Below, piece after piece: positions 1 to 64,000 of a stretch of DNA of 64,000 nucleotides (its first letter is position 1; every line of letters starts with the position of its first letter). The notes beneath the pieces were generated by a model, which saw only the letters and a program-made list of their open reading frames with translations, was not told the origin of the DNA and did not search any database. The position numbers and the translations under genes are program-made. Source of the DNA: Candidatus Tectimicrobiota bacterium (GTDB taxonomy: Bacteria > JACPUC01); the NCBI GenBank assembly GCA_016192455.1, contig JACPUC010000014.1:1-64000 (forward strand), written 5' to 3'.

Positions 1-137
1 AGGGTTGGTGGTGCGGAACTTGCGTGGCATAACACCCCCACCAGCAAACAGCGGAACAGGGCCGGCACCCCGCCGGTTGCGAACACCTCACAGTCTACCA
101 AAAACCAGACGCCTGCGGGGGTTTCTCCGACAGGCTC
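1..137. other. Left-edge non-coding stretch
   Basis: This stretch lies downstream of the minus-strand gene that stops at 138. A small plus-strand frame runs through it, but it has no convincing ribosome binding site, and its composition is that of a high-GC chance ORF. I see no supported gene here. Confidence 0.5.
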
Positions 138-1844
138 CTAGCGCGGCGGCCAAGCGGGCAGCGGTCTCCCCCGCAGGCGAGCGGCCCGCTCCGCCTCGAG
201 GCGGCGCCGCTCCTCCTCGGGCGTGACGATGAGGCGTCTGCCCTGCTCCTCCTCGCGCTCCTCTTCCAGGCGATCAAGAAGCCCTTCGAGGGCGGCCTGC
301 GCGAAGGGGTGGGCCGCCGGGCGAAACGGCTCCTCGGCAAAGGCCAGGGCTGCCGCCACCGCGCTCCTGGCATCCTCCTCGCGCCCCTCCAGCCAGAGGT
401 CGAAGGCGACGGCTTCGAGACGGCGCTTGAAGAGCTGCCGCGTCGGCTCATCATAGAGCTCCTTGGCGGCCTCTTCTTCGAAGGAGCTGAGCTGCTCCCG
501 CTCGCGAGCCCCCGGCAGGATGATGCGCCGCTCGTCGAGGACGCGGTGCCGCGTGCTCAGGCTTCTCAGGCGCCCCTCATCCGGAAACCAGGAAGCCGCC
601 TGCAGCGCCGCGACAAGCTCGCCGCTGCGCGACAGGAACCACGGATTGGCTCGGATCTCCTCCACATCGACGAAGCTGTAGATGACCGGCCCGCTGACCT
701 CGCCCCGCACCTGGTCCATCTCGGCACGACGCATCACGAAGTCCTGCGGCGCAGGCTCGCCCCTCTCATGGTTCAGGGCGTACGCCTCGTCGATGAGGCA
801 GCAGGCGTACGCTGGCTCCAGGTCATGGAGGGGCAGGGGCGACTGCTCGCGCATGGCCTCGCGCATCTCGCGCGCGCGCTTCCGCGTCGTCTCGACCGTC
901 TCGAACCTCGCAATCCCCTTCACATCATTGAGGAGAAAGTACCAACAGGTGACGTGGGTGAGGCGAAACGGCAGGAAGAGCCAGAGGACGCGGAACCCCT
1001 GGACATCGCCGCGACTCAACAGCGCCGGAAGCACCTGCGGGCGTTCGAGCCGGAAGAGGCGTTCCTCCCCCTCGGTCTCGGCAACCTCGACGGCATAGCC
1101 ACGGTCGCGCAGCCGGTGCACCGCGGTGCGGACCGCCTTGCTCGTCGGCTTATCGGTGGCGGGCACGGCCGCCACCAGGAGGCCGGCGAACTCCGCCGCG
1201 GCTGGACTGTCGGCGTGCTGCAGCCACTGGGCGAGGTCATCCGCGAGGGCGCCATCGTCGCCCGCAAGCGCCAGGACCACCCCGCGGCACGCCTCCGGCG
1301 AGCGCTCCACGATCTCCTCGTAGGCGCCGTACCGGAAGGCGCGCGGCAAGCCGCGCAGGCGTCGGGCCAGTTCCGGCAGGAGTGCGTCATCCACTCTGCC
1401 TTGGGTCGCGCGCGACGCCTGGCTCGCCACCGTTGCCACGACCGCCTCCGCCTGCTCCAACCAGGCCGCGATGCGATCCCGACTCTCCTTTGCCGGCGCC
1501 GGCCACACCGCCAACGCCTGCCGAATCGTCTCCAAGGAGAGCAGCTTGTCGCGCAGGGTCCGCTCCAGGTGCCGGCTCAGCTCTTCATCCTCGGCTGCCG
1601 CCACCACGGCAACCAGGCGCACGAACCCCTGCCGCGTGCTGCGGGCCAGGCGTCGCTCAAGCGCGGGCGCGAGCTGCGCCCACTCCTTGCGCAGCTCCTG
1701 GAACTCGGCAAGCTCACGCACCGCGACGGGCCCGGCCGCCCCTTCCAGCGTCTCGAGCAGCGCTCCCAGCCGCCCGCCGCCGGCCGGAGCCTGCGCCGCC
1801 CCAGCCGCGCCCGCGCGTCGTTTGCGGTCCTTCTTCTTCACCAT
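138..1844 (-). CDS. Hypothetical protein, 568 aa, mostly helical
   Basis: I do not recognise this protein. It opens with a very basic segment (MVKKKDRKRR) followed by an Ala/Gly-rich linker, and then long amphipathic, Glu/Arg/Leu/Ala-rich helices. In the middle is a more hydrophobic block around the residues FRVLWLFLPFRLTHVTCWYF, too short and mixed to be a clear membrane domain. The C-terminus is strongly charged and probably coiled coil. No signal peptide is visible. A TTG at 1877 would add 11 residues, but the ATG at 1844 starts the basic N-terminus cleanly. It lies 66 bp downstream of cobO on the same strand and may be co-transcribed with it, which does not identify a function. The reading frame is long and unbroken, with codon use like its neighbours, so it is probably a real gene. 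Confidence 0.75.
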   Translation of the reverse strand: MVKKKDRKRRAGAAGAAQAPAGGGRLGALLETLEGAAGPVAVRELAEFQELRKEWAQLAPALERRLARSTRQGFVRLVAVVAAAEDEELSRHLERTLRDKLLSLETIRQALAVWPAPAKESRDRIAAWLEQAEAVVATVASQASRATQGRVDDALLPELARRLRGLPRAFRYGAYEEIVERSPEACRGVVLALAGDDGALADDLAQWLQHADSPAAAEFAGLLVAAVPATDKPTSKAVRTAVHRLRDRGYAVEVAETEGEERLFRLERPQVLPALLSRGDVQGFRVLWLFLPFRLTHVTCWYFLLNDVKGIARFETVETTRKRAREMREAMREQSPLPLHDLEPAYACCLIDEAYALNHERGEPAPQDFVMRRAEMDQVRGEVSGPVIYSFVDVEEIRANPWFLSRSGELVAALQAASWFPDEGRLRSLSTRHRVLDERRIILPGAREREQLSSFEEEAAKELYDEPTRQLFKRRLEAVAFDLWLEGREEDARSAVAAALAFAEEPFRPAAHPFAQAALEGLLDRLEEEREEEQGRRLIVTPEEERRRLEAERAARLRGRPLPAWPPR

Positions 1845-1910
1845 CGAGACATCCAGCTCATGTTCAAGAACAGGCAAACCGTTCCAGTCAACAGCGGCCC
1901 TGGTCCGCGC

Positions 1911-2483
1911 TCAGTACTCAATCCCCTTCTGCGCCAGAATCCCCTTCTGGAAGGGATGCTTGATCTCCCGCATCTCGGTCACCAGGTCGGCAATCTCGAT
2001 GATCTCCTCCTTCGCATTGCGTCCCGTGAGGATAAGATGCAGTTTCGGGTCCTTTTTCCTGAGGAAGTCCACCACCTCCTCGACGGAGATGAACCCGTAG
2101 TCCAGCACGTAGTTGATCTCATCGAAGACGACCAGGTCGTAGGCGCCCGAGAGGGCCTTCTCCTTACACATCTCCCAAGCGGCGCGGGCGGCTTTTTGAT
2201 CCTCCCCGAACTTCTTCGGCTCCCAGGTGAACCCCTTCCCCATCGGATGGATTTCGATCCCCAGCTTTTCGGCGGCGTGCAGTTCGCCGTAATCCCAGGA
2301 GCCCTTGATGAACTGCACGATGCACACCTTCATGCCGGCGCCGACGGCCCGCACCGCCGTGCCCAGCGCCGCCGTCGTCTTCCCCTTGCCGTCGCCGGTG
2401 TTGACGATGATCAGCCCGTGTCGCTTGGACTTCTTCTTTTCCGCCGGGTCGCTCCAGGCTGCCGCTTGGTGTTCCTTCGCCAT
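1911..2483 (-). CDS. cobO: Cob(I)yrinic acid a,c-diamide adenosyltransferase (CobO/BtuR type)
   Basis: This 190-aa protein transfers the 5'-deoxyadenosyl group of ATP to the cobalt of corrinoids in cobalamin synthesis or salvage, in the cytoplasm. The P-loop GDGKGKTTA is at residues 30-38. The segment VQFIKGSWDYGE follows, and a VVFDEIN motif near residue 120 fits the CobA/CobO/BtuR family. Length matches the family, which is usually 180-200 aa. The N-terminus to about residue 20 is charged and variable, as in relatives. No other cobalamin gene is in the window, so it may serve salvage or supply a B12-dependent enzyme elsewhere. Gap to the upstream gatA gene is 229 bp. Confidence 0.93.
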   Translation of the reverse strand: MAKEHQAAAWSDPAEKKKSKRHGLIIVNTGDGKGKTTAALGTAVRAVGAGMKVCIVQFIKGSWDYGELHAAEKLGIEIHPMGKGFTWEPKKFGEDQKAARAAWEMCKEKALSGAYDLVVFDEINYVLDYGFISVEEVVDFLRKKDPKLHLILTGRNAKEEIIEIADLVTEMREIKHPFQKGILAQKGIEY

Positions 2484-2712
2484 TGCCAGCCCTCTCTATC
2501 GAACCTGCGGAGCGCCACCCTGCCTCGTGGGGAAGACGACGCCCTCCCGCTCGCGGTCGGCGCTCTCCGCAGCCGAAACCCTTCCGAGCCTCGCCGCGCT
2601 GTGGCGGTCGCCTCTGTTTCTCTTGTAAGAATACTGCGTCGGGCGCGCGCACTCAAGGCCGCCGCGCCGGCGGGGCACCTGCCACGTCCACCGCGCCCAC
2701 GCCGCGCCGGCG

Positions 2713-4179
2713 CTACTTGACGAGATCGAAGGCTTCAGGGAAATGTCGCTGGTAGAAGGCCGCGAGGTCGAGGAGCGTGCGCTCCTTGAAGTGGGGCGCC
2801 AGGAGCTGCACGCCGATCGGCAGGCCGTGGCGCGTCCGGCCCACCGGGATCGACATCCCCGGCACCCCGCCCATGCTGGCCGGCAGGGTGAAGACGTCGC
2901 AGAGGTACATCTGCAGGGGATCGTCGAACTTCTCGCCGATGGGGAAGGCCGGTATGGGGGAAACCGGGCAGATGATGGCGTCGACCTGCGCGAAGGCGCG
3001 CTCGAAATCCTGCCGGATGAGGGTGCGCACCTTCTGCGCCTTGCGGTAGTAGGCATCGTAGTAGCCGGAGCTGAGGGCGAAGGTGCCGAGCATGATGCGC
3101 CGCTTCACCTCGGAGCCGAAGCCCTCGGCGCGCGTCCTGGCGTAGAGGGAGTAGAGATCGCCGGCGCCCTGCGTGCGGTAGCCGTAGCGCACCCCGTCGT
3201 AGCGCGCCAGGTTCGAGCTGGCCTCGGAGGAGGCAACGATGTAGTAGGCCGCGATGGCGTAGTCCGTGTGCGGCAGGCTCAGCTCCACCCGCCTGCACCC
3301 CTGCTCGACGTAGAACTGGATCACCGCCTCGGTGGCGGCGCGGATATCCGCATCCATGCCTTCGATGAAGTACTCCTTCGGCACCCCGAGGCGCAGCCGC
3401 TCCACTCCGCGGCCGAGGTTGCGGGTGTAATCCTCCACCGGCAGATCGGCGGCGGTCGAGTCATGGGGATCGTGACCGCTGATGATCTGCAGGAGGGCGG
3501 CCACATCCTCCACGTGGTGCCCCAGCGGGCCGATCTGGTCGAGGGAGGAGGCGAAGGCCACCAGCCCAAAGCGCGACACGCGCCCGTACGTCGGCTTCAG
3601 GCCGACCACCCCGCACATGCCGGCCGGCTGGCGGATGGAGCCGCCCGTGTCCGAACCCAGGGCAAGCGGCACGCAGCCCGCCGCCACCGCCGCCGCGGAG
3701 CCGCCGCTCGAGCCGCCGGTGATGCGCTCGAGCGCCCAGGGGTTGTGCACCGCGCCGAAGTACGAGGTCTCCGAGGAGGACCCCATGGCGAACTCGTCCA
3801 TATTCGTCTTGCCGACAATCACCATGCCCGCCTGGCGCAGCCTCCGCACCACGGTGGAGTCGTACGGCGGCACGAAGTTCGCCAGGATGCGCGAGGCGCA
3901 GGTGGTGGGATGGCCGGCGGTGCAGATGTTGTCCTTCACCGCCACCGGCACTCCCTCCAGGATGCCCAGCTCCTCGCCGCGGGCCACCTTCGCGTCCACC
4001 GCCGCCGCGGCTTCGAGGGCTGGCTGGCGACACACCGAAATGAAGGCGTTGAGCTGGCCGTTGCGCTCCGCAATGCATTGCAGCGCCGCCTCGGCCACCT
4101 CCACGGCCCGCAGCTCCCGCGCCTGGATGGCGCGGCGAAGCTCGCTAGCTGACTTCTTGCTAAGATCAACGTGCGCCAT
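2713..4179 (-). CDS. gatA: Aspartyl/glutamyl-tRNA(Asn/Gln) amidotransferase subunit A
   Basis: This 488-aa amidase-signature protein is the glutaminase subunit of the GatCAB complex, which converts Glu-tRNA(Gln) or Asp-tRNA(Asn) to the amidated form. The Ser-cisSer-Lys triad is visible: Lys82 in VAVKDN, Ser157 in TGGSSGGS and Ser181 in GSDTGGSIRQPA. The following block GVVGLKPTYGRVSRFGLVAF is characteristic of GatA rather than generic amidases. The start is an ATG without a clear Shine-Dalgarno sequence. gatC normally precedes gatA and gatB often follows; neither is next to it here, so the partner subunits must lie elsewhere. Confidence 0.93.
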   Translation of the reverse strand: MAHVDLSKKSASELRRAIQARELRAVEVAEAALQCIAERNGQLNAFISVCRQPALEAAAAVDAKVARGEELGILEGVPVAVKDNICTAGHPTTCASRILANFVPPYDSTVVRRLRQAGMVIVGKTNMDEFAMGSSSETSYFGAVHNPWALERITGGSSGGSAAAVAAGCVPLALGSDTGGSIRQPAGMCGVVGLKPTYGRVSRFGLVAFASSLDQIGPLGHHVEDVAALLQIISGHDPHDSTAADLPVEDYTRNLGRGVERLRLGVPKEYFIEGMDADIRAATEAVIQFYVEQGCRRVELSLPHTDYAIAAYYIVASSEASSNLARYDGVRYGYRTQGAGDLYSLYARTRAEGFGSEVKRRIMLGTFALSSGYYDAYYRKAQKVRTLIRQDFERAFAQVDAIICPVSPIPAFPIGEKFDDPLQMYLCDVFTLPASMGGVPGMSIPVGRTRHGLPIGVQLLAPHFKERTLLDLAAFYQRHFPEAFDLVK

Positions 4180-4323
4180 GGGTTTTTCAATTGCTCGGGG
4201 AGGGTTACGAGCGCGCCGGGGAGCCGCACACCACGCGAGGCGCGACGACGGTTGCCACCTTGCGGGACGAAGAGAGACCGCACTTTACGGCAGCATCGCC
4301 CGGCCGGCAACGGGCAGGCAGCC

Positions 4324-5022
4324 TCACGCCACCAGGATGCGCCGTCGCAGGGCGATGATCATGCCGAGCCAGGTGACTAGGCAGGCCGAGCCGACCGTCG
4401 CGAACCCCAGCACCTGGTAGGCATCGATGCGGCGCACGGGCTGCGAGAACGTCGCCTCGATCGCTCCCGTCGGCGCGCGGCTTTGGAAGACAAGCTGATA
4501 GACGCCGCTGGCCGGAAATTCGTAGCGCGTCTCGTAGTACCCGGTCACCCCCTGGGGTTCGGGAAGCGGCAGGCGCTGCTCGCCGCCCCCCTCGGCGCGC
4601 ACCACCAGCTCCGCCGGCAGGCCGGCCTTGTAGAGACCGCCCTGCACCGCCTGCACCTCGAAGACCAGGCGCGTGGAGCGCCCGACCAGGACGTTGCGCG
4701 GATAGGCGAGGTACTTGACGCGGTAGCCATTCGCCACCACTTCCTGCTGCCAGCGCGCCGCCGCGGCGTCGTAGTCTGGATCGTCCCAATCAACCGAAAG
4801 CCCGCCATGGTGCGCCCAGGCGGACGGCGCCGGCATGCCGAACGCGGCTAGGAGGAGACCCGCCAGGACGACGCCCCGCCAGCCCCGGCAGCGCCGACCC
4901 GCCTGGCGCCGGAACGAGCCCCGCTCGCGCCGCTCAGACTCTTGAACGGGGCTTTCCCCCAGGTGGCTTGCCGGTTGTCTGCCCAGCCTTCTCTCCGGTC
5001 TTGCTGTGCAGGAAGAGCGCAA
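4324..5022 (-). CDS. Secreted protein with C-terminal membrane anchor; start uncertain
   Basis: The frame encodes a clear signal peptide (Arg-rich stretch, VVLAGLLLAAFG, then a PSAWA cleavage region). A ~125-residue exported domain beginning HHGGLSVDW follows, rich in beta-strand-like segments, and then one C-terminal transmembrane helix (FATVGSACLVTWLGMIIAL) with a short RRR cytoplasmic tail. This layout resembles FixH/YtkA-like periplasmic domains anchored to the inner membrane, but I cannot assign a family. No ATG or GTG lies between the signal peptide and the upstream gene. The first ATG (4836) would delete the signal. The TTG at 5022 has a GGGAG seven bases upstream, but gives an 89-bp overlap with the preceding gene and a long N-terminal extension. 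The C-terminal 180 residues are firm; the start is not. Confidence 0.6.
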   Translation of the reverse strand: MRSSCTARPERRLGRQPASHLGESPVQESERRERGSFRRQAGRRCRGWRGVVLAGLLLAAFGMPAPSAWAHHGGLSVDWDDPDYDAAAARWQQEVVANGYRVKYLAYPRNVLVGRSTRLVFEVQAVQGGLYKAGLPAELVVRAEGGGEQRLPLPEPQGVTGYYETRYEFPASGVYQLVFQSRAPTGAIEATFSQPVRRIDAYQVLGFATVGSACLVTWLGMIIALRRRILVA

Positions 5023-5209
5023 AGTTGAACTCCCGCCCGGCCGGGGTAACGCTCCACACCCCGTGGCCGGCGATTTCGAGCTGCACCGGCATGTTGCAGC
5101 GCCGGGCGCAGTCGGCGACGTAGGCGCGCAGCTCCTCGACGGTGGTCTGGCGCGGCCACTCGCCGTCAAAGGCAACCGTGGGATCGGAGCAGACGATGCG
5201 CACGTACAC
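4934..5209 (-). CDS. Small hypothetical protein, 91 aa
   Basis: This 91-aa soluble protein begins with GTG and has a good GGAGG site about nine bases upstream. It is probably an alpha/beta fold: MYVRIVCSD, a TVEELRAYVADCARRC helix, then two strand-like segments ending in FNFALFLHS. The last 20 residues are Lys/Gly/Pro-rich and probably disordered. It lies 52 bp downstream of the radical SAM gene and runs into the secreted membrane protein gene, so the three probably share a transcript. I know no family for it. It could be an accessory or substrate of the radical SAM enzyme, but there is no sequence evidence for either. Confidence 0.65.
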   Translation of the reverse strand: MYVRIVCSDPTVAFDGEWPRQTTVEELRAYVADCARRCNMPVQLEIAGHGVWSVTPAGREFNFALFLHSKTGEKAGQTTGKPPGGKPRSRV

Positions 5210-5261
5210 CGCGGCGCCTCCGCGCCTCGCTTGCCGGCGCGCGACGCCTGGCGCCGCCGCC

Positions 5262-6665
5262 TCACGCCTCGCCGCGCCTTAGGGAGGGCTCGAGGAGTGG
5301 CCCGTAGGGGTCCTCGAGATGTTCGCCCACGCCCATGTCCAGGAAGGCGCCGTTCTGGTAGTAGCAGTTGCCGGGCCCCATGTTCGGCCAGCCGTGCAGC
5401 TTCGGCAGCTTGTACTTCTTCCAGGTCTGGAACCAGGCGCGGTCGATCTGGATGAAGAAGTCGAGCGGCACGAGTTTCTGCGCGTTCGGCTTGCCGAGCA
5501 CCGTCAGGGGCTCGATGCACCACTGCGGCGCCCGCGGCGTGACGCCGTGGGACATCAGGTAGTCGAAACCGGCGCTGGTCGAGGCCACGGCCTCCTCGAC
5601 GGTTGCGAAGCCGTTCGGCTCCGAGAGCTCGACGCCGATGACGAAGCTGGGGGTAATCCGCCCTTCACCGAAGACCTCGACCGACTCGCAGAGCCAGCGC
5701 AGCCACTGGTCGTAACCAACGAAGTGAGCCTTCCCCGGGCAGATGATCTGGAACAGACGCTTATCCCACACCTCGATGTTCGCGTGGTGACAGTCGACGC
5801 CGGCATCCTTGTAGGGCTGCAAGCGCTCTTTCGGTTTCGCGAAGGTCTGCAGGTGCATCGGCCAGCGATCGCCGAGGCGGCGCTTGATGGCGCGCACGAA
5901 GGGGAGGTAGAACTCGTCGTCCGCCTCGATCATCTGCCGGCGGTCGATGACCGTCCCCCCCGAAACGAGGTACATCGTCTTGCCGATCTCCTGGCTCGGC
6001 TGGTTGAGGAAGATCTCCTCCAGCACCTCCGCCACCATCTCAGGCTCCTTGCGGGTCTTGTAAGGTCGTCCCATCTGCCGCAAGGCGCGCGAGTTCGAGT
6101 TCAGGTCGCAGAACTGGCACTCCTCCTTCTCGCCCCAGAGCTGGCAGCCGCGCAGGACGGTGGTGAAGGCGCGCGTCCCCCAGCCGACCAGGCCGGCGGT
6201 CTGCGAGTAGGGGGTGCCGTCGGCGTGACTGAGGTCGTAGTAGGCCGGCAGCGGCGGAAACTCGACCTCCGCCAGCGGGGCGCCTTCGGCGGTCAGGAGC
6301 AGCCGCCCCTCCGGCGCCGTGATCTCGTACGGGGAGTGGTACTCGACCCGGGCGGAGATGAGGGTGGGCCGCAGGCTCCAGCGCCCGCCGGCGATGCGCG
6401 CCTCTTCGGGAGCCACCTTGCTCTCGTCGTGCTGCATGTCGTCGAGGCGGGTGCGGTCGTACGAGAAGATGTAGTAGGTGCGCGGCCGGGTCTGGTCCGT
6501 CTGGGCCAGGGCGGAGGGGCTGAAGCGCACCCCCATGCGCAGCACATCTTCTTTGACGATGACCTCACGAGGGACGTCCGGGTAGCGTTCAAAGCACTGC
6601 TCAAGCTCCTCCTGGCGCGGCGTGAGCTGCTCCTGGACGGTCAGCGCCGATGCCCGCAGTTCCAT
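5262..6665 (-). CDS. Radical SAM protein with CX8CX2C cluster motif
   Basis: This 467-aa protein has three clustered cysteines, C174, C183 and C186, in the context VLRGCQLWGEKEECQFC. They fit a radical SAM [4Fe-4S] site, but with eight rather than three residues between the first two cysteines. Downstream are a GGT-like glycine motif (YLVSGGTVIDRR) and barrel-like strands such as MHLQTFAKPKE and HHANIEVWD, as expected for a radical SAM TIM barrel. About 170 residues precede the cluster, unlike small activases. The ATG at 6665 is chosen for its GGGAG site; the frame stays open upstream through a repeated intergenic segment. It lies 131 bp downstream of hyuB. The reaction is unknown. Confidence 0.8.
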   Translation of the reverse strand: MELRASALTVQEQLTPRQEELEQCFERYPDVPREVIVKEDVLRMGVRFSPSALAQTDQTRPRTYYIFSYDRTRLDDMQHDESKVAPEEARIAGGRWSLRPTLISARVEYHSPYEITAPEGRLLLTAEGAPLAEVEFPPLPAYYDLSHADGTPYSQTAGLVGWGTRAFTTVLRGCQLWGEKEECQFCDLNSNSRALRQMGRPYKTRKEPEMVAEVLEEIFLNQPSQEIGKTMYLVSGGTVIDRRQMIEADDEFYLPFVRAIKRRLGDRWPMHLQTFAKPKERLQPYKDAGVDCHHANIEVWDKRLFQIICPGKAHFVGYDQWLRWLCESVEVFGEGRITPSFVIGVELSEPNGFATVEEAVASTSAGFDYLMSHGVTPRAPQWCIEPLTVLGKPNAQKLVPLDFFIQIDRAWFQTWKKYKLPKLHGWPNMGPGNCYYQNGAFLDMGVGEHLEDPYGPLLEPSLRRGEA

Positions 6666-6685
6666 GGTTCGCTCCCTTCGCAACG

Positions 6686-6771
6686 GTCCACCGCGCGCAG
6701 GCGGAAGAAGGGCTGCAACGTGTAGCCCTGTCTGCCAAGCCCACAGTCCACCGCGCGCAGGTGGAAGAAGG
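6686..6771. repeat. Two 26-bp direct repeats, 60 bp apart
   Basis: Copies at 6686-6711 and 6746-6771 share GTCCACCGCGCGCAGG, one variable base (C or T), and GGAAGAAGG, so 25 of 26 bases match. They occupy the gap between hyuB and the radical SAM gene. In one minus-strand frame each encodes LLPPARGG, which is why the radical SAM frame looks artificially open upstream of its real start. I found no third full copy; 2689-2702 resembles only the first half. Confidence 0.75.
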
Positions 6772-6796
6772 CCCCCGGCCGCGCCGGGGTGGGCGC

Positions 6797-8461
6797 TCAC
6801 GCGCCGCTCCAGGTTTCCGTGATGACGCCGCGCTGCCGGTCGCGCTCGATCGCCGCGGCGGGGCGATCGCCGGGCGCGCCGTAGCCGCCGCCCCCCGGCG
6901 TGCGCAGCAGGATGCGGTCACCTCCCTGCAGGGAGACATCCTGCACCTTGCTGACGAGCGGTGGGCGGTACTCCTGGCCGTTGCGCAGGAACACCACCTC
7001 GGTGCCCCGGCCGGGCTCGCCGCCCCAGAGCCCGAACGGCCGATGGATACCGCGGTCACCCATGAGTGTGGCACGGGCTTGCCCGGCACGCAAGCGGATG
7101 GCGTACTCCGCCCCGAAGCCGCCGCGGAACCTGCCGTGCCCGGCGGAGTCGCAGCGCAGCCGGCTGTGTTCGAACAGCACCGGGTAGAGGTGCTCGAGGA
7201 TCTCCACCGGCTGGCTGCGCGCCGCGCCGATCTGCGGGTTCATGTGGGTCAGGCCGTCGGAGGTCGGGCCGCCGCCGCCCCCGCCGCCGGCGAAGAAGTA
7301 GCAGACGTAGCGGCGCCGCCGCCCGGGGTCGTAGCCGCCGATGAGGAGCGCATTGAGGGTTGAGGCCGAGCCGGCCGGCACCGCCCGCGGCGCGGCCTGG
7401 GCCAGCAAGCCTTCGACGACGTCCATCACCCGCATGCCCACCTCGGCGTAGCCCCCCACCGCGCAGCCGCGCTGCGGATTCACCAGGCTCCCCTCGGGAA
7501 GCGACACGCGCACCGGAACAAAGGAGCCGGCGTTCATCGGCACCTGGTGGAAGACGTGCTTGATGGCGACGTGGATGCAGGAGATGGTCACGCTCGCCGG
7601 CAGGTTCATGGGGCCCTGGGACTGCTCCGAGGAGCCCGAGAAATCGAACGCCATGTCGCTGCCCCGCACGGTCAGCGTCGCCTCGATGCGCAGGGGGCTG
7701 TTGCTCACCCCGTCGTTGTCGACGTGCTCGTGGAAGCGGTAGACGCCGTCGGGGATTGCCTCGACGCAGCCGCGCATGAGATCCTCGGCGCGGCGCTTCA
7801 GTTCGGTGACGGCGGCCAGGAAGCGCTCCGCGCCGTGGTGCGTGATGAGAAGGGTGAGGCGGCGGGCCCCGGCGTCGAGGGAGGCGAGCTGCGCCATGAG
7901 GTCGCCGTAGGCCCAGCGCGGCACCCGCACGTTCGCCAAAATCGTGCGGATGAGCGGCTCGTTGAGCTTCCCCCGGGCCATGAGCTTTACGGGGGGGACG
8001 CGCAGCCCCTCCTGGAAAATCTCGCGGGCCGCCACGCCAAACCCGCCGGGAACCGCGCCGCCGACGTCGATCCAATGCGCCGTGTTGGCCAGGAAGGCCA
8101 GGCGCGGCCCGCCCGCCGCGGCCTCGCAGAAGTACGGCGCGATGAGCTTGAAGTCCTGCAGGTGGGTGCCGGCGGTGCTGGGGTCGTTGACGATGAAGAC
8201 GTCGCCCGGCTGTATCTTCTCCGCCCAACGTTCCAGCACCATTTGCGTTGCCGCCTGCATGATGCCGATGAACATCGGCACCCCTTGGGGCCCCTGGCAG
8301 ACCACCTCGCCGCTCGCCGCCTCGTAGATGCCGTTCGCCATGTCGCAGGCTTCCGAGACCACCGGCGAGAAGGCGGCCCGGCGCAGGGTAATGTCCATCT
8401 CCTCGACGACGCGGTCGAGGCCGCCGCGCAACACCGCCAGGGTCGTGGCATCGAGACTCAC
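6797..8461 (-). CDS. hyuB: Hydantoinase B / carboxylase alpha-type subunit
   Basis: This 554-aa protein belongs to the HyuB / 5-oxoprolinase C-terminal family, which forms the second subunit of ATP-dependent N-methylhydantoinases, oxoprolinases and acetone/acetophenone-type carboxylases. Family blocks are plain: SEACDMANGIYEA near the N-terminus, FIVNDPSTAGTHLQDFKL, DFSGSSEQSQGPMNLP, and a Gly-rich GGGGGGGPTSDG segment followed by LEHLYPVLFEHS. It starts at a GTG overlapping the hyuA stop by four bases (GTGA), so translation is probably coupled and the subunits are made in equal amounts. No small gamma subunit of the acetone carboxylase type is present, which argues against a true acetone carboxylase. 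The substrate cannot be read from the sequence. Confidence 0.9.
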   Translation of the reverse strand: MSLDATTLAVLRGGLDRVVEEMDITLRRAAFSPVVSEACDMANGIYEAASGEVVCQGPQGVPMFIGIMQAATQMVLERWAEKIQPGDVFIVNDPSTAGTHLQDFKLIAPYFCEAAAGGPRLAFLANTAHWIDVGGAVPGGFGVAAREIFQEGLRVPPVKLMARGKLNEPLIRTILANVRVPRWAYGDLMAQLASLDAGARRLTLLITHHGAERFLAAVTELKRRAEDLMRGCVEAIPDGVYRFHEHVDNDGVSNSPLRIEATLTVRGSDMAFDFSGSSEQSQGPMNLPASVTISCIHVAIKHVFHQVPMNAGSFVPVRVSLPEGSLVNPQRGCAVGGYAEVGMRVMDVVEGLLAQAAPRAVPAGSASTLNALLIGGYDPGRRRRYVCYFFAGGGGGGGPTSDGLTHMNPQIGAARSQPVEILEHLYPVLFEHSRLRCDSAGHGRFRGGFGAEYAIRLRAGQARATLMGDRGIHRPFGLWGGEPGRGTEVVFLRNGQEYRPPLVSKVQDVSLQGGDRILLRTPGGGGYGAPGDRPAAAIERDRQRGVITETWSGA

Positions 8462-10500
8462 GGCTGCACCTCGAGGATGAGATTGCCCAGATCGTCCACC
8501 CGCGCCATGGCCCAGGGAGGGATGACGGTGGTGCTGTCCGGCTGCTCGAGGACCGCGGGCCCGCGCAGCTTCGCGCCGGTGGGCAGGCGGTGGCGCTCGT
8601 AAATCGGCGTCGGCTGGTAGACGCCCTGGAAGGAGACCTGGCGCACCCCCTTGCGGGCCTCCTCCAGATGCGCCGCCGTGGGCGGCACGAGGCCCTTCAA
8701 GTCGAGGTTCGGGCGCACCCCCTCCACCGTCGTGCGCAGGCTGACGATGACGATCGGGAACCCCTCGATGGTGCGCCCGTAGAAGCGCTGGTAGGTCTCC
8801 TCGAAGGCGCCGCGGATCGCCGCCTCGTCGACGTCGGGGCGCGGGAAGACTGTCTTCACGACGTGCGTCTGCCCCTCGTAGGCCATGTCCGCTTCGTAGA
8901 GCACCTCTACCGCCGCCACCGGGATGCCCTCCTCGGCGATGAGCTGCCGGCCACGCCGCTCGTGCTCCGCGTAGACCGTGCGCAGACGGGCGAAGTCGAG
9001 CTGATCGAGGCGCTGGTTGATGGTCTGCACGAAGTCGTGGCGGACGTTCGCCATGATGCAGCCCATGGCGCTGGTCACCCCCGGGAAGAGAGGGATGATG
9101 GCCCGCGCCAGCTCCAGCTCCCGCATGATGGCGGCGGCGTGCAGCGGCCCGGCGCCGCCGAAGGCGACGAGGGTGAAGTCGCGCGGGTCGAGGCCGCGTT
9201 CGATTGACACCATGCGGATGCTGCCCGCCATCTTGTTGTTCGCCACCTGCACGACGGCGTCGGCGGCCTCCGTCGGCGACAGGCCGAGGGGCTTGCCGAT
9301 CTTCTCCGCCAGGGCGGCGCGGGCGAACTCCACATCGAGGCTGAAGCCCTCGCCGCTGGCGATGCTGTAGCGGGGGTTGATGCGCCCCAGGAGGAGGTTG
9401 GCGTCGGTGACCGTGGGTTCCTCGCCGCCGCGCCTGTAGCACACCGGCCCCGGGTCCGCCCCGGCGCTCCGCGGGCCGATCTGCAAGATGCCGCCGCCGT
9501 CGAGCCAGGCGATGCTGCCGCCGCCGGCGCCGATCGTGGTGATGTCGATCATCGGCACGTTGATCGGCACGGCGTACTCGAGCTCCGTGGTCGATTTCAT
9601 GCTCGGCTTGCCGTCGGCGATGAGGCAGACATCGAAGCTCGTCCCCCCCATGTCGCAGGAGATGGCGTTCGGGAAGCCGGCCGCGCGGCTCAGGTAGACC
9701 GCCGCCATCACCCCGGCCGCCGGACCAGAGAGCAGCGTGTTGACGGAAGCCCGGCGCGCCACGTCGAGGGACATGATGCCGCCGTTCGACTGGATGAGGA
9801 CGACGTCCCGGCGATATCCCTCGCTGCGGAGCCGCGCCAGGAGGGAGCGCAGGTAGTCGCCGATGCAGGGCTGCACGTAGGCGTTGACCACGGCCGTGCT
9901 GGTGCGCTCGAACTCGCGGTACTCCGGCAGCACCTCCGAGCTCAGGACGATGTGGTCATTCGGCCACAGCTCCTCGAGAATCTCGCGCGCCCGCCGTTCG
10001 TGGGCGGGATTGGCGTAGGAGTGGAGGAAGCTGACGACGACCGCCTCCACCCCCTGGGCGAGGAGCCGCGGCACGGCCGCGCGGACGTCCTCTTCCTTGA
10101 GGGGGGTGAGAACCTCGCCGGCGAAATCGACCCGCTCCTCGATCTCGAGGCAGCGGTCGCGCGGCACCAGCGGCTCGTAGACGCCGGTCAGCCCGAAGGT
10201 GTGGGGCCGATCGCGGCGGCGGAACTCCAGGATGTCGCGGAAGCCCTTCGTGGTGAGGAGGCCGCAGACGGCGCCGCGGCGCTGCAGCAGGGTGTTCGTG
10301 GCGACCGTGGTGCCGTGCACAATGACGAGGAGATCGTCGAGGCGCAGGCTGCTCTCCCGCAGCGCCTGCAGGAGGGCCCGGGAAAGATCGTCGGGGGTGG
10401 ACATGACCTTACTCACGCCCGCCGCGCCGCTGCTCTCGTCCACATAGATGAGGTCGGTGAACGTACCGCCGATATCCACCCCGGTAATGATGCTTGCCAT
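8458..10500 (-). CDS. hyuA: Hydantoinase A / carboxylase beta-type subunit
   Basis: This 680-aa HyuA family ATPase has the opening signature TGVDIGGTFTDLIYVD (about residues 6-21), the phosphate-binding part of an actin-like ATPase fold. Later blocks are VHGTTVATNTLLQRRG, LSSEVLPEYREFERTSTAVVNAYV, SGPAAGVMAA, CDMGGTSFDVCLI and ADPGPVCYRRGG, all typical of hydantoinase A / oxoprolinase. It should use ATP to activate a cyclic amide or a ketone enolate with its partner HyuB. ATG start with GAGG about nine bases upstream. UbiD-family, cupin and DinB-like genes lie upstream on the same strand, suggesting a degradation or carboxylation pathway whose substrate I cannot name. Confidence 0.92.
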   Translation of the reverse strand: MASIITGVDIGGTFTDLIYVDESSGAAGVSKVMSTPDDLSRALLQALRESSLRLDDLLVIVHGTTVATNTLLQRRGAVCGLLTTKGFRDILEFRRRDRPHTFGLTGVYEPLVPRDRCLEIEERVDFAGEVLTPLKEEDVRAAVPRLLAQGVEAVVVSFLHSYANPAHERRAREILEELWPNDHIVLSSEVLPEYREFERTSTAVVNAYVQPCIGDYLRSLLARLRSEGYRRDVVLIQSNGGIMSLDVARRASVNTLLSGPAAGVMAAVYLSRAAGFPNAISCDMGGTSFDVCLIADGKPSMKSTTELEYAVPINVPMIDITTIGAGGGSIAWLDGGGILQIGPRSAGADPGPVCYRRGGEEPTVTDANLLLGRINPRYSIASGEGFSLDVEFARAALAEKIGKPLGLSPTEAADAVVQVANNKMAGSIRMVSIERGLDPRDFTLVAFGGAGPLHAAAIMRELELARAIIPLFPGVTSAMGCIMANVRHDFVQTINQRLDQLDFARLRTVYAEHERRGRQLIAEEGIPVAAVEVLYEADMAYEGQTHVVKTVFPRPDVDEAAIRGAFEETYQRFYGRTIEGFPIVIVSLRTTVEGVRPNLDLKGLVPPTAAHLEEARKGVRQVSFQGVYQPTPIYERHRLPTGAKLRGPAVLEQPDSTTVIPPWAMARVDDLGNLILEVQP

Positions 10501-10693
10501 GCTTCAACCTCATGTTCAGCAGGAGTCGTCAGCAGCCGCTTGCGGCAGGTCCCACGCCGCCGCCCGTTCTGCAGGCCTTCACCCTCTCCGCCCCTCCGTG
10601 CCGCTTCTCCGCCAGGAAGCCGGTGGAGCGCAGCCCTCCGCACCGCACCGCCGCCCCCCAGGCGGACCCTCCCTGAAACCGCGGCGAGCGTCT

Positions 10694-12037
10694 CTACCCC
10701 TTCAGGTGTTTCGCCAACAGCTTCTCCATCGCCTCAGCCGCGGCGCGCGGCACCTCGATGCGGCGGAAGCGCTCGCGCCCTTCGAGGGGGGCGGTGGCGT
10801 CGATGCCGAGCTTCGAGGTGCGCTTGTCCTCGCCGGCGGAGGGATCGATCCCCCAGCCTTCGACGTTCTCCCTCACGTAGAGGTCCCGACTCGGTTGGAA
10901 GCGCGTGCCGAGGGCCCACTCGACATCGGCGAAGACGAACGGGTCGATATCTTCGTCCACCAGGATCGCCGTCTTCAACGAGCGGTTGTTGAGAAGGAGG
11001 TAGTCGAAGATGGCCCGCGCCTTCGTCTGCCGGCGCTTGGCGAGCTGCACCACGACCAGGCCGCGGCCTTTGAAGCTCACCTTGCGCACCTCGGGGAAGG
11101 TGTCGCGCAGCACCCGGATGTTCTCCGCCTGACCGGAGATGTTCAGCACGTGCGCTTCCTGGCCGGAAGCGACGAGCCCTTGGTAGATCGGCGCGCGGCG
11201 GTGGGTGATGACATCGACGTCGATCACCGGGTTGTCGGAGGTGATGTAGTAGTTGCTCGTCTCCCCGAAGGGTCCCTCGGTCTCCCGCACGTGCGGCAGC
11301 ACCCGGCCCTCGAGCACGAACTCGGCGCTTGCCGGCGCCTCGAGGTCCTTGGAGACGCAGCGCACCAGCTCGATTGGCTCGCCCGCCAGGCCGCCGGCGA
11401 TGGCGAACTTATCGGTGAGCGCCGGGTCCCAGGTGACGCTGGCGAAGTAGGTGATCGGATCGAGGCCGACGACCACCGCCACCTCGAGCGCCTGATCCCG
11501 CCCCTCGACGAGGGCGAAGAGCGTCGAGATGGGCGGGTTCTGCAGGTAGATGCCGAGGTGGTTGCCGCGCTTCACCTGGATGCGGTGGATGCCGATGGCG
11601 CGCGCCCCGGTGTCGGGGTGGCGGGCGATGGTCACGGCGGAGGTGAAGTAGGCCCCGGCATCCTCTTCATGGTGGGTGAGGACCGGGATGCTGGCAAGGA
11701 CGTCCTGTCCGCCCTCGAGCGCCACCTCCTGGCAGGGGGCCTCTCGAACCAGGCGCGGCTCGCGGCGCTCGTGCACGCGCTCGAGGTAGGTCTCCTCGAT
11801 CTCCCCCTCCCCGCAGCCCAAGGCGAGAGCCAGGCGCGCCCGCGTGGCGAGGATGTTGCCGGTCACGGCGTGGGCGGAGCCGCGCACCTTCGTGAAGAGC
11901 GGCACGGGGCCCTGGCGCCGGTCGAGGGAGGCGAGCGCAGCGGCGATCTCGAACTTAGGGTCAACCTCCTCCGCAATCTCGATGAGGTCGCCTCGACACC
12001 GCAGCGCCTCGAGGAAGGCCCGCAGGTCCGCGTACAT
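10694..12037 (-). CDS. UbiD-family prenylated-FMN (de)carboxylase
   Basis: This 447-aa protein is a member of the UbiD family of reversible decarboxylases of aromatic and alpha,beta-unsaturated acids. These enzymes use prenylated FMN made by UbiX. Diagnostic stretches are GIHRIQVKRGNHLG (cofactor and metal contacts) and ETEGPFGETSNYY, holding the conserved acidic residues of the E-R-E catalytic set. Length fits catabolic UbiD homologues rather than E. coli UbiD (~490 aa). ATG start with AAGGGGG upstream. No ubiX-like flavin prenyltransferase is in the window. Its position between hyuA and a cupin suggests a catabolic carboxylase/decarboxylase rather than ubiquinone synthesis; this is inferred from context. 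Confidence 0.9.
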   Translation of the reverse strand: MYADLRAFLEALRCRGDLIEIAEEVDPKFEIAAALASLDRRQGPVPLFTKVRGSAHAVTGNILATRARLALALGCGEGEIEETYLERVHERREPRLVREAPCQEVALEGGQDVLASIPVLTHHEEDAGAYFTSAVTIARHPDTGARAIGIHRIQVKRGNHLGIYLQNPPISTLFALVEGRDQALEVAVVVGLDPITYFASVTWDPALTDKFAIAGGLAGEPIELVRCVSKDLEAPASAEFVLEGRVLPHVRETEGPFGETSNYYITSDNPVIDVDVITHRRAPIYQGLVASGQEAHVLNISGQAENIRVLRDTFPEVRKVSFKGRGLVVVQLAKRRQTKARAIFDYLLLNNRSLKTAILVDEDIDPFVFADVEWALGTRFQPSRDLYVRENVEGWGIDPSAGEDKRTSKLGIDATAPLEGRERFRRIEVPRAAAEAMEKLLAKHLKG

Positions 12038-12075
12038 CGCATCCCCCTTCTCGCAGGCCGGCGATGCCGCCCTGC

Positions 12076-12417
12076 TTAGCGCTTCTTGAAGAAGATCATC
12101 ACGAGGCGCTCGTCGGCGTCGTTCTCAATGCCGTGTTTCACCATCTTCGGAACGAGGTAGAGGCCGCGCGGCTGGCAGCGAAATTTCCGCTCGCCGACCG
12201 TGAACGTGCCGCGTCCCTGCAGCACGTAGTAGACCTCGTCCTCCTTGATATGGTGGTGCATCGGCGTCCCCTGCCCCGGCTCGTAGCAGAGGAGCTCCGT
12301 GACGATGTCGTCGGTGCGGAAGATGCGCTTGCGGATGCGCTTCTCCACCGAGAACTCGATGACATCGTCAAGCCGCACGATGCCCGAGTCTTGCGTCGCT
12401 TCTGCCTGCTCATCCAT
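12076..12417 (-). CDS. Cupin-domain protein
   Basis: This 113-aa single-domain cupin has the metal-binding motif 1 as MHHHIKEDEVYYVLQGRGTFTVG and a second motif region LVPKMVKHGIENDADE with one His. The three-histidine patch plus Glu fits a mononuclear metal site. The ATG at 12417 has a strong GGGGAG-type site six bases upstream and is preferred over an ATG ten codons earlier. It lies 38 bp upstream of the UbiD-family gene on the same strand. Small cupins in such clusters may be isomerases, dioxygenases or metal-binding accessory proteins; the sequence does not decide. Confidence 0.85.
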   Translation of the reverse strand: MDEQAEATQDSGIVRLDDVIEFSVEKRIRKRIFRTDDIVTELLCYEPGQGTPMHHHIKEDEVYYVLQGRGTFTVGERKFRCQPRGLYLVPKMVKHGIENDADERLVMIFFKKR

Positions 12418-12516
12418 CTCTTCTCCCCCCGTCGCCCCTGACGGCATGGCGCTGCCATCCCCCGCCGCCGGCCTCCCAGCGGCGCGGCGCGCAGCCTCTC
12501 GTCGGGCTCGCCCCGC

Positions 12517-13194
12517 TCAGGCGCTTGCCGGTTCGCCTCTAAACCACGGGTCCTGCAGGTAGCCGACCTTCGGAACCCGCACCCGCGCCGGCAGCCCCTG
12601 GGCCCGTTTCAGGCGCTGGATCGTGTTGAGGTGGACGAGGGTCTCCCACACCATATGCTGGAAGATGTAGACCGCCTGCATGTGCCAGAGCGTGGGGTCG
12701 CGCGGGTCCTGCTCGAGGCCGACGGCATGGCAGCGCGCGGCGCGTTCCATGTACGGACCGATGCGCTCGTAGCCGTTGGCGAAGGTGGCGTCGGGCGGGA
12801 TGCGGCGGTCCATGGTGATCGAGGAGAGGTCCGCTTCATCCAGCCGCGACAGGACCTCGCGGGCGATGTTGATGCTGTTCTCCACCTGCGGCAGGATGTC
12901 CTTGAGGTCCCAGTAGACCTCCTCGTCTAGACGCCGGTCGTACTTCGCGGCGCCGGCCGGGTCGAACGGCTGGGGCTTCTGTCGATCCTTGAAGAAGTGC
13001 TTCCCCCAGGCCAGCACCATCTGGAAGTAGTAGGCGTAGGCGATATGGCTGAGCTGCCGGCGGATGCTCCACTTCGACCATTCCTGGCCCTGGTCATCCC
13101 AATCGAGCTGCTCGTCCGTCAGCCCCTCAACCTCCTCGCGCAGCCAGTTGTAGAGATGCGCCAACTCCGGATACCTGGCGGTTGCCGAAGCCAT
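12517..13194 (-). CDS. DinB-like four-helix-bundle protein
   Basis: This 225-aa protein looks like a member of the DinB/YfiT-like superfamily. A conserved-looking EWSKWSIRRQLSHIAYAYYFQMV helix carries the first metal-ligand-type His, later helices carry His in ERAARCHAVG and LWHMQAVYIFQHMVWETLVHLNTI, and there is an overall helical bundle. The ATG at 13194 has an excellent GAGGAGG site; earlier in-frame starts lack one. It is the first gene of the minus-strand run that continues with the cupin and UbiD-family genes, and is divergent from the SDR gene. DinB-like proteins include thiol-dependent transferases and many unknowns, so I give no reaction. Confidence 0.75.
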   Translation of the reverse strand: MASATARYPELAHLYNWLREEVEGLTDEQLDWDDQGQEWSKWSIRRQLSHIAYAYYFQMVLAWGKHFFKDRQKPQPFDPAGAAKYDRRLDEEVYWDLKDILPQVENSINIAREVLSRLDEADLSSITMDRRIPPDATFANGYERIGPYMERAARCHAVGLEQDPRDPTLWHMQAVYIFQHMVWETLVHLNTIQRLKRAQGLPARVRVPKVGYLQDPWFRGEPASA

Positions 13195-13413
13195 GTTCAA
13201 TTCCTCCTCGAGGCCAGTCGCTTTTCGCGCGGGTACTCGGCGGGATTCTAGCACAGGTGAGGCGACGGTCGTCAAACGGGGCGCGGCCGGATGAGCCGCG
13301 CGGCGCTCCTTGCCGATGGGTCCGCCGCCGTGCTATGTGGGGGAGCAGGCAGTGCGCATCCCGGCAGGCCGCGGTTCCGGCGGCGGGCCTCGCCTCGATG
13401 GGGAAGAGGGCGG

Positions 13414-14184
13414 ATGGAGCTTGGGTTAACGGGCAAGGTCGCCATGGTCTCCGGGGGCAGCCGGGGCATCGGCCGCAGCATCGTCCTGGGCCTGGCCGCG
13501 GAGGGTTGCGCGGTGAGCTTCTGCGCCCGCGGCGGGGACGACCTCGCGGCCTGCGCCGAGGAGCTGCGGCAGGCAGGTAGGCGCTCCTGCGCCGTCCAGG
13601 CCGATGTCGCCACGGCAGATGGGGCGCGGGAGTTCTTTACGGAGACCTGCGCCCGGCTCGGCGAGCCGGACATCCTGGTGAACAATATCGGCAAATCGTC
13701 GGGGGGCGGCATTGAAACGACGACCCTGGAAGAGTGGCAGAACGCGCTCGAGTTCAACCTCCTTCCGGCCGTGCGCCTCTCGAAGCTCGTCGTGCCGGGC
13801 ATGAAGCGGCGCCGCCGGGGGCGCATCATCCATATCGCCTCGATCTGGGGCCGCGAGTCGGGGGGCCTGATGACCTACAACGCCGCCAAGGCGTCCGTCA
13901 TCAGCTTGTCAAAGGCGATGGCGCGCGAGCTTGGCCCGTTCAACATCCTGGTGAACGCGGTCTGCCCGGGGTCCGTCAGTTTCCCGGGCGGCTCCTGGTG
14001 GCGCCGGCAGCAGGAGGAGCCGGAGAGGATGGCGAGGTTCCTGGAGAGCGATTTCCCTCTCGGACGCTTCGGCACCCCGCAGGAGGTGGCGAACGTTGTC
14101 ACCTTTCTGGCTTCGGAGGCGGCCAGCCTCGTCAGCGGCGCGGCCATCACCGTTGACGGCTGCCAGTCGCGCTCGAACATCTGA
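13414..14184 (+). CDS. Short-chain dehydrogenase/reductase
   Basis: This 256-aa classical SDR probably acts as an NADP(H) or NAD(H)-dependent oxidoreductase on a hydroxyl or keto group. The nucleotide motif SGGSRGIG is at 13-20, NNIG at 90-93, and the catalytic Ser143 (IASIWG), Tyr155 and Lys159 (YNAAK) are all present with Asn115. The C-terminal VSGAAITVDGC block is normal for FabG-like SDRs. ATG at 13414 with GAGGG just upstream. It is divergent from the DinB-like gene across a 219-bp gap and 57 bp upstream of a thioredoxin-like gene. The substrate is unknown. Confidence 0.92.
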   Translation: MELGLTGKVAMVSGGSRGIGRSIVLGLAAEGCAVSFCARGGDDLAACAEELRQAGRRSCAVQADVATADGAREFFTETCARLGEPDILVNNIGKSSGGGIETTTLEEWQNALEFNLLPAVRLSKLVVPGMKRRRRGRIIHIASIWGRESGGLMTYNAAKASVISLSKAMARELGPFNILVNAVCPGSVSFPGGSWWRRQQEEPERMARFLESDFPLGRFGTPQEVANVVTFLASEAASLVSGAAITVDGCQSRSNI

Positions 14185-14241
14185 TGGGATGGTCCGGAAG
14201 TGCGGCCCCGCCGCACCTTGGCTTGTGGACAAGGGGGAAGA

Positions 14242-14916
14242 ATGATGGCGTCCCAACCATTCCCGAGCCGCCGGCGCCTGGCGGGCGCCTCCGCTGGCGG
14301 AGGTCGCCGCGCCGCCTGGCTGGGGATCGCCGCGCTGGCGCTGGCCATTGCACCCCTGCTGCCGGGATTCTGGCTGGCGCCACAGGCCGCGCAGGCCGGG
14401 GGCGTGAAGGAGAAGTTCGCGGCTATGGGGATGATCACCTTCAGCCGCAGGGTGCCGGCGCCCGCTTTCACGCTGCCCACCCTCACCGGCGAGGTGTTCC
14501 GCCTGCAGGACCTGCGGGGCAAGATCGTCTTCCTGAACTTCTGGGCCACCTGGTGCGTCCCCTGCCGCGAGGAGATGCCGGCGATGCAGAGCTTGGCCGA
14601 TGCTTTCGCGCAGCGACCCTTCGCCATGGTGGCGATCTCGCAGGACGCCGCCGGGGAGCGCGTGGTGCGGCCCTTCGTGGAGGAGCTGAAGCTGCGCTTC
14701 ACCATCCTCCTCGATATGGACAAGGCAGTGACCCAGCGCTACTCGGTGCGGGCGCTCCCCTCCACCTACCTCATCGGACGCGACGGCGCCGTCCTCGGTA
14801 TCGCCCTGGGCCCGCGCGAGTGGAACAGCCCGCAAGCCCGGGCCCTCATCGAGGCGCTCCTCGAGCTGCCGGCCGCCGCGCCCTCCGCCGCTCCAAACAG
14901 CGAGAGCGCCAACTGA
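14242..14916 (+). CDS. TlpA/ResA-like thiol-disulfide oxidoreductase
   Basis: This 224-aa exported thioredoxin-fold protein has a signal or anchor at about 22-52 (Arg-rich start, WLGIAALALAIAPLLPGFWL). The AhpC/TSA-like fold follows with WATWCVPC, active-site cysteines C105 and C108. The later cis-Pro segment RALPSTYLIGRDG is also present. It probably acts in the periplasm reducing disulfides, for example in cytochrome c maturation, though no ccm gene is nearby. Two adjacent ATGs (14242, 14245) follow a GGGGGA-type site. It shares strand and a short gap with the SDR. A ~115-bp gap separates its stop from the convergent alcohol dehydrogenase. Confidence 0.9.
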   Translation: MMASQPFPSRRRLAGASAGGGRRAAWLGIAALALAIAPLLPGFWLAPQAAQAGGVKEKFAAMGMITFSRRVPAPAFTLPTLTGEVFRLQDLRGKIVFLNFWATWCVPCREEMPAMQSLADAFAQRPFAMVAISQDAAGERVVRPFVEELKLRFTILLDMDKAVTQRYSVRALPSTYLIGRDGAVLGIALGPREWNSPQARALIEALLELPAAAPSAAPNSESAN

Positions 14917-15031
14917 GCGGCGCTCCGCACCTTCCCGTCCACACCGCGACGCTCCGCTCCCTTCGCCGCCCCCTGACCGCCGCGGCCCAGCGCGGGTCCG
15001 CGCCGGCTCGCCGCGGGGCTCGGCCTGCGTT

Positions 15032-16204
15032 TCACTCCTCGGCATCGAAGGCGCGGCGGAAGAGCCGCACGAAGTCCTCGCGCGAGGTGCGCCGCGGGTT
15101 CACCTTGTGCAGCCCCATGGCGACGGCGTCATCGACGAGATCCTGCAGCTTCTCGTCGCTGCACCCGGCCAGTCGCAGATTGGCTGGAATCCCCACGTCG
15201 CGGAGGAGCTTGCGCACCGCGGTCACGGCGGATGCAGCGGCGACACTGGGGGTCAGGCCGCGCACCTCCTCTCCCATGGCCGCGGCGATGTCGGCGAAGC
15301 GCTGCGGACAGGCGATGAGGCAGAACTCCATGACGTGCGGCAGGGCGATGGCGTTCGCCAGGCCATGGTGCAGGCCGAGGTGCCCGCCGAGCGGATGCGC
15401 CATCGAGTGGCAGATGCCGAGGTTGGCGTTCGAGAAGGCGATCCCCGCCATGGTGCTGGCGATCGCCATGTTCAACGTTGCCTCGAGGTTGTAGTCGTTG
15501 CTGACCGCCTGCCGCAGGTTGCCGGAGATGAGGCGGACGGCGTGCAGCGCCAGGGCATCGGTGAGGGGTTGCGCCTGCAGGTTCGTGTACGCCTCGATGG
15601 CATGCGTCAGGGCGTCGGCGCCGGTCGCGGCGGCGATCGGCGCGGGCAGGCGCAGCATGAGCCGCGGCTCGATCACCGCCAGGCGTGGGTGGCAGAAGCG
15701 CGACACGATGCCGTGCTTAAAGTGCGTCTCAGGGTCCGTCACCACCGCGCTGTTGGAGACCTCGCTGCCGGTGCCGTACGTGGTGGGAATGGCTACCATC
15801 GGCGCCATCGGCTCCCGGAACTTGTTCACGCCGAAGTACTGGCTGATCTGCCCGCCGTTCGTCGCCAAGATGGCGAGGGATTTGCCGACATCCATCGAGC
15901 TGCCGCCGCCGAGCGCCAGGATGCCGTCGCAGCCATCCTTCCGGTACGCCTCCCAGACGGCCTCCACCGTGGCGATGAGGGGGTTCCCCACCACGCCGTC
16001 GAAGAGCACGACGGGGATTTTCGCCAGCTCCAGCACCCGCAGGAGTTGCTCGGCCAAGCCCGCCTTGACGATGCCGGCATCCGTCACGAGGCAGGGCCGG
16101 TGCACGAGCAGGCGGCCCAGCTCCTTGGGAAGCCGCTCCAGGGCGCCGGCGCCGCTGAGGACCATGGTGGGCAGGTAGTAGGTGAAGATTTCCTGAAAGG
16201 CCAT
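15032..16204 (-). CDS. Iron-containing (group III) alcohol dehydrogenase
   Basis: This 390-aa protein of the Fe-ADH family is an NAD(P)-dependent dehydrogenase of alcohols or aldehydes. The cofactor motif GGGSSMDVGK is present. Metal-binding blocks are TGADALTHAIEAY (Asp and His ligands) and CHSMAHPLGGHLGLHHG (two further His). Length is typical of the family (380-390 aa). ATG at 16204 with GGAGGG upstream; longer in-frame starts add a Pro/Arg/Gly-rich tail with no site. It follows the D-2-hydroxyacid dehydrogenase gene by 134 bp on the same strand, so the two may act in one pathway. The physiological alcohol is not evident. Confidence 0.93.
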   Translation of the reverse strand: MAFQEIFTYYLPTMVLSGAGALERLPKELGRLLVHRPCLVTDAGIVKAGLAEQLLRVLELAKIPVVLFDGVVGNPLIATVEAVWEAYRKDGCDGILALGGGSSMDVGKSLAILATNGGQISQYFGVNKFREPMAPMVAIPTTYGTGSEVSNSAVVTDPETHFKHGIVSRFCHPRLAVIEPRLMLRLPAPIAAATGADALTHAIEAYTNLQAQPLTDALALHAVRLISGNLRQAVSNDYNLEATLNMAIASTMAGIAFSNANLGICHSMAHPLGGHLGLHHGLANAIALPHVMEFCLIACPQRFADIAAAMGEEVRGLTPSVAAASAVTAVRKLLRDVGIPANLRLAGCSDEKLQDLVDDAVAMGLHKVNPRRTSREDFVRLFRRAFDAEE

Positions 16205-16338
16205 GGCGTCGCAACCCTCCAAGATCAAGACGGATGGGCCGGCATGAGCGAGGGACGCACGGGGAGAAGGCGGCCCTCCCGCGCCGGGAGGCCGTCCCCG
16301 CGCGCCGGGCCTGCGCCGCGACAACGCGCCTGGCTGGG

Positions 16339-17301
16339 CTAGGCCACCCGGTTCTGCAGCGGCTGTCCGCTCAGCAGGCGGTCGATCTCCTGCACGATGA
16401 GCTCCTGCCCGTAGCGGTACGCCTCAATCGAACTGCCGGCCTGGTGGGCCGTGAGGACGATGTTGTCAACGCGGCGCAGGGGGCTGTCGGCCGGCAGCGG
16501 CTCCACCTCGTAGACATCCACCGCGGCGCCGCGGATCCAGCCCTCTTCGACCGCGCGCACGAGCGCCGCCTCATCCATCACGGCGCCGCGGGCGGTATTG
16601 ATGAAGTAGGCGTCCGGCTTCATCGCCCGGAAGCGCGCTTCGTTGAAGAGCCGCGTGGTTTCAGGCATGAGGGGGGTATGGCAGGAGACGAAGTCCGCCT
16701 GCGCGAGGAGATCCTCGAGGCTCGCGCGTTTCTCCACCCCGCAGGCCCGCATGCTTGCCTCGTCAACGTAGGGGTCCACCGCGATGACCCGCAGGCCGAG
16801 GCCCCGGGCGCGCTCCGCCACGTTGCGGGCGATGCGCCCGAAGGCGACCAGGCCGAGCGTCCGCCCCTTGATGCGGGGGATGGGCGCGAGGTGCTCCCGC
16901 GGCCACTCGCCGGCGTGGAGGTGCCGCGAGGCGCGCTCAATCTGCAGCACCGAGGCGAAGAGCAAGCCGATGGTGTGCTCGGCCACCTCCTCCGCCGACC
17001 AGCCGGGGTTGTTCGTGACGGGGATGCCGTGCCTCTTGGCGGCCTCGACGTCGATGTGATTGTAGCCGATGCCCTGGGCCATGAGAAGTCTGCAGCGCCT
17101 GGCCTGGGAGATGCTCTTCTCGGTCAGGCGCAGGAAGCTCGCGATGATCACGTCGGCTTTGCCGACGTGGGGCGCCAGCTCGTCCTCCGTCTTGCAGCGG
17201 GGATCAAGGATGGTCACCCCGCGCTGCTCCGCCCAGGCGCGGTACACCTCCCCCTGCGGAAAGGGACGGTCCGCAATGAGGATCGTGGCAGGCTCGGACA
17301 T
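16339..17301 (-). CDS. D-2-hydroxyacid dehydrogenase (NAD-binding)
   Basis: This 320-aa protein belongs to the D-isomer-specific 2-hydroxyacid dehydrogenase family, which reduces 2-keto acids or oxidises D-2-hydroxy acids. The catalytic Arg238 lies in NTARGA, a Glu in the YEVEP segment at 264-268, and His286 in TAHQAGSS. The Rossmann motif is GLVAFGRIAR, where Ala replaces the second Gly of the usual pattern; related CtBP-like members also vary here. ATG at 17301 with TGGAG upstream. It lies between the ThDP enzyme (upstream on the same strand, 351-bp gap) and the Fe-ADH. Phosphoglycerate dehydrogenase is unlikely, since a full-length serA is at 61.7 kb. Confidence 0.9.
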   Translation of the reverse strand: MSEPATILIADRPFPQGEVYRAWAEQRGVTILDPRCKTEDELAPHVGKADVIIASFLRLTEKSISQARRCRLLMAQGIGYNHIDVEAAKRHGIPVTNNPGWSAEEVAEHTIGLLFASVLQIERASRHLHAGEWPREHLAPIPRIKGRTLGLVAFGRIARNVAERARGLGLRVIAVDPYVDEASMRACGVEKRASLEDLLAQADFVSCHTPLMPETTRLFNEARFRAMKPDAYFINTARGAVMDEAALVRAVEEGWIRGAAVDVYEVEPLPADSPLRRVDNIVLTAHQAGSSIEAYRYGQELIVQEIDRLLSGQPLQNRVA

Positions 17302-17652
17302 AGCGCAAACTCCACTGGGAACGAGTCACGCCCCGGACTCCCAGCCTGTGAGGTTTCGTGGCACCCCGAGATCATCACCGCTCCGGCGCCTTGCACGCTA
17401 GCATGCCGCGGACACGCCTGGCAAAAGCCGCCGGGCCGGACGGCAGCGCCGCCTCCCTCGCCGCCCGCCTGGAGACCCCCACTTCCCCACACCCCGGAAC
17501 CCCAGCAGGACACCCGCCGTGGCCGCGACAGGGCGGCTGCCGACTCTCGCCTCCCGCGAGAGAGCGAGGGCCGGGAGACTCCCTCCCGGCCCGGCATCGG
17601 CTCTGCTTCTCGATCCCGGCAACGGGATGAGGCGCCGTGGTAGGCTCGCGGC
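17302..17652. other. 351-bp intergenic stretch
   Basis: This gap lies between the ThDP-enzyme stop and the D-2-hydroxyacid dehydrogenase start, both on the minus strand. It contains a perfect 9-bp inverted repeat (GGCCGGGAG at 17569-17577 and its complement at 17583-17591, 5-nt loop), which could terminate the ThDP gene transcript. There is no clear U tract. I see nothing else. Confidence 0.45.
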
Positions 17653-19425
17653 TCAGCTCTTCGCCGGTTCTTCGATGACGGCCTGGAGGATGGCGAAGCG
17701 CCCCCTCTTCACTTCCTTCAGGCAGCGCTCGAGCGCCGGCCGCAGCTTGGCTGGCTCCTCCACCGCCTCGCCATAGCCGCCGAAGATCGGCGCCAGGCCG
17801 GCGTAGTCGGTCTGCGGCTTGATGTCGGAGCCGTAGTGGATGCCGGTCTTCGCCGCATACCCCTTCGGGTAGTATTTCAGCAGCGAGCCGCGCATGGCGG
17901 AGTAGCTCTGGTTGTCGTAGATGACGAGCAGGATCGGAGCGACGTACTCCTGCATGAACCCGAAGCAGGCGAGGGCTGGACTGTAGTAGAAGGAGCCGTC
18001 CCCCACCAGGGCGACGACGAGCCGCTCGGGCTTGGCGATCTTCACCCCCAGGGCGATGCCGAAGCCCATGCCGAGGCCGCCGCTGAATTTCGAGATGAGG
18101 GTGCCAGGCTTGCTGCGCTGGATGTGGTTCTGGATACTGAAGCGGGAGGTGATCGTCTCCTCCACCACGATCGCCTCCGCCGGCAGGAGCTGCCCGAGCA
18201 CGTGCGACACCCAGGCGTCCTGCATCCTGGGGAGTTTCCCCGCCGCCTCTCCAATCTGCGTGTACTGGCGGCGCACCGCTACGTGCCGCGCCTTCGTTTC
18301 GTGCTGGCGCTTCGCCAGACCCCGCGCCTTCTTCGCCGCCTCGGTGGTGCGCAGGTGCGCCAGGAGGTCATCGAGGGTCGCCCCCAGGTTGCCGTACACG
18401 AAGAGATCGGTGCGGTAGTGCCACATCGGCAACTGGGCCCGCGGCTCCTCATCGAGGACCACGACCTTGGCGGTGGGGGCTGGTTCAGCCGAGGCGGGGT
18501 GCCAGGGCGCGCGGCAGCCCACGAGCAGGAGGAGGTCCGCGTCCTTGCAGGCGTCGGGCACGTCGAAGCCGACGTGCAGCGGATGGTCATCCGGCATGTT
18601 GACCGCGGCCCGCCCCGCCTCGACGACCGGGATTGCCAGCTCCTCCGCCACCGCCTGCAGGCGCGCCACGTTGCCGGAATCGTCGCCGGCCCGCTCGGCG
18701 ACGATCACCGGACGCCGGCTCTTGCGCAGCAGCTCAGCCACTTGGGCGATCGCCGCCGCATCGGGGCGGGTGCGCGACACCTCTTTGCCGGTCTTCGGCA
18801 TGAGGTGCGCCGGAATGTCGCCGAAGGAGACCTCCATCGAGATGGAGAGCACCACCGGCCCGTAGGGCGGCGTGAGCGCCAGCTTGCAGGCGTGCGCCAG
18901 GATCATCGGCAGCGACGTGGTGCTGGGGACCTTCACCGCCCACTTGACGTACGGCTCCACCAGCTTGATCGGTCCCCCGACATCGGCGAGCTGCTCGAGC
19001 CACTGCCGACCCGGGTCGACGGTGGGATCCTCGCCAAAGCAGTCGGTGTCCCCCGCCAGCACGACCATCGGCACGAAGGTGCGCATGGCGGAGCGCAAGG
19101 CCATGGCCCCGTGCAGACAGCCGACGCCGGTGTGCAGCACCACCGCCGGCAGCCGGCCCGTGGCCCGGTAGTAGCCGATGGCCATGGCGACGACCTGGGT
19201 CTCGTCCCGGCAGTTGTGGTAGCGCGGCAAGGAGTTCTCTTGGGCCCGGCGCTTCGCCAACGCCTCCCAGATCGCCGGCCAGTCGGAACCCGGCGAGGAG
19301 ATGATGTCGGTGACGCCGTACCCCTCCATGATCTCCAGGATGGCATCGCCAGCGAACAGGGCGCCCTTTGCCTCCCGGGGCCGCGTCCTCTCCACTGCCC
19401 TGAGCTTCGCAACCTTGACACTCAT
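17653..19425 (-). CDS. Thiamine diphosphate-dependent enzyme (acetolactate synthase/decarboxylase superfamily)
   Basis: This 590-aa protein shows the three-domain layout of ThDP-dependent decarboxylases and acetolactate synthase-like enzymes. The Pyr domain carries Glu75 in NCRDETQVV, the probable cofactor-activating glutamate. The central domain (~200-360) holds a Rossmann-like fold. The PP domain has GDG at 475-477 and Asn505 in YDNQSY, the Mg-ThDP motif. Candidates are 2-keto acid decarboxylase, carboligase or sulfoacetaldehyde acetyltransferase-type reactions; the sequence alone does not choose. ATG at 19425 with AAGGAG upstream; longer starts lack a site. The nearby 2-hydroxyacid and alcohol dehydrogenases would suit metabolism of 2-keto acids and aldehydes. 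Confidence 0.9.
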   Translation of the reverse strand: MSVKVAKLRAVERTRPREAKGALFAGDAILEIMEGYGVTDIISSPGSDWPAIWEALAKRRAQENSLPRYHNCRDETQVVAMAIGYYRATGRLPAVVLHTGVGCLHGAMALRSAMRTFVPMVVLAGDTDCFGEDPTVDPGRQWLEQLADVGGPIKLVEPYVKWAVKVPSTTSLPMILAHACKLALTPPYGPVVLSISMEVSFGDIPAHLMPKTGKEVSRTRPDAAAIAQVAELLRKSRRPVIVAERAGDDSGNVARLQAVAEELAIPVVEAGRAAVNMPDDHPLHVGFDVPDACKDADLLLLVGCRAPWHPASAEPAPTAKVVVLDEEPRAQLPMWHYRTDLFVYGNLGATLDDLLAHLRTTEAAKKARGLAKRQHETKARHVAVRRQYTQIGEAAGKLPRMQDAWVSHVLGQLLPAEAIVVEETITSRFSIQNHIQRSKPGTLISKFSGGLGMGFGIALGVKIAKPERLVVALVGDGSFYYSPALACFGFMQEYVAPILLVIYDNQSYSAMRGSLLKYYPKGYAAKTGIHYGSDIKPQTDYAGLAPIFGGYGEAVEEPAKLRPALERCLKEVKRGRFAILQAVIEEPAKS

Positions 19426-19697
19426 GCTATGGCTCCTTCCATGACCCTGCACCAGCAGCGCAGAGAGAGACCTCGACCCGGATGAACCTCCGGTGCGCAC
19501 CCCGTGAAGGTATTCGATGACGACGCGGCGGCGCCTTGGGGGCAACCTCGCCTCGCAACATTGTGCGTCACGTTATTTGCCGCAGCAAGTATGGCAGAAA
19601 AGCAGCCCCGCCGTAAAGCGTCGCCCGGCTCCGGCGCGGTTCACGCGGGCCCGGCGCAGGCGTCGCGAGGTCGCCGCGGACGTCTGGGCCGCGCGGT

Positions 19698-21116
19698 TCA
19701 GGACGAGGCCTCATGCCTGCGACCGAAGAGCGCTCCCACATACGCTGCCAGGACCGGCATGACGGGCGCGCGATAGCGCGGCACGCCGAAAACCGCGGAA
19801 ACGCCTCGCGTGCTCGCCGTCAGCACGTGGTAGAGCAACACGCCGAGCAGCAGCGCGTGGAGGGCGCGATGCTCCCGTCTGCCGCGCGCGAGCCGCCAAA
19901 GAACGACGCCGATGCCGAGGTAGGAGAGCCACAGGTGGGCGAACGTCCCCAGGAACGCAAACCAGCGGTACAGGTTCGCACCGAACCACTTGTCGAGATA
20001 GGCCCTGATCGGCAGCCGCCAGAGATCACCGAGAGGCTCGCCAACCAGCACGGGCGCCGCGAAGTAATCCTGCAGCGCCGTCTCTTCGTGCGGAAAGGCC
20101 ATGAGGATGAAGGCGGCAAAGGCGGTGGCGCGCACGACCGTCCAGGGCTCCTGGCGGCGCAGCGCCCGCGCTTGCTCGGCACAGTGCCGGTAGAACCCTT
20201 GCAGGGTGATGCCGGCGGCGCGGAGCGCCGCCGCCGTGGGGTTGAAGGTGCCGCACGGCAGCGAGGGATGCGGGCCGAGAGCGCCGAACCGTCGCCATGC
20301 CTCATCAGCCGTCAGACCCCTGCCATAGACGAGCACGCTGACGCCGAGGCTCGAATGCGAGGAGAGCGCGTAGGAGAAGCGTGCCTCGCCGGTCAGCCGA
20401 TAGGTGCGCAGCCGCCAGGCGCCGGTCAAGACGACCCAGGGGAGGGCGGCGCAGAGCGCGATGGTACCCAGCCGCCGCCAAGGCACCCGGCGCCAGGCAA
20501 GAAGACCGAGCATTCCCAGGCTGCTGGCGTAGAAGAGGTACCAGCCGATGACGCGGAGGTAGACGGCCAGCGCCATGAACAGCCCGAAGCGGAAGGCCGC
20601 TCCATGGTCAACGCGCTCCTCCTCCAGGAGACGCACGCCGGCCGCCACGGCGAGCATCATGAGGAGGGTGTAGAGCGACTCCGTCATGAGCCGCAGGCCA
20701 TAGATCACCGTGCAGAAGTCGAGCGCCAACCAGAGTGCGGCCGCGAGCCCTCCGCGCGACCCCCAGAGCTTCCTGGCGATCCGCCAGGCGACGAGAAGCG
20801 TGGCCGCATTCGCCAGAATCTGGAGGGTCACCAGGGGGACCTGATGCGTCCCCAAGAGGAGCGTGCTGAGCGCAATGAGCAGGGGATAGCCGGGAGGCCG
20901 GACGAGCTCCGGCACCTCCGGGGAGTCCGGATTGTTCGCGTAGACGCCGTGCCGCAGCAAGGCGAAGGCGGGACGTTCGTAGGTCCAAGTGTCTCCGCCA
21001 CGGAGAGGCGGCGGATCCTTCCGCAGGATGAGGAAGAGCCCGGTGAATTGACTGAGAAGGGAGAAGAGGAGAATGCCGAGGAGGGCGTAGGTTCCTTTTG
21101 CGCTTGCCTGGTGCAC
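19698..21116 (-). CDS. GT-C (GT39/PMT-like) membrane glycosyltransferase
   Basis: This 472-aa polytopic membrane protein has roughly ten hydrophobic helices. The first periplasmic loop carries GGDTWTYERPAFALLRHGVYANN and PELVRPPGYPLL, matching the Asp-containing first loop of ArnT/PMT-like glycosyltransferases that use polyprenyl-phosphate sugars. GTG start with GGAAGAG upstream. It is 173 bp downstream of two radical SAM genes and a GT2 gene on the same strand, so it probably transfers a sugar onto a lipid or surface polymer made by the same operon. A C-terminal RYRAPVMPVLAAYVGAL helix is typical of this family. Donor and acceptor are unknown. Confidence 0.8.
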   Translation of the reverse strand: MHQASAKGTYALLGILLFSLLSQFTGLFLILRKDPPPLRGGDTWTYERPAFALLRHGVYANNPDSPEVPELVRPPGYPLLIALSTLLLGTHQVPLVTLQILANAATLLVAWRIARKLWGSRGGLAAALWLALDFCTVIYGLRLMTESLYTLLMMLAVAAGVRLLEEERVDHGAAFRFGLFMALAVYLRVIGWYLFYASSLGMLGLLAWRRVPWRRLGTIALCAALPWVVLTGAWRLRTYRLTGEARFSYALSSHSSLGVSVLVYGRGLTADEAWRRFGALGPHPSLPCGTFNPTAAALRAAGITLQGFYRHCAEQARALRRQEPWTVVRATAFAAFILMAFPHEETALQDYFAAPVLVGEPLGDLWRLPIRAYLDKWFGANLYRWFAFLGTFAHLWLSYLGIGVVLWRLARGRREHRALHALLLGVLLYHVLTASTRGVSAVFGVPRYRAPVMPVLAAYVGALFGRRHEASS

Positions 21117-21289
21117 GGCTCTTCCACAGGCTTCGTGGCGTTGCTGATCGCCACGCCGCGAGGCGCCGGAGGCGGTTCACGGCGGACTGCCTCGCGCGAC
21201 CTTCCGACCGACGGTGCCGCGTTCTCCTCCGCTGCGAGCCGCGCGGGCGGCTCACCACGCCGGAGGTCACCGCGACGTCGGTTCGCTCT

Positions 21290-22330
21290 TCACGTGTAGC
21301 GGCTGCGCAGGTACCTCGTTGCCAGGCTGGCCAGCACGCGCGGCTGCAGGGCGAACATGGCGTTCGTCTCCAGCATGCAGGCGCTGCTGCAGGTGGCGCA
21401 GCCGTGGTGGCGCGTCCGGGCCTGCGCCGCCGCGACCCCGGCGGTCTTGACGTTCAGCGCGGGCATCTGCCGCACTGTCATGGCGCACGGGTAGAGGTCG
21501 CCGTTGGCGTAAATGACACAGTGGAACCTGCCCGCTGAGCAGGGAGGGCCTGGAAAGCCCCGCAGCGCCTCCACGTCGCGCAGGCGATCAACGGAGAAGT
21601 TCGGCCATTGCCGCAGAACTTCATAGCTGGAGCTGGAGAAGAGGATCTGCGGGTTGGACTTCTTGGCTTCGCGGATCGCCGCCACCACCTGCCGCATCCT
21701 GGCGTCCTGGAGCCGATGCTGCGCCGCGTCCTGGTAGAGGCCGTTCTCCTCCGAGCGCATGAGGTTCAACGACAGCGGCAGGCCCTCCCGTCGGCTGAAC
21801 TCCAGCAGCCAACCGAGCAGGTGGGCGTTGTTGGCGTTCAGGACGGCATTGATCTTCACCGGCACCTGCCAGCTCCGCGCCGCCTCGATGGCCCGTAGCA
21901 CCTCGCGGTGGCTCCCCTCCCCGCGGTTGCGGTCGTGCGCCGCCGCATCGCCGTCGAGGCTGAGGGTTAGGGTGTGGAGCCGCTTGACCACCTCGGGACG
22001 GTTCGGCACCAGCGTGCCGTTTGACACCATGGCGCAGCGCAAGCCCAGCTCGCGCGCGTGCGCCACGATCTCCCCCAGGTCCCGGCGCAGCAGCGGCTCG
22101 CCGCCGAAGAAGAGGACGCGCCGGGCGCCGAGGGCGCGCAGCTCGTCAAGCACCGCGCGCCACTCCGCGGCGCTCAGCTCCGCCTCGTTCCGGGAGGGGT
22201 AGGAACAATAGACGCAGCGCAGGTTGCAGTGCGTGGTGACGTAGAGCGTCACGTGCAGGGGGACCGACGCCCCCGTCACCTTCGCCGCGACGAGACGCGC
22301 CGCTACGCGTGCTGCTTCTCGCCACTGCAC
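21290..22330 (-). CDS. Radical SAM protein, second of a tandem pair
   Basis: This 346-aa radical SAM enzyme has the canonical cluster CNLRCVYC (C35, C39, C42) and the GGEP motif (FFGGEPLLRRDL). A C-terminal set of six cysteines (C264, C271, C282, C311, C314, C318) looks like a SPASM/twitch-type auxiliary FeS domain. It is clearly related to the gene upstream: cluster cysteines occupy the same positions, and both have a SLDGD block and a Cys-rich end followed by FAL-PAVL-type residues. GTG start with GGGAG upstream, overlapping the preceding gene by 28 bp. A SPASM-like domain plus glycosyltransferase neighbours suggests modification of a sugar, lipid or peptide in surface assembly. Confidence 0.87.
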   Translation of the reverse strand: MQWREAARVAARLVAAKVTGASVPLHVTLYVTTHCNLRCVYCSYPSRNEAELSAAEWRAVLDELRALGARRVLFFGGEPLLRRDLGEIVAHARELGLRCAMVSNGTLVPNRPEVVKRLHTLTLSLDGDAAAHDRNRGEGSHREVLRAIEAARSWQVPVKINAVLNANNAHLLGWLLEFSRREGLPLSLNLMRSEENGLYQDAAQHRLQDARMRQVVAAIREAKKSNPQILFSSSSYEVLRQWPNFSVDRLRDVEALRGFPGPPCSAGRFHCVIYANGDLYPCAMTVRQMPALNVKTAGVAAAQARTRHHGCATCSSACMLETNAMFALQPRVLASLATRYLRSRYT

Positions 22331-23376
22331 GGTGAAGGCTCCCAGCCGTTCCGCCGGCGCGTCGGGTTCAGGTAGTTGCGCCAGAAGTTGCCCAGCACCG
22401 CCGGGCGCAAGGCGAAGACGGCCCGGCTCTCATGCAGCCAGGTGTTGTAGCAATCAAAGCACGAGTGCTGCTGGGCATGCCGCCAGGCCGCTTCGACACC
22501 ATCGCGCAGGGCATTCTTCGCGGTGAACGTGGCGCCGTGCAGTGCGCAGGGGATAAGGTCGCCATTCGGTTCGACATTGAGGAAGTAACGTCCGGCGGTG
22601 CAGGGGGAGACCTCCGCCGGCCGCACCAGCCGCTCGAGGCTGAAATCCGGCCAGTTCAAGGTGTGGCGATAGGAGTGGGCGCTGAAGAGCACGGGCGCGC
22701 CGGCCTCCTTGGCGGCGAGGATTTTGGCGAGGATGGCGCGGATTTCCTCCGGCGCCGGCATCAGCTCCGTCGTGTGCGCGCCAAAGGCCACCTCATTCGT
22801 TTGCAGGAGCTGGAAGTTCACCATCACCCCCAGGCGCGCGGCGGTGGCAAGGAGCCAGTCGATGTCGCCGGCGCTGTGGCGGGTGACGACGGCGTTCAGG
22901 AAGAACTCGATCCCTTCCTGCTTGCAGAGGTCGATGGCGCGCATGACGCGTCGCCAGGTGCCGGCGCCGCGGTGCCGGTCGTGCGTCACTTCGTCGCCGT
23001 CCAGGGAGATGACCAGCTCGTCGGCGCGCCGCACGGCATCCAAGCGCTCTGGGAGCATGAGGCCGTTCGTCACCACGGCGGCGCGCATCCCAAGGCGCTT
23101 CACCTCGGCGAGGAGCTCCCCCAGGTCCTTGCGCAGCAGCGGCTCGCCGCCGTGGAACTTGACGCGCACTGTTCCCAGGCGGGCGAACTGGCGTAGGATC
23201 TCTTTATGCTCGGCGGTGGAGAGCTGCGTCGCCGGGCGATGGGGAGAGTTGCAGTAGTCGCAGCGAGCGTCGCAGCCGTAGAGGAGCACGTACTGCACGA
23301 AGAAGGGACGTACTTCCCCCTTCAGCTTCGCCGCCAGGATCTTCGCCCCGATGGCAAGCTTTGCCGTGGTCTTCAT
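22303..23376 (-). CDS. Radical SAM protein, first of a tandem pair
   Basis: This 357-aa radical SAM enzyme has CDARCDYC (C35, C39, C42), the motif FHGGEPLLRKDL and the block SLDGDEVTHDRHRG. C-terminal cysteines C259, C277, C306 and C309 form a smaller SPASM/twitch-like set than in its downstream paralogue. The extreme C-terminus is a basic tail. It starts at an ATG overlapping the GT2 stop by four bases (ATGA), so translation is coupled to the glycosyltransferase. The pair probably arose by duplication and then diverged in auxiliary cluster ligands. Substrate unknown; HpnH-like hopanoid enzymes are another family with similar architecture, but I see no hopanoid genes. Confidence 0.87.
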   Translation of the reverse strand: MKTTAKLAIGAKILAAKLKGEVRPFFVQYVLLYGCDARCDYCNSPHRPATQLSTAEHKEILRQFARLGTVRVKFHGGEPLLRKDLGELLAEVKRLGMRAAVVTNGLMLPERLDAVRRADELVISLDGDEVTHDRHRGAGTWRRVMRAIDLCKQEGIEFFLNAVVTRHSAGDIDWLLATAARLGVMVNFQLLQTNEVAFGAHTTELMPAPEEIRAILAKILAAKEAGAPVLFSAHSYRHTLNWPDFSLERLVRPAEVSPCTAGRYFLNVEPNGDLIPCALHGATFTAKNALRDGVEAAWRHAQQHSCFDCYNTWLHESRAVFALRPAVLGNFWRNYLNPTRRRNGWEPSPCSGEKQHA

Positions 23377-24623
23377 GCGCCATCCTTATGGCACGGCCTG
23401 CTCAGAGGCGGAGAGCCTCGGAAAGCACGCCGTCTGCCGTGAGAAACGGAGACGCAGTAGCGCCAGGAGGAGTTGGTGATGTCGCGCAGGCGGTAATCGG
23501 CGATCTGTGAGTGCGAAAAAGGGAGACGCAGCAGCGCCAGAAAGAGCACGCCGCAAAGAAGCGCGCCGAGGGCAGCGTAGCGCAGCACGGGAGGCCGGGC
23601 CGACGCTGCACCAAGCCCGACAGCGGCGGTTACAGTTGCGAGGCCGACCAGGGCGAGGACGACGCCGGCAACCCCCGCGGCCGCGGCCGCCCCGGCGACG
23701 CCGACGCCAGCCAGCGCCGACAGGGGAGGCGCGAGCACAAGGAGGGCGGCGCGCCAAAGAAAAACCTGCCGCGCCGTCGCCGTCATGCCCCGCACCCGCG
23801 GGGCAAAGCGAACGACCTCGCGCAGGTAGGCATCGGCCTTGCGCAGCTTGTGGCGAAGAAGCTGCCGCAGGGTGACGGGGGAACGCAGCTCCGCGACCTG
23901 CGCCTCTACCACCGCCACCCGCTGCCCGGTCGCGGCGGCCAGCAAGGCGACATGGATGTCATCGGCCACCACATCCGCCGGCAGAGCCGTCAGCAGCGCA
24001 CGCCGGAAGACGTAGCACGGCGCCGTCACGATGCCGGCGCAGCCACGCTCGCTCTCCCACCGCAGGAGGCGGTTGACCAGCCGCCAGTGGAGCGACTCGA
24101 GGGGGTGCGCTTGGCGAGGGGTCACGGTGGTCCCTACCACGGCGATGCTCGGCTCGGCGCCGGCCGCGGCAAGCAGCCGCAGGAGCGTATCGGGGGCGAG
24201 GCGCGCATCGGCATCGGTCACCATCACCCACGGCCCTCGCGCCTGCGACAGCGCCAGGTTGAGCTGCGCCGTCTTGTCGGCGCGGCCCAGGCTGAGGAGC
24301 TGGAAACGCGGGTCGTTGCGGATGGCCGCGGCGACGATCGCGCGCGTTCCATCCCTAGACCCGCCGTCGACGATCCAGTAACGCAGTCGCTCCGTCGGGT
24401 AACGCAGGCGCGCGAGGTTCGCGAGCTTCTCCCCGATCCACGCCGCCTCGTTGTAGACCGGCACAACGACATCGACGCAGGGCCAGTCGGCCAGGATGGG
24501 GTAGGCTTCCGCCGACTGACGTGCCGCTCCCCACCGCAACCACCAGCGGTAAACGATGGCCAGAACCGCCAGGCACGTCCCCGCAGCCGCAGCAAGAATC
24601 ACGCAGCCAATCCAGATGCTCAT
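23373..24623 (-). CDS. Family 2 glycosyltransferase, membrane-bound
   Basis: This 416-aa protein has an N-terminal TM helix (WIGCVILAAAAGTCLAVLAIV) and a GT-A domain with VDVVVPVYNEAAWIGEKL, VDGGSRDGT, a DADAR metal motif and a DDIHVAL acceptor-site Asp pair. Hydrophobic helices follow in the C-terminal third. This resembles cellulose synthase/hyaluronan synthase-like GT2 enzymes that build a lipid-linked or extruded glycan at the inner membrane. It is the first gene of a coupled operon with two radical SAM genes and a GT-C enzyme. ATG at 24623 with GAGGAA close upstream; the frame stays open further upstream without support. Confidence 0.87.
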   Translation of the reverse strand: MSIWIGCVILAAAAGTCLAVLAIVYRWWLRWGAARQSAEAYPILADWPCVDVVVPVYNEAAWIGEKLANLARLRYPTERLRYWIVDGGSRDGTRAIVAAAIRNDPRFQLLSLGRADKTAQLNLALSQARGPWVMVTDADARLAPDTLLRLLAAAGAEPSIAVVGTTVTPRQAHPLESLHWRLVNRLLRWESERGCAGIVTAPCYVFRRALLTALPADVVADDIHVALLAAATGQRVAVVEAQVAELRSPVTLRQLLRHKLRKADAYLREVVRFAPRVRGMTATARQVFLWRAALLVLAPPLSALAGVGVAGAAAAAGVAGVVLALVGLATVTAAVGLGAASARPPVLRYAALGALLCGVLFLALLRLPFSHSQIADYRLRDITNSSWRYCVSVSHGRRRAFRGSPPLSRPCHKDGA

Positions 24624-25181
24624 TTCCTCAAGACTCCCGGCGCCGCCCCCAGACGAAAGAACAGACTCGGCGTGCCGCGGCAATCCGCCACTCACTACCA
24701 CAAGAGAAGCACCACGTCCAGCCCCTTCGCCGAAATCCGTCGCCCCGCGGCGCGATCCCCGGCAAATCCCTCCTCGCCGCGGCAGCAGGAAACGAAGGCC
24801 TGGGGAGGGTGGAGAGACGGAGCCCAGGGGCGGCATCCTTGCCGCGAGGGAATCCGCTCCCCGAGCTTGCGCAAGATTGGAGAAGGTCTCGCCGCCGCGG
24901 AACGGGAGCTGACCGGACCAGCGACGTTGCCTCGCGCTGGGGGAGCCCCAGGCAGGGAAGGTTTCCGCCAAAGCCCTTCAGGCAACTTGCAAATCCGATT
25001 TACAAATCTGCGGCCCGAACCAATACTCAGCGTTGTAATGAGATCTGAGGTTCTGCGTGACGCAAGATGCCGCCTCTGTCCGGGTGGGTGGAGGTTCGCC
25101 ACCGTGGAGAAGCGCGCAGGCTGGTGACGCGGTAGACTCGCCGGGGCCAGAGTCCTGGGCGGTGCGGGAAGGAGAGAGCCA
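24624..25181. other. 558-bp divergent intergenic region
   Basis: This gap lies between the GT2 operon (minus) and the dodecin gene (plus). Most is GC-rich with no supported gene; near 24980-25075 it becomes more AT-rich and carries a plausible plus-strand promoter, listed separately. No clear minus-strand promoter for the GT2 operon stands out. Confidence 0.5.
24999..25027 (+). promoter_or_regulatory. Candidate sigma70-type promoter for the dodecin gene
   Basis: TTTACA (24999-25004), a 17-bp spacer and AATACT (25022-25027) match five and four of six consensus bases, in the only AT-rich patch of this gap. A transcript would start near 25034 and give a ~150-nt leader before the dodecin ATG. 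Confidence 0.4.
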
Positions 25182-25388
25182 ATGCCAATCGTGAAGATCA
25201 TCGAGTTGATTGGGGAATCGCCGAATAGCTGGGACGAGGCAATGAAGAACCTCATCACGGAAGCCCAGCAGACCCTGCGCGGCATCACCCGCATCGGCGT
25301 CAGAGAGATGGATGTGCGGTTGGTTGATGATCGGGTAGACGTGTACCGCGTGCGGGCGGAGGTCTCCTTCCGCGTGATCAGGAGCTAG
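25182..25388 (+). CDS. Dodecin (flavin-binding storage protein)
   Basis: This 68-aa protein matches the dodecin family in length and pattern: MPIVKIIELIGESPNSWDEA, a single helix, then two strands, VREMDVRLVDDRVDVYRVRAEVSFRV. Dodecins form a hollow dodecamer that binds flavins, or CoA in some bacteria, and buffers free cofactor in the cytoplasm. The Trp of the SWDEA segment is the residue that usually stacks on the flavin. ATG with AAGGAGAG upstream. It is monocistronic: the next gene is convergent. Confidence 0.93.
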   Translation: MPIVKIIELIGESPNSWDEAMKNLITEAQQTLRGITRIGVREMDVRLVDDRVDVYRVRAEVSFRVIRS

Positions 25389-25744
25389 GCCCGGACCGGA
25401 GAACTGCTTCTCATTGCTCCTTGTCGCGTTGACACGGCAAGGCGAAACACCCTGCAAGCCGGCGAAGCGGCCTCCTTGCTGGGGGGTCCCTGTTCCGCGC
25501 CCTCCCCTTTCCACCGCGAGGCGAGAGCCAAGGAGCGGGAGCGGCGCGGCGGGACATCCCCACCAGCTCTCCCAGGACCCTCGTGCGGAACGTCGCCAGC
25601 GCAAGTCCGCAACGAACTTCCGAACCCTGCGACAAGGTTCCAGCGGACGTTGAAGGGAGGCGGTGCGAGGGCCGCTTTCTTCCCCCGAGTGGTAGCCGCC
25701 CTGACCGCAGCCGCCCGGCGCATGCTTCCCATCGCCTCCCCGCG
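25389..25744. other. 356-bp convergent intergenic region
   Basis: This gap lies between the dodecin and MscS-like stops. A short imperfect inverted repeat (CCTTGTCG at 25419-25426 against CGGCAAGG at 25435-25442) might end the dodecin transcript, but the stem is weak and lacks a T tract. I see nothing else. Confidence 0.4.
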
Positions 25745-28198
25745 CTAGGTCTTCTCCTGCTGATCAGCCTCGGGCGCCGTCGCCTGCCGAGCGTGCCCCG
25801 CAGCCCTCCCGGAAGCCGCCGTTCGCTCGGCAAAGCCGCGCGACACCTGCTCCATGTAGAGCGGCGGCGGCATCCCCTCCTTGGGCTGGCCGAAGTAGAG
25901 CGTTTGGTGCGGGAATGGAATCTCGATGCCGCGCTCGTCGAAGACCTTCTTCATCCGCCGGTTGAACTCGCGCCCCACGTTCCACTGCTTGATCGGCTTG
26001 GTGGTGAGCCGGGCCCGGATGATGACCGCGGAGTCGGCGAAGCGGTCCACTCCCATGATCTCGAGCGGCTCCAGCATATCCGGTCCATAGACCGGGTCCT
26101 TCTGCATCTCCGCGCCGATCTCCTTCAGAATCTCCACCACCTCATCCGTGTTTTCCCGGTAGGCGACGCCGATATCGAGGACATAGCGCGAGAAGTCCTT
26201 CGTCATGTTCGTCACCATCTCCACGCTGCTGTGGGGGATGACGTGCACGCTGCCGGCGAGGTCGCGGATGCGGATGGTGCGCAGGTTAACGTTCTCGACC
26301 AGGCCGCCGGTGCCCTTGAGGATCACCACGTCGCCGACGCGCACGCTGTCCTCGAGGAGGATGAAGAGGCCGGTGATGATGTCCTTCACCAGCGTCTGCG
26401 CGCCGAAGCCCACCGCCAAACCGAGCACCCCGATGCCGGCGAGGATCGGCGTGATGCTGATGCCGACCTGCTCCATGAGGATCAGGAGCGTCAGCCCGAG
26501 GACGCTCCACTTCAAGGTCGTGCGAGCCAGGGGGGCCAGGGTTTTGATCTTCTGCGACGGTTCGACGGTCTCGCCGCTGGGCCGCTGTCGCGGCTGCAGC
26601 ACGGCGTCGACGACGAAGTTGGCCGCCTCGATCACCACGGCGGCAATGGCCAGCGTCAGCGCGATGGTGAAGACTTGCAGCACCAGGCGGATGCCGAGGT
26701 CCGAGAAGAAGAAGCCGAGAAGGTCCACGCCCCAAGCTTCAAAGACGAGGATGGCGACGATCACATAGAGGATAGTGAAGACGATGCCGTTGAGCAGCCG
26801 GATGTAGCGGTTGACGCGCTGCTCAATGCCGGGGAAGCGCCGCCCGACGCCATCCCGGATGGTGAAGAGCTTGCCCAGGAGGCGGGTGAGGAAATGCCGC
26901 GCCAGCAGGCAGAGACAGGCAAGGAGCAGGGTCAGCACCGACGCCCGCAGCAGGAGCGTCAAGGCATGCGGGTAGTTGAGCGCCCAGAGGGCGTAGGCCA
27001 GCACCAGGTAGATGATGGCGATGAGGTCCCAGCGGACCGAGATCAGGTTCCAAAGCAGCAGCACCGTCCGCCACGCCGGCAGGCTCGGTTCCTCCTTCGG
27101 CATGAGGAGGTCGCGCACCTCGCGCCGCTGCTGCAGGATGATGGTGATGAAGAGGAGGACCAGCCCGGCTCCGTAGAGGACGAGCAAGCCATTCGCCCAG
27201 TGCGCCGGCAGCCCCAGGCCGCGCAGGATGACCACCCCGTAGTAGCCGTAGACGCCATAGCCGCTGAGGCGGCGCAACCAGATGGTCCAGTAGAGGGCGC
27301 CCTCGTCGCTCAGGGGAAGGAAGCGCAGCTCCGGCTGCTCAGCCGAGAAGAGGAGCGTTCCCCCCACCATGATGAGGCGGCGCAGGAAGAGCGCCCAGAG
27401 CAAGGCGAGGAGGATCGCCGCACCCTGCGGCGCCGCGCGCAACAAGCTCAAGGCGGCGAAGACCGCCAGCACGAAGACGCCCAGCGCCAGGAGATCGAGG
27501 GCGCCGCGGGTCAGCCCCCCGACCAGCTTGCCGGCGAAGCGCCGCGGCTCCCCTGGCGCGCTGAGGCGCCGACGCACGTGCCTGGCGGGCCGCCCCAGCA
27601 GCCACGCCAGGAGGAGCGCACCTGCCACCGCCACGCCGGCCTTCCAGAGGAAATCGACAAGGCGCACGAGCACGGCGCGGCTGCTGAACTCCACCACGCC
27701 CCGGCGCACCAGCCTGGGAAACTGCCGCAGGTCGGAGGTGACGCGGCGGAGCTGCCCCTGAAAGGCGGCGATGAAGTCCTCGTAGATGCGGACGAACCTG
27801 ATCCCCTCGAGGCGCAGCGGCGTGGCCTCGCCCGCCGTGGCCTGGCGCTCGCGCTCGAGCGCCGCGCGCAATTGGCGGATGAACGTGTCGCGCGCGACAG
27901 GGTCTTCGATGGTTTTCAGGAGGAGCTCGAGGTCGGAGGTCTTCGGTGGAACGGCTGCGGGAAGCTCGGTAGGCTTGGACTCGGTAGCTGGAGCCTTAGC
28001 GGGGGATGCCTTGCCCGAGACAGAGGTGACGGCGGACGATCTCCCCGACGGCGCCGTCGCGGCGGCGCCCCAGGCGGGACCGGCAGCCGGCGTCGGGGCG
28101 ACCACGACGACCGCCAAGGCCACGAGCGCCACCAGCCGGACCAGCCGCCGGACGCGCGTGCGGCCCAGGGCCGAAGGCCACCGACGCCGCCGAGCCAT
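25745..28198 (-). CDS. Large MscS-family mechanosensitive channel
   Basis: This 817-aa membrane protein has a signal/anchor at about 20-45 and a periplasmic-like N-terminal part. A long multi-helix region follows, and the C-terminal third is a classic MscS domain: pore helix GLAVGFGAQTLVKDIITGLFILLED, beta domain (VRVGDVVILKGTGGLVENVNLRTIRIRD, then HVIPHSSVEMVTNMT), and a C-terminal domain ending IEIPFPHQTLYF. It should open under membrane tension during osmotic downshock and release ions or small solutes. The length places it with large YbdG/MscK-like members rather than 286-aa MscS. The ATG at 28198 has GGGAGGAG but at a long spacing of 12-14 bases; 28234 is an alternative. Confidence 0.92.
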   Translation of the reverse strand: MARRRRWPSALGRTRVRRLVRLVALVALAVVVVAPTPAAGPAWGAAATAPSGRSSAVTSVSGKASPAKAPATESKPTELPAAVPPKTSDLELLLKTIEDPVARDTFIRQLRAALERERQATAGEATPLRLEGIRFVRIYEDFIAAFQGQLRRVTSDLRQFPRLVRRGVVEFSSRAVLVRLVDFLWKAGVAVAGALLLAWLLGRPARHVRRRLSAPGEPRRFAGKLVGGLTRGALDLLALGVFVLAVFAALSLLRAAPQGAAILLALLWALFLRRLIMVGGTLLFSAEQPELRFLPLSDEGALYWTIWLRRLSGYGVYGYYGVVILRGLGLPAHWANGLLVLYGAGLVLLFITIILQQRREVRDLLMPKEEPSLPAWRTVLLLWNLISVRWDLIAIIYLVLAYALWALNYPHALTLLLRASVLTLLLACLCLLARHFLTRLLGKLFTIRDGVGRRFPGIEQRVNRYIRLLNGIVFTILYVIVAILVFEAWGVDLLGFFFSDLGIRLVLQVFTIALTLAIAAVVIEAANFVVDAVLQPRQRPSGETVEPSQKIKTLAPLARTTLKWSVLGLTLLILMEQVGISITPILAGIGVLGLAVGFGAQTLVKDIITGLFILLEDSVRVGDVVILKGTGGLVENVNLRTIRIRDLAGSVHVIPHSSVEMVTNMTKDFSRYVLDIGVAYRENTDEVVEILKEIGAEMQKDPVYGPDMLEPLEIMGVDRFADSAVIIRARLTTKPIKQWNVGREFNRRMKKVFDERGIEIPFPHQTLYFGQPKEGMPPPLYMEQVSRGFAERTAASGRAAGHARQATAPEADQQEKT

Positions 28199-28554
28199 GG
28201 ACGCCGCTCGGCTCCTCCCATCACCAGGCAGCATGGCTCGTTCTCGCCTTGCAGCGCTGCGCTAGGTTGCGGGGAACCATCTTGGCGGCTCCCGGCGGCG
28301 AAACCCTCTCCCCGAGGCAAGCGCTCTGCTTGGCGGGCGCCCCGAGGCGCTCGCCCTGGCGCGGCCACCACCTGCCGGCCGACCCTTGCCCGATGGCGCG
28401 GCCCGCGCCGGCAGCGGAGCCGCGCGGAGGGGCTGCGCCCTGGCGGCATCACGCTTCTGCGTGCCTCGCTGCACCATCCTACCACATCTCGCCGCGGCCG
28501 CGAGGGGAACTCAGGTCTGCCCCAGCGGGAGGGCGCCACGCCGCGCCTTCTTCC
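28199..28554. other. 356-bp intergenic stretch
   Basis: This gap lies between the ATP-grasp stop and the MscS-like start on the minus strand. It is very GC-rich. I see no gene, clean promoter or terminator in it. Confidence 0.4.
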
Positions 28555-29523
28555 TTACTCTGTCACGCTTACCTGGCTCGCCTGGAAGGTCTCCATCGCC
28601 CAGGCGGCGCGCGACTCCGCGCTCTCGAAGAGCCGGCCGGGGGCGGCATCGACGCGCTGCAAGCGCTCGAGCAGGCCGCTCTCGTTGGCGAGCTGAATGG
28701 CCAGACCCGGCCGCGCGTTGAGCTCGAGGAGGAGGGGGCCGCGCTGCTCATCCAGCACGAGGTCGACGCCGAGGTAGCCGAGCCCCGCCAGCTCGTAACA
28801 GCGCGCGGCGAGGTGAAGCATCGTCGGCCAGTGGGGGACGAGGAGGCCGCGCACCGCCGCGCCGGTGTCGGGATGGTGTGTGACGACGCGGTCCCGGCAG
28901 ACCGCCGACAGCGTCGTGCCGCGTCCCAGGTCAATTCCCGCGCCCAAGGCGCCGCGGTGCAGGTTCGCCTTGCCATCGGAGGCGCGCGTCGGCAGCCGAA
29001 TCATCCCCATGACCGGCACCCCGCGGTAGACGACGATGCGGATATCCGGCACGCCCCGATAGGTGAGCGCCGCAAAGACGGGGTCGGGATGGATGAGCTC
29101 CTCGAGGATGGCCCGATCGGCCAGGCCGGCAAGGGAGAAGATGCCGGAGAGGATGCTCGAGATGTGGTACGCAAGGTCCTCGGGGCTGATCACCTCGCCG
29201 CTCGTCGTAACGAAGCCGGCCTGCACGCGCTTCGTGATGAGGACGATGCCGCTTCCCTGACAGCCGCGCGCGGGCTTCAGGGCGAACTCTTGCGTGCCCT
29301 GCAAGCGCTCCTCGAAGCCTCTGATCTCCGCCGTCCGCTCGATGACGAGGAGGAGGCGGGGGATGGGAATGCCCTGAGCCCCAGCGAGCTGTTTGGTGAG
29401 CACCTTGTCATCGACGCGGGGGTAGAGCGCCCGGGGATTGCAGCGGCTGAGGAACTCGGCATTGCGGCGGTTGATGCCGAGCACGCCGGCGTTGCGGAGC
29501 TGGCGCGCCAGGGCAAGGATCAT
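28555..29523 (-). CDS. Alpha-L-glutamate ligase-like ATP-grasp protein
   Basis: This 322-aa protein of the RimK-like ATP-grasp type probably uses ATP to ligate an amino acid, perhaps glutamate. ATP-grasp blocks seen are DKVLTKQLAGAQGIPIP near the N-terminus, FALKPARGCQGSGIVLI (nucleotide lid), DIRIVVYRGVPVMGMIRLP, and the metal-binding LGVDLVLDEQRGPLLLELNARPGLAI (Asp, Glu, Asn). It starts at an ATG overlapping the 7TM gene by four bases (ATGA), so it is translationally coupled. The trio with a 7TM transglutaminase-like protein and a retropepsin-like protein is a recurrent conserved cluster; its products are sometimes discussed in osmotic stress, but the exact substrate is not established from this sequence. 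Confidence 0.88.
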   Translation of the reverse strand: MILALARQLRNAGVLGINRRNAEFLSRCNPRALYPRVDDKVLTKQLAGAQGIPIPRLLLVIERTAEIRGFEERLQGTQEFALKPARGCQGSGIVLITKRVQAGFVTTSGEVISPEDLAYHISSILSGIFSLAGLADRAILEELIHPDPVFAALTYRGVPDIRIVVYRGVPVMGMIRLPTRASDGKANLHRGALGAGIDLGRGTTLSAVCRDRVVTHHPDTGAAVRGLLVPHWPTMLHLAARCYELAGLGYLGVDLVLDEQRGPLLLELNARPGLAIQLANESGLLERLQRVDAAPGRLFESAESRAAWAMETFQASQVSVTE

Positions 29524-31088
29524 GCCCGGGCTCTCCCCGGCGCGCCGATGGGCCGGAAGCGCAGCAGCTCCAGGAGCTTGAAGCCGGTGTAGCGGCCCAG
29601 CAAGACCTGCAGCGCCATCACCATGGCGAGCAGTTCGGGGTAGACGAAAAAGGTAAGCTGCAGGGTATCGGAGTGGATCAGGAAATAGGTGATGACCGAC
29701 ACGGCCGCGCTTCCCGCTACGGTGCGCAGACCTTCGCGCACCCCGGCTTCCTCCAGGAGCACATAGAAGCGCTCGATGATCATTGTCAAGATCACGATCG
29801 GCAGCAGGCCCGTGGACATGAATTGCTGGTTTTCCAGCTTGCTTCCCAACAAGGCGAGGTAGAGGAGGGCGACGATCACCAGGGTGAGCATGATCGACAG
29901 GCGCGGCACCATGAGGAGGCGCAGATGGTTCAGCAGCCGCCGAATGAGGTAGCCGAACAGCATGATGCCGACGAAGAGGCCCAGGCCATAGAGCAGCCCG
30001 GTGGCGCGGAAGGAGATCGCCAGGAGGACGGGCATGAAGATACCGAAGGTGGGGAAGCCAACGAGGTTGCGCAGGGCGGCCGTGAAGAGTGCCGCAATGG
30101 GAACGAGGAGGAGGACGCTGAACGCCTCGCGAGTTTCTTCCGGCAGGGTGAAGAGCGACCAGCGATCGAGCAAGCGGTTGGAGCGCGTCAGCCGCTCGTA
30201 GTGGAGGAACCAGTTGCTCACCGGTCGGCGCCTGACGGTCCAGCGCGCCTGCAGGAGCTTCCCCTGGCGTACGGTGAGCGCCTCCTCCCCATCCCGCGCC
30301 AGCGGAAGGTACTGCACCGAGCGCCCGGAGGGCAAACCAGACTCGGCGGAGATGCGTGCCCACTCCTTCCCAACCCACACCTCCACCCACTCCAACGGGG
30401 CCGAGCGGACACTCCTGCCGAGGGGAAGCCCCTGGACCTGCCGCGCGGGCAGCTCCGCAGCGCGCAGGAGGAGGAGGAAGGCCTGCAGCGGACCCCGCTC
30501 CGCAGACATGCTGGACCACTGCCGGATATCCTCCGCCGCCGCCTCCACGTCACTCCACTCCCCACCCAGCGTCTGCGCCGCCGCTGCAAGCCGCTGTTGC
30601 GGCGGCCGGCGCCGCCAGCGTGCCACTAATCGTTCCAATGCGGCGCGCTCAGCAGGTGGAAGGTCCGGCGGGTACGTCTGCAGCTCCGGCGCCTTCAACC
30701 TCGGCGTTACGCCTCGTCCTGCTGGGAGGTGGATGATCGCCTGATACCCAATGATCGCCTCGTCTTCGCTGGGCGGGCCAGACCAGACGCCGAGGCGTCG
30801 CCCTTCGCTCACGACCATGTGCGCGTCGAGAACGCCGGAGGTGAGCTGCTCGTTCATGACGATGCTTTCCCCCCGGCTCTGCGGCAGGATGAGCTGCGCC
30901 AGCACGCCTCGCGCGTCGGGGCGAACCAAGGCGCGGACCGAGACCTCCCAGGTGCGCCCGGGGGCGGTGGGGATGGGGGGGTAGCCGAGCCCCACGATGC
31001 GATACGTGACCAACAGCGCCGGCAGGAGCAGGAGCACGCCGGCCACCATCCCCGCCGCGTTCCGCTTCACGGCGTCTGCCCCGGACAT
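29520..31088 (-). CDS. 7TM protein with inactive transglutaminase-like domain
   Basis: This 522-aa membrane protein has one N-terminal TM helix (GMVAGVLLLLPALLVTYRIVGLG). An extracytoplasmic domain of about 270 residues follows, including a transglutaminase-like core (QWSSMSAERGPLQAFLLLLRAAELPARQVQGL). Seven C-terminal TM helices begin near AFSVLLLVPIAALFTAAL. The place of the transglutaminase Cys is filled by non-nucleophilic residues, so it is called inactive in the family name. It overlaps the retropepsin-like gene by 22 bp upstream and the ATP-grasp gene by 4 bp downstream, so the three form one operon. It may present or sense a periplasmic peptide ligand; that is inference. Confidence 0.87.
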   Translation of the reverse strand: MSGADAVKRNAAGMVAGVLLLLPALLVTYRIVGLGYPPIPTAPGRTWEVSVRALVRPDARGVLAQLILPQSRGESIVMNEQLTSGVLDAHMVVSEGRRLGVWSGPPSEDEAIIGYQAIIHLPAGRGVTPRLKAPELQTYPPDLPPAERAALERLVARWRRRPPQQRLAAAAQTLGGEWSDVEAAAEDIRQWSSMSAERGPLQAFLLLLRAAELPARQVQGLPLGRSVRSAPLEWVEVWVGKEWARISAESGLPSGRSVQYLPLARDGEEALTVRQGKLLQARWTVRRRPVSNWFLHYERLTRSNRLLDRWSLFTLPEETREAFSVLLLVPIAALFTAALRNLVGFPTFGIFMPVLLAISFRATGLLYGLGLFVGIMLFGYLIRRLLNHLRLLMVPRLSIMLTLVIVALLYLALLGSKLENQQFMSTGLLPIVILTMIIERFYVLLEEAGVREGLRTVAGSAAVSVITYFLIHSDTLQLTFFVYPELLAMVMALQVLLGRYTGFKLLELLRFRPIGAPGRARA

Positions 31089-31660
31089 GTCGGCGGCAGC
31101 AGGCGCTCGCTGCGCACATCGACGAGGAAGTCGTGCTCGAGGACGCGCCGGCCGACGAGCATGGGGAAACGCAGGTGCGAGCGATCGACGAGGTTGACGA
31201 GGATGCGCAGCCGTTTCGGCCCCAGACAGAGCTCCAGCTCGACCACCGGACGACGCTGCGGCTCGCCGCGGTCCTTGATCGTCCGCCACTGCGCAACGGG
31301 CAGGCGCAGGTGCAGACCCCCGTAAGCTGGCGGCAGATCGAACTCGACGATCCCGTCCTCCGCCTTGAGATTGCGCGCATCCATGGAGGAGGTGCGGGCG
31401 CCGGTGTCGATGCGCGCCGGCAGCTTCACTCCCCAGGGCAGGAGGATGACATCCTCCACCCCGCCGATGGTCACCTGGGAGGGAGGCTGCGTCTTCTGCC
31501 TGGCGCCCACCTCACGCACCGGGGACCCCAGCATGCCGCCAAGAACGAGCCAGAGGCCGCACCCCCAGGACAGGAGCCGGCGGCAGAGCGCCGTGGCCTC
31601 CCATGCGCCCCCGGCTCGCCGCCCTGCAGCCCAGCTTCGCCGCCGCGCTTCCTGCGGCAT
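31067..31660 (-). CDS. Retropepsin-like protein (annotated in databases as ATP-dependent zinc protease)
   Basis: This 197-aa exported protein has an N-terminal hydrophobic segment (LLSWGCGLWLVLGGMLG, about 29-45). A domain follows with PARIDTGARTSSMDA, where D85-T86-G87-A88 matches the Asp-Thr-Gly aspartic protease motif, and a later MLVGRRVLEHDFLVD block typical of PF05618. The family's older zinc-protease name is misleading, since I see no HExxH zinc motif. ATG at 31660 with a GGGAGGAGG site. First gene of the operon with the 7TM and ATP-grasp proteins. It may cleave a periplasmic substrate tied to the ligase product; that is inference. Confidence 0.87.
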   Translation of the reverse strand: MPQEARRRSWAAGRRAGGAWEATALCRRLLSWGCGLWLVLGGMLGSPVREVGARQKTQPPSQVTIGGVEDVILLPWGVKLPARIDTGARTSSMDARNLKAEDGIVEFDLPPAYGGLHLRLPVAQWRTIKDRGEPQRRPVVELELCLGPKRLRILVNLVDRSHLRFPMLVGRRVLEHDFLVDVRSERLLPPTCPGQTP

Positions 31661-31964
31661 CGGCCCCTCCTCCCAGGCAAACCTACCCTCGCGGCGGCAA
31701 CGGCTATCCGGCTGCACCGCCGGCGCCGCCCTTGCTTCCCGGTTGACCACTGCTGCGAACGAAGAGAAAATGGCAAGGCAAATGTAAGCTACTCAGCAGG
31801 CATTGACAAGGAAGCGCCGTTTCGGTCACCCGCCCGCCCGCGAGGCCGCGCCGCCTGGAAGCCAAGGGATCTCCAGGTTTCGGACCTTGGCTCCGGGGTC
31901 CCCGTGGATGCTGGGGCCGCCTCGCTGTCCTGCACGCCCCGCGGCCCGGAAGAGGAGGAGAACC
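31661..31964. other. 304-bp divergent intergenic region
   Basis: This gap lies between the retropepsin-like operon (minus) and a small TM protein gene (plus). It carries a candidate minus-strand promoter, listed separately. The plus-strand TTGACA at 31803 has no fitting -10 box 16-18 bases downstream. Confidence 0.5.
31781..31809 (-). promoter_or_regulatory. Candidate promoter of the retropepsin/7TM/ATP-grasp operon
   Basis: Reading the minus strand, TTGTCA (31809-31804), a 17-bp spacer and TACATT (31786-31781) match five and four of six sigma70 consensus positions. It sits about 120 bp upstream of the operon's first ATG in a locally AT-rich patch. Confidence 0.45.
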
Positions 31965-32255
31965 ATGGCCCAACCGGAACACGCGAAGGGACGCGGCATC
32001 GCCTGGCTGGCCCTGCTGATCGCGCTCGTCGCCCTGGTGCTGAGCATCATCGCTTACCAGAGGACCGGCGGGCTGCGGCCCCTCCAGCAACAGGTGGAAC
32101 GGCTGCGCACGGAGGTTCCTGAGCGGGCGCGCAAGGAGGCCGCGGAGGCCCTGGGGCGCCTGCAGGAGAAACTCCGCCCCAAGCCCGACGCCACTCCGGC
32201 CGAGAAGGCGGCGCCCGGGGGAGCGCCCGGCGCGCCGCAGCCAGCGAAACCCTAA
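31965..32255 (+). CDS. Small single-TM protein with coiled coil
   Basis: This 96-aa protein has one hydrophobic helix (IAWLALLIALVALVLSIIAY, about residues 12-31), followed by a charged heptad-like helix and a Pro/Ala-rich tail. AGAGGAGGAG precedes the ATG. It lies 27 bp upstream of corA on the same strand and probably shares its transcript. The layout suggests an inner-membrane protein with a small soluble tail, possibly an oligomerising partner. I know no family for it and make no functional claim. Confidence 0.75.
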   Translation: MAQPEHAKGRGIAWLALLIALVALVLSIIAYQRTGGLRPLQQQVERLRTEVPERARKEAAEALGRLQEKLRPKPDATPAEKAAPGGAPGAPQPAKP

Positions 32256-32282
32256 CGCACCGAGAAGGGGGAAGAGCAGCGC

Positions 32283-33257
32283 ATGTCCTCACTGCAGATG
32301 CATCTCTTCGCCATGGCTGAGGCCGGCGCGGCACGCCGCCTCGAAGTGGCGGCCGTGCCCCAACTCTTGCAGGAGAAGACGCCATTTTGGCTCGATCTCG
32401 AGGGGCCGCCCCACGAGGGCATCCCCCTCTTGGCACAACACTTCCCCTTCCACCCCCTCGCCCTCGAAGACTGCGAGCATAACAACACCCAGCCGAAGCT
32501 CGAGGAGTATCCTGATCACCTCTTCCTCCTCCTGCATGCTCTGAACTTCAATGTCGAGCGGTACATCCTCGATCACCTCGGGATCGGCGTCTTCCTCGGC
32601 GCCTCCTACGTGGTCACCGTGCACGACCAGCCGATGCGCAGCGTCACGGCGGTCCGAGACGTGCTCGACAAGGGAGGGAAGCTGCTCAGCCTCGGCGTGG
32701 ACCGGGTGGCCCACGCCATCATCGATCGCTTCGTCGACCACTACTTTGAAGCCATCGACGCCATCGACGAGCGGCTCGAGGAGCTCGAGCAGGCCATCTT
32801 CAGCAACCAGACCGAGGGCATCCTCCAGCCGGTCTTCGACAGCAAGAAACAGCTCCTCGCCATGCGGCGCATGGTGGCGCCGCAACGCGAGATGCTCAGC
32901 CTCCTGATGAGCCATGACTTCCCGTTCATCCAGGCCTCGTCCTTGCCCTACTTCCGCGACATCCTCGACCACATCTACCGCATCAGCGAGCGCATTGAGA
33001 TGAACCGCGACCTGCTGACGGGAGCGCTGGAAATCCATCTCACCCAGCTCTCCAATCGCCTGGGCGCGGTGATGAAGACGCTCAGCGTCATCGCCACCAT
33101 CATGCTGCCGCTCACCTTCATCACCGGCGTCTTCGGCATGAATTTCAAGTTCATCCCGGGGCTGGAGTGGCCTGCCTCTTTCTGGGTGCTCCTGGGGTTC
33201 ATGGCCACCCTGAGCGGGGTGCTGCTGTACATCTTCGGCAGGAAGAAGTGGATGTAG
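32283..33257 (+). CDS. corA: CorA-type divalent cation transporter
   Basis: This 324-aa protein carries the CorA signature GMN at residues 285-287 (FITGVFGMNFKFIPG). It is flanked by the two C-terminal TM helices, with a basic KKWM tail. The long N-terminal cytoplasmic funnel domain includes helices with ERLEELEQAIFSN and LLAMRRMVAPQREML, as in CorA pentamers that move Mg2+ (or Co2+/Ni2+). It follows the small TM protein by 27 bp. No M-box riboswitch is evident upstream. Confidence 0.95.
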   Translation: MSSLQMHLFAMAEAGAARRLEVAAVPQLLQEKTPFWLDLEGPPHEGIPLLAQHFPFHPLALEDCEHNNTQPKLEEYPDHLFLLLHALNFNVERYILDHLGIGVFLGASYVVTVHDQPMRSVTAVRDVLDKGGKLLSLGVDRVAHAIIDRFVDHYFEAIDAIDERLEELEQAIFSNQTEGILQPVFDSKKQLLAMRRMVAPQREMLSLLMSHDFPFIQASSLPYFRDILDHIYRISERIEMNRDLLTGALEIHLTQLSNRLGAVMKTLSVIATIMLPLTFITGVFGMNFKFIPGLEWPASFWVLLGFMATLSGVLLYIFGRKKWM

Positions 33258-33509
33258 CCCTGCCTGCGGTCGTCTCCAGGCCGCGAGCCGCAGCGCGCAA
33301 CCTTCGCCCCCCTGCCCCACCCCACCCCCACTCCCGGCAAGCAGCCCCACTCCGCCTTCGCCAGCGCGGCGCAGTCCTGGCGCTCATAATGCGGGGGAGT
33401 ATGGCTTGGCCAAACGATCGCCCGACGGCAGGGCGCGGCGGAGAGGGCGAAGGATCGCAGCTCATTCTTCCGGCCTGGAATGAATTACCGGGACCTTCGG
33501 CGCGGCGCC

Positions 33510-35081
33510 TCAGGGAGGCGGAAGATCGCCGCCGGGGAGGCGACCGTAGGTCTCCGTAAGCAGGCGCAGGCGGGCGGCGAGCTCGGCGCTCCAGGCGCCC
33601 TGGGGGAGTCGCCACTCCCAGTTGCCCCTGGCGGTCGCCGGCACGTTCATGCGCGCCTCCGATCCCAGGCCGAGGAGGTCCGGCATGGGCACGATCGCCA
33701 CGTCGGCCACCGACATCATGGCGACACTCACCATGGCCCAGTGCAAGTCCCGCCGCGCCGTTTCGGGCAGGCCGAGGTAGCGCAGGGCGAGGGCGCGCTC
33801 GCGCTGCCGCTGCCGGCGCCCCTGACGCGGCGACGCCGACTCCGCCCGGGCGAACCAGCCAGCGATCGTGTCGTTGTCATGCGTGCCGGTGTAGACAACG
33901 CAGCGGCGGGGATAGCTGTGCGGCAGGTGGTAGGCCGAACCTGCCTCACCGCCGAAGCCGAACTGCAGGACGCGCAGACCTGGGAAACCAAAGCGGTCGC
34001 GCAGCGCCGCCACCTCCTTGGTGATGATGCCGAGGTCCTCGGCGATGAAGCGCCGCGGCCCCAGCGCCGCGAGGGCCGCCTCGAAGAGCCGCGCGCCGGG
34101 GCCCTCTACCCAGCGGCCATGCCGGGCGGTGCGCGCCCGGCCCGGCACTTCCCAGTACCTGCAGAAGCCGATGAAGTGGTCGAGGCGCACGGCGTCGACG
34201 TGCGCGAAGGCGCGCCGGAAGCGCGCCAGCCACCAGTCGTAGCCGCGCTCCCGCAGCACCTCCCAGCGGTAGAGCGGGTTGCCCCAGAGCTGGCCCGTGC
34301 TGCTGAAGTAGTCGGGGGGCACGCCGGCGACATGCGTCGGCAAGCCCGAGGCATCAAGCAGGAAGAGCTCCTGGTTGGCCCACACGTCGGCGCTCTCCAG
34401 GGCGACGTAGATGGGGAGATCGCCGATCAGCCCGATGCCGCGGCAGGCGCACCGCCGCCGCAGTTCCTCCCATTGGCGATGGAAGGTGTACTGCAGGAAG
34501 ATGCGGAAGCTGATCTCCGCCCCGAGGTCGCGCCGCAGGCGCCTCAGGGCCGCGGGCCGACGCCGCCGCGCCGCCGGGTCCCAGGTGGTCCAGGGGCGGC
34601 CGCCGCAGCGCCGGCGCAGGCTGGCGTAGAGGGCATACTCCGGCAGCCAGGCACCCTGCGCCTCGCAGAACGCCGCGAGGGAGGCTCGCGCCGCCGCGCC
34701 GCCGTCGCGCTCGAAGGCCGTGAAGGCCCGAAACAACCTGCCGCGCTTGAAACGCACGACCGCCGGGTAGCGCACGCGAAGAGGCGTCAGCGCCGTGCCC
34801 GGCTTCAGGTCTTTGGCGCCGAGGAGCCCCTCCGCCGCGAGCCGCTCCAGGCTGATGAAGAGGGGGCTGCCGGCGAAGACGGAGAGCGGCATGTACGGGG
34901 AGTTCCCCTTGCCGACGGGAGAAATCGGCAGGAGCTGCCACCAGCGCTGACCGGCCGCGGCCAGGAAGTCGACAAAGGCATGCGCCGCCGGCCCCAGATC
35001 GCCGATGCCATGCCCGCCCGGCAGCGAGCTGAGGTGCAGGAGGATGCCGCTGGAGCGCGGCCAGAGCTGCTGGTCCTGCAT
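33510..35081 (-). CDS. malQ: 4-alpha-glucanotransferase (amylomaltase)
   Basis: This 523-aa GH77 enzyme moves maltooligosaccharyl units between alpha-1,4-glucans and releases glucose, recycling short oligosaccharides. The N-terminus [21 protein letters not shown] is diagnostic. Catalytic regions are [15 protein letters not shown] (nucleophile Asp), [13 protein letters not shown] (acid/base Glu) and [13 protein letters not shown] (transition-state Asp). The ATG at 35081 has GAGGAGG nine bases upstream; an earlier ATG at 35090 overlaps the stop codon of a decayed treY (ATGA) and may be the ancestral start. Last gene of the glucan operon. Convergent with corA. Confidence 0.93.
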
Positions 35082-35086
35082 GGGTG

Positions 35087-35340
35087 TCATCCTCCTCGTT
35101 CGAGAAAGGCCACCGGCAGCCGGTCGAAAAGCCTCGCCAGCGGCAGGACGTTCCACTACCCACGCCGCTCCTCGAGGCAGGCATGAGGCGCCGCCAGCCG
35201 GCGCGGGCGCGCGCCAGCGGCGAGGCGTAGAGATGGCTGATGCCGAGTTCGGCGAGGTAGTCAACGAGGGACGTTGCCTGGGCCAGGGTGCCGTCGCGGT
35301 TCAATTGCAGGCGGTACGTTGCGCTGGGGATGGAGGGCGG
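35087..35340 (-). pseudogene. treY: Decayed treY with internal deletion
   Basis: Two pieces of maltooligosyltrehalose synthase remain. Around 35340-35205 one frame reads [20 protein letters not shown] and then [20 protein letters not shown], the classic TreY N-terminus. At 35155-35087 a different frame reads [10 protein letters not shown] then [12 protein letters not shown] and a TGA stop, the TreY C-terminal consensus. Only about 50 bp separate them, so roughly 600-700 codons are missing. An in-frame TAG stands before the first piece and another immediately before the second, and no usable start codon is seen. The stop overlaps a malQ ATG as ATGA, showing the ancestral glgX-treY-malQ order. 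Confidence 0.85.
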
Positions 35341-35579
35341 AACGGGCGGCAGCCATGGCGGCTCGTTCTGCTATCTGGTCCTCGGCAGCCGAGGCGAGGG
35401 TGGGCGGATGCCCGGCAAAACCTCCACCACGCGCCCCGACCGGAGGCGCCCGCAGCCGCAACCTCAGCGGCGGACGAGGATTCCCTTCTCTTCCACCAGC
35501 CGCGTGGCATTCCCTGGGGCATCCTACCTACACCCGCACGCCGGCACGGTCTGGAGCCGGGCAGCGAACCGCCACCCTC
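35341..35579. other. Gap between glgX and the treY remnant
   Basis: No supported gene lies here. Together with the remnant it makes a ~500-bp stretch without an intact gene inside an otherwise tightly packed operon. I see no terminator that would obviously separate malQ from glgX. Confidence 0.4.
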
Positions 35580-37718
35580 CTAGCCGGCACTCCGGTGCAG
35601 CAGGCGAAAGACGCCGATCGTTCGACCCCGAAGCTGGTAGGTGGATGCGGGCTTCCAGAGGCGGCGGCGCTCCAGGCGGGCGTAGGGATTGGTGTCGAGA
35701 ATAACCTGCCAGAGCGCGCGCGGCGCTTCGGACGGCAGCCTGAAGGAGAGACCCCGGGGATGCGCGTTGAAGAGGATGAGGAGGGTATCCCCCGCCACCT
35801 TGTTGCCGTGCACATCTACCTCGTCGATGGCGCTGGCATCCATGCGCACCGCCAAGGCTCTTGCCTCGGGGTTCCTCCACTCCTGGTCGCCCATCTCATG
35901 GCCGTCCGGCGCCAACCACATGATGTCTTTCTTCCCCGACTCATTCACGGACCTGCCGGTGAAGAACCGCCGCCGCTGCAGGATGGGCTCCTTCTTGCGG
36001 AGCTGCACGAGCTGCCGCGCCAGGCGAAGGAACTCGCGATCGGTCGGGGAGAGGTCCCAGCGATACCAGCTCGTCTCGTTGTCCTGGCAGTACGCGTTGT
36101 TGTTCCCCCCCTGGGTGCGCCCCAACTCATCGCCGCCGGAGATCATGGGCACCCCAACCGAGAGGAGCAGCGTCGCCAGGATGTTGCGCCGCTGCACCAG
36201 GCGCAGCCCCTCGACGCGCGGGTCCTCCGAGGGGCCCTCGACGCCGCAGTTCCAACTGAGGTTATCATCGTGGCCGTCCCGGTTCCCCTCGCCATTGACC
36301 TCATTATGCTTGTTGTTGTAGCTGACGAGGTCCTTCAAGGTGAAGCCGTCGTGAACCGTGACGAAGTTGATGCTCGCCTGCGGCCTGCGCCCGCCGGAGC
36401 TGTAGAGATCGCTGCTGCCCGAGAGGCGCGTGGCGAGGTCGCTGATCTGGCCCGAGTCGCCGCTCCAGAAGCGGCGGACGGTATCCCGGAACTTGTTGTT
36501 CCACTCGGTCCAGAGCACCGGGAAGTTTCCCACTTGGTAGCCCCCTTCGCCGAGGTCCCACGGTTCCGCGATGAGCTTCACCTGGGAGATCACGGGGTCC
36601 TGGTGGATGATGTCGAAGAAGGCGCCGAGTCGATCCACTTCATGGAGCTCGCGGGCCAAGGCGCTGGCCAGATCGAAGCGGAAACCGTCCACGTGCATCT
36701 CGAGGACCCAGTAGCGCAGGCTGTCCATGATGAGCTGCAGCACCCGCGGATGCATCATGTTGAGGGTGTTGCCGCAGCCGGTGAAGTCCATGTAGGAGCG
36801 CAGGTCCCGCGGCACCAGCCGATAGTAGGCGGCGTTGTCGATGCCCCGGAAGGAGAGGGTGGGGCCGAGGCGATTGCCTTCGGCGGTGTGGTTGTAGACG
36901 ACGTCGAGGATCACCTCGATGCCGGCGGCATGCAGGGCGCGCACCATCATCTTGAACTCGCGATCCGCCGCCAGCTCATCGGGACAGGCGGTGTAGCGGT
37001 TGTCCGCTGCAAAGTACGACAGGGTGTTGTAGCCCCAGTAGTTGCTCAGCCCCATGTCGACGAGACGCCGTTCATCGAGGCGGTGGTGGATCGGCATGAG
37101 TTCCACCGCCGTAATGCCAAGCTCCTGCAGGTGCCGGATGAGCGGGTCGCTGGCCAGCGCCGCGTAGGTGCCGCGCAGGCGCTCGGGAACCTCGGGATGG
37201 AGCGCGGTCATGCCTTTGACATGCGCCTCGTAGATGATGGTCTTCGGCCAGGGCGTGCGGGGCGGGCAGTCGTCACCCCACGTGAAGGAGGGATCGACGA
37301 CCGCTGCGAGAGGGGCATAGGGCGCGCTGTCCCGCTCATCCTTCGAGAGGTCCTCTGCCGGCGCGCCCAGGCGGTAGCCGTAGAGCGACTCGTGCCAGCG
37401 CGTCCGCCGTCCAATGGCCTTCGCATACGGATCGAAGAGGACCTTCGCCGGGTTGAAGCGGTGGCCGCGCTCGGGCTCATACGGTCCATGGACACGGTAG
37501 CCGTAGAGCTGGCCCGGCCGGATGCCGGGGAAGTAGCCGTGCCAGACCTGGTCGGTGTACTCGGGGAGACCAAGGCGGTGGTTCTCCTGCGTCGCCTCCG
37601 GATGGTCGAACAGACAGAGTTCCACCTTGGTCGCGTTCTCGGAGAAGAGCGCGAAGTTCACACCCATGCCGTCCCAGGTGGCGCCCAGGGGGTACGGTGT
37701 GCCGGGGAGGATTCTCAT
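35580..37718 (-). CDS. glgX: Glycogen debranching enzyme (isoamylase type)
   Basis: This 712-aa GH13 debranching enzyme hydrolyses alpha-1,6 branches of glycogen. The N-terminal CBM48-like domain begins [23 protein letters not shown]13 regions include [24 protein letters not shown] (nucleophile Asp), [16 protein letters not shown] (acid/base Glu) and [17 protein letters not shown] (HD pair). Length and the YKDxR-free GlgX pattern fit bacterial GlgX/TreX. ATG at 37718 with GAGAGG upstream, 61 bp after treZ. In trehalose operons the TreX role is to feed unbranched chains to TreY, which is broken here. Confidence 0.94.
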
Positions 37719-37779
37719 GACGATCGCCTCTCGCTCTCTGCCATGCCCCTCGTGCCCTGATCGCGTGCCGCGGCGGCGT

Positions 37780-39723
37780 TCAGCCGGACGCCTCCGGCGG
37801 CGCGCCTTTCTCGGCTCGCAGCCAGAGCGCGAAGGAGGTCGGCTGCAGCGTCACGTCAACCTCGCCGCCTGACGCCAGACGCTCCGGCAGCAGGCTCCCC
37901 GAGCCGCCCCAGCTCTGGTCGGCGGAGTCGAGGCAACGCTCCCACTCCCCGTCCGGCATCGCCAGGCGGAGGTCCCCGCGGCGGTTCCCGAAGTGAAAGA
38001 GCACGAAGACCGCGCTCTCGTCAACCTGCCGATGCAGCGTCAGCACCGCCGCCGCCTCGAAGCAGGCGACCTGCTGCGTCTCCTTGCGCGGCCGCGCCAG
38101 GGCCGGGACCGTCTTGCGCAGCGCGATGAGCTGCGTATAGAGCGCCAGCAGCACGGCGTGCCGGCCCGACCGGCGCAGGTGGCGCCGCAGCGTCGAGCGC
38201 CGGAAGGTCTCCTCGGCCTGCGGGTCGGGCGCCGCGCCCTGCCAGGCGAAGCCGGCGAACTCCTCGCGCCGACCCCGGCGCACGGCGTCGATGAGCGCCG
38301 CATCGCCGTGACTGACGAAGTAGAGGAAGGGCGCGGTCTCGCCGTACTCCTCGCCCATGAAGAGGAGGGGCAGGAACGGCGACAGCAGCAGCACCCCGGC
38401 GGCCAGCTTCTGGGCCTCGAAGGAGACGAGCTGGCTGAGGCGCTCGCCGAGCCGCCGGTTGCCGATCTGGTCATGGTTCTGCAGGAAGACGATGTGCTGC
38501 TCCGCCGCCAGGTCCCGCGAGGAGCGGCCATAGCGTCGCTGGCGGAATGCGGAGTGCTGGCCGCAATACACGAACCCCTCGCGGCAGGCCGCGGCAAGCT
38601 GCGCCAGGCTGCCGAAATCCTCGTAGTAGCCGCTGCGCTCGCCGGTGACGAGGGCGTGGAAGGCATGGTGGAAATCGTCGGTCCAGACGGCGTCGAGGCC
38701 GCAGCCTCCCTGATCTGGCGACCGCGCCAGCCGCGGATCGTTCAGGTCGCTCTCGGGCATGATCTGGACCTGCCGGCCGAGCCGGCGCGCCATGGCGTGC
38801 ACGGCCTCGCCAAGCTCTTCCAGGAACGGCCTCGCCGAGCCGTCGAGGATGGCGTGCACCGCATCGAGACGCAGGGCGTCGATGTGGAACTGCGTCACCC
38901 ACGCCAGGGCGTTCTCGATGAAGTAGCGCCGCACCTCATCGCTGTGCGGGCCATCGAAGTTCAGGGCCGATCCCCACGGCGTCCGGTAGCGGTCGGTGAA
39001 GTAGGGGCCGAAGTCCGCGAGGTAGTTCCCCTCCGGGCCGAGGTGGTTGTAGACCACGTCGAGCACCACCGCCAGGCCGCGCTGGTGCGCCGCGTCGACG
39101 AGGCGCTGCAGGGCCCGCGGCCCGCCGTAGGAGTGCTGCACGGCGTACGGGTAGACGCCGTCGTATCCCCAGTTCCGCTGGCCGGGAAACTGCGCCACCG
39201 GCATCAGCTCGAGCGCGGTCACGCCCAGCGCCGCGAGGTAGTCGAGTTCACCGAGGAGCGCCGCGAAGGTCCCCTCCAGCGTGAAGGTCCCCGGATGCAG
39301 CTCATAGATGAGGTATCGCCACAGGGGTAGGCCAGGCCAGCGATCATCCTGCCACTGCGCCTCGAGGTCGACAACCTCGGAGGGGCCGTGCACCCCGTGC
39401 GGCTGCGAGCGCGAGGCTGGATCGGGACGCAGCCGCTCGCCGTCCAGCTCGTAGCGGTAGAGGCTCCCCGGCCACACCCCTTCCAGAACGCCCGCATGGT
39501 AGCCGCGCTCGCCAGCCTGCAGCGGCGCCCGCCGGGGCTCCGACTGCTGGAGCTGCACGGCAACCCTCGCCGCGAACGGCGCCCAGACGAGGAATCGACA
39601 GCGTCCCTCCCCTAGGTAGGTCGCGCCCAGGCTCGGACGCCACTCCGCCAGGTCGCCCTGCAGCCATGGCGCTGGCGCCGCGGCAGCGGGCCTGCCGCCC
39701 GGGAACACCTCGGCGGCGCTCAT
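37780..39723 (-). CDS. treZ: Malto-oligosyltrehalose trehalohydrolase
   Basis: This 647-aa GH13 enzyme normally cleaves maltooligosyltrehalose made by TreY, releasing trehalose. The N-terminal CBM48-like module reads [16 protein letters not shown]. Core blocks: [13 protein letters not shown], the [19 protein letters not shown] loop, [25 protein letters not shown] (nucleophile Asp), IMPESDLND (acid/base Glu) and [11 protein letters not shown]. These match TreZ rather than GlgB. The ATG overlaps the glgB stop by four bases (ATGA). The gene looks intact although its partner treY is only a remnant, so its present substrate is uncertain. Confidence 0.93.
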
Positions 39724-41648
39724 GGCGTGCCTGCTTCGCCCAGCAGGAAGAGGATCGCCAGCGGCGGCAAGGTCAGGCTGACGGAGGAGGGACGGTTATG
39801 GTGCGGCTGCGCCGCCGCCGTCACCCCGCCGAGGTTGCCCATGCCGCTCCCTCCATACTCCCGCGCATCGCTGTTCAACACCTCCTTCCAGAAGCCGCCG
39901 CGGGGCACCCCCACCCGGTAGCTGAAGCGCGGCACGGGGGTGAAGTTGCAGACGACGAGCATCGCGGCAGCGTCCGCGCCTCGCCCTAGGGCGCGACCCA
40001 GCCGCAGGAAACTGAGGACGCTCTGCTGGCTGTCGCTGCCGTCGATCCACGCGAAGCCGTCGGGCACGCAATCGCCCGCGTGCAACGTCGGCTGCGCCCG
40101 GTAGAGTTGATTCAGGTCCTCCACCCAGCGCCGCACCCCGGCGTGCCCTGGATGCTCGAGGAGATGCCACTCCAGACTCGCCTCATGGTACCACTCCGAC
40201 CACTGGCCGATCTCGCCTCCCATGAAGAGCAGCTTCTTGCCCGGCTGGGCGTACTGGTAGCCGAGCAGGAGCCGCAGGTTGGCGAACTTCTGCCAGTCAT
40301 CGCCGGGCAGCTTGCGCAGCAGCGCTCCCTTGCCGTAGACAACCTCGTCGTGCGACAGGGGGAGCACGAAGCGCTCCGAGGAGTAGTAGAGCGACCGGAA
40401 GGTGATCTCGCTATGGTGGTAGGCACGGTGAATGGGGTCATGGCCGAGGTAGGAGAGGGTATCGTGCATCCAGCCCATATCCCACTTCAGGTCGAAGCCG
40501 AGGCCGCCGGCCACGGTGGGCCGCGTCACTCCGGGCCAGGCGGTGGACTCCTCGGCGGCGGTCAAGCTGCCGGGAAAGTGCCGGTGCACCGCCTCGTTGA
40601 AGTCGCGTAGGAAGCCAATCGCGGCGAGGTTCTCGCGCCCGCCGTGGTGGTTGGGAACCCACTCCCCCTCGCGGCGCGCGTAGTCGAGGTAGAGCATGGA
40701 GGCCACGGCGTCAACGCGCAGCCCGTCCACGTGGTACTGGTGCAGCCAGAAGAAGGCATTGCTGATGAGGAAGCTGCGGACCTCGTGGCGGGCGTAGTTG
40801 AAGATCAGGCTGCCCCACTCCGGATGCACCGCCTGGCGCGGGTCGGCGTGCTCGTAGAGGGCGGTGCCGTCGAAGTAGACAAGGCCGTGCCCGTCGGAGG
40901 GGAAGTGGGAGGGGACCCAATCGAGGAGGACGCCGATGCCGTGCTGGTGCAGGCAGTCGATGAGCGCCATGAGGTCCTGGGGTGAGCCGAAGCGGCTGCT
41001 CGGCGCGAAGTAGCCGGTGATTTGGTAGCCCCAGGAGCCGAAGAAGGGGTGCTCCATGACGGGCAGGAACTCGACGTGGGTGAAGCCCAGGCGCTGGACG
41101 TACTCGGCGAGCTGCGCGCCAAGTTCCCGATAGCTCAGGGAGCGGTGGTCCTCCGCGGCGACGCGCCGCCACGATCCAGCGTGCACCTCGTAAATCGACA
41201 GGGGGGCGTCGAGGGCATTCCGCCCGGGGCGCTCCGCCACCCAGGCGCCATCGCCCCACGAATAGCTGAGGTCCCACACCACCGAGGCCGTGAGCGGCGG
41301 CACCTCGGCGCGGCAGGCGAAGGGATCGGCTTTCTCCGCCACGTAGCCGTTGTAGCGCGAGACGATATGGTACTTGTAGAGGGATCCCGCCCCAACTCCT
41401 GGGATGAACCCCTCCCAAATGCCAGAGACGCCGCACGGGTGCAAGGCGTGACGCTCCGGCGCCCAGCCGTTGAAATCGCCGATGACGGCGACGCGCTCCG
41501 CGTTCGGCGCCCAGACGGCGAAGTAGGTTCCCTCGTCGCCGGCGTGCCGCAGCGGATGGGCCCCGAGCTTCTCGTAGAGGTGGAAGTGGGTCCCCTCGTT
41601 GAAGAGATGGAGGTCGTCATCACTTAGAAGGGTTACGTCGTAGCGCAC
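39720..41648 (-). CDS. glgB: 1,4-alpha-glucan branching enzyme
   Basis: This 642-aa GH13 enzyme transfers alpha-1,4 chains to make alpha-1,6 branches in glycogen or GlgE-type alpha-glucan. The N-terminal CBM48 block is [21 protein letters not shown]. Catalytic regions are [18 protein letters not shown] (nucleophile Asp), [16 protein letters not shown] (acid/base Glu) and [12 protein letters not shown] (His-Asp). GTG start with GAGG upstream, 44 bp after treS. It is shorter than long two-N-domain GlgB proteins (about 730 aa), lacking most of the N1 module. It works on linear glucan made by GlgE in this operon. Confidence 0.95.
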
Positions 41649-41692
41649 GAACGCACCTCAGTCTCGCATGGCCAGGGGGCGGGACGCCCCTC

Positions 41693-45093
<3,401 letters not shown>

Positions 45094-45097
<4 letters not shown>

Positions 45098-47079
45098 GGG
45101 AGGTGTCGCTCCACTCGGAAGATGTGCGCGGGTTGAACCTGGGGATCGAGGCGCACGTAGTTGCGCTCCGACCATTCGTAGCGCGCCCCACTCAGGAGGT
45201 CGCAGACTTCGTAGCGCGCTCCCGGCGGCACGCCGATCTCCTCGAGCGGCACCATGGCCGTGCCGTGATGGGGATGGGCGGGATCGAGGTTGACCAGGAC
45301 GAGGATGACGTTCGACCGGTCCGCCGTCATTTTGGCATAGAAGAGGAGCTGCTCGTTATCGGTCTCGAAAAACCGCAGGTTGGTCAGGTCGTGGAGCGCC
45401 GGGTTCTCCCGCCTGATGATATTGACCCGCGCCATGAGCTCCTTGATGTTCCCTGGCTGGTTCCAGTCTCGCACGCGGATTTGATACTTTTCCGAATCCA
45501 GGTACTCTTCGCTCCCCTCGCGCAGGGGGGTGTTCTCGCCGAGCTCAAAGCCGCTGTAGATGCCGTACGAGGGGGAGAGGGTGGCGGCGAGCACGAAGCG
45601 CATCATGAAGGCGGGCCGTCCCCCTTTCTGCAGCACCGCTTGGAGGATGTCCGGGGTGTTGGTGAAGAAGTTGGGTCGGAAGTACTCCTGCATGCCGGAG
45701 GTGGTGAGCTCCGTGAGGTACTCGGTGAGGTCCCACTTCTCGTTGCGCCAGGTGAAGTAGGTGTAGGACTGCGTGAACCCCGCCTTGGCCAGCAGCTTCA
45801 TCATCTTCGGCCGGGTAAAGGCCTCGGAAAGGAAGATGACGTCCGGATGGTCGGCCTGGATTTCCGGGATCAGCCACTCCCAGAAGACGAGCGGCTTCGT
45901 GTGCGGGTTATCCACCCGGAAGATGCGCACCTGACGCTCGATCCAGAAGAGGAGCACATCGCGCAGGGCGTGCCAGAGGCCCCAGCGGTCGTCGGTATCG
46001 AAGTTGACAGGGTAGATGTCCTCATACTTCTTCGGCGGGTTCTCGGCGTACTTGATCGTCCCATCCGGGCGGTGGTAGAACCACTCCGGATGCTCCGTCA
46101 CCCACGGATGATCCGGGGAGCACTGAATGGCGAAGTCGAGCGCCACCTCCAGGCCGCACTGGCGCGCCGCCGCCACGAAGTGGTCGAAATCCTCCAGGGT
46201 GCCGAGGGCCGGCTCGATGGCCGTGTGCCCGCCGTGCTCGCTGCCGATGGCCCAGGGGCTGCCGGGATGGCTGGCGTCGCTGCGCAGGGTGTTGTTCGGT
46301 CCCTTGCGCTTGCTGCGGCCGATGGGGTGGATCGGCGCCAGGTAGAGCACATCGAAGCCCATGTCCCGGATGTCCCGCAGGCGCGCCTCGGCCTCGCGGA
46401 AGGTGGCGCCGCGCGCCGGATCGCTCCCCTGGGAGCGCACGAACATCTCGTACCAGGCGCCGAAGCGCGCCCGCGGGCGATCGGCGATCACCTCCAGCTC
46501 CGGCTCGTAGCGGACGGCGTCGCGCCGCGGCTGCAGGCGCAGCATGGCCTCGCCGAGCGCCTCCTCGGCCGCCAGCGCGAGGACTGCGGCGGGGTCGTGA
46601 CGCGCCGCGTGTAGCGCCTCGACGGCGCGGTGCAACAGCGCTCCCTCGTCCCCCGCGACGGCGAGCGCCTCCTGGAGGAGGGCGATGCCTTCGACGACCT
46701 CGCTGGCGACGTCGGGGTAGCCCCCCTCGACGCGCCGTTGCAGATCGAAGAGCCAGGAGGCGTACCCATCCGTCCAGGCCTCGATGGTAAAGCCGTAGCG
46801 CGCCGTGGCGCAGAGCGGAAACTCGCCCCGCCAGCGGTCGTTGACGAGCGGCCGCAGCGGTGTTTCGGCGTACGCTGCCTCGATGAACTCCGGGGACTCC
46901 TGGCCGGGGTTCCGCCGTGGTGTTTTGCGCCGCCACTTCACCACCGCCCGAAGGACCGCGTGGCCGTCGCGGAAGATGTCGGCCTCCACGCGGCACGGTT
47001 CACCCACGATGCGTTTCGCGGCATAGCGGCCCCCATCAACGCAGGGTTCCACCGCCTCGATGATAAGATGTCGCTCCAT
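45094..47079 (-). CDS. glgE: Alpha-1,4-glucan:maltose-1-phosphate maltosyltransferase
   Basis: This 661-aa GH13_3 enzyme extends alpha-1,4-glucan by maltosyl units from maltose-1-phosphate. The N-terminal beta-rich domain (to about 200) is followed by the barrel: YLAPIHPIGRSKRKGPNN, EVALDFAIQCSPDHPW, IRVDNPH-like IFRVDNPHTKPLVFW (nucleophile Asp) and DVIFLSEAFTRPKMM (acid/base Glu), all diagnostic of GlgE. ATG at 47079 with GGGAG upstream. It is the first gene of the operon and is divergent from bioB across 416 bp. The window has no glgC or glgA, so the GlgE route is the visible way to make glucan here. Confidence 0.95.
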
Positions 47080-47495
47080 GAGAACTCCCGTGGGGTAATG
47101 CCGGCGCCGCACCAGGCCCCTGGCTCATGGCTCCAGGAGGCCCGACATGGGGTACGAGGCCCTGGACTGGTTTTATCTTATTGGCATGATGTGCGAAACT
47201 TGCAAGGTCTCCGCTGCTTGACGTGGGGACATGCCGCGCTGCGGCCTGCGGCGTCACGCTCCTGGGAAGTCTCGGAACCGCCTTGTCAGCCGCATCGAGC
47301 CGCCGCCGGTCCGCGCCAGGAATCTCCTTGCCCCTTGAAGCAAGCAGGGTAAGATAGGGAGGGGCGCCTCCCGAACCGCATGCGCCTGAGCCCCCGCTCA
47401 GCCGCGGCGCGGGCGCGTGCAGAGAGTCCATAGCAGAGGGTCTGCTCGCGGGGGATGCGGGGCGCTCAGGACGTGGGCCTCATGAAGGAGTAGCT
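47080..47495. other. 416-bp divergent region, glgE / bioB
   Basis: No gene is supported here. A candidate bioB promoter is listed separately. On the minus strand a weaker signal, TTGCAA (47205-47200) and TAAGAT (47180-47175) with a long 19-bp spacer, may serve the glucan operon. I found no BirA- or BioR-like palindrome. Confidence 0.4.
47328..47355 (+). promoter_or_regulatory. Candidate promoter for the biotin operon
   Basis: TTGCCC (47328-47333), a 16-bp spacer and TAAGAT (47350-47355) give a plausible sigma70-type site about 140 bp upstream of the bioB ATG. The -10 is good, the -35 fair. Confidence 0.35.
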
Positions 47496-48476
47496 GTGAA
47501 CGCTGTCACCTACTTGGAGTCGCTCACCCACCGCGTGCTCGCGGGGGAAGCCATAGACGAGGATGATGCCTGCTGGCTTGCCGGCGCCGGGCCGGACCTC
47601 CTCGACGATCTCCTTGCCGGGGCCGCCGCCATTCGCTGGCGGTTCAAGGGCCAGAAGGTGGAGCTCTGCTCCATCATCAACGCCAAGTCCGGCGCCTGCT
47701 CGGAGGACTGCGGTTTCTGCTCGCAGTCGGTGCACCATCAGACGAACGTCCCGGAGTACCCGCTCATGGGCTTCGAGCCGATCGAGCGCGGCGCCAGGGA
47801 AGCCGCCGGCTGGGGCGTGGCGCGCTTCGGCATGGTGATGGCGATCCGCGGCCTGCGGGAAGGCCCGGAGCTCGAGACGGTGCTAGCCCACATCCGCCGC
47901 CTGCAAGCCGCGGGTGAGATCATCCCGGATGCCTCGCTCGGCCTCCTGACGCGCCCCATCGCCCGCAAGCTCAAGGAGGCGGGGCTGCAGGGCTACCACC
48001 ACAACCTCGAAACCAGCCGCAGCTTCTACGATACCGTCTGCACCACGCACTCCTACGAGGAGCGGGTGGAGACCGTGCGCATCGCCAAGGAGACAGGGTT
48101 CTACACCTGCAGCGGCGGCATCATCGGCATGGGGGAGACTCCCGAGCAGCGCGTCGAGCTGGCCTTCACGCTGCGCGACCTCGAGGTCGATTCCATCCCC
48201 CTGAACTTCCTCGTCCCCTACCCCGGCACGCCGATGGAGGACCTCGAGCCCCTGCCAGTATGGGAGATGCTTGCCACCATCGCGATGTTCCGCTTCGTCC
48301 ACGCGACCAAGGACCTGCGCATCTGCGGCGGGAGGGAGGCGCGGCTCGGCCCGGCTCAGGAGCGCATCTTCGAGGCCGGGGCCAACGGCACGATGATCGG
48401 CAACTACCTCACCACCATCGGCCGGGAGCCGGCGCAGGACCTCACCATGATCCGCCAGCTCGGCATGACGCTGTAG
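47496..48476 (+). CDS. bioB: Biotin synthase
   Basis: This 326-aa radical SAM enzyme inserts sulfur into dethiobiotin, the last step of biotin synthesis. The radical SAM cluster is CSEDCGFC (C68, C72, C75), followed by the BioB hallmark SQSVHHQTNVPEYPL. Further blocks are YHHNLETSRSFY, TCSGGIIGMGE, and FVHATKDLRICGGREARL, with the Arg/Cys ligands of the [2Fe-2S] cluster region. Length is normal. The start has no strong Shine-Dalgarno sequence beyond GAAGGAG upstream. First gene of bioB-bioF-bioA-bioD, with a 187-bp gap holding a palindromic repeat before bioF. Confidence 0.97.
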   Translation: MNAVTYLESLTHRVLAGEAIDEDDACWLAGAGPDLLDDLLAGAAAIRWRFKGQKVELCSIINAKSGACSEDCGFCSQSVHHQTNVPEYPLMGFEPIERGAREAAGWGVARFGMVMAIRGLREGPELETVLAHIRRLQAAGEIIPDASLGLLTRPIARKLKEAGLQGYHHNLETSRSFYDTVCTTHSYEERVETVRIAKETGFYTCSGGIIGMGETPEQRVELAFTLRDLEVDSIPLNFLVPYPGTPMEDLEPLPVWEMLATIAMFRFVHATKDLRICGGREARLGPAQERIFEAGANGTMIGNYLTTIGREPAQDLTMIRQLGMTL

Positions 48477-48567
48477 GGTCGGGACCCCCTGACTCCGTTC
48501 CCCGCAAGGACGGTTCGTTTCCAATTCACGGCGGGTTCCCTTCGCGGCCGCCCCTCCCCCTCGCGAT

Positions 48568-48614
48568 CCCTCACCCCTGGCCCCTCTCCCAATGGGAGCG
48601 GGAACGGGTGAGGG
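48568..48614. repeat. REP-like palindromic element between bioB and bioF
   Basis: Outer arms CCCTCACCC (48568-48576) and GGGTGAGGG (48606-48614) are exact complements; an inner CTCCC/GGGAG pair with a 3-nt loop nests inside, giving a long imperfect hairpin. The sequence strongly resembles the dispersed CCCTCACCC-type intergenic palindromes seen in many high-GC genomes. Only one copy is in the window. Confidence 0.65.
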
Positions 48615-48663
48615 CGGGGTCGGGGGAAGCAAGGGGCCCTCAGGAGCCCATTTCCAAACCCCT

Positions 48664-49895
<1,232 letters not shown>

Positions 49896-49899
<4 letters not shown>

Positions 49900-51269
49900 C
49901 GGCATCCCCCCAGCAGCTCCTGGAACTCGAACGACGCTGCATGTGGTATCCCTTCACGCAGATGCAGACGTACGCCGCGGAGGAGCCGCTGGTCATCGCC
50001 GGCGGTGAGGGACCCTACCTCATCGACGCCGCGGGGCGGCGCTACCTCGACGGCGTGGCGTCGCTGTGGACGAATGTCCACGGCCACCGCGTGCCGGCCA
50101 TCGACGCGGCCATCCGGGCGCAGCTCGAGCGCATCGCCCACTCGACCCTGCTCGGCTTGACGCACCCGCCGGCCATCGAGCTGGCGGGGCGGCTCATCGC
50201 GCTGGCGCCGCCCGGCCTGACGCGGGTCTTCTACTCCGATAACGGCTCCACGGCGGTGGAGGTGGCGCTGAAAATGGCGCTGCAGTTCTGGCGGCAGACG
50301 ACCCCGCCACAACCGCGGAAGCAGCGCTTCGTCTCCTTCCGCGAAGGGTACCACGGCGACACGCTCGGCGCGGTCAGCGTCGGCGGCATCGACCTCTTCC
50401 ACGCCCGCTACGGCCCCCTCCTCTTCCCCACCCTGAAGGTGCACGGCGCCTTCTGCTACCGCTGCCATCTCCAGGAGAGTTTCCCGGCGTGCCGCCTGCG
50501 CTGCGTCGATGAGCTCGAGGCCGTGCTCGCCCGCCAGGCCGAGGAGATTGCCGCGGTGGTCATCGAGCCGCTGGTGCAGGGCGCCGGCGGCATGATCGTC
50601 GCCCCGCCGGGACACCTGGCCCGCGTGCGCGACCTCTGCCGCCGCTACGACGTGCTCCTCATCGCCGACGAGGTGGCCGTCGGCTGCGGCCGCACCGGCA
50701 CCTTCTTCGCCTGCGAGCAGGAGGGCGTGGCGCCCGATCTCCTCGCCATGGGGAAGGGGGTCGCCGCCGGCTACCTCCCGCTGGCGGCGACGCTGACGAC
50801 GGAGCGCATCTACGAGGCCTTCCTCGGCGCCCCAGCCGAGCAGAAGACCTTCTTCCACGGCCACACCTTCACCGGCAATCCCCTCGCCTGCGCCGCCGCC
50901 CTCGCCAGCCTCGACCTCTTCGAGAAAACGAACCTCGTGCAGGCGGTGCGCGAGAAGAGCGCGCTGCTCGCCGCATGGCTGCAGCCGTTACGGCGGCGAC
51001 GCTCCGTGGGCGACATCCGCCAGCGCGGCCTATTGGCCGGCATCGAGCTCGTGCGGCAACGCGACAGCCGCGCGCCGTTCCCCCCGGAGCTCACCATCGG
51101 GCATCGGGTCACCTTGGCGGCGCGCCGGCGTGGCGCCATCGTGCGGCCGCTGGGGCACGTGGTGGTGCTCATGCCGCCGCTGGCCATCGAGCCTGATCTC
51201 CTGCGCGAGCTCGTCGACATCGTGGACCAGGCGATCGCGGAGGCCGCCGACCCCCTGGCGAAGGAGTAA
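49896..51269 (+). CDS. bioA: Adenosylmethionine-8-amino-7-oxononanoate aminotransferase
   Basis: This 457-aa class III aminotransferase converts 8-amino-7-oxononanoate to 7,8-diaminononanoate, using SAM or lysine as amino donor. Conserved features: WYPFTQMQTY at the N-terminus, DNGSTAVEVALKMALQ, YHGDTLGAVSVGG, LLIADEVAVGCGRTGTFF (PLP Asp) and AMGKGVAAGYLPL with Lys287. A CYRCHLQESFPACRLRC segment is typical of one BioA subgroup rather than a new metal site. The ATG overlaps the bioF stop (ATGA), so translation is coupled. bioD follows after 89 bp. Confidence 0.95.
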
Positions 51270-51358
51270 GGTCACCCTTCGGCCGCCGCCGCGGCCCTTA
51301 CCGCGGGGACGGCAGGGGACGGCGCCGCTGGCGCGGCTCTCTTGAGGTCCGTCGTTAG

Positions 51359-52159
51359 GTGAGCTGCCAATCTCTCCTGATCAGCGGCACCGATACCGGC
51401 GTCGGCAAGACCATCGTGACGGCGGCGCTCGCCATGGCCCTCGACAGCGTCGGCTTGCGGGTGGCGCCCATGAAGCCGGTGGAGACGGGCTGCGTGGCCA
51501 CCGCCGCGGGTCTGGCGCCCTGCGATGCGCTCTTCCTGCGCCGGATCGCGCGCTGCACCGCAGCGCTCGACCTCATCTGCCCCTACCGCTTCGCGCCGCC
51601 CGTCGCCCCCTTGGTGGCGGCGGAGGAGGCCGGGGAAGCCATCCGGCTCGCACACCTCACGGCCTGCCGGCAGCGGCTCGCAGACCGCGCCGATGTGCTG
51701 CTCGTTGAGGGAGCGGGGGGCTTGGCCGTGCCCTTGCGGGCAGATCTCGACTACGCCCGCCTGGCCCGGCGCTGGCGCCTGCCGCTCCTCCTGGTGATCG
51801 ACAACCGCCTCGGTTGCCTGAACCATGCGCGGCTCAGCGTGGCGTACGCGGAGCGCGTCGGCCTCTCCATCCTCGGCTATGTCCTCAACCAGACGCAGCC
51901 GGCGGCGGGCGAGGCGGCGCGCTCGAACCCCGCCAGCCTGGCGCGGCTCCTGGCGGTCCCTTGTCTCGGCGTGCTGCCCCACGTCGGCGGAGCCGCTCTC
52001 AGCCCGGAGCGGGTGCGCGCCCTGGCCCTCGGCGAAGAGGGCGAGCCGCCCTCCGCCACCGTGGCCACGACTCTCGAGGCGATCCGCGCTCTCTCCCAGT
52101 GCCTCTCGCTGGCCGCGCTCCAGCACGCTCTGGCGCGCGACGCCGCGGTGAAGCAATGA
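51359..52159 (+). CDS. bioD: Dethiobiotin synthetase
   Basis: This 266-aa ATP-dependent carboxylase closes the ureido ring of dethiobiotin. The P-loop variant GTDTGVGKT is at residues 10-18, followed by APMKPVETGC, with the Lys and Thr that contact substrate, and LLVEGAGGLAVPL. A GYVLNQTQP segment matches the nucleotide-base loop. GTG start, with only a modest AGG upstream. It ends the biotin operon; a further 339 bp separate it from the next gene. Length is slightly over the usual 220-240 aa, mainly from a C-terminal extension. Confidence 0.94.
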   Translation: MSCQSLLISGTDTGVGKTIVTAALAMALDSVGLRVAPMKPVETGCVATAAGLAPCDALFLRRIARCTAALDLICPYRFAPPVAPLVAAEEAGEAIRLAHLTACRQRLADRADVLLVEGAGGLAVPLRADLDYARLARRWRLPLLLVIDNRLGCLNHARLSVAYAERVGLSILGYVLNQTQPAAGEAARSNPASLARLLAVPCLGVLPHVGGAALSPERVRALALGEEGEPPSATVATTLEAIRALSQCLSLAALQHALARDAAVKQ

Positions 52160-52498
52160 GCACGGGTTCTGGGAGGACCTCGCCGCGCGGACGGCTGACA
52201 GTCGCTGCAGGAGACGCATCGGCATCGGCTAGCTCGCGCGCGGCTGCTGGTTGCGGGATGGTTCCTGCTCGACAGCGCGACGGCTACGGAAGGCGAGGTG
52301 TCTGAATGCTGTTTCAGTGAAACGCATGACGTAGTAAGATGTCCAAGTAAATGACCTCGCCACACCCTTCGACCTCCAGCGCAGCGCCATGAGCCACAGC
52401 GAGAGCGTCTTTCAGCCGAGGCGCGGTGCCGGGAGTCGATGCTTCTGTTGACGAGAGCCCTGCGGCACCACCACACCCTTCAGGGAGCGTTGTCTCCT
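52160..52498. other. 339-bp region after bioD
   Basis: No gene is supported here. It holds a 13-bp perfect palindrome and a candidate promoter (listed separately) ahead of the FG-GAP protein gene. I see no clear bioD terminator. Confidence 0.45.
52311..52340 (+). promoter_or_regulatory. Palindrome GTTTCAGTGAAAC overlapping a candidate promoter
   Basis: GTTTCA (52311-52316), a central G, and TGAAAC (52318-52323) form a perfect palindrome. TAAGAT at 52335-52340 makes a good -10 box; a -35 at 17-bp spacing would be TTTCAG (52312-52317), inside the palindrome. A repressor or activator bound there could control the FG-GAP gene 158 bp downstream. The regulator is unknown. Confidence 0.4.
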
Positions 52499-54589
52499 AT
52501 GGCGACCTTGCGCTTCTCGATCATCGCCGCCCATGCCGGGCCACGGCCCGCCGGTGCGCGCCGCGCGCGCCCCAGCGTCCCCTGGCTGACTTCGCTGCTG
52601 GCGCTGGCCCTCCTCCTCGGCCTCGCGGCGCCAGCCGCCCAGGCCGCCGAAACCCCGGCCGCACCGCAATCGACGCTCGCCGCGCGGCTCGAGCAGGCTG
52701 TTGCGAAGCTGGCGGAACACTTGCCGCGGGCGCAGGGAACCATCGCCAACCTGGAACAGAACGGGCGGGCGGCAACCCTCCTGCTGCCGGCGGACGCCGC
52801 GTTGGAGCCCGGGCAGGAGTTCGTCGTCTCGCGTCAGGGCCCGGTCCAACGGCATCCCGTCACCAATCAGCCCTTGGGTCGCTTCCGGGAGCTGCTGGGC
52901 GTGGCCTCGATTACACAGCGCCTGCCGCAGCTTGCCCTGGCGCGGCTTTTTGTAAGCGGCGGGGCGCAGATTGCGAAAGGGGATGAGGTGAGTGTGCCGG
53001 AGCGCTTCACCATTCTCCTCCGCCCGGTGCAGAATGCCACCCCCAGGCTCCTCAACGAGCGCAGCTTCAACGCCCTGCTCGCCAACGCCGTCGAGCAGCA
53101 TCCGCGCTTCACGGTGCGCAGCCTCGAGGTTGGCGAGGAGCCTTCGCAGAGCACCGTTCTGGAGAGCCTCGCGTTCGACCGTTCCTACCAGGTGCTCCTG
53201 CAGCCCCTCCTCCGTCCCGACCGCGAGGAGCTGCGTGCGGAGCTGCGGCTGCACTCTTTGTACAGCCAGCGCACGATGGCCCTGGTGGGCGTCCCCGTCC
53301 CCCTCAAGGAGCTGGAGGTGTCGGCTCCTCTCGTCGCCGCCGCCCCTGCCGTCGGCGTGGCGCAGCCGGCCAGGCCGCTTGAAGGCGCCGCCACGCCCCC
53401 GTCGCCGTCGCCGTCGGGAACCGTCGGCAAACCCACGCGGGCGCTGCGCAACCCCGAGCTGCTCTTCGCCCAAGGATATACGAACAACGCCCCCGCCGCT
53501 CCTCAGAACGGCAGCGGCGCGCCGCTGCAGTCCCAGACCCTGCGGGGCGATCTCCTCGCCTTCGATGTGGGGGACCTGGATGGCGACGGCGTGCCCGAGC
53601 TCGTCGCCTCGTCGAACAACCAGCTCTTCGTCTATCGCTGGCAGAACGGTCAGTTCCAGCTCTCCTCCAGTTTGAAAGGTGAAACCCAAGACACGTACCT
53701 GTCGGTCGATATCGCCGACATCAACGGCAATGGTCGCGCCGAGGTCTTCGTCACGAACCTGCATTCGCGAGTCACCACCACGACCGGCTTCGAGAACGAG
53801 ATGCGCTCCTTCGTCCTGGAGATGCACAACGGCTCCTTGCGGCGCATCTGGCGCAAGGCCCCTTTCTTCTTCCGCGTCATCAAGCCGCCGGAGCGCCCGG
53901 GGGGCATCCTCCTTGCCCAGCGCCTCGGGCAGGGCACACCCTATGAAGGCGCGATCACCGAGCTGGTGTGGAACGGCCGGGCCTACGCGCGCAATCCAAA
54001 GTTCTTCATCCCGGAAGGGTTCCAGATTTACGGCTTCCACTACGGTGACCTCAACGGCGATTCGACGCCCGAGATCGTCTTGATCGGGGACGACGGCTAC
54101 CTGCGCATCTTCACCCCGAGCGGCCAGCTCCTCTTCGAGTCGTCGATCGATCTCGGCCTGAACCAGTACGTGAAGATCGAGATGAATCCTCCGCAGGCCT
54201 CGCGCTTCGACCAGGCCACCAGCTCGTCCAGTTTTCAGCCCTTGAGCCAGGCGGTGGCCTACCCGCTGAAGTACCGGCTTCTCCTGGCGGATATTGACGG
54301 CGACGGCTATGCCGAAATCCTCACCCTCGCCAATCCGCCAAGTGGGGGGGTCAGCCGCTTCTTGGCGAACCAAAATCCCACGCAGGGAGGAAGTCTCGTC
54401 GCCTTCGGCTGGACCGGCGCCTCGTTCGCGAAGCTGTGGGAGACGCGTCAGAAACGCGAGCTCTTTTACATCGACCTGGCGCTCCTTGATCCGAAGCGCA
54501 GCGGTTTGCCGTACGCGCTCTTGCTCGGCGTCGAGAAGAAGCTCATTGGTCGAGGCGCCAGCGTCCTGCAAGTTCTGAACTTCTACTGA
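52499..54589 (+). CDS. Exported FG-GAP repeat protein with FlgT-like N-terminal module
   Basis: This 696-aa exported protein has a signal peptide to about residue 49 (TSLLALALLLGLAAPAAQA). An N-terminal module (~55-290) reads GQEFVVSRQGPVQRHPVTNQ, then LARLFVSGGAQIAKGDEVSV and RPVQNATP. This same module occurs in the lipoprotein at 57.7 kb. After a Pro-rich linker near 300 come FG-GAP/VCBS-type calcium-binding repeats: DLDGDGVPEL (~359), DINGNGRAEV (~403), DLNGDSTPEI (~515) and DIDGDGYAEI (~596), suggesting a beta-propeller. It probably acts at the outer membrane or surface. ATG at 52499 with AGGGAG upstream; a TTG-type earlier start would precede the signal peptide. Confidence 0.85.
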   Translation: MATLRFSIIAAHAGPRPAGARRARPSVPWLTSLLALALLLGLAAPAAQAAETPAAPQSTLAARLEQAVAKLAEHLPRAQGTIANLEQNGRAATLLLPADAALEPGQEFVVSRQGPVQRHPVTNQPLGRFRELLGVASITQRLPQLALARLFVSGGAQIAKGDEVSVPERFTILLRPVQNATPRLLNERSFNALLANAVEQHPRFTVRSLEVGEEPSQSTVLESLAFDRSYQVLLQPLLRPDREELRAELRLHSLYSQRTMALVGVPVPLKELEVSAPLVAAAPAVGVAQPARPLEGAATPPSPSPSGTVGKPTRALRNPELLFAQGYTNNAPAAPQNGSGAPLQSQTLRGDLLAFDVGDLDGDGVPELVASSNNQLFVYRWQNGQFQLSSSLKGETQDTYLSVDIADINGNGRAEVFVTNLHSRVTTTTGFENEMRSFVLEMHNGSLRRIWRKAPFFFRVIKPPERPGGILLAQRLGQGTPYEGAITELVWNGRAYARNPKFFIPEGFQIYGFHYGDLNGDSTPEIVLIGDDGYLRIFTPSGQLLFESSIDLGLNQYVKIEMNPPQASRFDQATSSSSFQPLSQAVAYPLKYRLLLADIDGDGYAEILTLANPPSGGVSRFLANQNPTQGGSLVAFGWTGASFAKLWETRQKRELFYIDLALLDPKRSGLPYALLLGVEKKLIGRGASVLQVLNFY

Positions 54590-55634
54590 GAGCGCACGTT
54601 GCGTTCGACACCGCGATGACTCGTTGCCTTCGTCTCCTCATCGCTTGCAGGAGGAAGGCGCCCAAGGTTGGGTTCTCTCCTCATGGAGATATCCCGTTGC
54701 CAGTCTGGACACCACAAAGTCCTGCGCGTGTTTTTTCCCGCCGCGTTGAGATGATCTTCTCCGGGTAGCGAAGGACCGCAGCCTCCCGGGTCTTACCGGC
54801 TGAGGGAGAACGTCCCCCCTTAGCCATCCCTGCTTCTCCTGCCTCGCCACAGCTACACCCTTTCCACCTTGCAGGTCGTGGCGGCAAAGTGTCACGCACC
54901 ATATCGGAGGCGAGGATCGCGCTGCGCCCCACTCCTGCCGCGTTGGGCGCAATCGGAGTGTGCAGAAGGTCCCCCGCAGAGGAAACCATCACGGCACTCC
55001 CCCGCCTTGCTCTCTCCTCCTTTTCAATCGTCTCTGCAGCAGCCTGACGCCTGACCGGCGCCACTGTGCCACGAAAGTGCACCGCCTGCCGGCGCGCCCC
55101 GCCTCGCAACCCTGCCACCACGCGCTGTCGCACGCCCCTTCGCCGGGGCAGAAGCGCATCTGATCCGCTTCCACCTGGAACGCCAGAGGTGGAGTTCTTC
55201 TTGACGGTTTTTGGCCGCGAGGGAATAGACCACGACAGTGGGAACGTTTAACGGTTGGCGGCATGCCAGACCGTGTAGTGGCTCAGGAGCTTCCTCGGAT
55301 TGAGGAAGGCAATGCGTGCGGTGATGTGATTGAGACGTGCTTGCCTGGGTGCGACGCACAGGCAGACCCATTGCGGCGCAGGCAGGAGAGCCTCTTCGCC
55401 CGGAACACTCCGTGTCCCCCATCGCGGAGATTTCTGACCCTGGGCGGCGGATTCCCCTCCGCCATCAATGATGAAGCGGCTCCTCCTGCTCCCGCGCAAG
55501 AAAACCACCAGCGCCGACGTGGAGGAGGAGTGGGGGTCCATGGCGGCGATCAAGATTCAGTAAAGAGCGGACCGAGGCGAAACGCTATCCGCTCGGCGAG
55601 GCTTTGCGCGAGATTCCCCTTGGAGGAGAGAATC
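54590..55634. other. 1045-bp intergenic region
   Basis: The largest gene-free stretch in the window. GC is lower and third-position bias absent, so its small open frames (either strand) look like noise. A frame of about 30 codons from the ATG at 55470 ends at 55559; I do not call it a gene. It includes a candidate promoter (listed) and, just upstream of it, an imperfect hairpin TCCACCT/AGGTGGA at about 55169-55192. It may hold a small RNA or a decayed gene, but I cannot show either. Confidence 0.45.
55201..55229 (+). promoter_or_regulatory. Candidate promoter upstream of the beta-barrel gene
   Basis: TTGACG (55201-55206), 17 bp, AATAGA (55224-55229) match five and three of six sigma70 positions. 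It would give a ~400-nt leader before the ATG at 55635, so another site nearer the gene may be used. Confidence 0.3.
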
Positions 55635-57332
55635 ATGCAGCGAAAATGGTCAGCAACTTGCGCCTTGCTCATCTCCCTGCTCTTCCTACCGGGAGCGGCT
55701 CTGGCCACGATTGTCGCGGCAGGGCCGTTCGCCAATCCGGCACAGTGGCCGGCCGCCGCAAAGGTGAACACGTTTTACGGCAACAAGGATGTGGTGCTAT
55801 CGTTCGGGGTAGCGCAGGAGAATGATTTCACGCACGTTGAGAATACGGATGATTTCAACAAGAATAAGGGCCATGCCTTCTCCAACATCAACCAGGAGAG
55901 CGTCTTCGTCGTCATTGGTACGCTTCCCGGCCAGTGGAAGATGCTCTTCATGCTCGAGCATGAGGCCGCCTTCAGTCAAGGCAATGAGGGAGGCGGATCG
56001 GCGGAGATCGGTTTGGAGCGCGCCTGGGTGGAGTACAAGCTGCCCTGGTTTAAAACCTGGTGGGTCAATGTCGGCAGCGCCATCGATGCGCCGCAACTCT
56101 TCCACACTGTATTTCTGGGCGACAACTTCGGCGTCCGGGTGTTTGGCGACCTGGCCAAGAACCTGAGTTGGCGGTTCGGGTACCTGAAAATTGAAGAGAA
56201 CCTTGACGCCGGCGGCATCGGCGTCGGCGTCGCCGGCACCTTCGGGCCTGACGCCACCACAGGTCCGCTGGCGGTGGCCGGTCCCACCGGGATCGCCAAC
56301 GCCGGGAACGGCATCGGCGGCGATAATGATCAAGACCTGTGGTACGGCTACCTCGACTGGCGTCCTGGCAAGCAGCGCCTGCGCCCCTACTTCCTCTTCA
56401 ACCGCGATTTCACGGAGAATTGCACCCCCGCCGCCATCGGCAGGGGTTGCACGGCTCCCGGATCACCCGTCAATGAGAAGCAGCTCGAGCAGGTCTATGT
56501 TGGCCTGGACGGGCAATTCAAGGTGGGACCGCTGAACATCGATGCCTCGGGCATCTACATGGGCGGCAACCTCGAGAAGGCCGGCGGTTTCGACGGCGAC
56601 TTGCGCGCCTTCCACTTCTATGCCGACGTGCAGTGGCCGATGGGAAAGTGGACGCCGCACCTGGGAGGATTTTTCTCAAGTGGCGACGACGATCCGACTG
56701 ACAGTGATCTGGAAGGCTTCGGCGAGGCCAACAACCTTGCCATCGTGAACCAGGATATCTGGGGGGGCGAGCATCGCCTCATCGGCGAGGCCGGGGAGCC
56801 AAGGGGTCTCGGGTTCTTCGCCGAGTCAACCTTCACGACGAAATTTGTCGGTCCGTCGGCGCGCTGCCCCGCCGGCTCGCCACGCGGCTTCAACGGCCAG
56901 GCAATCTGCAAGGGGCCAAAGTTCGGAGCGGTCTTCAACCAGCCCGGGGGCGCCGTCAACCGCGACGGTCTTGGGTTGCAGAATCCGGGTCTCTGGGGAA
57001 TCAACCTGGGGTTGGACTACCAGGCTACCAAGCGTCTCTTCCTCAATACGAACCTCACCTACTTCTCCTTCGCGGAGGCGGAGGATCACTTTTCCAAGTC
57101 GTTGGGAATCCGGGCTAATCGGTTGACCGCGGCGCCTTCGCGGTCCACCAACTTCGATGACGAGATCGGCTTTGAGTGGAACATTGGCGGAACCTTCCGC
57201 CAGAGCCGCAACTTCTTCATCGATGGCAGCTTCGCTACCCTCATCCCGACGAGCAGCGGTGTCGTCAAGCAGCTCTACGGCGAAGATGACCTTGCCTGGT
57301 CGGTGTTCCTCGAAACCCACTGGCGCTTTTAA
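55635..57332 (+). CDS. Outer-membrane beta-barrel (porin-like) protein
   Basis: This 565-aa exported protein has signal peptide 1-24 (MQRKWSATCALLISLLFLPGAALA). Many alternating amphipathic strands follow, with Trp/Tyr/Phe girdle residues (for example VEYKLPWFKTWWVNVGSA, WRFGYLKIEENL), long acidic loops, and a final FLETHWRF ending in Phe. That is the C-terminal signature recognised by the BAM machinery. The strong GGAGGAG site at the ATG fixes the start. Overall it resembles alginate-export/OprD-like porins of one subunit per barrel, but I do not assign a substrate. A perfect terminator hairpin follows 33 bp after the stop, so it is probably monocistronic. Confidence 0.82.
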   Translation: MQRKWSATCALLISLLFLPGAALATIVAAGPFANPAQWPAAAKVNTFYGNKDVVLSFGVAQENDFTHVENTDDFNKNKGHAFSNINQESVFVVIGTLPGQWKMLFMLEHEAAFSQGNEGGGSAEIGLERAWVEYKLPWFKTWWVNVGSAIDAPQLFHTVFLGDNFGVRVFGDLAKNLSWRFGYLKIEENLDAGGIGVGVAGTFGPDATTGPLAVAGPTGIANAGNGIGGDNDQDLWYGYLDWRPGKQRLRPYFLFNRDFTENCTPAAIGRGCTAPGSPVNEKQLEQVYVGLDGQFKVGPLNIDASGIYMGGNLEKAGGFDGDLRAFHFYADVQWPMGKWTPHLGGFFSSGDDDPTDSDLEGFGEANNLAIVNQDIWGGEHRLIGEAGEPRGLGFFAESTFTTKFVGPSARCPAGSPRGFNGQAICKGPKFGAVFNQPGGAVNRDGLGLQNPGLWGINLGLDYQATKRLFLNTNLTYFSFAEAEDHFSKSLGIRANRLTAAPSRSTNFDDEIGFEWNIGGTFRQSRNFFIDGSFATLIPTSSGVVKQLYGEDDLAWSVFLETHWRF

Positions 57333-57364
57333 ACCAAGCACCCACCCGACACCGTTCACACCCT

Positions 57365-57400
57365 CAACAACCCCCGGGCAGAGAAGCCCGGGGGTTGTTG
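57365..57400 (+). terminator. Strong terminator hairpin after the beta-barrel gene
   Basis: CAACAACCCCCGGGC (57365-57379) and its exact complement (57386-57400) form a perfect 15-bp stem with the 6-nt loop AGAGAA. The 3' arm is T-rich at its end, though a pure U run is missing. It lies 33 bp after the stop codon. Confidence 0.75.
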
Positions 57401-57582
57401 TCGTGTCATGATCCAGCGAAGCTCCAGGAGAGCAGCCCCAGATTGGCCCCAGCGCCGCTCGCGACATCAGCAGCTCAGCTTCCGACCGACCTGCGCGTCC
57501 GGCCTCATCCTTCGATTCCCTGGCAGGCACCGCGCGAGCAGCGGCAAGCTCATGCGGATGCAGACGAAATGAGTTCTGGGGA

Positions 57583-57611
57583 TTGCGGAGGACCAGCGGG
57601 CGGGCTATGAT
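57583..57611 (+). promoter_or_regulatory. Candidate promoter for the lipoprotein gene
   Basis: TTGCGG (57583-57588), a 17-bp spacer and TATGAT (57606-57611), five of six -10 matches. A transcript from here gives a leader of about 115 nt to the ATG at 57732. Confidence 0.45.
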
Positions 57612-57731
57612 CCTCTCTAGTTGAGTAGTGCCGCCCCGCACGGCGGATCCTCCCCTGTCTTGGGAAGCGCCGGCGCGCGCGGCCGCCGTTGCGGCGGCAA
57701 CGCCCCCAGTCTCCGCGAAAGGTCTCACCAG

Positions 57732-58709
57732 ATGAGATGGCGCCACGCGCGGATGCTCCTGCTGCTCGGCAGTCTCCTCACCGGGCTGCTCGGTTGCTCG
57801 CAGGTGAAATCCACCCTCGCTCCCGTGGGATCAGCGATCAGCAAGGCAGCCAGCCCATTGCGTTCGCTTGGGCATAGGGTCACCGGCAGAGACCCCAATG
57901 TCCCCTCCACCGAGGTGAGCGCCACGGCGGCCATCTCTGCCGAAGAGGCTTTTCAAACGGACGTCGAGGCAGCAATCCGACAGCGGTTCGAGCCGGTGGC
58001 GACAGACCTCTGCCGGCAGCTTTTGGCGCTGTTCACACCGATGGAAGGGTACGTCGTCTCGGTGGAGGGCGAGCGCGTCCTCCTCGACCTCGGGAAAGGG
58101 GAGTCCCTGCAGGTAGGCCAGGTCCTCGAAGTGGTGCGCAAGGGCGCGGTGTACCGCCACCCTCTGAATTACACGGTGCTGGGTGAATCCGAGGAGATGG
58201 TGGGGAAAGTGGAGGTGCGCGAGGTGGCGGAGAAGCTCTCCATTGCGCGCCTCCTGGAGGCGGCGAACGGGACGACGGTGCGCCCCGGGGACCGGGTGCG
58301 CGTGAGTGCGCGGAAGATCACTCTAGCGCTGCCGCCGCTGCGCAACGCCACGAGCAGCCAGGTCAGCCTCGCAGGGCTCGCCCACTCCCTGCAGACGGCT
58401 CTCGATCAAAGCGGTCGCTTCGAGGTCGTGCCGGCGGAGCAGCTCCGTTCGACCTTGAAGCTGCCAACCATGACGGCGGAACTCCTCAGCCTTCCCGCCA
58501 ACCTTGCCCACCTGCAGGAGCGCTGGCCCGGCAGTTATCTCCTCACCGGCGTGATCACCCCCAGCGAGGAGGGCCTTAGCCTCGCCGTCTCGGTCATCGC
58601 GCCGCGAACGCAGCATACCTGGAGGCTGGTCAGCAAATCCTTCCCCGCCGAGCAGCCGAAAGCAGCCCCCAGCGCGGAAATCCCGCCCGCCTCCCGCGCC
58701 GGCAAGTAA
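57732..58709 (+). CDS. Lipoprotein with FlgT-like module
   Basis: This 325-aa protein has a lipoprotein signal, with lipobox LLGC and acylated Cys22 followed by SQVKS. After a linker, the module from about 130 on reads GYVVSVEGERVLLDLGKGE, GQVLEVVRKGAVYRHPLNY, LSIARLLEAANGTTVRPGDRV and LRNATSSQVSLAGLAHSLQT. That corresponds closely to the N-terminal module of the FG-GAP protein 3 kb upstream and resembles flagellar FlgT middle/C-terminal domains and other envelope assembly lipoproteins. No flagellar gene is nearby. The ATG at 57732 puts the signal peptide at the extreme N-terminus. It may sit in the outer membrane beside the barrel protein. Confidence 0.83.
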   Translation: MRWRHARMLLLLGSLLTGLLGCSQVKSTLAPVGSAISKAASPLRSLGHRVTGRDPNVPSTEVSATAAISAEEAFQTDVEAAIRQRFEPVATDLCRQLLALFTPMEGYVVSVEGERVLLDLGKGESLQVGQVLEVVRKGAVYRHPLNYTVLGESEEMVGKVEVREVAEKLSIARLLEAANGTTVRPGDRVRVSARKITLALPPLRNATSSQVSLAGLAHSLQTALDQSGRFEVVPAEQLRSTLKLPTMTAELLSLPANLAHLQERWPGSYLLTGVITPSEEGLSLAVSVIAPRTQHTWRLVSKSFPAEQPKAAPSAEIPPASRAGK

Positions 58710-58764
58710 CCAACCTCCACGTCCCGCGCCACCGCTGCCGGCGCGGTTCCTGGCTCCGCTCCTC

Positions 58765-59793
58765 TTACTCCCGCACGCCATCTATCACGACGGAAAAGGT
58801 GCGCCGCGTCGCGCTGAAGGACCATTGACCGCGCAGGCGGAGTGTGCCATCGAGGAAGGTGCCGCTCAGGGTGCCGGAGAAGTTCGACGCGTTCGCCGGA
58901 TTCCCTTGCACTGAGAAGGCTCCATTGAAGGTCAGCGTCACCCCGCCCGATTCCGCAAGCGTGCCGACAATCGAGAGCGCCACCACCTCGACGAGGAACT
59001 CCGGCTCCTCCTCCAGCAGGAACATGCGGCCGGAGAGCTGGGTGCCGGTCTGCGCAAGGACCAGCCGGCTTATCGAGGGATCAAAGAAGGATTGGACTGT
59101 GAGGTCGACGTCGGGGCGGACGCCCCCGGTCAAGAAGCTGCCACCGCCAGAAACCGTGGTCTCGCCGCTGACTCCCCCTGTGATGACGTAGGAACCTGAG
59201 GCGTCAAGGCCGCCGGGAAGCGGCGGAAGCGGCGGCGCCACGGGCTCAGGCCGCCTCTTCGTGAAGGTGATGGTCGTGAAGCTGCTGGAGACGACCTCGA
59301 TGTCCTGCGCTCGTCGCGACGGCCCCTCCAGCGCGCCGGCGGGCGTCAAGACCACCCCCCAGGTGTAGACGCCGCCGTCGAGGCCGTCGGCATCCGGCAG
59401 GGGCGCTTCCAGGACAATGCTGTTGAGCGTGGTGCGGGGCGGAATCACCAGCCCTCGCACCGCCGGCAGGAAGGTGGAGGAGTCATCCCCCCTCGCTGGG
59501 TGAAAGGAAGCAAGATCGAAGAAGAAGAGCTGCTCGTTCGGGAAGCGCACGAAGAGGTACTCATCCACGGCCCGGCTGGCGGCGCTGCCGGTGATGCTCA
59601 GGCTGAGCCGCAACACGTCGCCGATATTGAAGCTGCCCTGGTTTGCGGTGATCGAAACGGTGGGCACATCCCCCCCCTGCGCACGCGCCATCCCGCTGGG
59701 GAGGAGGAGCGCCAGGAGGCCCCCCACGACGCAAGTTCCACGCGCCGCGAGGTGCCAGAAACGCCGAGGGAGTGGTCGCGCGCAGAACTTCAT
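58765..59793 (-). CDS. Secreted hypothetical protein, beta-rich
   Basis: This 342-aa exported protein has a signal peptide to about 38 (WHLAARGTCVVGGLLALLLPSGMARA). The first domain (~40-160) reads TVSITANQGSFNIGDVLRLSLSI, an Ig-like or beta-sandwich pattern. A Pro-rich linker (PPLPPLPGGLDASG) and a Gly/Ser/Thr-rich C-terminal beta domain follow (GVTLTFNGAFSVQGNPANAS, FSGTLSGTFLDGTLRLRGQW). No enzyme motif is evident. ATG at 59793 with GGAG upstream. It is convergent with the lipoprotein gene (55-bp gap). It may be an adhesin-like or matrix protein; the family is unknown to me. Confidence 0.75.
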   Translation of the reverse strand: MKFCARPLPRRFWHLAARGTCVVGGLLALLLPSGMARAQGGDVPTVSITANQGSFNIGDVLRLSLSITGSAASRAVDEYLFVRFPNEQLFFFDLASFHPARGDDSSTFLPAVRGLVIPPRTTLNSIVLEAPLPDADGLDGGVYTWGVVLTPAGALEGPSRRAQDIEVVSSSFTTITFTKRRPEPVAPPLPPLPGGLDASGSYVITGGVSGETTVSGGGSFLTGGVRPDVDLTVQSFFDPSISRLVLAQTGTQLSGRMFLLEEEPEFLVEVVALSIVGTLAESGGVTLTFNGAFSVQGNPANASNFSGTLSGTFLDGTLRLRGQWSFSATRRTFSVVIDGVRE

Positions 59794-60549
59794 GTCCAGT
59801 CTCCAGGGTGCAAGGAGGATGGCGCCATGGGCGCATGGCGCGCCTTGAGCCGGATGGGCGCCTGCCCCCAGGACCCGGCGCCGCTTCCGGGTAGCGAAGC
59901 TCGGAAAGCAGCACGCCGCACCGCCTCCCGGCGCGGCAGCGTAAGCCGGCGGCATTCCCTCTGGGCGGCCTCATTCGGGAACCCAGCGCCGCTCTTCGCG
60001 GCTCTCTGATCTGTCGTCACCGAGTACTGAAAATACCTTAGAAAAGCAAGCGTCTTCCCATTAGACTCCTGAATCCGGAAGAGAGTTCACTCCACCTTGA
60101 AAGGCCGAGGCGCAGCGCAGCAGGGTCCGCCTCCCGCCGCCACCGGGCGACCCTGCGCGGCAGGCCGGAAATTGACAGCCTGGCATCGGGGCAGTATCAT
60201 AGATAGCGTTGCGAGGTTCGCCTCAAGCCTGCGAAGCACTCCCGAGGGAGTCGGGCGCGCAGCGCTCCTGCGGCGGGGGTGCCGTTGGAAGGGCCAGGAC
60301 GCAGCGCTCCAGAGACCCCGCGCCACCGGAAGCATGCAGCGACGAGGCTTCACCCTCAGGCATGAACCCCTGCGACACGACTTTCACCCCCGAGCCCCGT
60401 ACTCGCCAGGCAGCCAGCCTCTCTCGCCGCGCATGGTGCGCGCGCCTTCCGTGAGAACGCCGGAAGGGGCGTCAGGTGCAGGCTCCGGGGGCGGCGCGGG
60501 GCGGCTTTCCTCATGACTGCGCATCCCGCAAGGTGGCAGAGGAACGATC
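59794..60549. other. 756-bp divergent intergenic region
   Basis: The stretch is GC-rich with an AT-richer patch at about 60000-60070 that may hold the promoter of the secreted-protein gene, though I cannot pick one. It contains a strong plus-strand promoter (listed) and, after it, a ~340-nt leader before the aminotransferase gene. Frames in the leader look like noise. An inverted repeat ACTCCC-GA-GGGAGT lies at 60238-60251. Confidence 0.5.
60172..60200 (+). promoter_or_regulatory. Strong sigma70-like promoter for the aminotransferase-serA-purA run
   Basis: TTGACA (60172-60177) is a perfect -35, the spacer is exactly 17 bp, and TATCAT (60195-60200) matches five of six -10 bases. This is the best promoter match in the window. 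Transcription would begin near 60207. Confidence 0.65.
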
Positions 60550-61687
60550 GTGAAGAACTACCTTCTGACCCCCGGCCCAACGCCGCTTGCCCCGGAAGTG
60601 GTTGCCGCCATGGCGCAACCCATCCTCTATCACCGCGCCAAGGAGTTCGAGCACCTCTTCGAGCAAATCCGGATTGACCTCCGCTACCTCTACGAGACCG
60701 CCGGCGACGTGCTCCTCTTCACCTCCTCCGGAACCGGCGCCATGGAGGCCGCGGTCTGCAACGTCCTGTCGCCCGACCAGAAGGCCCTCGTGGTGCGGGG
60801 CGGCAAGTTCGGCGAGCGCTGGGCGGAGCTCTGCCAGGCGTATCACGTGAAGCTCGAGTGCATCGACGTGGAGTGGGGCGAAAGCGTCGAGCCGGCGCAG
60901 GTCCAGCGCCACCTCGAGCAGGACACAGAGATTCGCGCCGTCTTCGTGCAGGCGAGCGAAACCTCCACCGGCGTCGCCCATGACGTGCAGGCAATCGGGG
61001 AGATCGTGCGCAAGTTTCCCCAGACGCTCCTCGTCGTCGACGCCATTACGGCGATGGGCGTCAGTGAGTTGCGGACCGACGCCTGGGGGTTGGACATCGT
61101 GGTTTCCGGCTCGCAGAAGGGGCTCATGCTGCCGCCGGGACTGGCGTTCGCAAGCGTCAGCGAGAAAGCCTGGAGCTTCGTCGAGCGCGCCCAACTGCCG
61201 CGCTACTACTTCGACTTTCGCGCCGAACAGGCCGCGCAGCGCAAGCTGCAGAACGCCTTCACCCCGGCCATCAGCCTGATCATGGGATTGGCCGTGGCGC
61301 TCCAGCTCATCCGCCGGGAGGGCCTGGAGCACGTCATCGCCCGGCACGCGCGGCTGGCGCGGATGACGCGCGCCGCCGTCCGGGCGCTGGGACTGGAGCT
61401 GCTGGCGAAGCGGGCGCCGAGCGCCGCCGTCACCGCGGTGTGGAACCCGCCGGGCGTGGAGGGGAAAGCCATCGTCCGGGGGTTGCACGATCGCTTCGGC
61501 ATTACCATTGCTGGAGGCCAAGGCAAGCTTTCCGGGAAGATCTTCCGGCTCGCCCACCTCGGCTACGTCGAGGCCGGCGACATCCTGATGGGGATCGCGG
61601 CGCTCGAGACGGTGCTCGCGCAGCTCGGGGTCGCGGTGACGCCTGGCAGCGGCGTGGCCGCGGCAGAGGCTGAATTCACCCGCAACG

Positions 61688-61695
<8 letters not shown>
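60550..61695 (+). CDS. Class V aminotransferase (alanine-glyoxylate / serine-pyruvate type)
   Basis: This 381-aa PLP enzyme of the alanine-glyoxylate/serine-pyruvate aminotransferase group (the PucG/SerC-like branch) has an N-terminus NYLLTPGPTPLAPEV. Further signs are FTSSGTGAMEAAVCNVL (phosphate-binding), VVDAITAMGV (Asp for the pyridine N) and SGSQKGLMLPPG with Schiff-base Lys190. Its stop overlaps the next gene by 8 bp, so it is coupled to serA. That context suggests it could supply the transamination step from 3-phosphohydroxypyruvate in serine synthesis, replacing SerC, or it may make glycine from glyoxylate. GTG start with GAGGAA upstream. Confidence 0.9.

Positions 61696-64000
<2,305 letters not shown>

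Follow-up and report, generated by a model that had tools for sequence, protein, structure and literature searches.

The window, by which we mean the whole stretch analysed (bases 1-64000 of the 120,844-bp contig C10), belongs to a 4.46-Mb assembly of 31 contigs rated 88% complete. It contains a minus-strand cluster of genes for alpha-glucan and trehalose metabolism (Table 1); treY apart, curated models or clear domain hits show every gene in it to be full length. TreY converts linear alpha-glucan to maltooligosyltrehalose, from which TreZ releases trehalose, while GlgX/TreX acts as the debranching enzyme (PMC11046441). A further stretch of the minus strand, at 28555-31750, carries adjoining genes for an ATP-grasp protein (PF14397), an inactive transglutaminase-7TM protein (PF14402) and a Zn-protease-like protein (PF05618).

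Table 1. Features of the treY remnant and the surrounding gene cluster
Feature	Coordinates	Strand	Evidence or remark
malQ, 4-alpha-glucanotransferase	33510..35090	-	NF011080 660 bits, TIGR00217 356 bits, both above cut-off
C-terminal treY stub	35087..35155	-	22 residues + TGA stop, ~20 treY codons; frame differs from N-terminal piece
AGGAGG, likely malQ Shine-Dalgarno	35091..35096	-	within last treY codons; abuts ATG 35090, 9 nt before ATG 35081
In-frame TAG immediately before C-terminal piece	35156..35158	-	three-frame translation
Stretch separating the two treY pieces, holds deletion junction	35159..35196	-	38 bp, assignable to no TreY part
N-terminal treY stub	35197..35334	-	46 codons, SIPSATYR...ARARAG; upstream in-frame start codon absent
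Closest ATG upstream, possible former treY start	35354..35356	-	out of N-terminal piece frame; own frame stops at 35263-35261 (three-frame translation)
glgX/treX, intact debranching enzyme	35580..37718	-	TIGR02100 1037.9 bits
treZ, intact, orphaned treY partner	37780..39723	-	TIGR02402 705.7 bits vs cut-off 538.8, full length
glgB, intact branching enzyme	39720..41648	-	TIGR01515 884 bits
treS-mak fusion (trehalose synthase + maltokinase), intact	41693..45175	-	TIGR02456 902 bits, TIGR02457 463 bits
glgE, maltose-1-phosphate maltosyltransferase	45094..47112	-	PF11896 153 bits, PF21702 105 bits

Between glgX and malQ, the initial annotation had read a TreY N-terminus in one frame and a TreY C-terminus in another, and both pieces were found as placed, on the minus strand. 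In a genome-scale search the N-terminal piece matched positions 1-44 of the TreY model TIGR02401 with 50.5 bits (E 2.7e-13), and it scored 47.9 bits against a profile of 58 TreY sequences built for this analysis. The first of these scores lies far under the curated TIGR02401 cut-off of 498.65 and the catalytic core is absent, so that the locus does not encode a functional TreY by this measure. The piece nevertheless retains 14 of the 16 columns at which 90% or more of 56 intact TreY proteins agree, and its mean identity to these proteins is 0.51, as compared with 0.42-0.64 (mean 0.56) among the intact ones. Its codon-position GC (0.67/0.54/0.87) resembles that of the live genes of the window. 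Given this conservation and live-gene-like composition, the N-terminal piece has either been lost recently or been little altered. Elsewhere in the window, open reading frames run long and unbroken which, together with the coding-like GC of the piece, argues that the breaks in treY do not stem from a general indel-error problem.

The N-terminal piece also carries a lesion that was absent from the initial annotation. Three-frame translation showed that, from the stop at 35373-35371 onwards, the frame of the piece has no ATG, GTG or TTG ahead of ATYRLQL; the closest ATG on the upstream side (35356) falls outside this frame. The spacer at 35357-35579 gave no convincing gene match.

Alignment of both pieces to TreY, which had been put forward as a check, succeeded for the N-terminal piece by standard search; the C-terminal piece was too short to reach significance by HMMER alone (-1.6 bits) but was recognised by two profile-based approaches. 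A codon-to-profile alignment gave 21.3 bits vs 9.9 ± 1.7 in 60 shuffles, none of which scored as high. When the last 25 TreY columns were slid along the 64 kb in each of the six frames, the C-terminal piece ranked top of 128,086 placements (runner-up, 17.5 bits), in a test that made no use of its location directly before malQ. The TAG reported before this piece is present in frame, at 35158-35156, and the treY stop (TGA, 35089-35087) overlaps the malQ ATG at 35090 as described. We consider the ATG at 35081 a likelier malQ start than this overlapping one, and the AGGAGG lying in the last treY codons offers a simple reason for the survival of the 3' stub.

The stretch between the pieces that belongs to neither measures 38 bp (35196-35159), rather than the roughly 50 bp given previously. 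Tested in three frames as additional TreY C-terminal sequence, it reached at best 7.7 bits, a value equalled by 31% of random segments. The 10-bp GCCGCTGGCG, which is common to both pieces, was ruled out as a recombination site, both copies being still there. The sequence of the junction area is palindromic and high in GC (35199-35222). We rejected its interpretation as a dispersed element (~35222-35185): matches in the genome are short and GC-rich, the best elsewhere being 35 bp at 89%, and they have no longer unit in common with the remnant. Two GC-rich repeat copies, with a core resembling the palindrome in the N-terminal piece, lie ~7 kb apart on contig C6 (L128/L131; 126085, 119048), and share the repeat with each other only.

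Counted from the first column of the N-terminal piece, the 56 related intact TreY proteins have a median length of 942 aa (range 784-1005). Subtraction of the 46 and ~20 codons that remain indicates that ~875 of ~942 codons, or ~2.6 kb, are missing (range ~720-940), which exceeds the 600-700 codons proposed earlier. The large internal deletion itself was correctly called; at least two small frame lesions accompany it.

To place the remnant in context, 84,980 species genomes were scanned with the host TreZ, yielding 80 loci, the closest at about 65% identity. treZ precedes treY in many of these, often separated from it by a large open reading frame of about 810 aa that is unrelated to the genes compared. 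This ORF (motif CIHGHFYQPPRENPW) occurs between the two genes in many phyla (L024, L028, L029, L039, L072, L096); the host has glgX at that position. The host order recurs with an open treY in Methylomirabilota PMV_4.88 (L025; glgB-treZ-glgX-treY, 967 aa) and, extending to malQ, in Desulfobacterota AH_259_B03_O07 (L099; glgB, treZ, glgX, treY, malQ, 945 aa), and treY stands directly before malQ in L005, L039 and L096. The 4-base ATGA overlap of treY and malQ seen in the host is also found in L039 and L099, both of which are distant and have an intact treY. Outside genomes, in which an unbroken treY is either flanked by glgX and malQ or immediately precedes malQ, thus support the ancestral order that the initial annotation had suggested. 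An intact treY at the same spot was found in distant genomes but in no close relative, all 40 compared relatives sharing only the domain with the host.

Seventeen genomes had TreZ with no full TreY detected at the retrieved locus, and 13 of them encode TreY above cut-off somewhere in the assembly, so it is common for the gene to have moved or for a locus to be truncated at the end of a contig. TreZ without TreY above cut-off in the assembly was seen in two Elusimicrobia MAGs (G081, G082) and a Chloroflexi MAG (G094), which are either further orphan treZ cases or incomplete genomes. An Ignavibacteriales MAG (L122; G079:C284:614-2069) has an intact treZ, and its treY-like fragment, interrupted by three in-frame stops, may be a treY pseudogene that arose independently.

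The 4.46-Mb, 88%-complete host assembly contains no second, full treY above the TIGR02401 cut-off, and thus no functional TreYZ pair was identified in it; a further treY might lie in the ~12% of the genome that the assembly lacks. treZ is present in a single copy, the translation of which shows by eye LRLDAVH, PESD and QNHD, which we take to be GH13 catalytic motifs. OtsA is encoded at C5:101233-102606 (L107, L120) with a score of 567.4 bits, just above the cut-off of 564.85. No match to OtsB/T6PP (TIGR00685) was found in the 88%-complete assembly or among the scanned neighbours of otsA, and rpoB gave zero matches in the assembly at that same rated completeness. The gyrB gene places the genome loosely, at 53-58% to Nitrospirota, Methylomirabilota, Desulfobacterota and Acidobacteriota, with a full-length GyrB identity of at most 58% to any tested genome. 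Judged from these identities, the host represents a deep, poorly sampled lineage.

The locus thus combines TreY homology in the right order and strand, a missing core with a broken frame, and syntenic intact orthologues in other genomes. These data make it very probable that treY is a pseudogene, formed by a large internal deletion together with small frame lesions, that no TreY is made, that the glucan-to-trehalose arm is cut and that treZ is orphaned. However many events were involved, and in whatever sequence they occurred, the locus as it reads would yield no TreY. We envisage an ancestor with glgE, treS-mak, glgB, treZ, glgX, treY and malQ in a single minus-strand cluster, from which about 875 of ~940 treY codons would have been removed by a single large internal deletion or a small number of them. 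Small indels or substitutions would have set the start, the N-terminal piece and the C-terminal piece into separate frames, the 3' stub probably being retained for the malQ Shine-Dalgarno and the malQ overlap. Loss of the GlgX-TreY-TreZ arm, from alpha-glucan to trehalose, would leave TreZ without its normal substrate supplier. On gene content, trehalose might still arise via OtsA and/or TreS, and pass through TreS-Mak and GlgE to alpha-glucan.

We weighed this pseudogene reading against three alternatives. The assembly has multiple contigs and is 88% complete, and the GC-rich, palindromic junction area is partially matched by short sequences elsewhere (35 bp at 89% for the best), features that could accompany an assembly artefact or strain mixture in which treY is intact in the real genome and the sequence was joined across ~2.6 kb, perhaps from a minority deletion strain. 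We regard this as unlikely: exact repeats of at least 16 bp at the junction were not found within the window, the 270-bp remnant occurs only once in the genome, no orphan treY fragment was found on other contigs, and the in-frame start is missing upstream of the junction and at a distance from it, which a misjoin alone would not account for. Unlikelier still is that the stub has been kept for a function of its own, with the 3' end as a translation-initiation or coupling region for malQ and the 5' end as a short leader. The position of AGGAGG, 9 nt before the second malQ ATG, and the limited decay of the N-terminal piece (0.51 vs 0.56) would suit such a role. However, recent loss predicts little decay equally well, initiation of malQ needs only the last ~10 bp, and the N-terminal piece has no in-frame start and is unreadable into the C-terminal piece. 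That the similarity to TreY is due to chance might be entertained for the C-terminal piece, which alone falls under HMMER significance, but this explanation is refuted by the E value of the N-terminal piece and by the placement scan, whose best hit falls exactly where the end of treY belongs; its probability is negligible.

Decay of TreYZ is already known, and the host is a further case. In Mycobacterium leprae the TreYZ and TreS pathways are listed as pseudogenes, leaving OtsAB as the sole intact pathway (PMC3744402, Table 1). The two resemble each other in that the TreYZ route was lost by gene decay with other trehalose genes present in the genome. They differ in that TreYZ and TreS are both listed as decayed in M. 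leprae, whereas the damage here is confined to treY, with treZ, treS-mak and glgE apparently intact. Pseudomonas aeruginosa has a treYZ/glgX/malQ/glgA operon and a glgE/treS-pep2/glgB operon, and trehalose made by TreYZ feeds GlgE (PMC11046441). The pathway parts are the same as those of the host, which by contrast has them in one cluster with treY broken, and where OtsA may supply trehalose instead. In S. venezuelae, OtsA-made trehalose feeds glycogen metabolism (PMC11046441); similarly, the host keeps treS-mak, glgE and glgB, leading from trehalose to alpha-glucan, together with otsA, with no OtsB match. It is conceivable, if improbable, that the loss of treY made the trehalose-to-glucan flow one-way and that the orphan TreZ was repurposed, being maintained by selection for a different activity, such as hydrolysing other alpha-glucans.

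As a pseudogene treY is ordinary, notable only for the clean legibility of both its ends and of the ancestral order. It offers a clean example of operon pruning, in which one gene of a coupled pathway is almost wholly removed while the frames of its neighbours and the downstream start signal are kept. The presence of treZ alone in a genome is therefore no proof of a TreYZ pathway, and we predict that this bacterium would be unable to recycle glycogen to trehalose via TreYZ.
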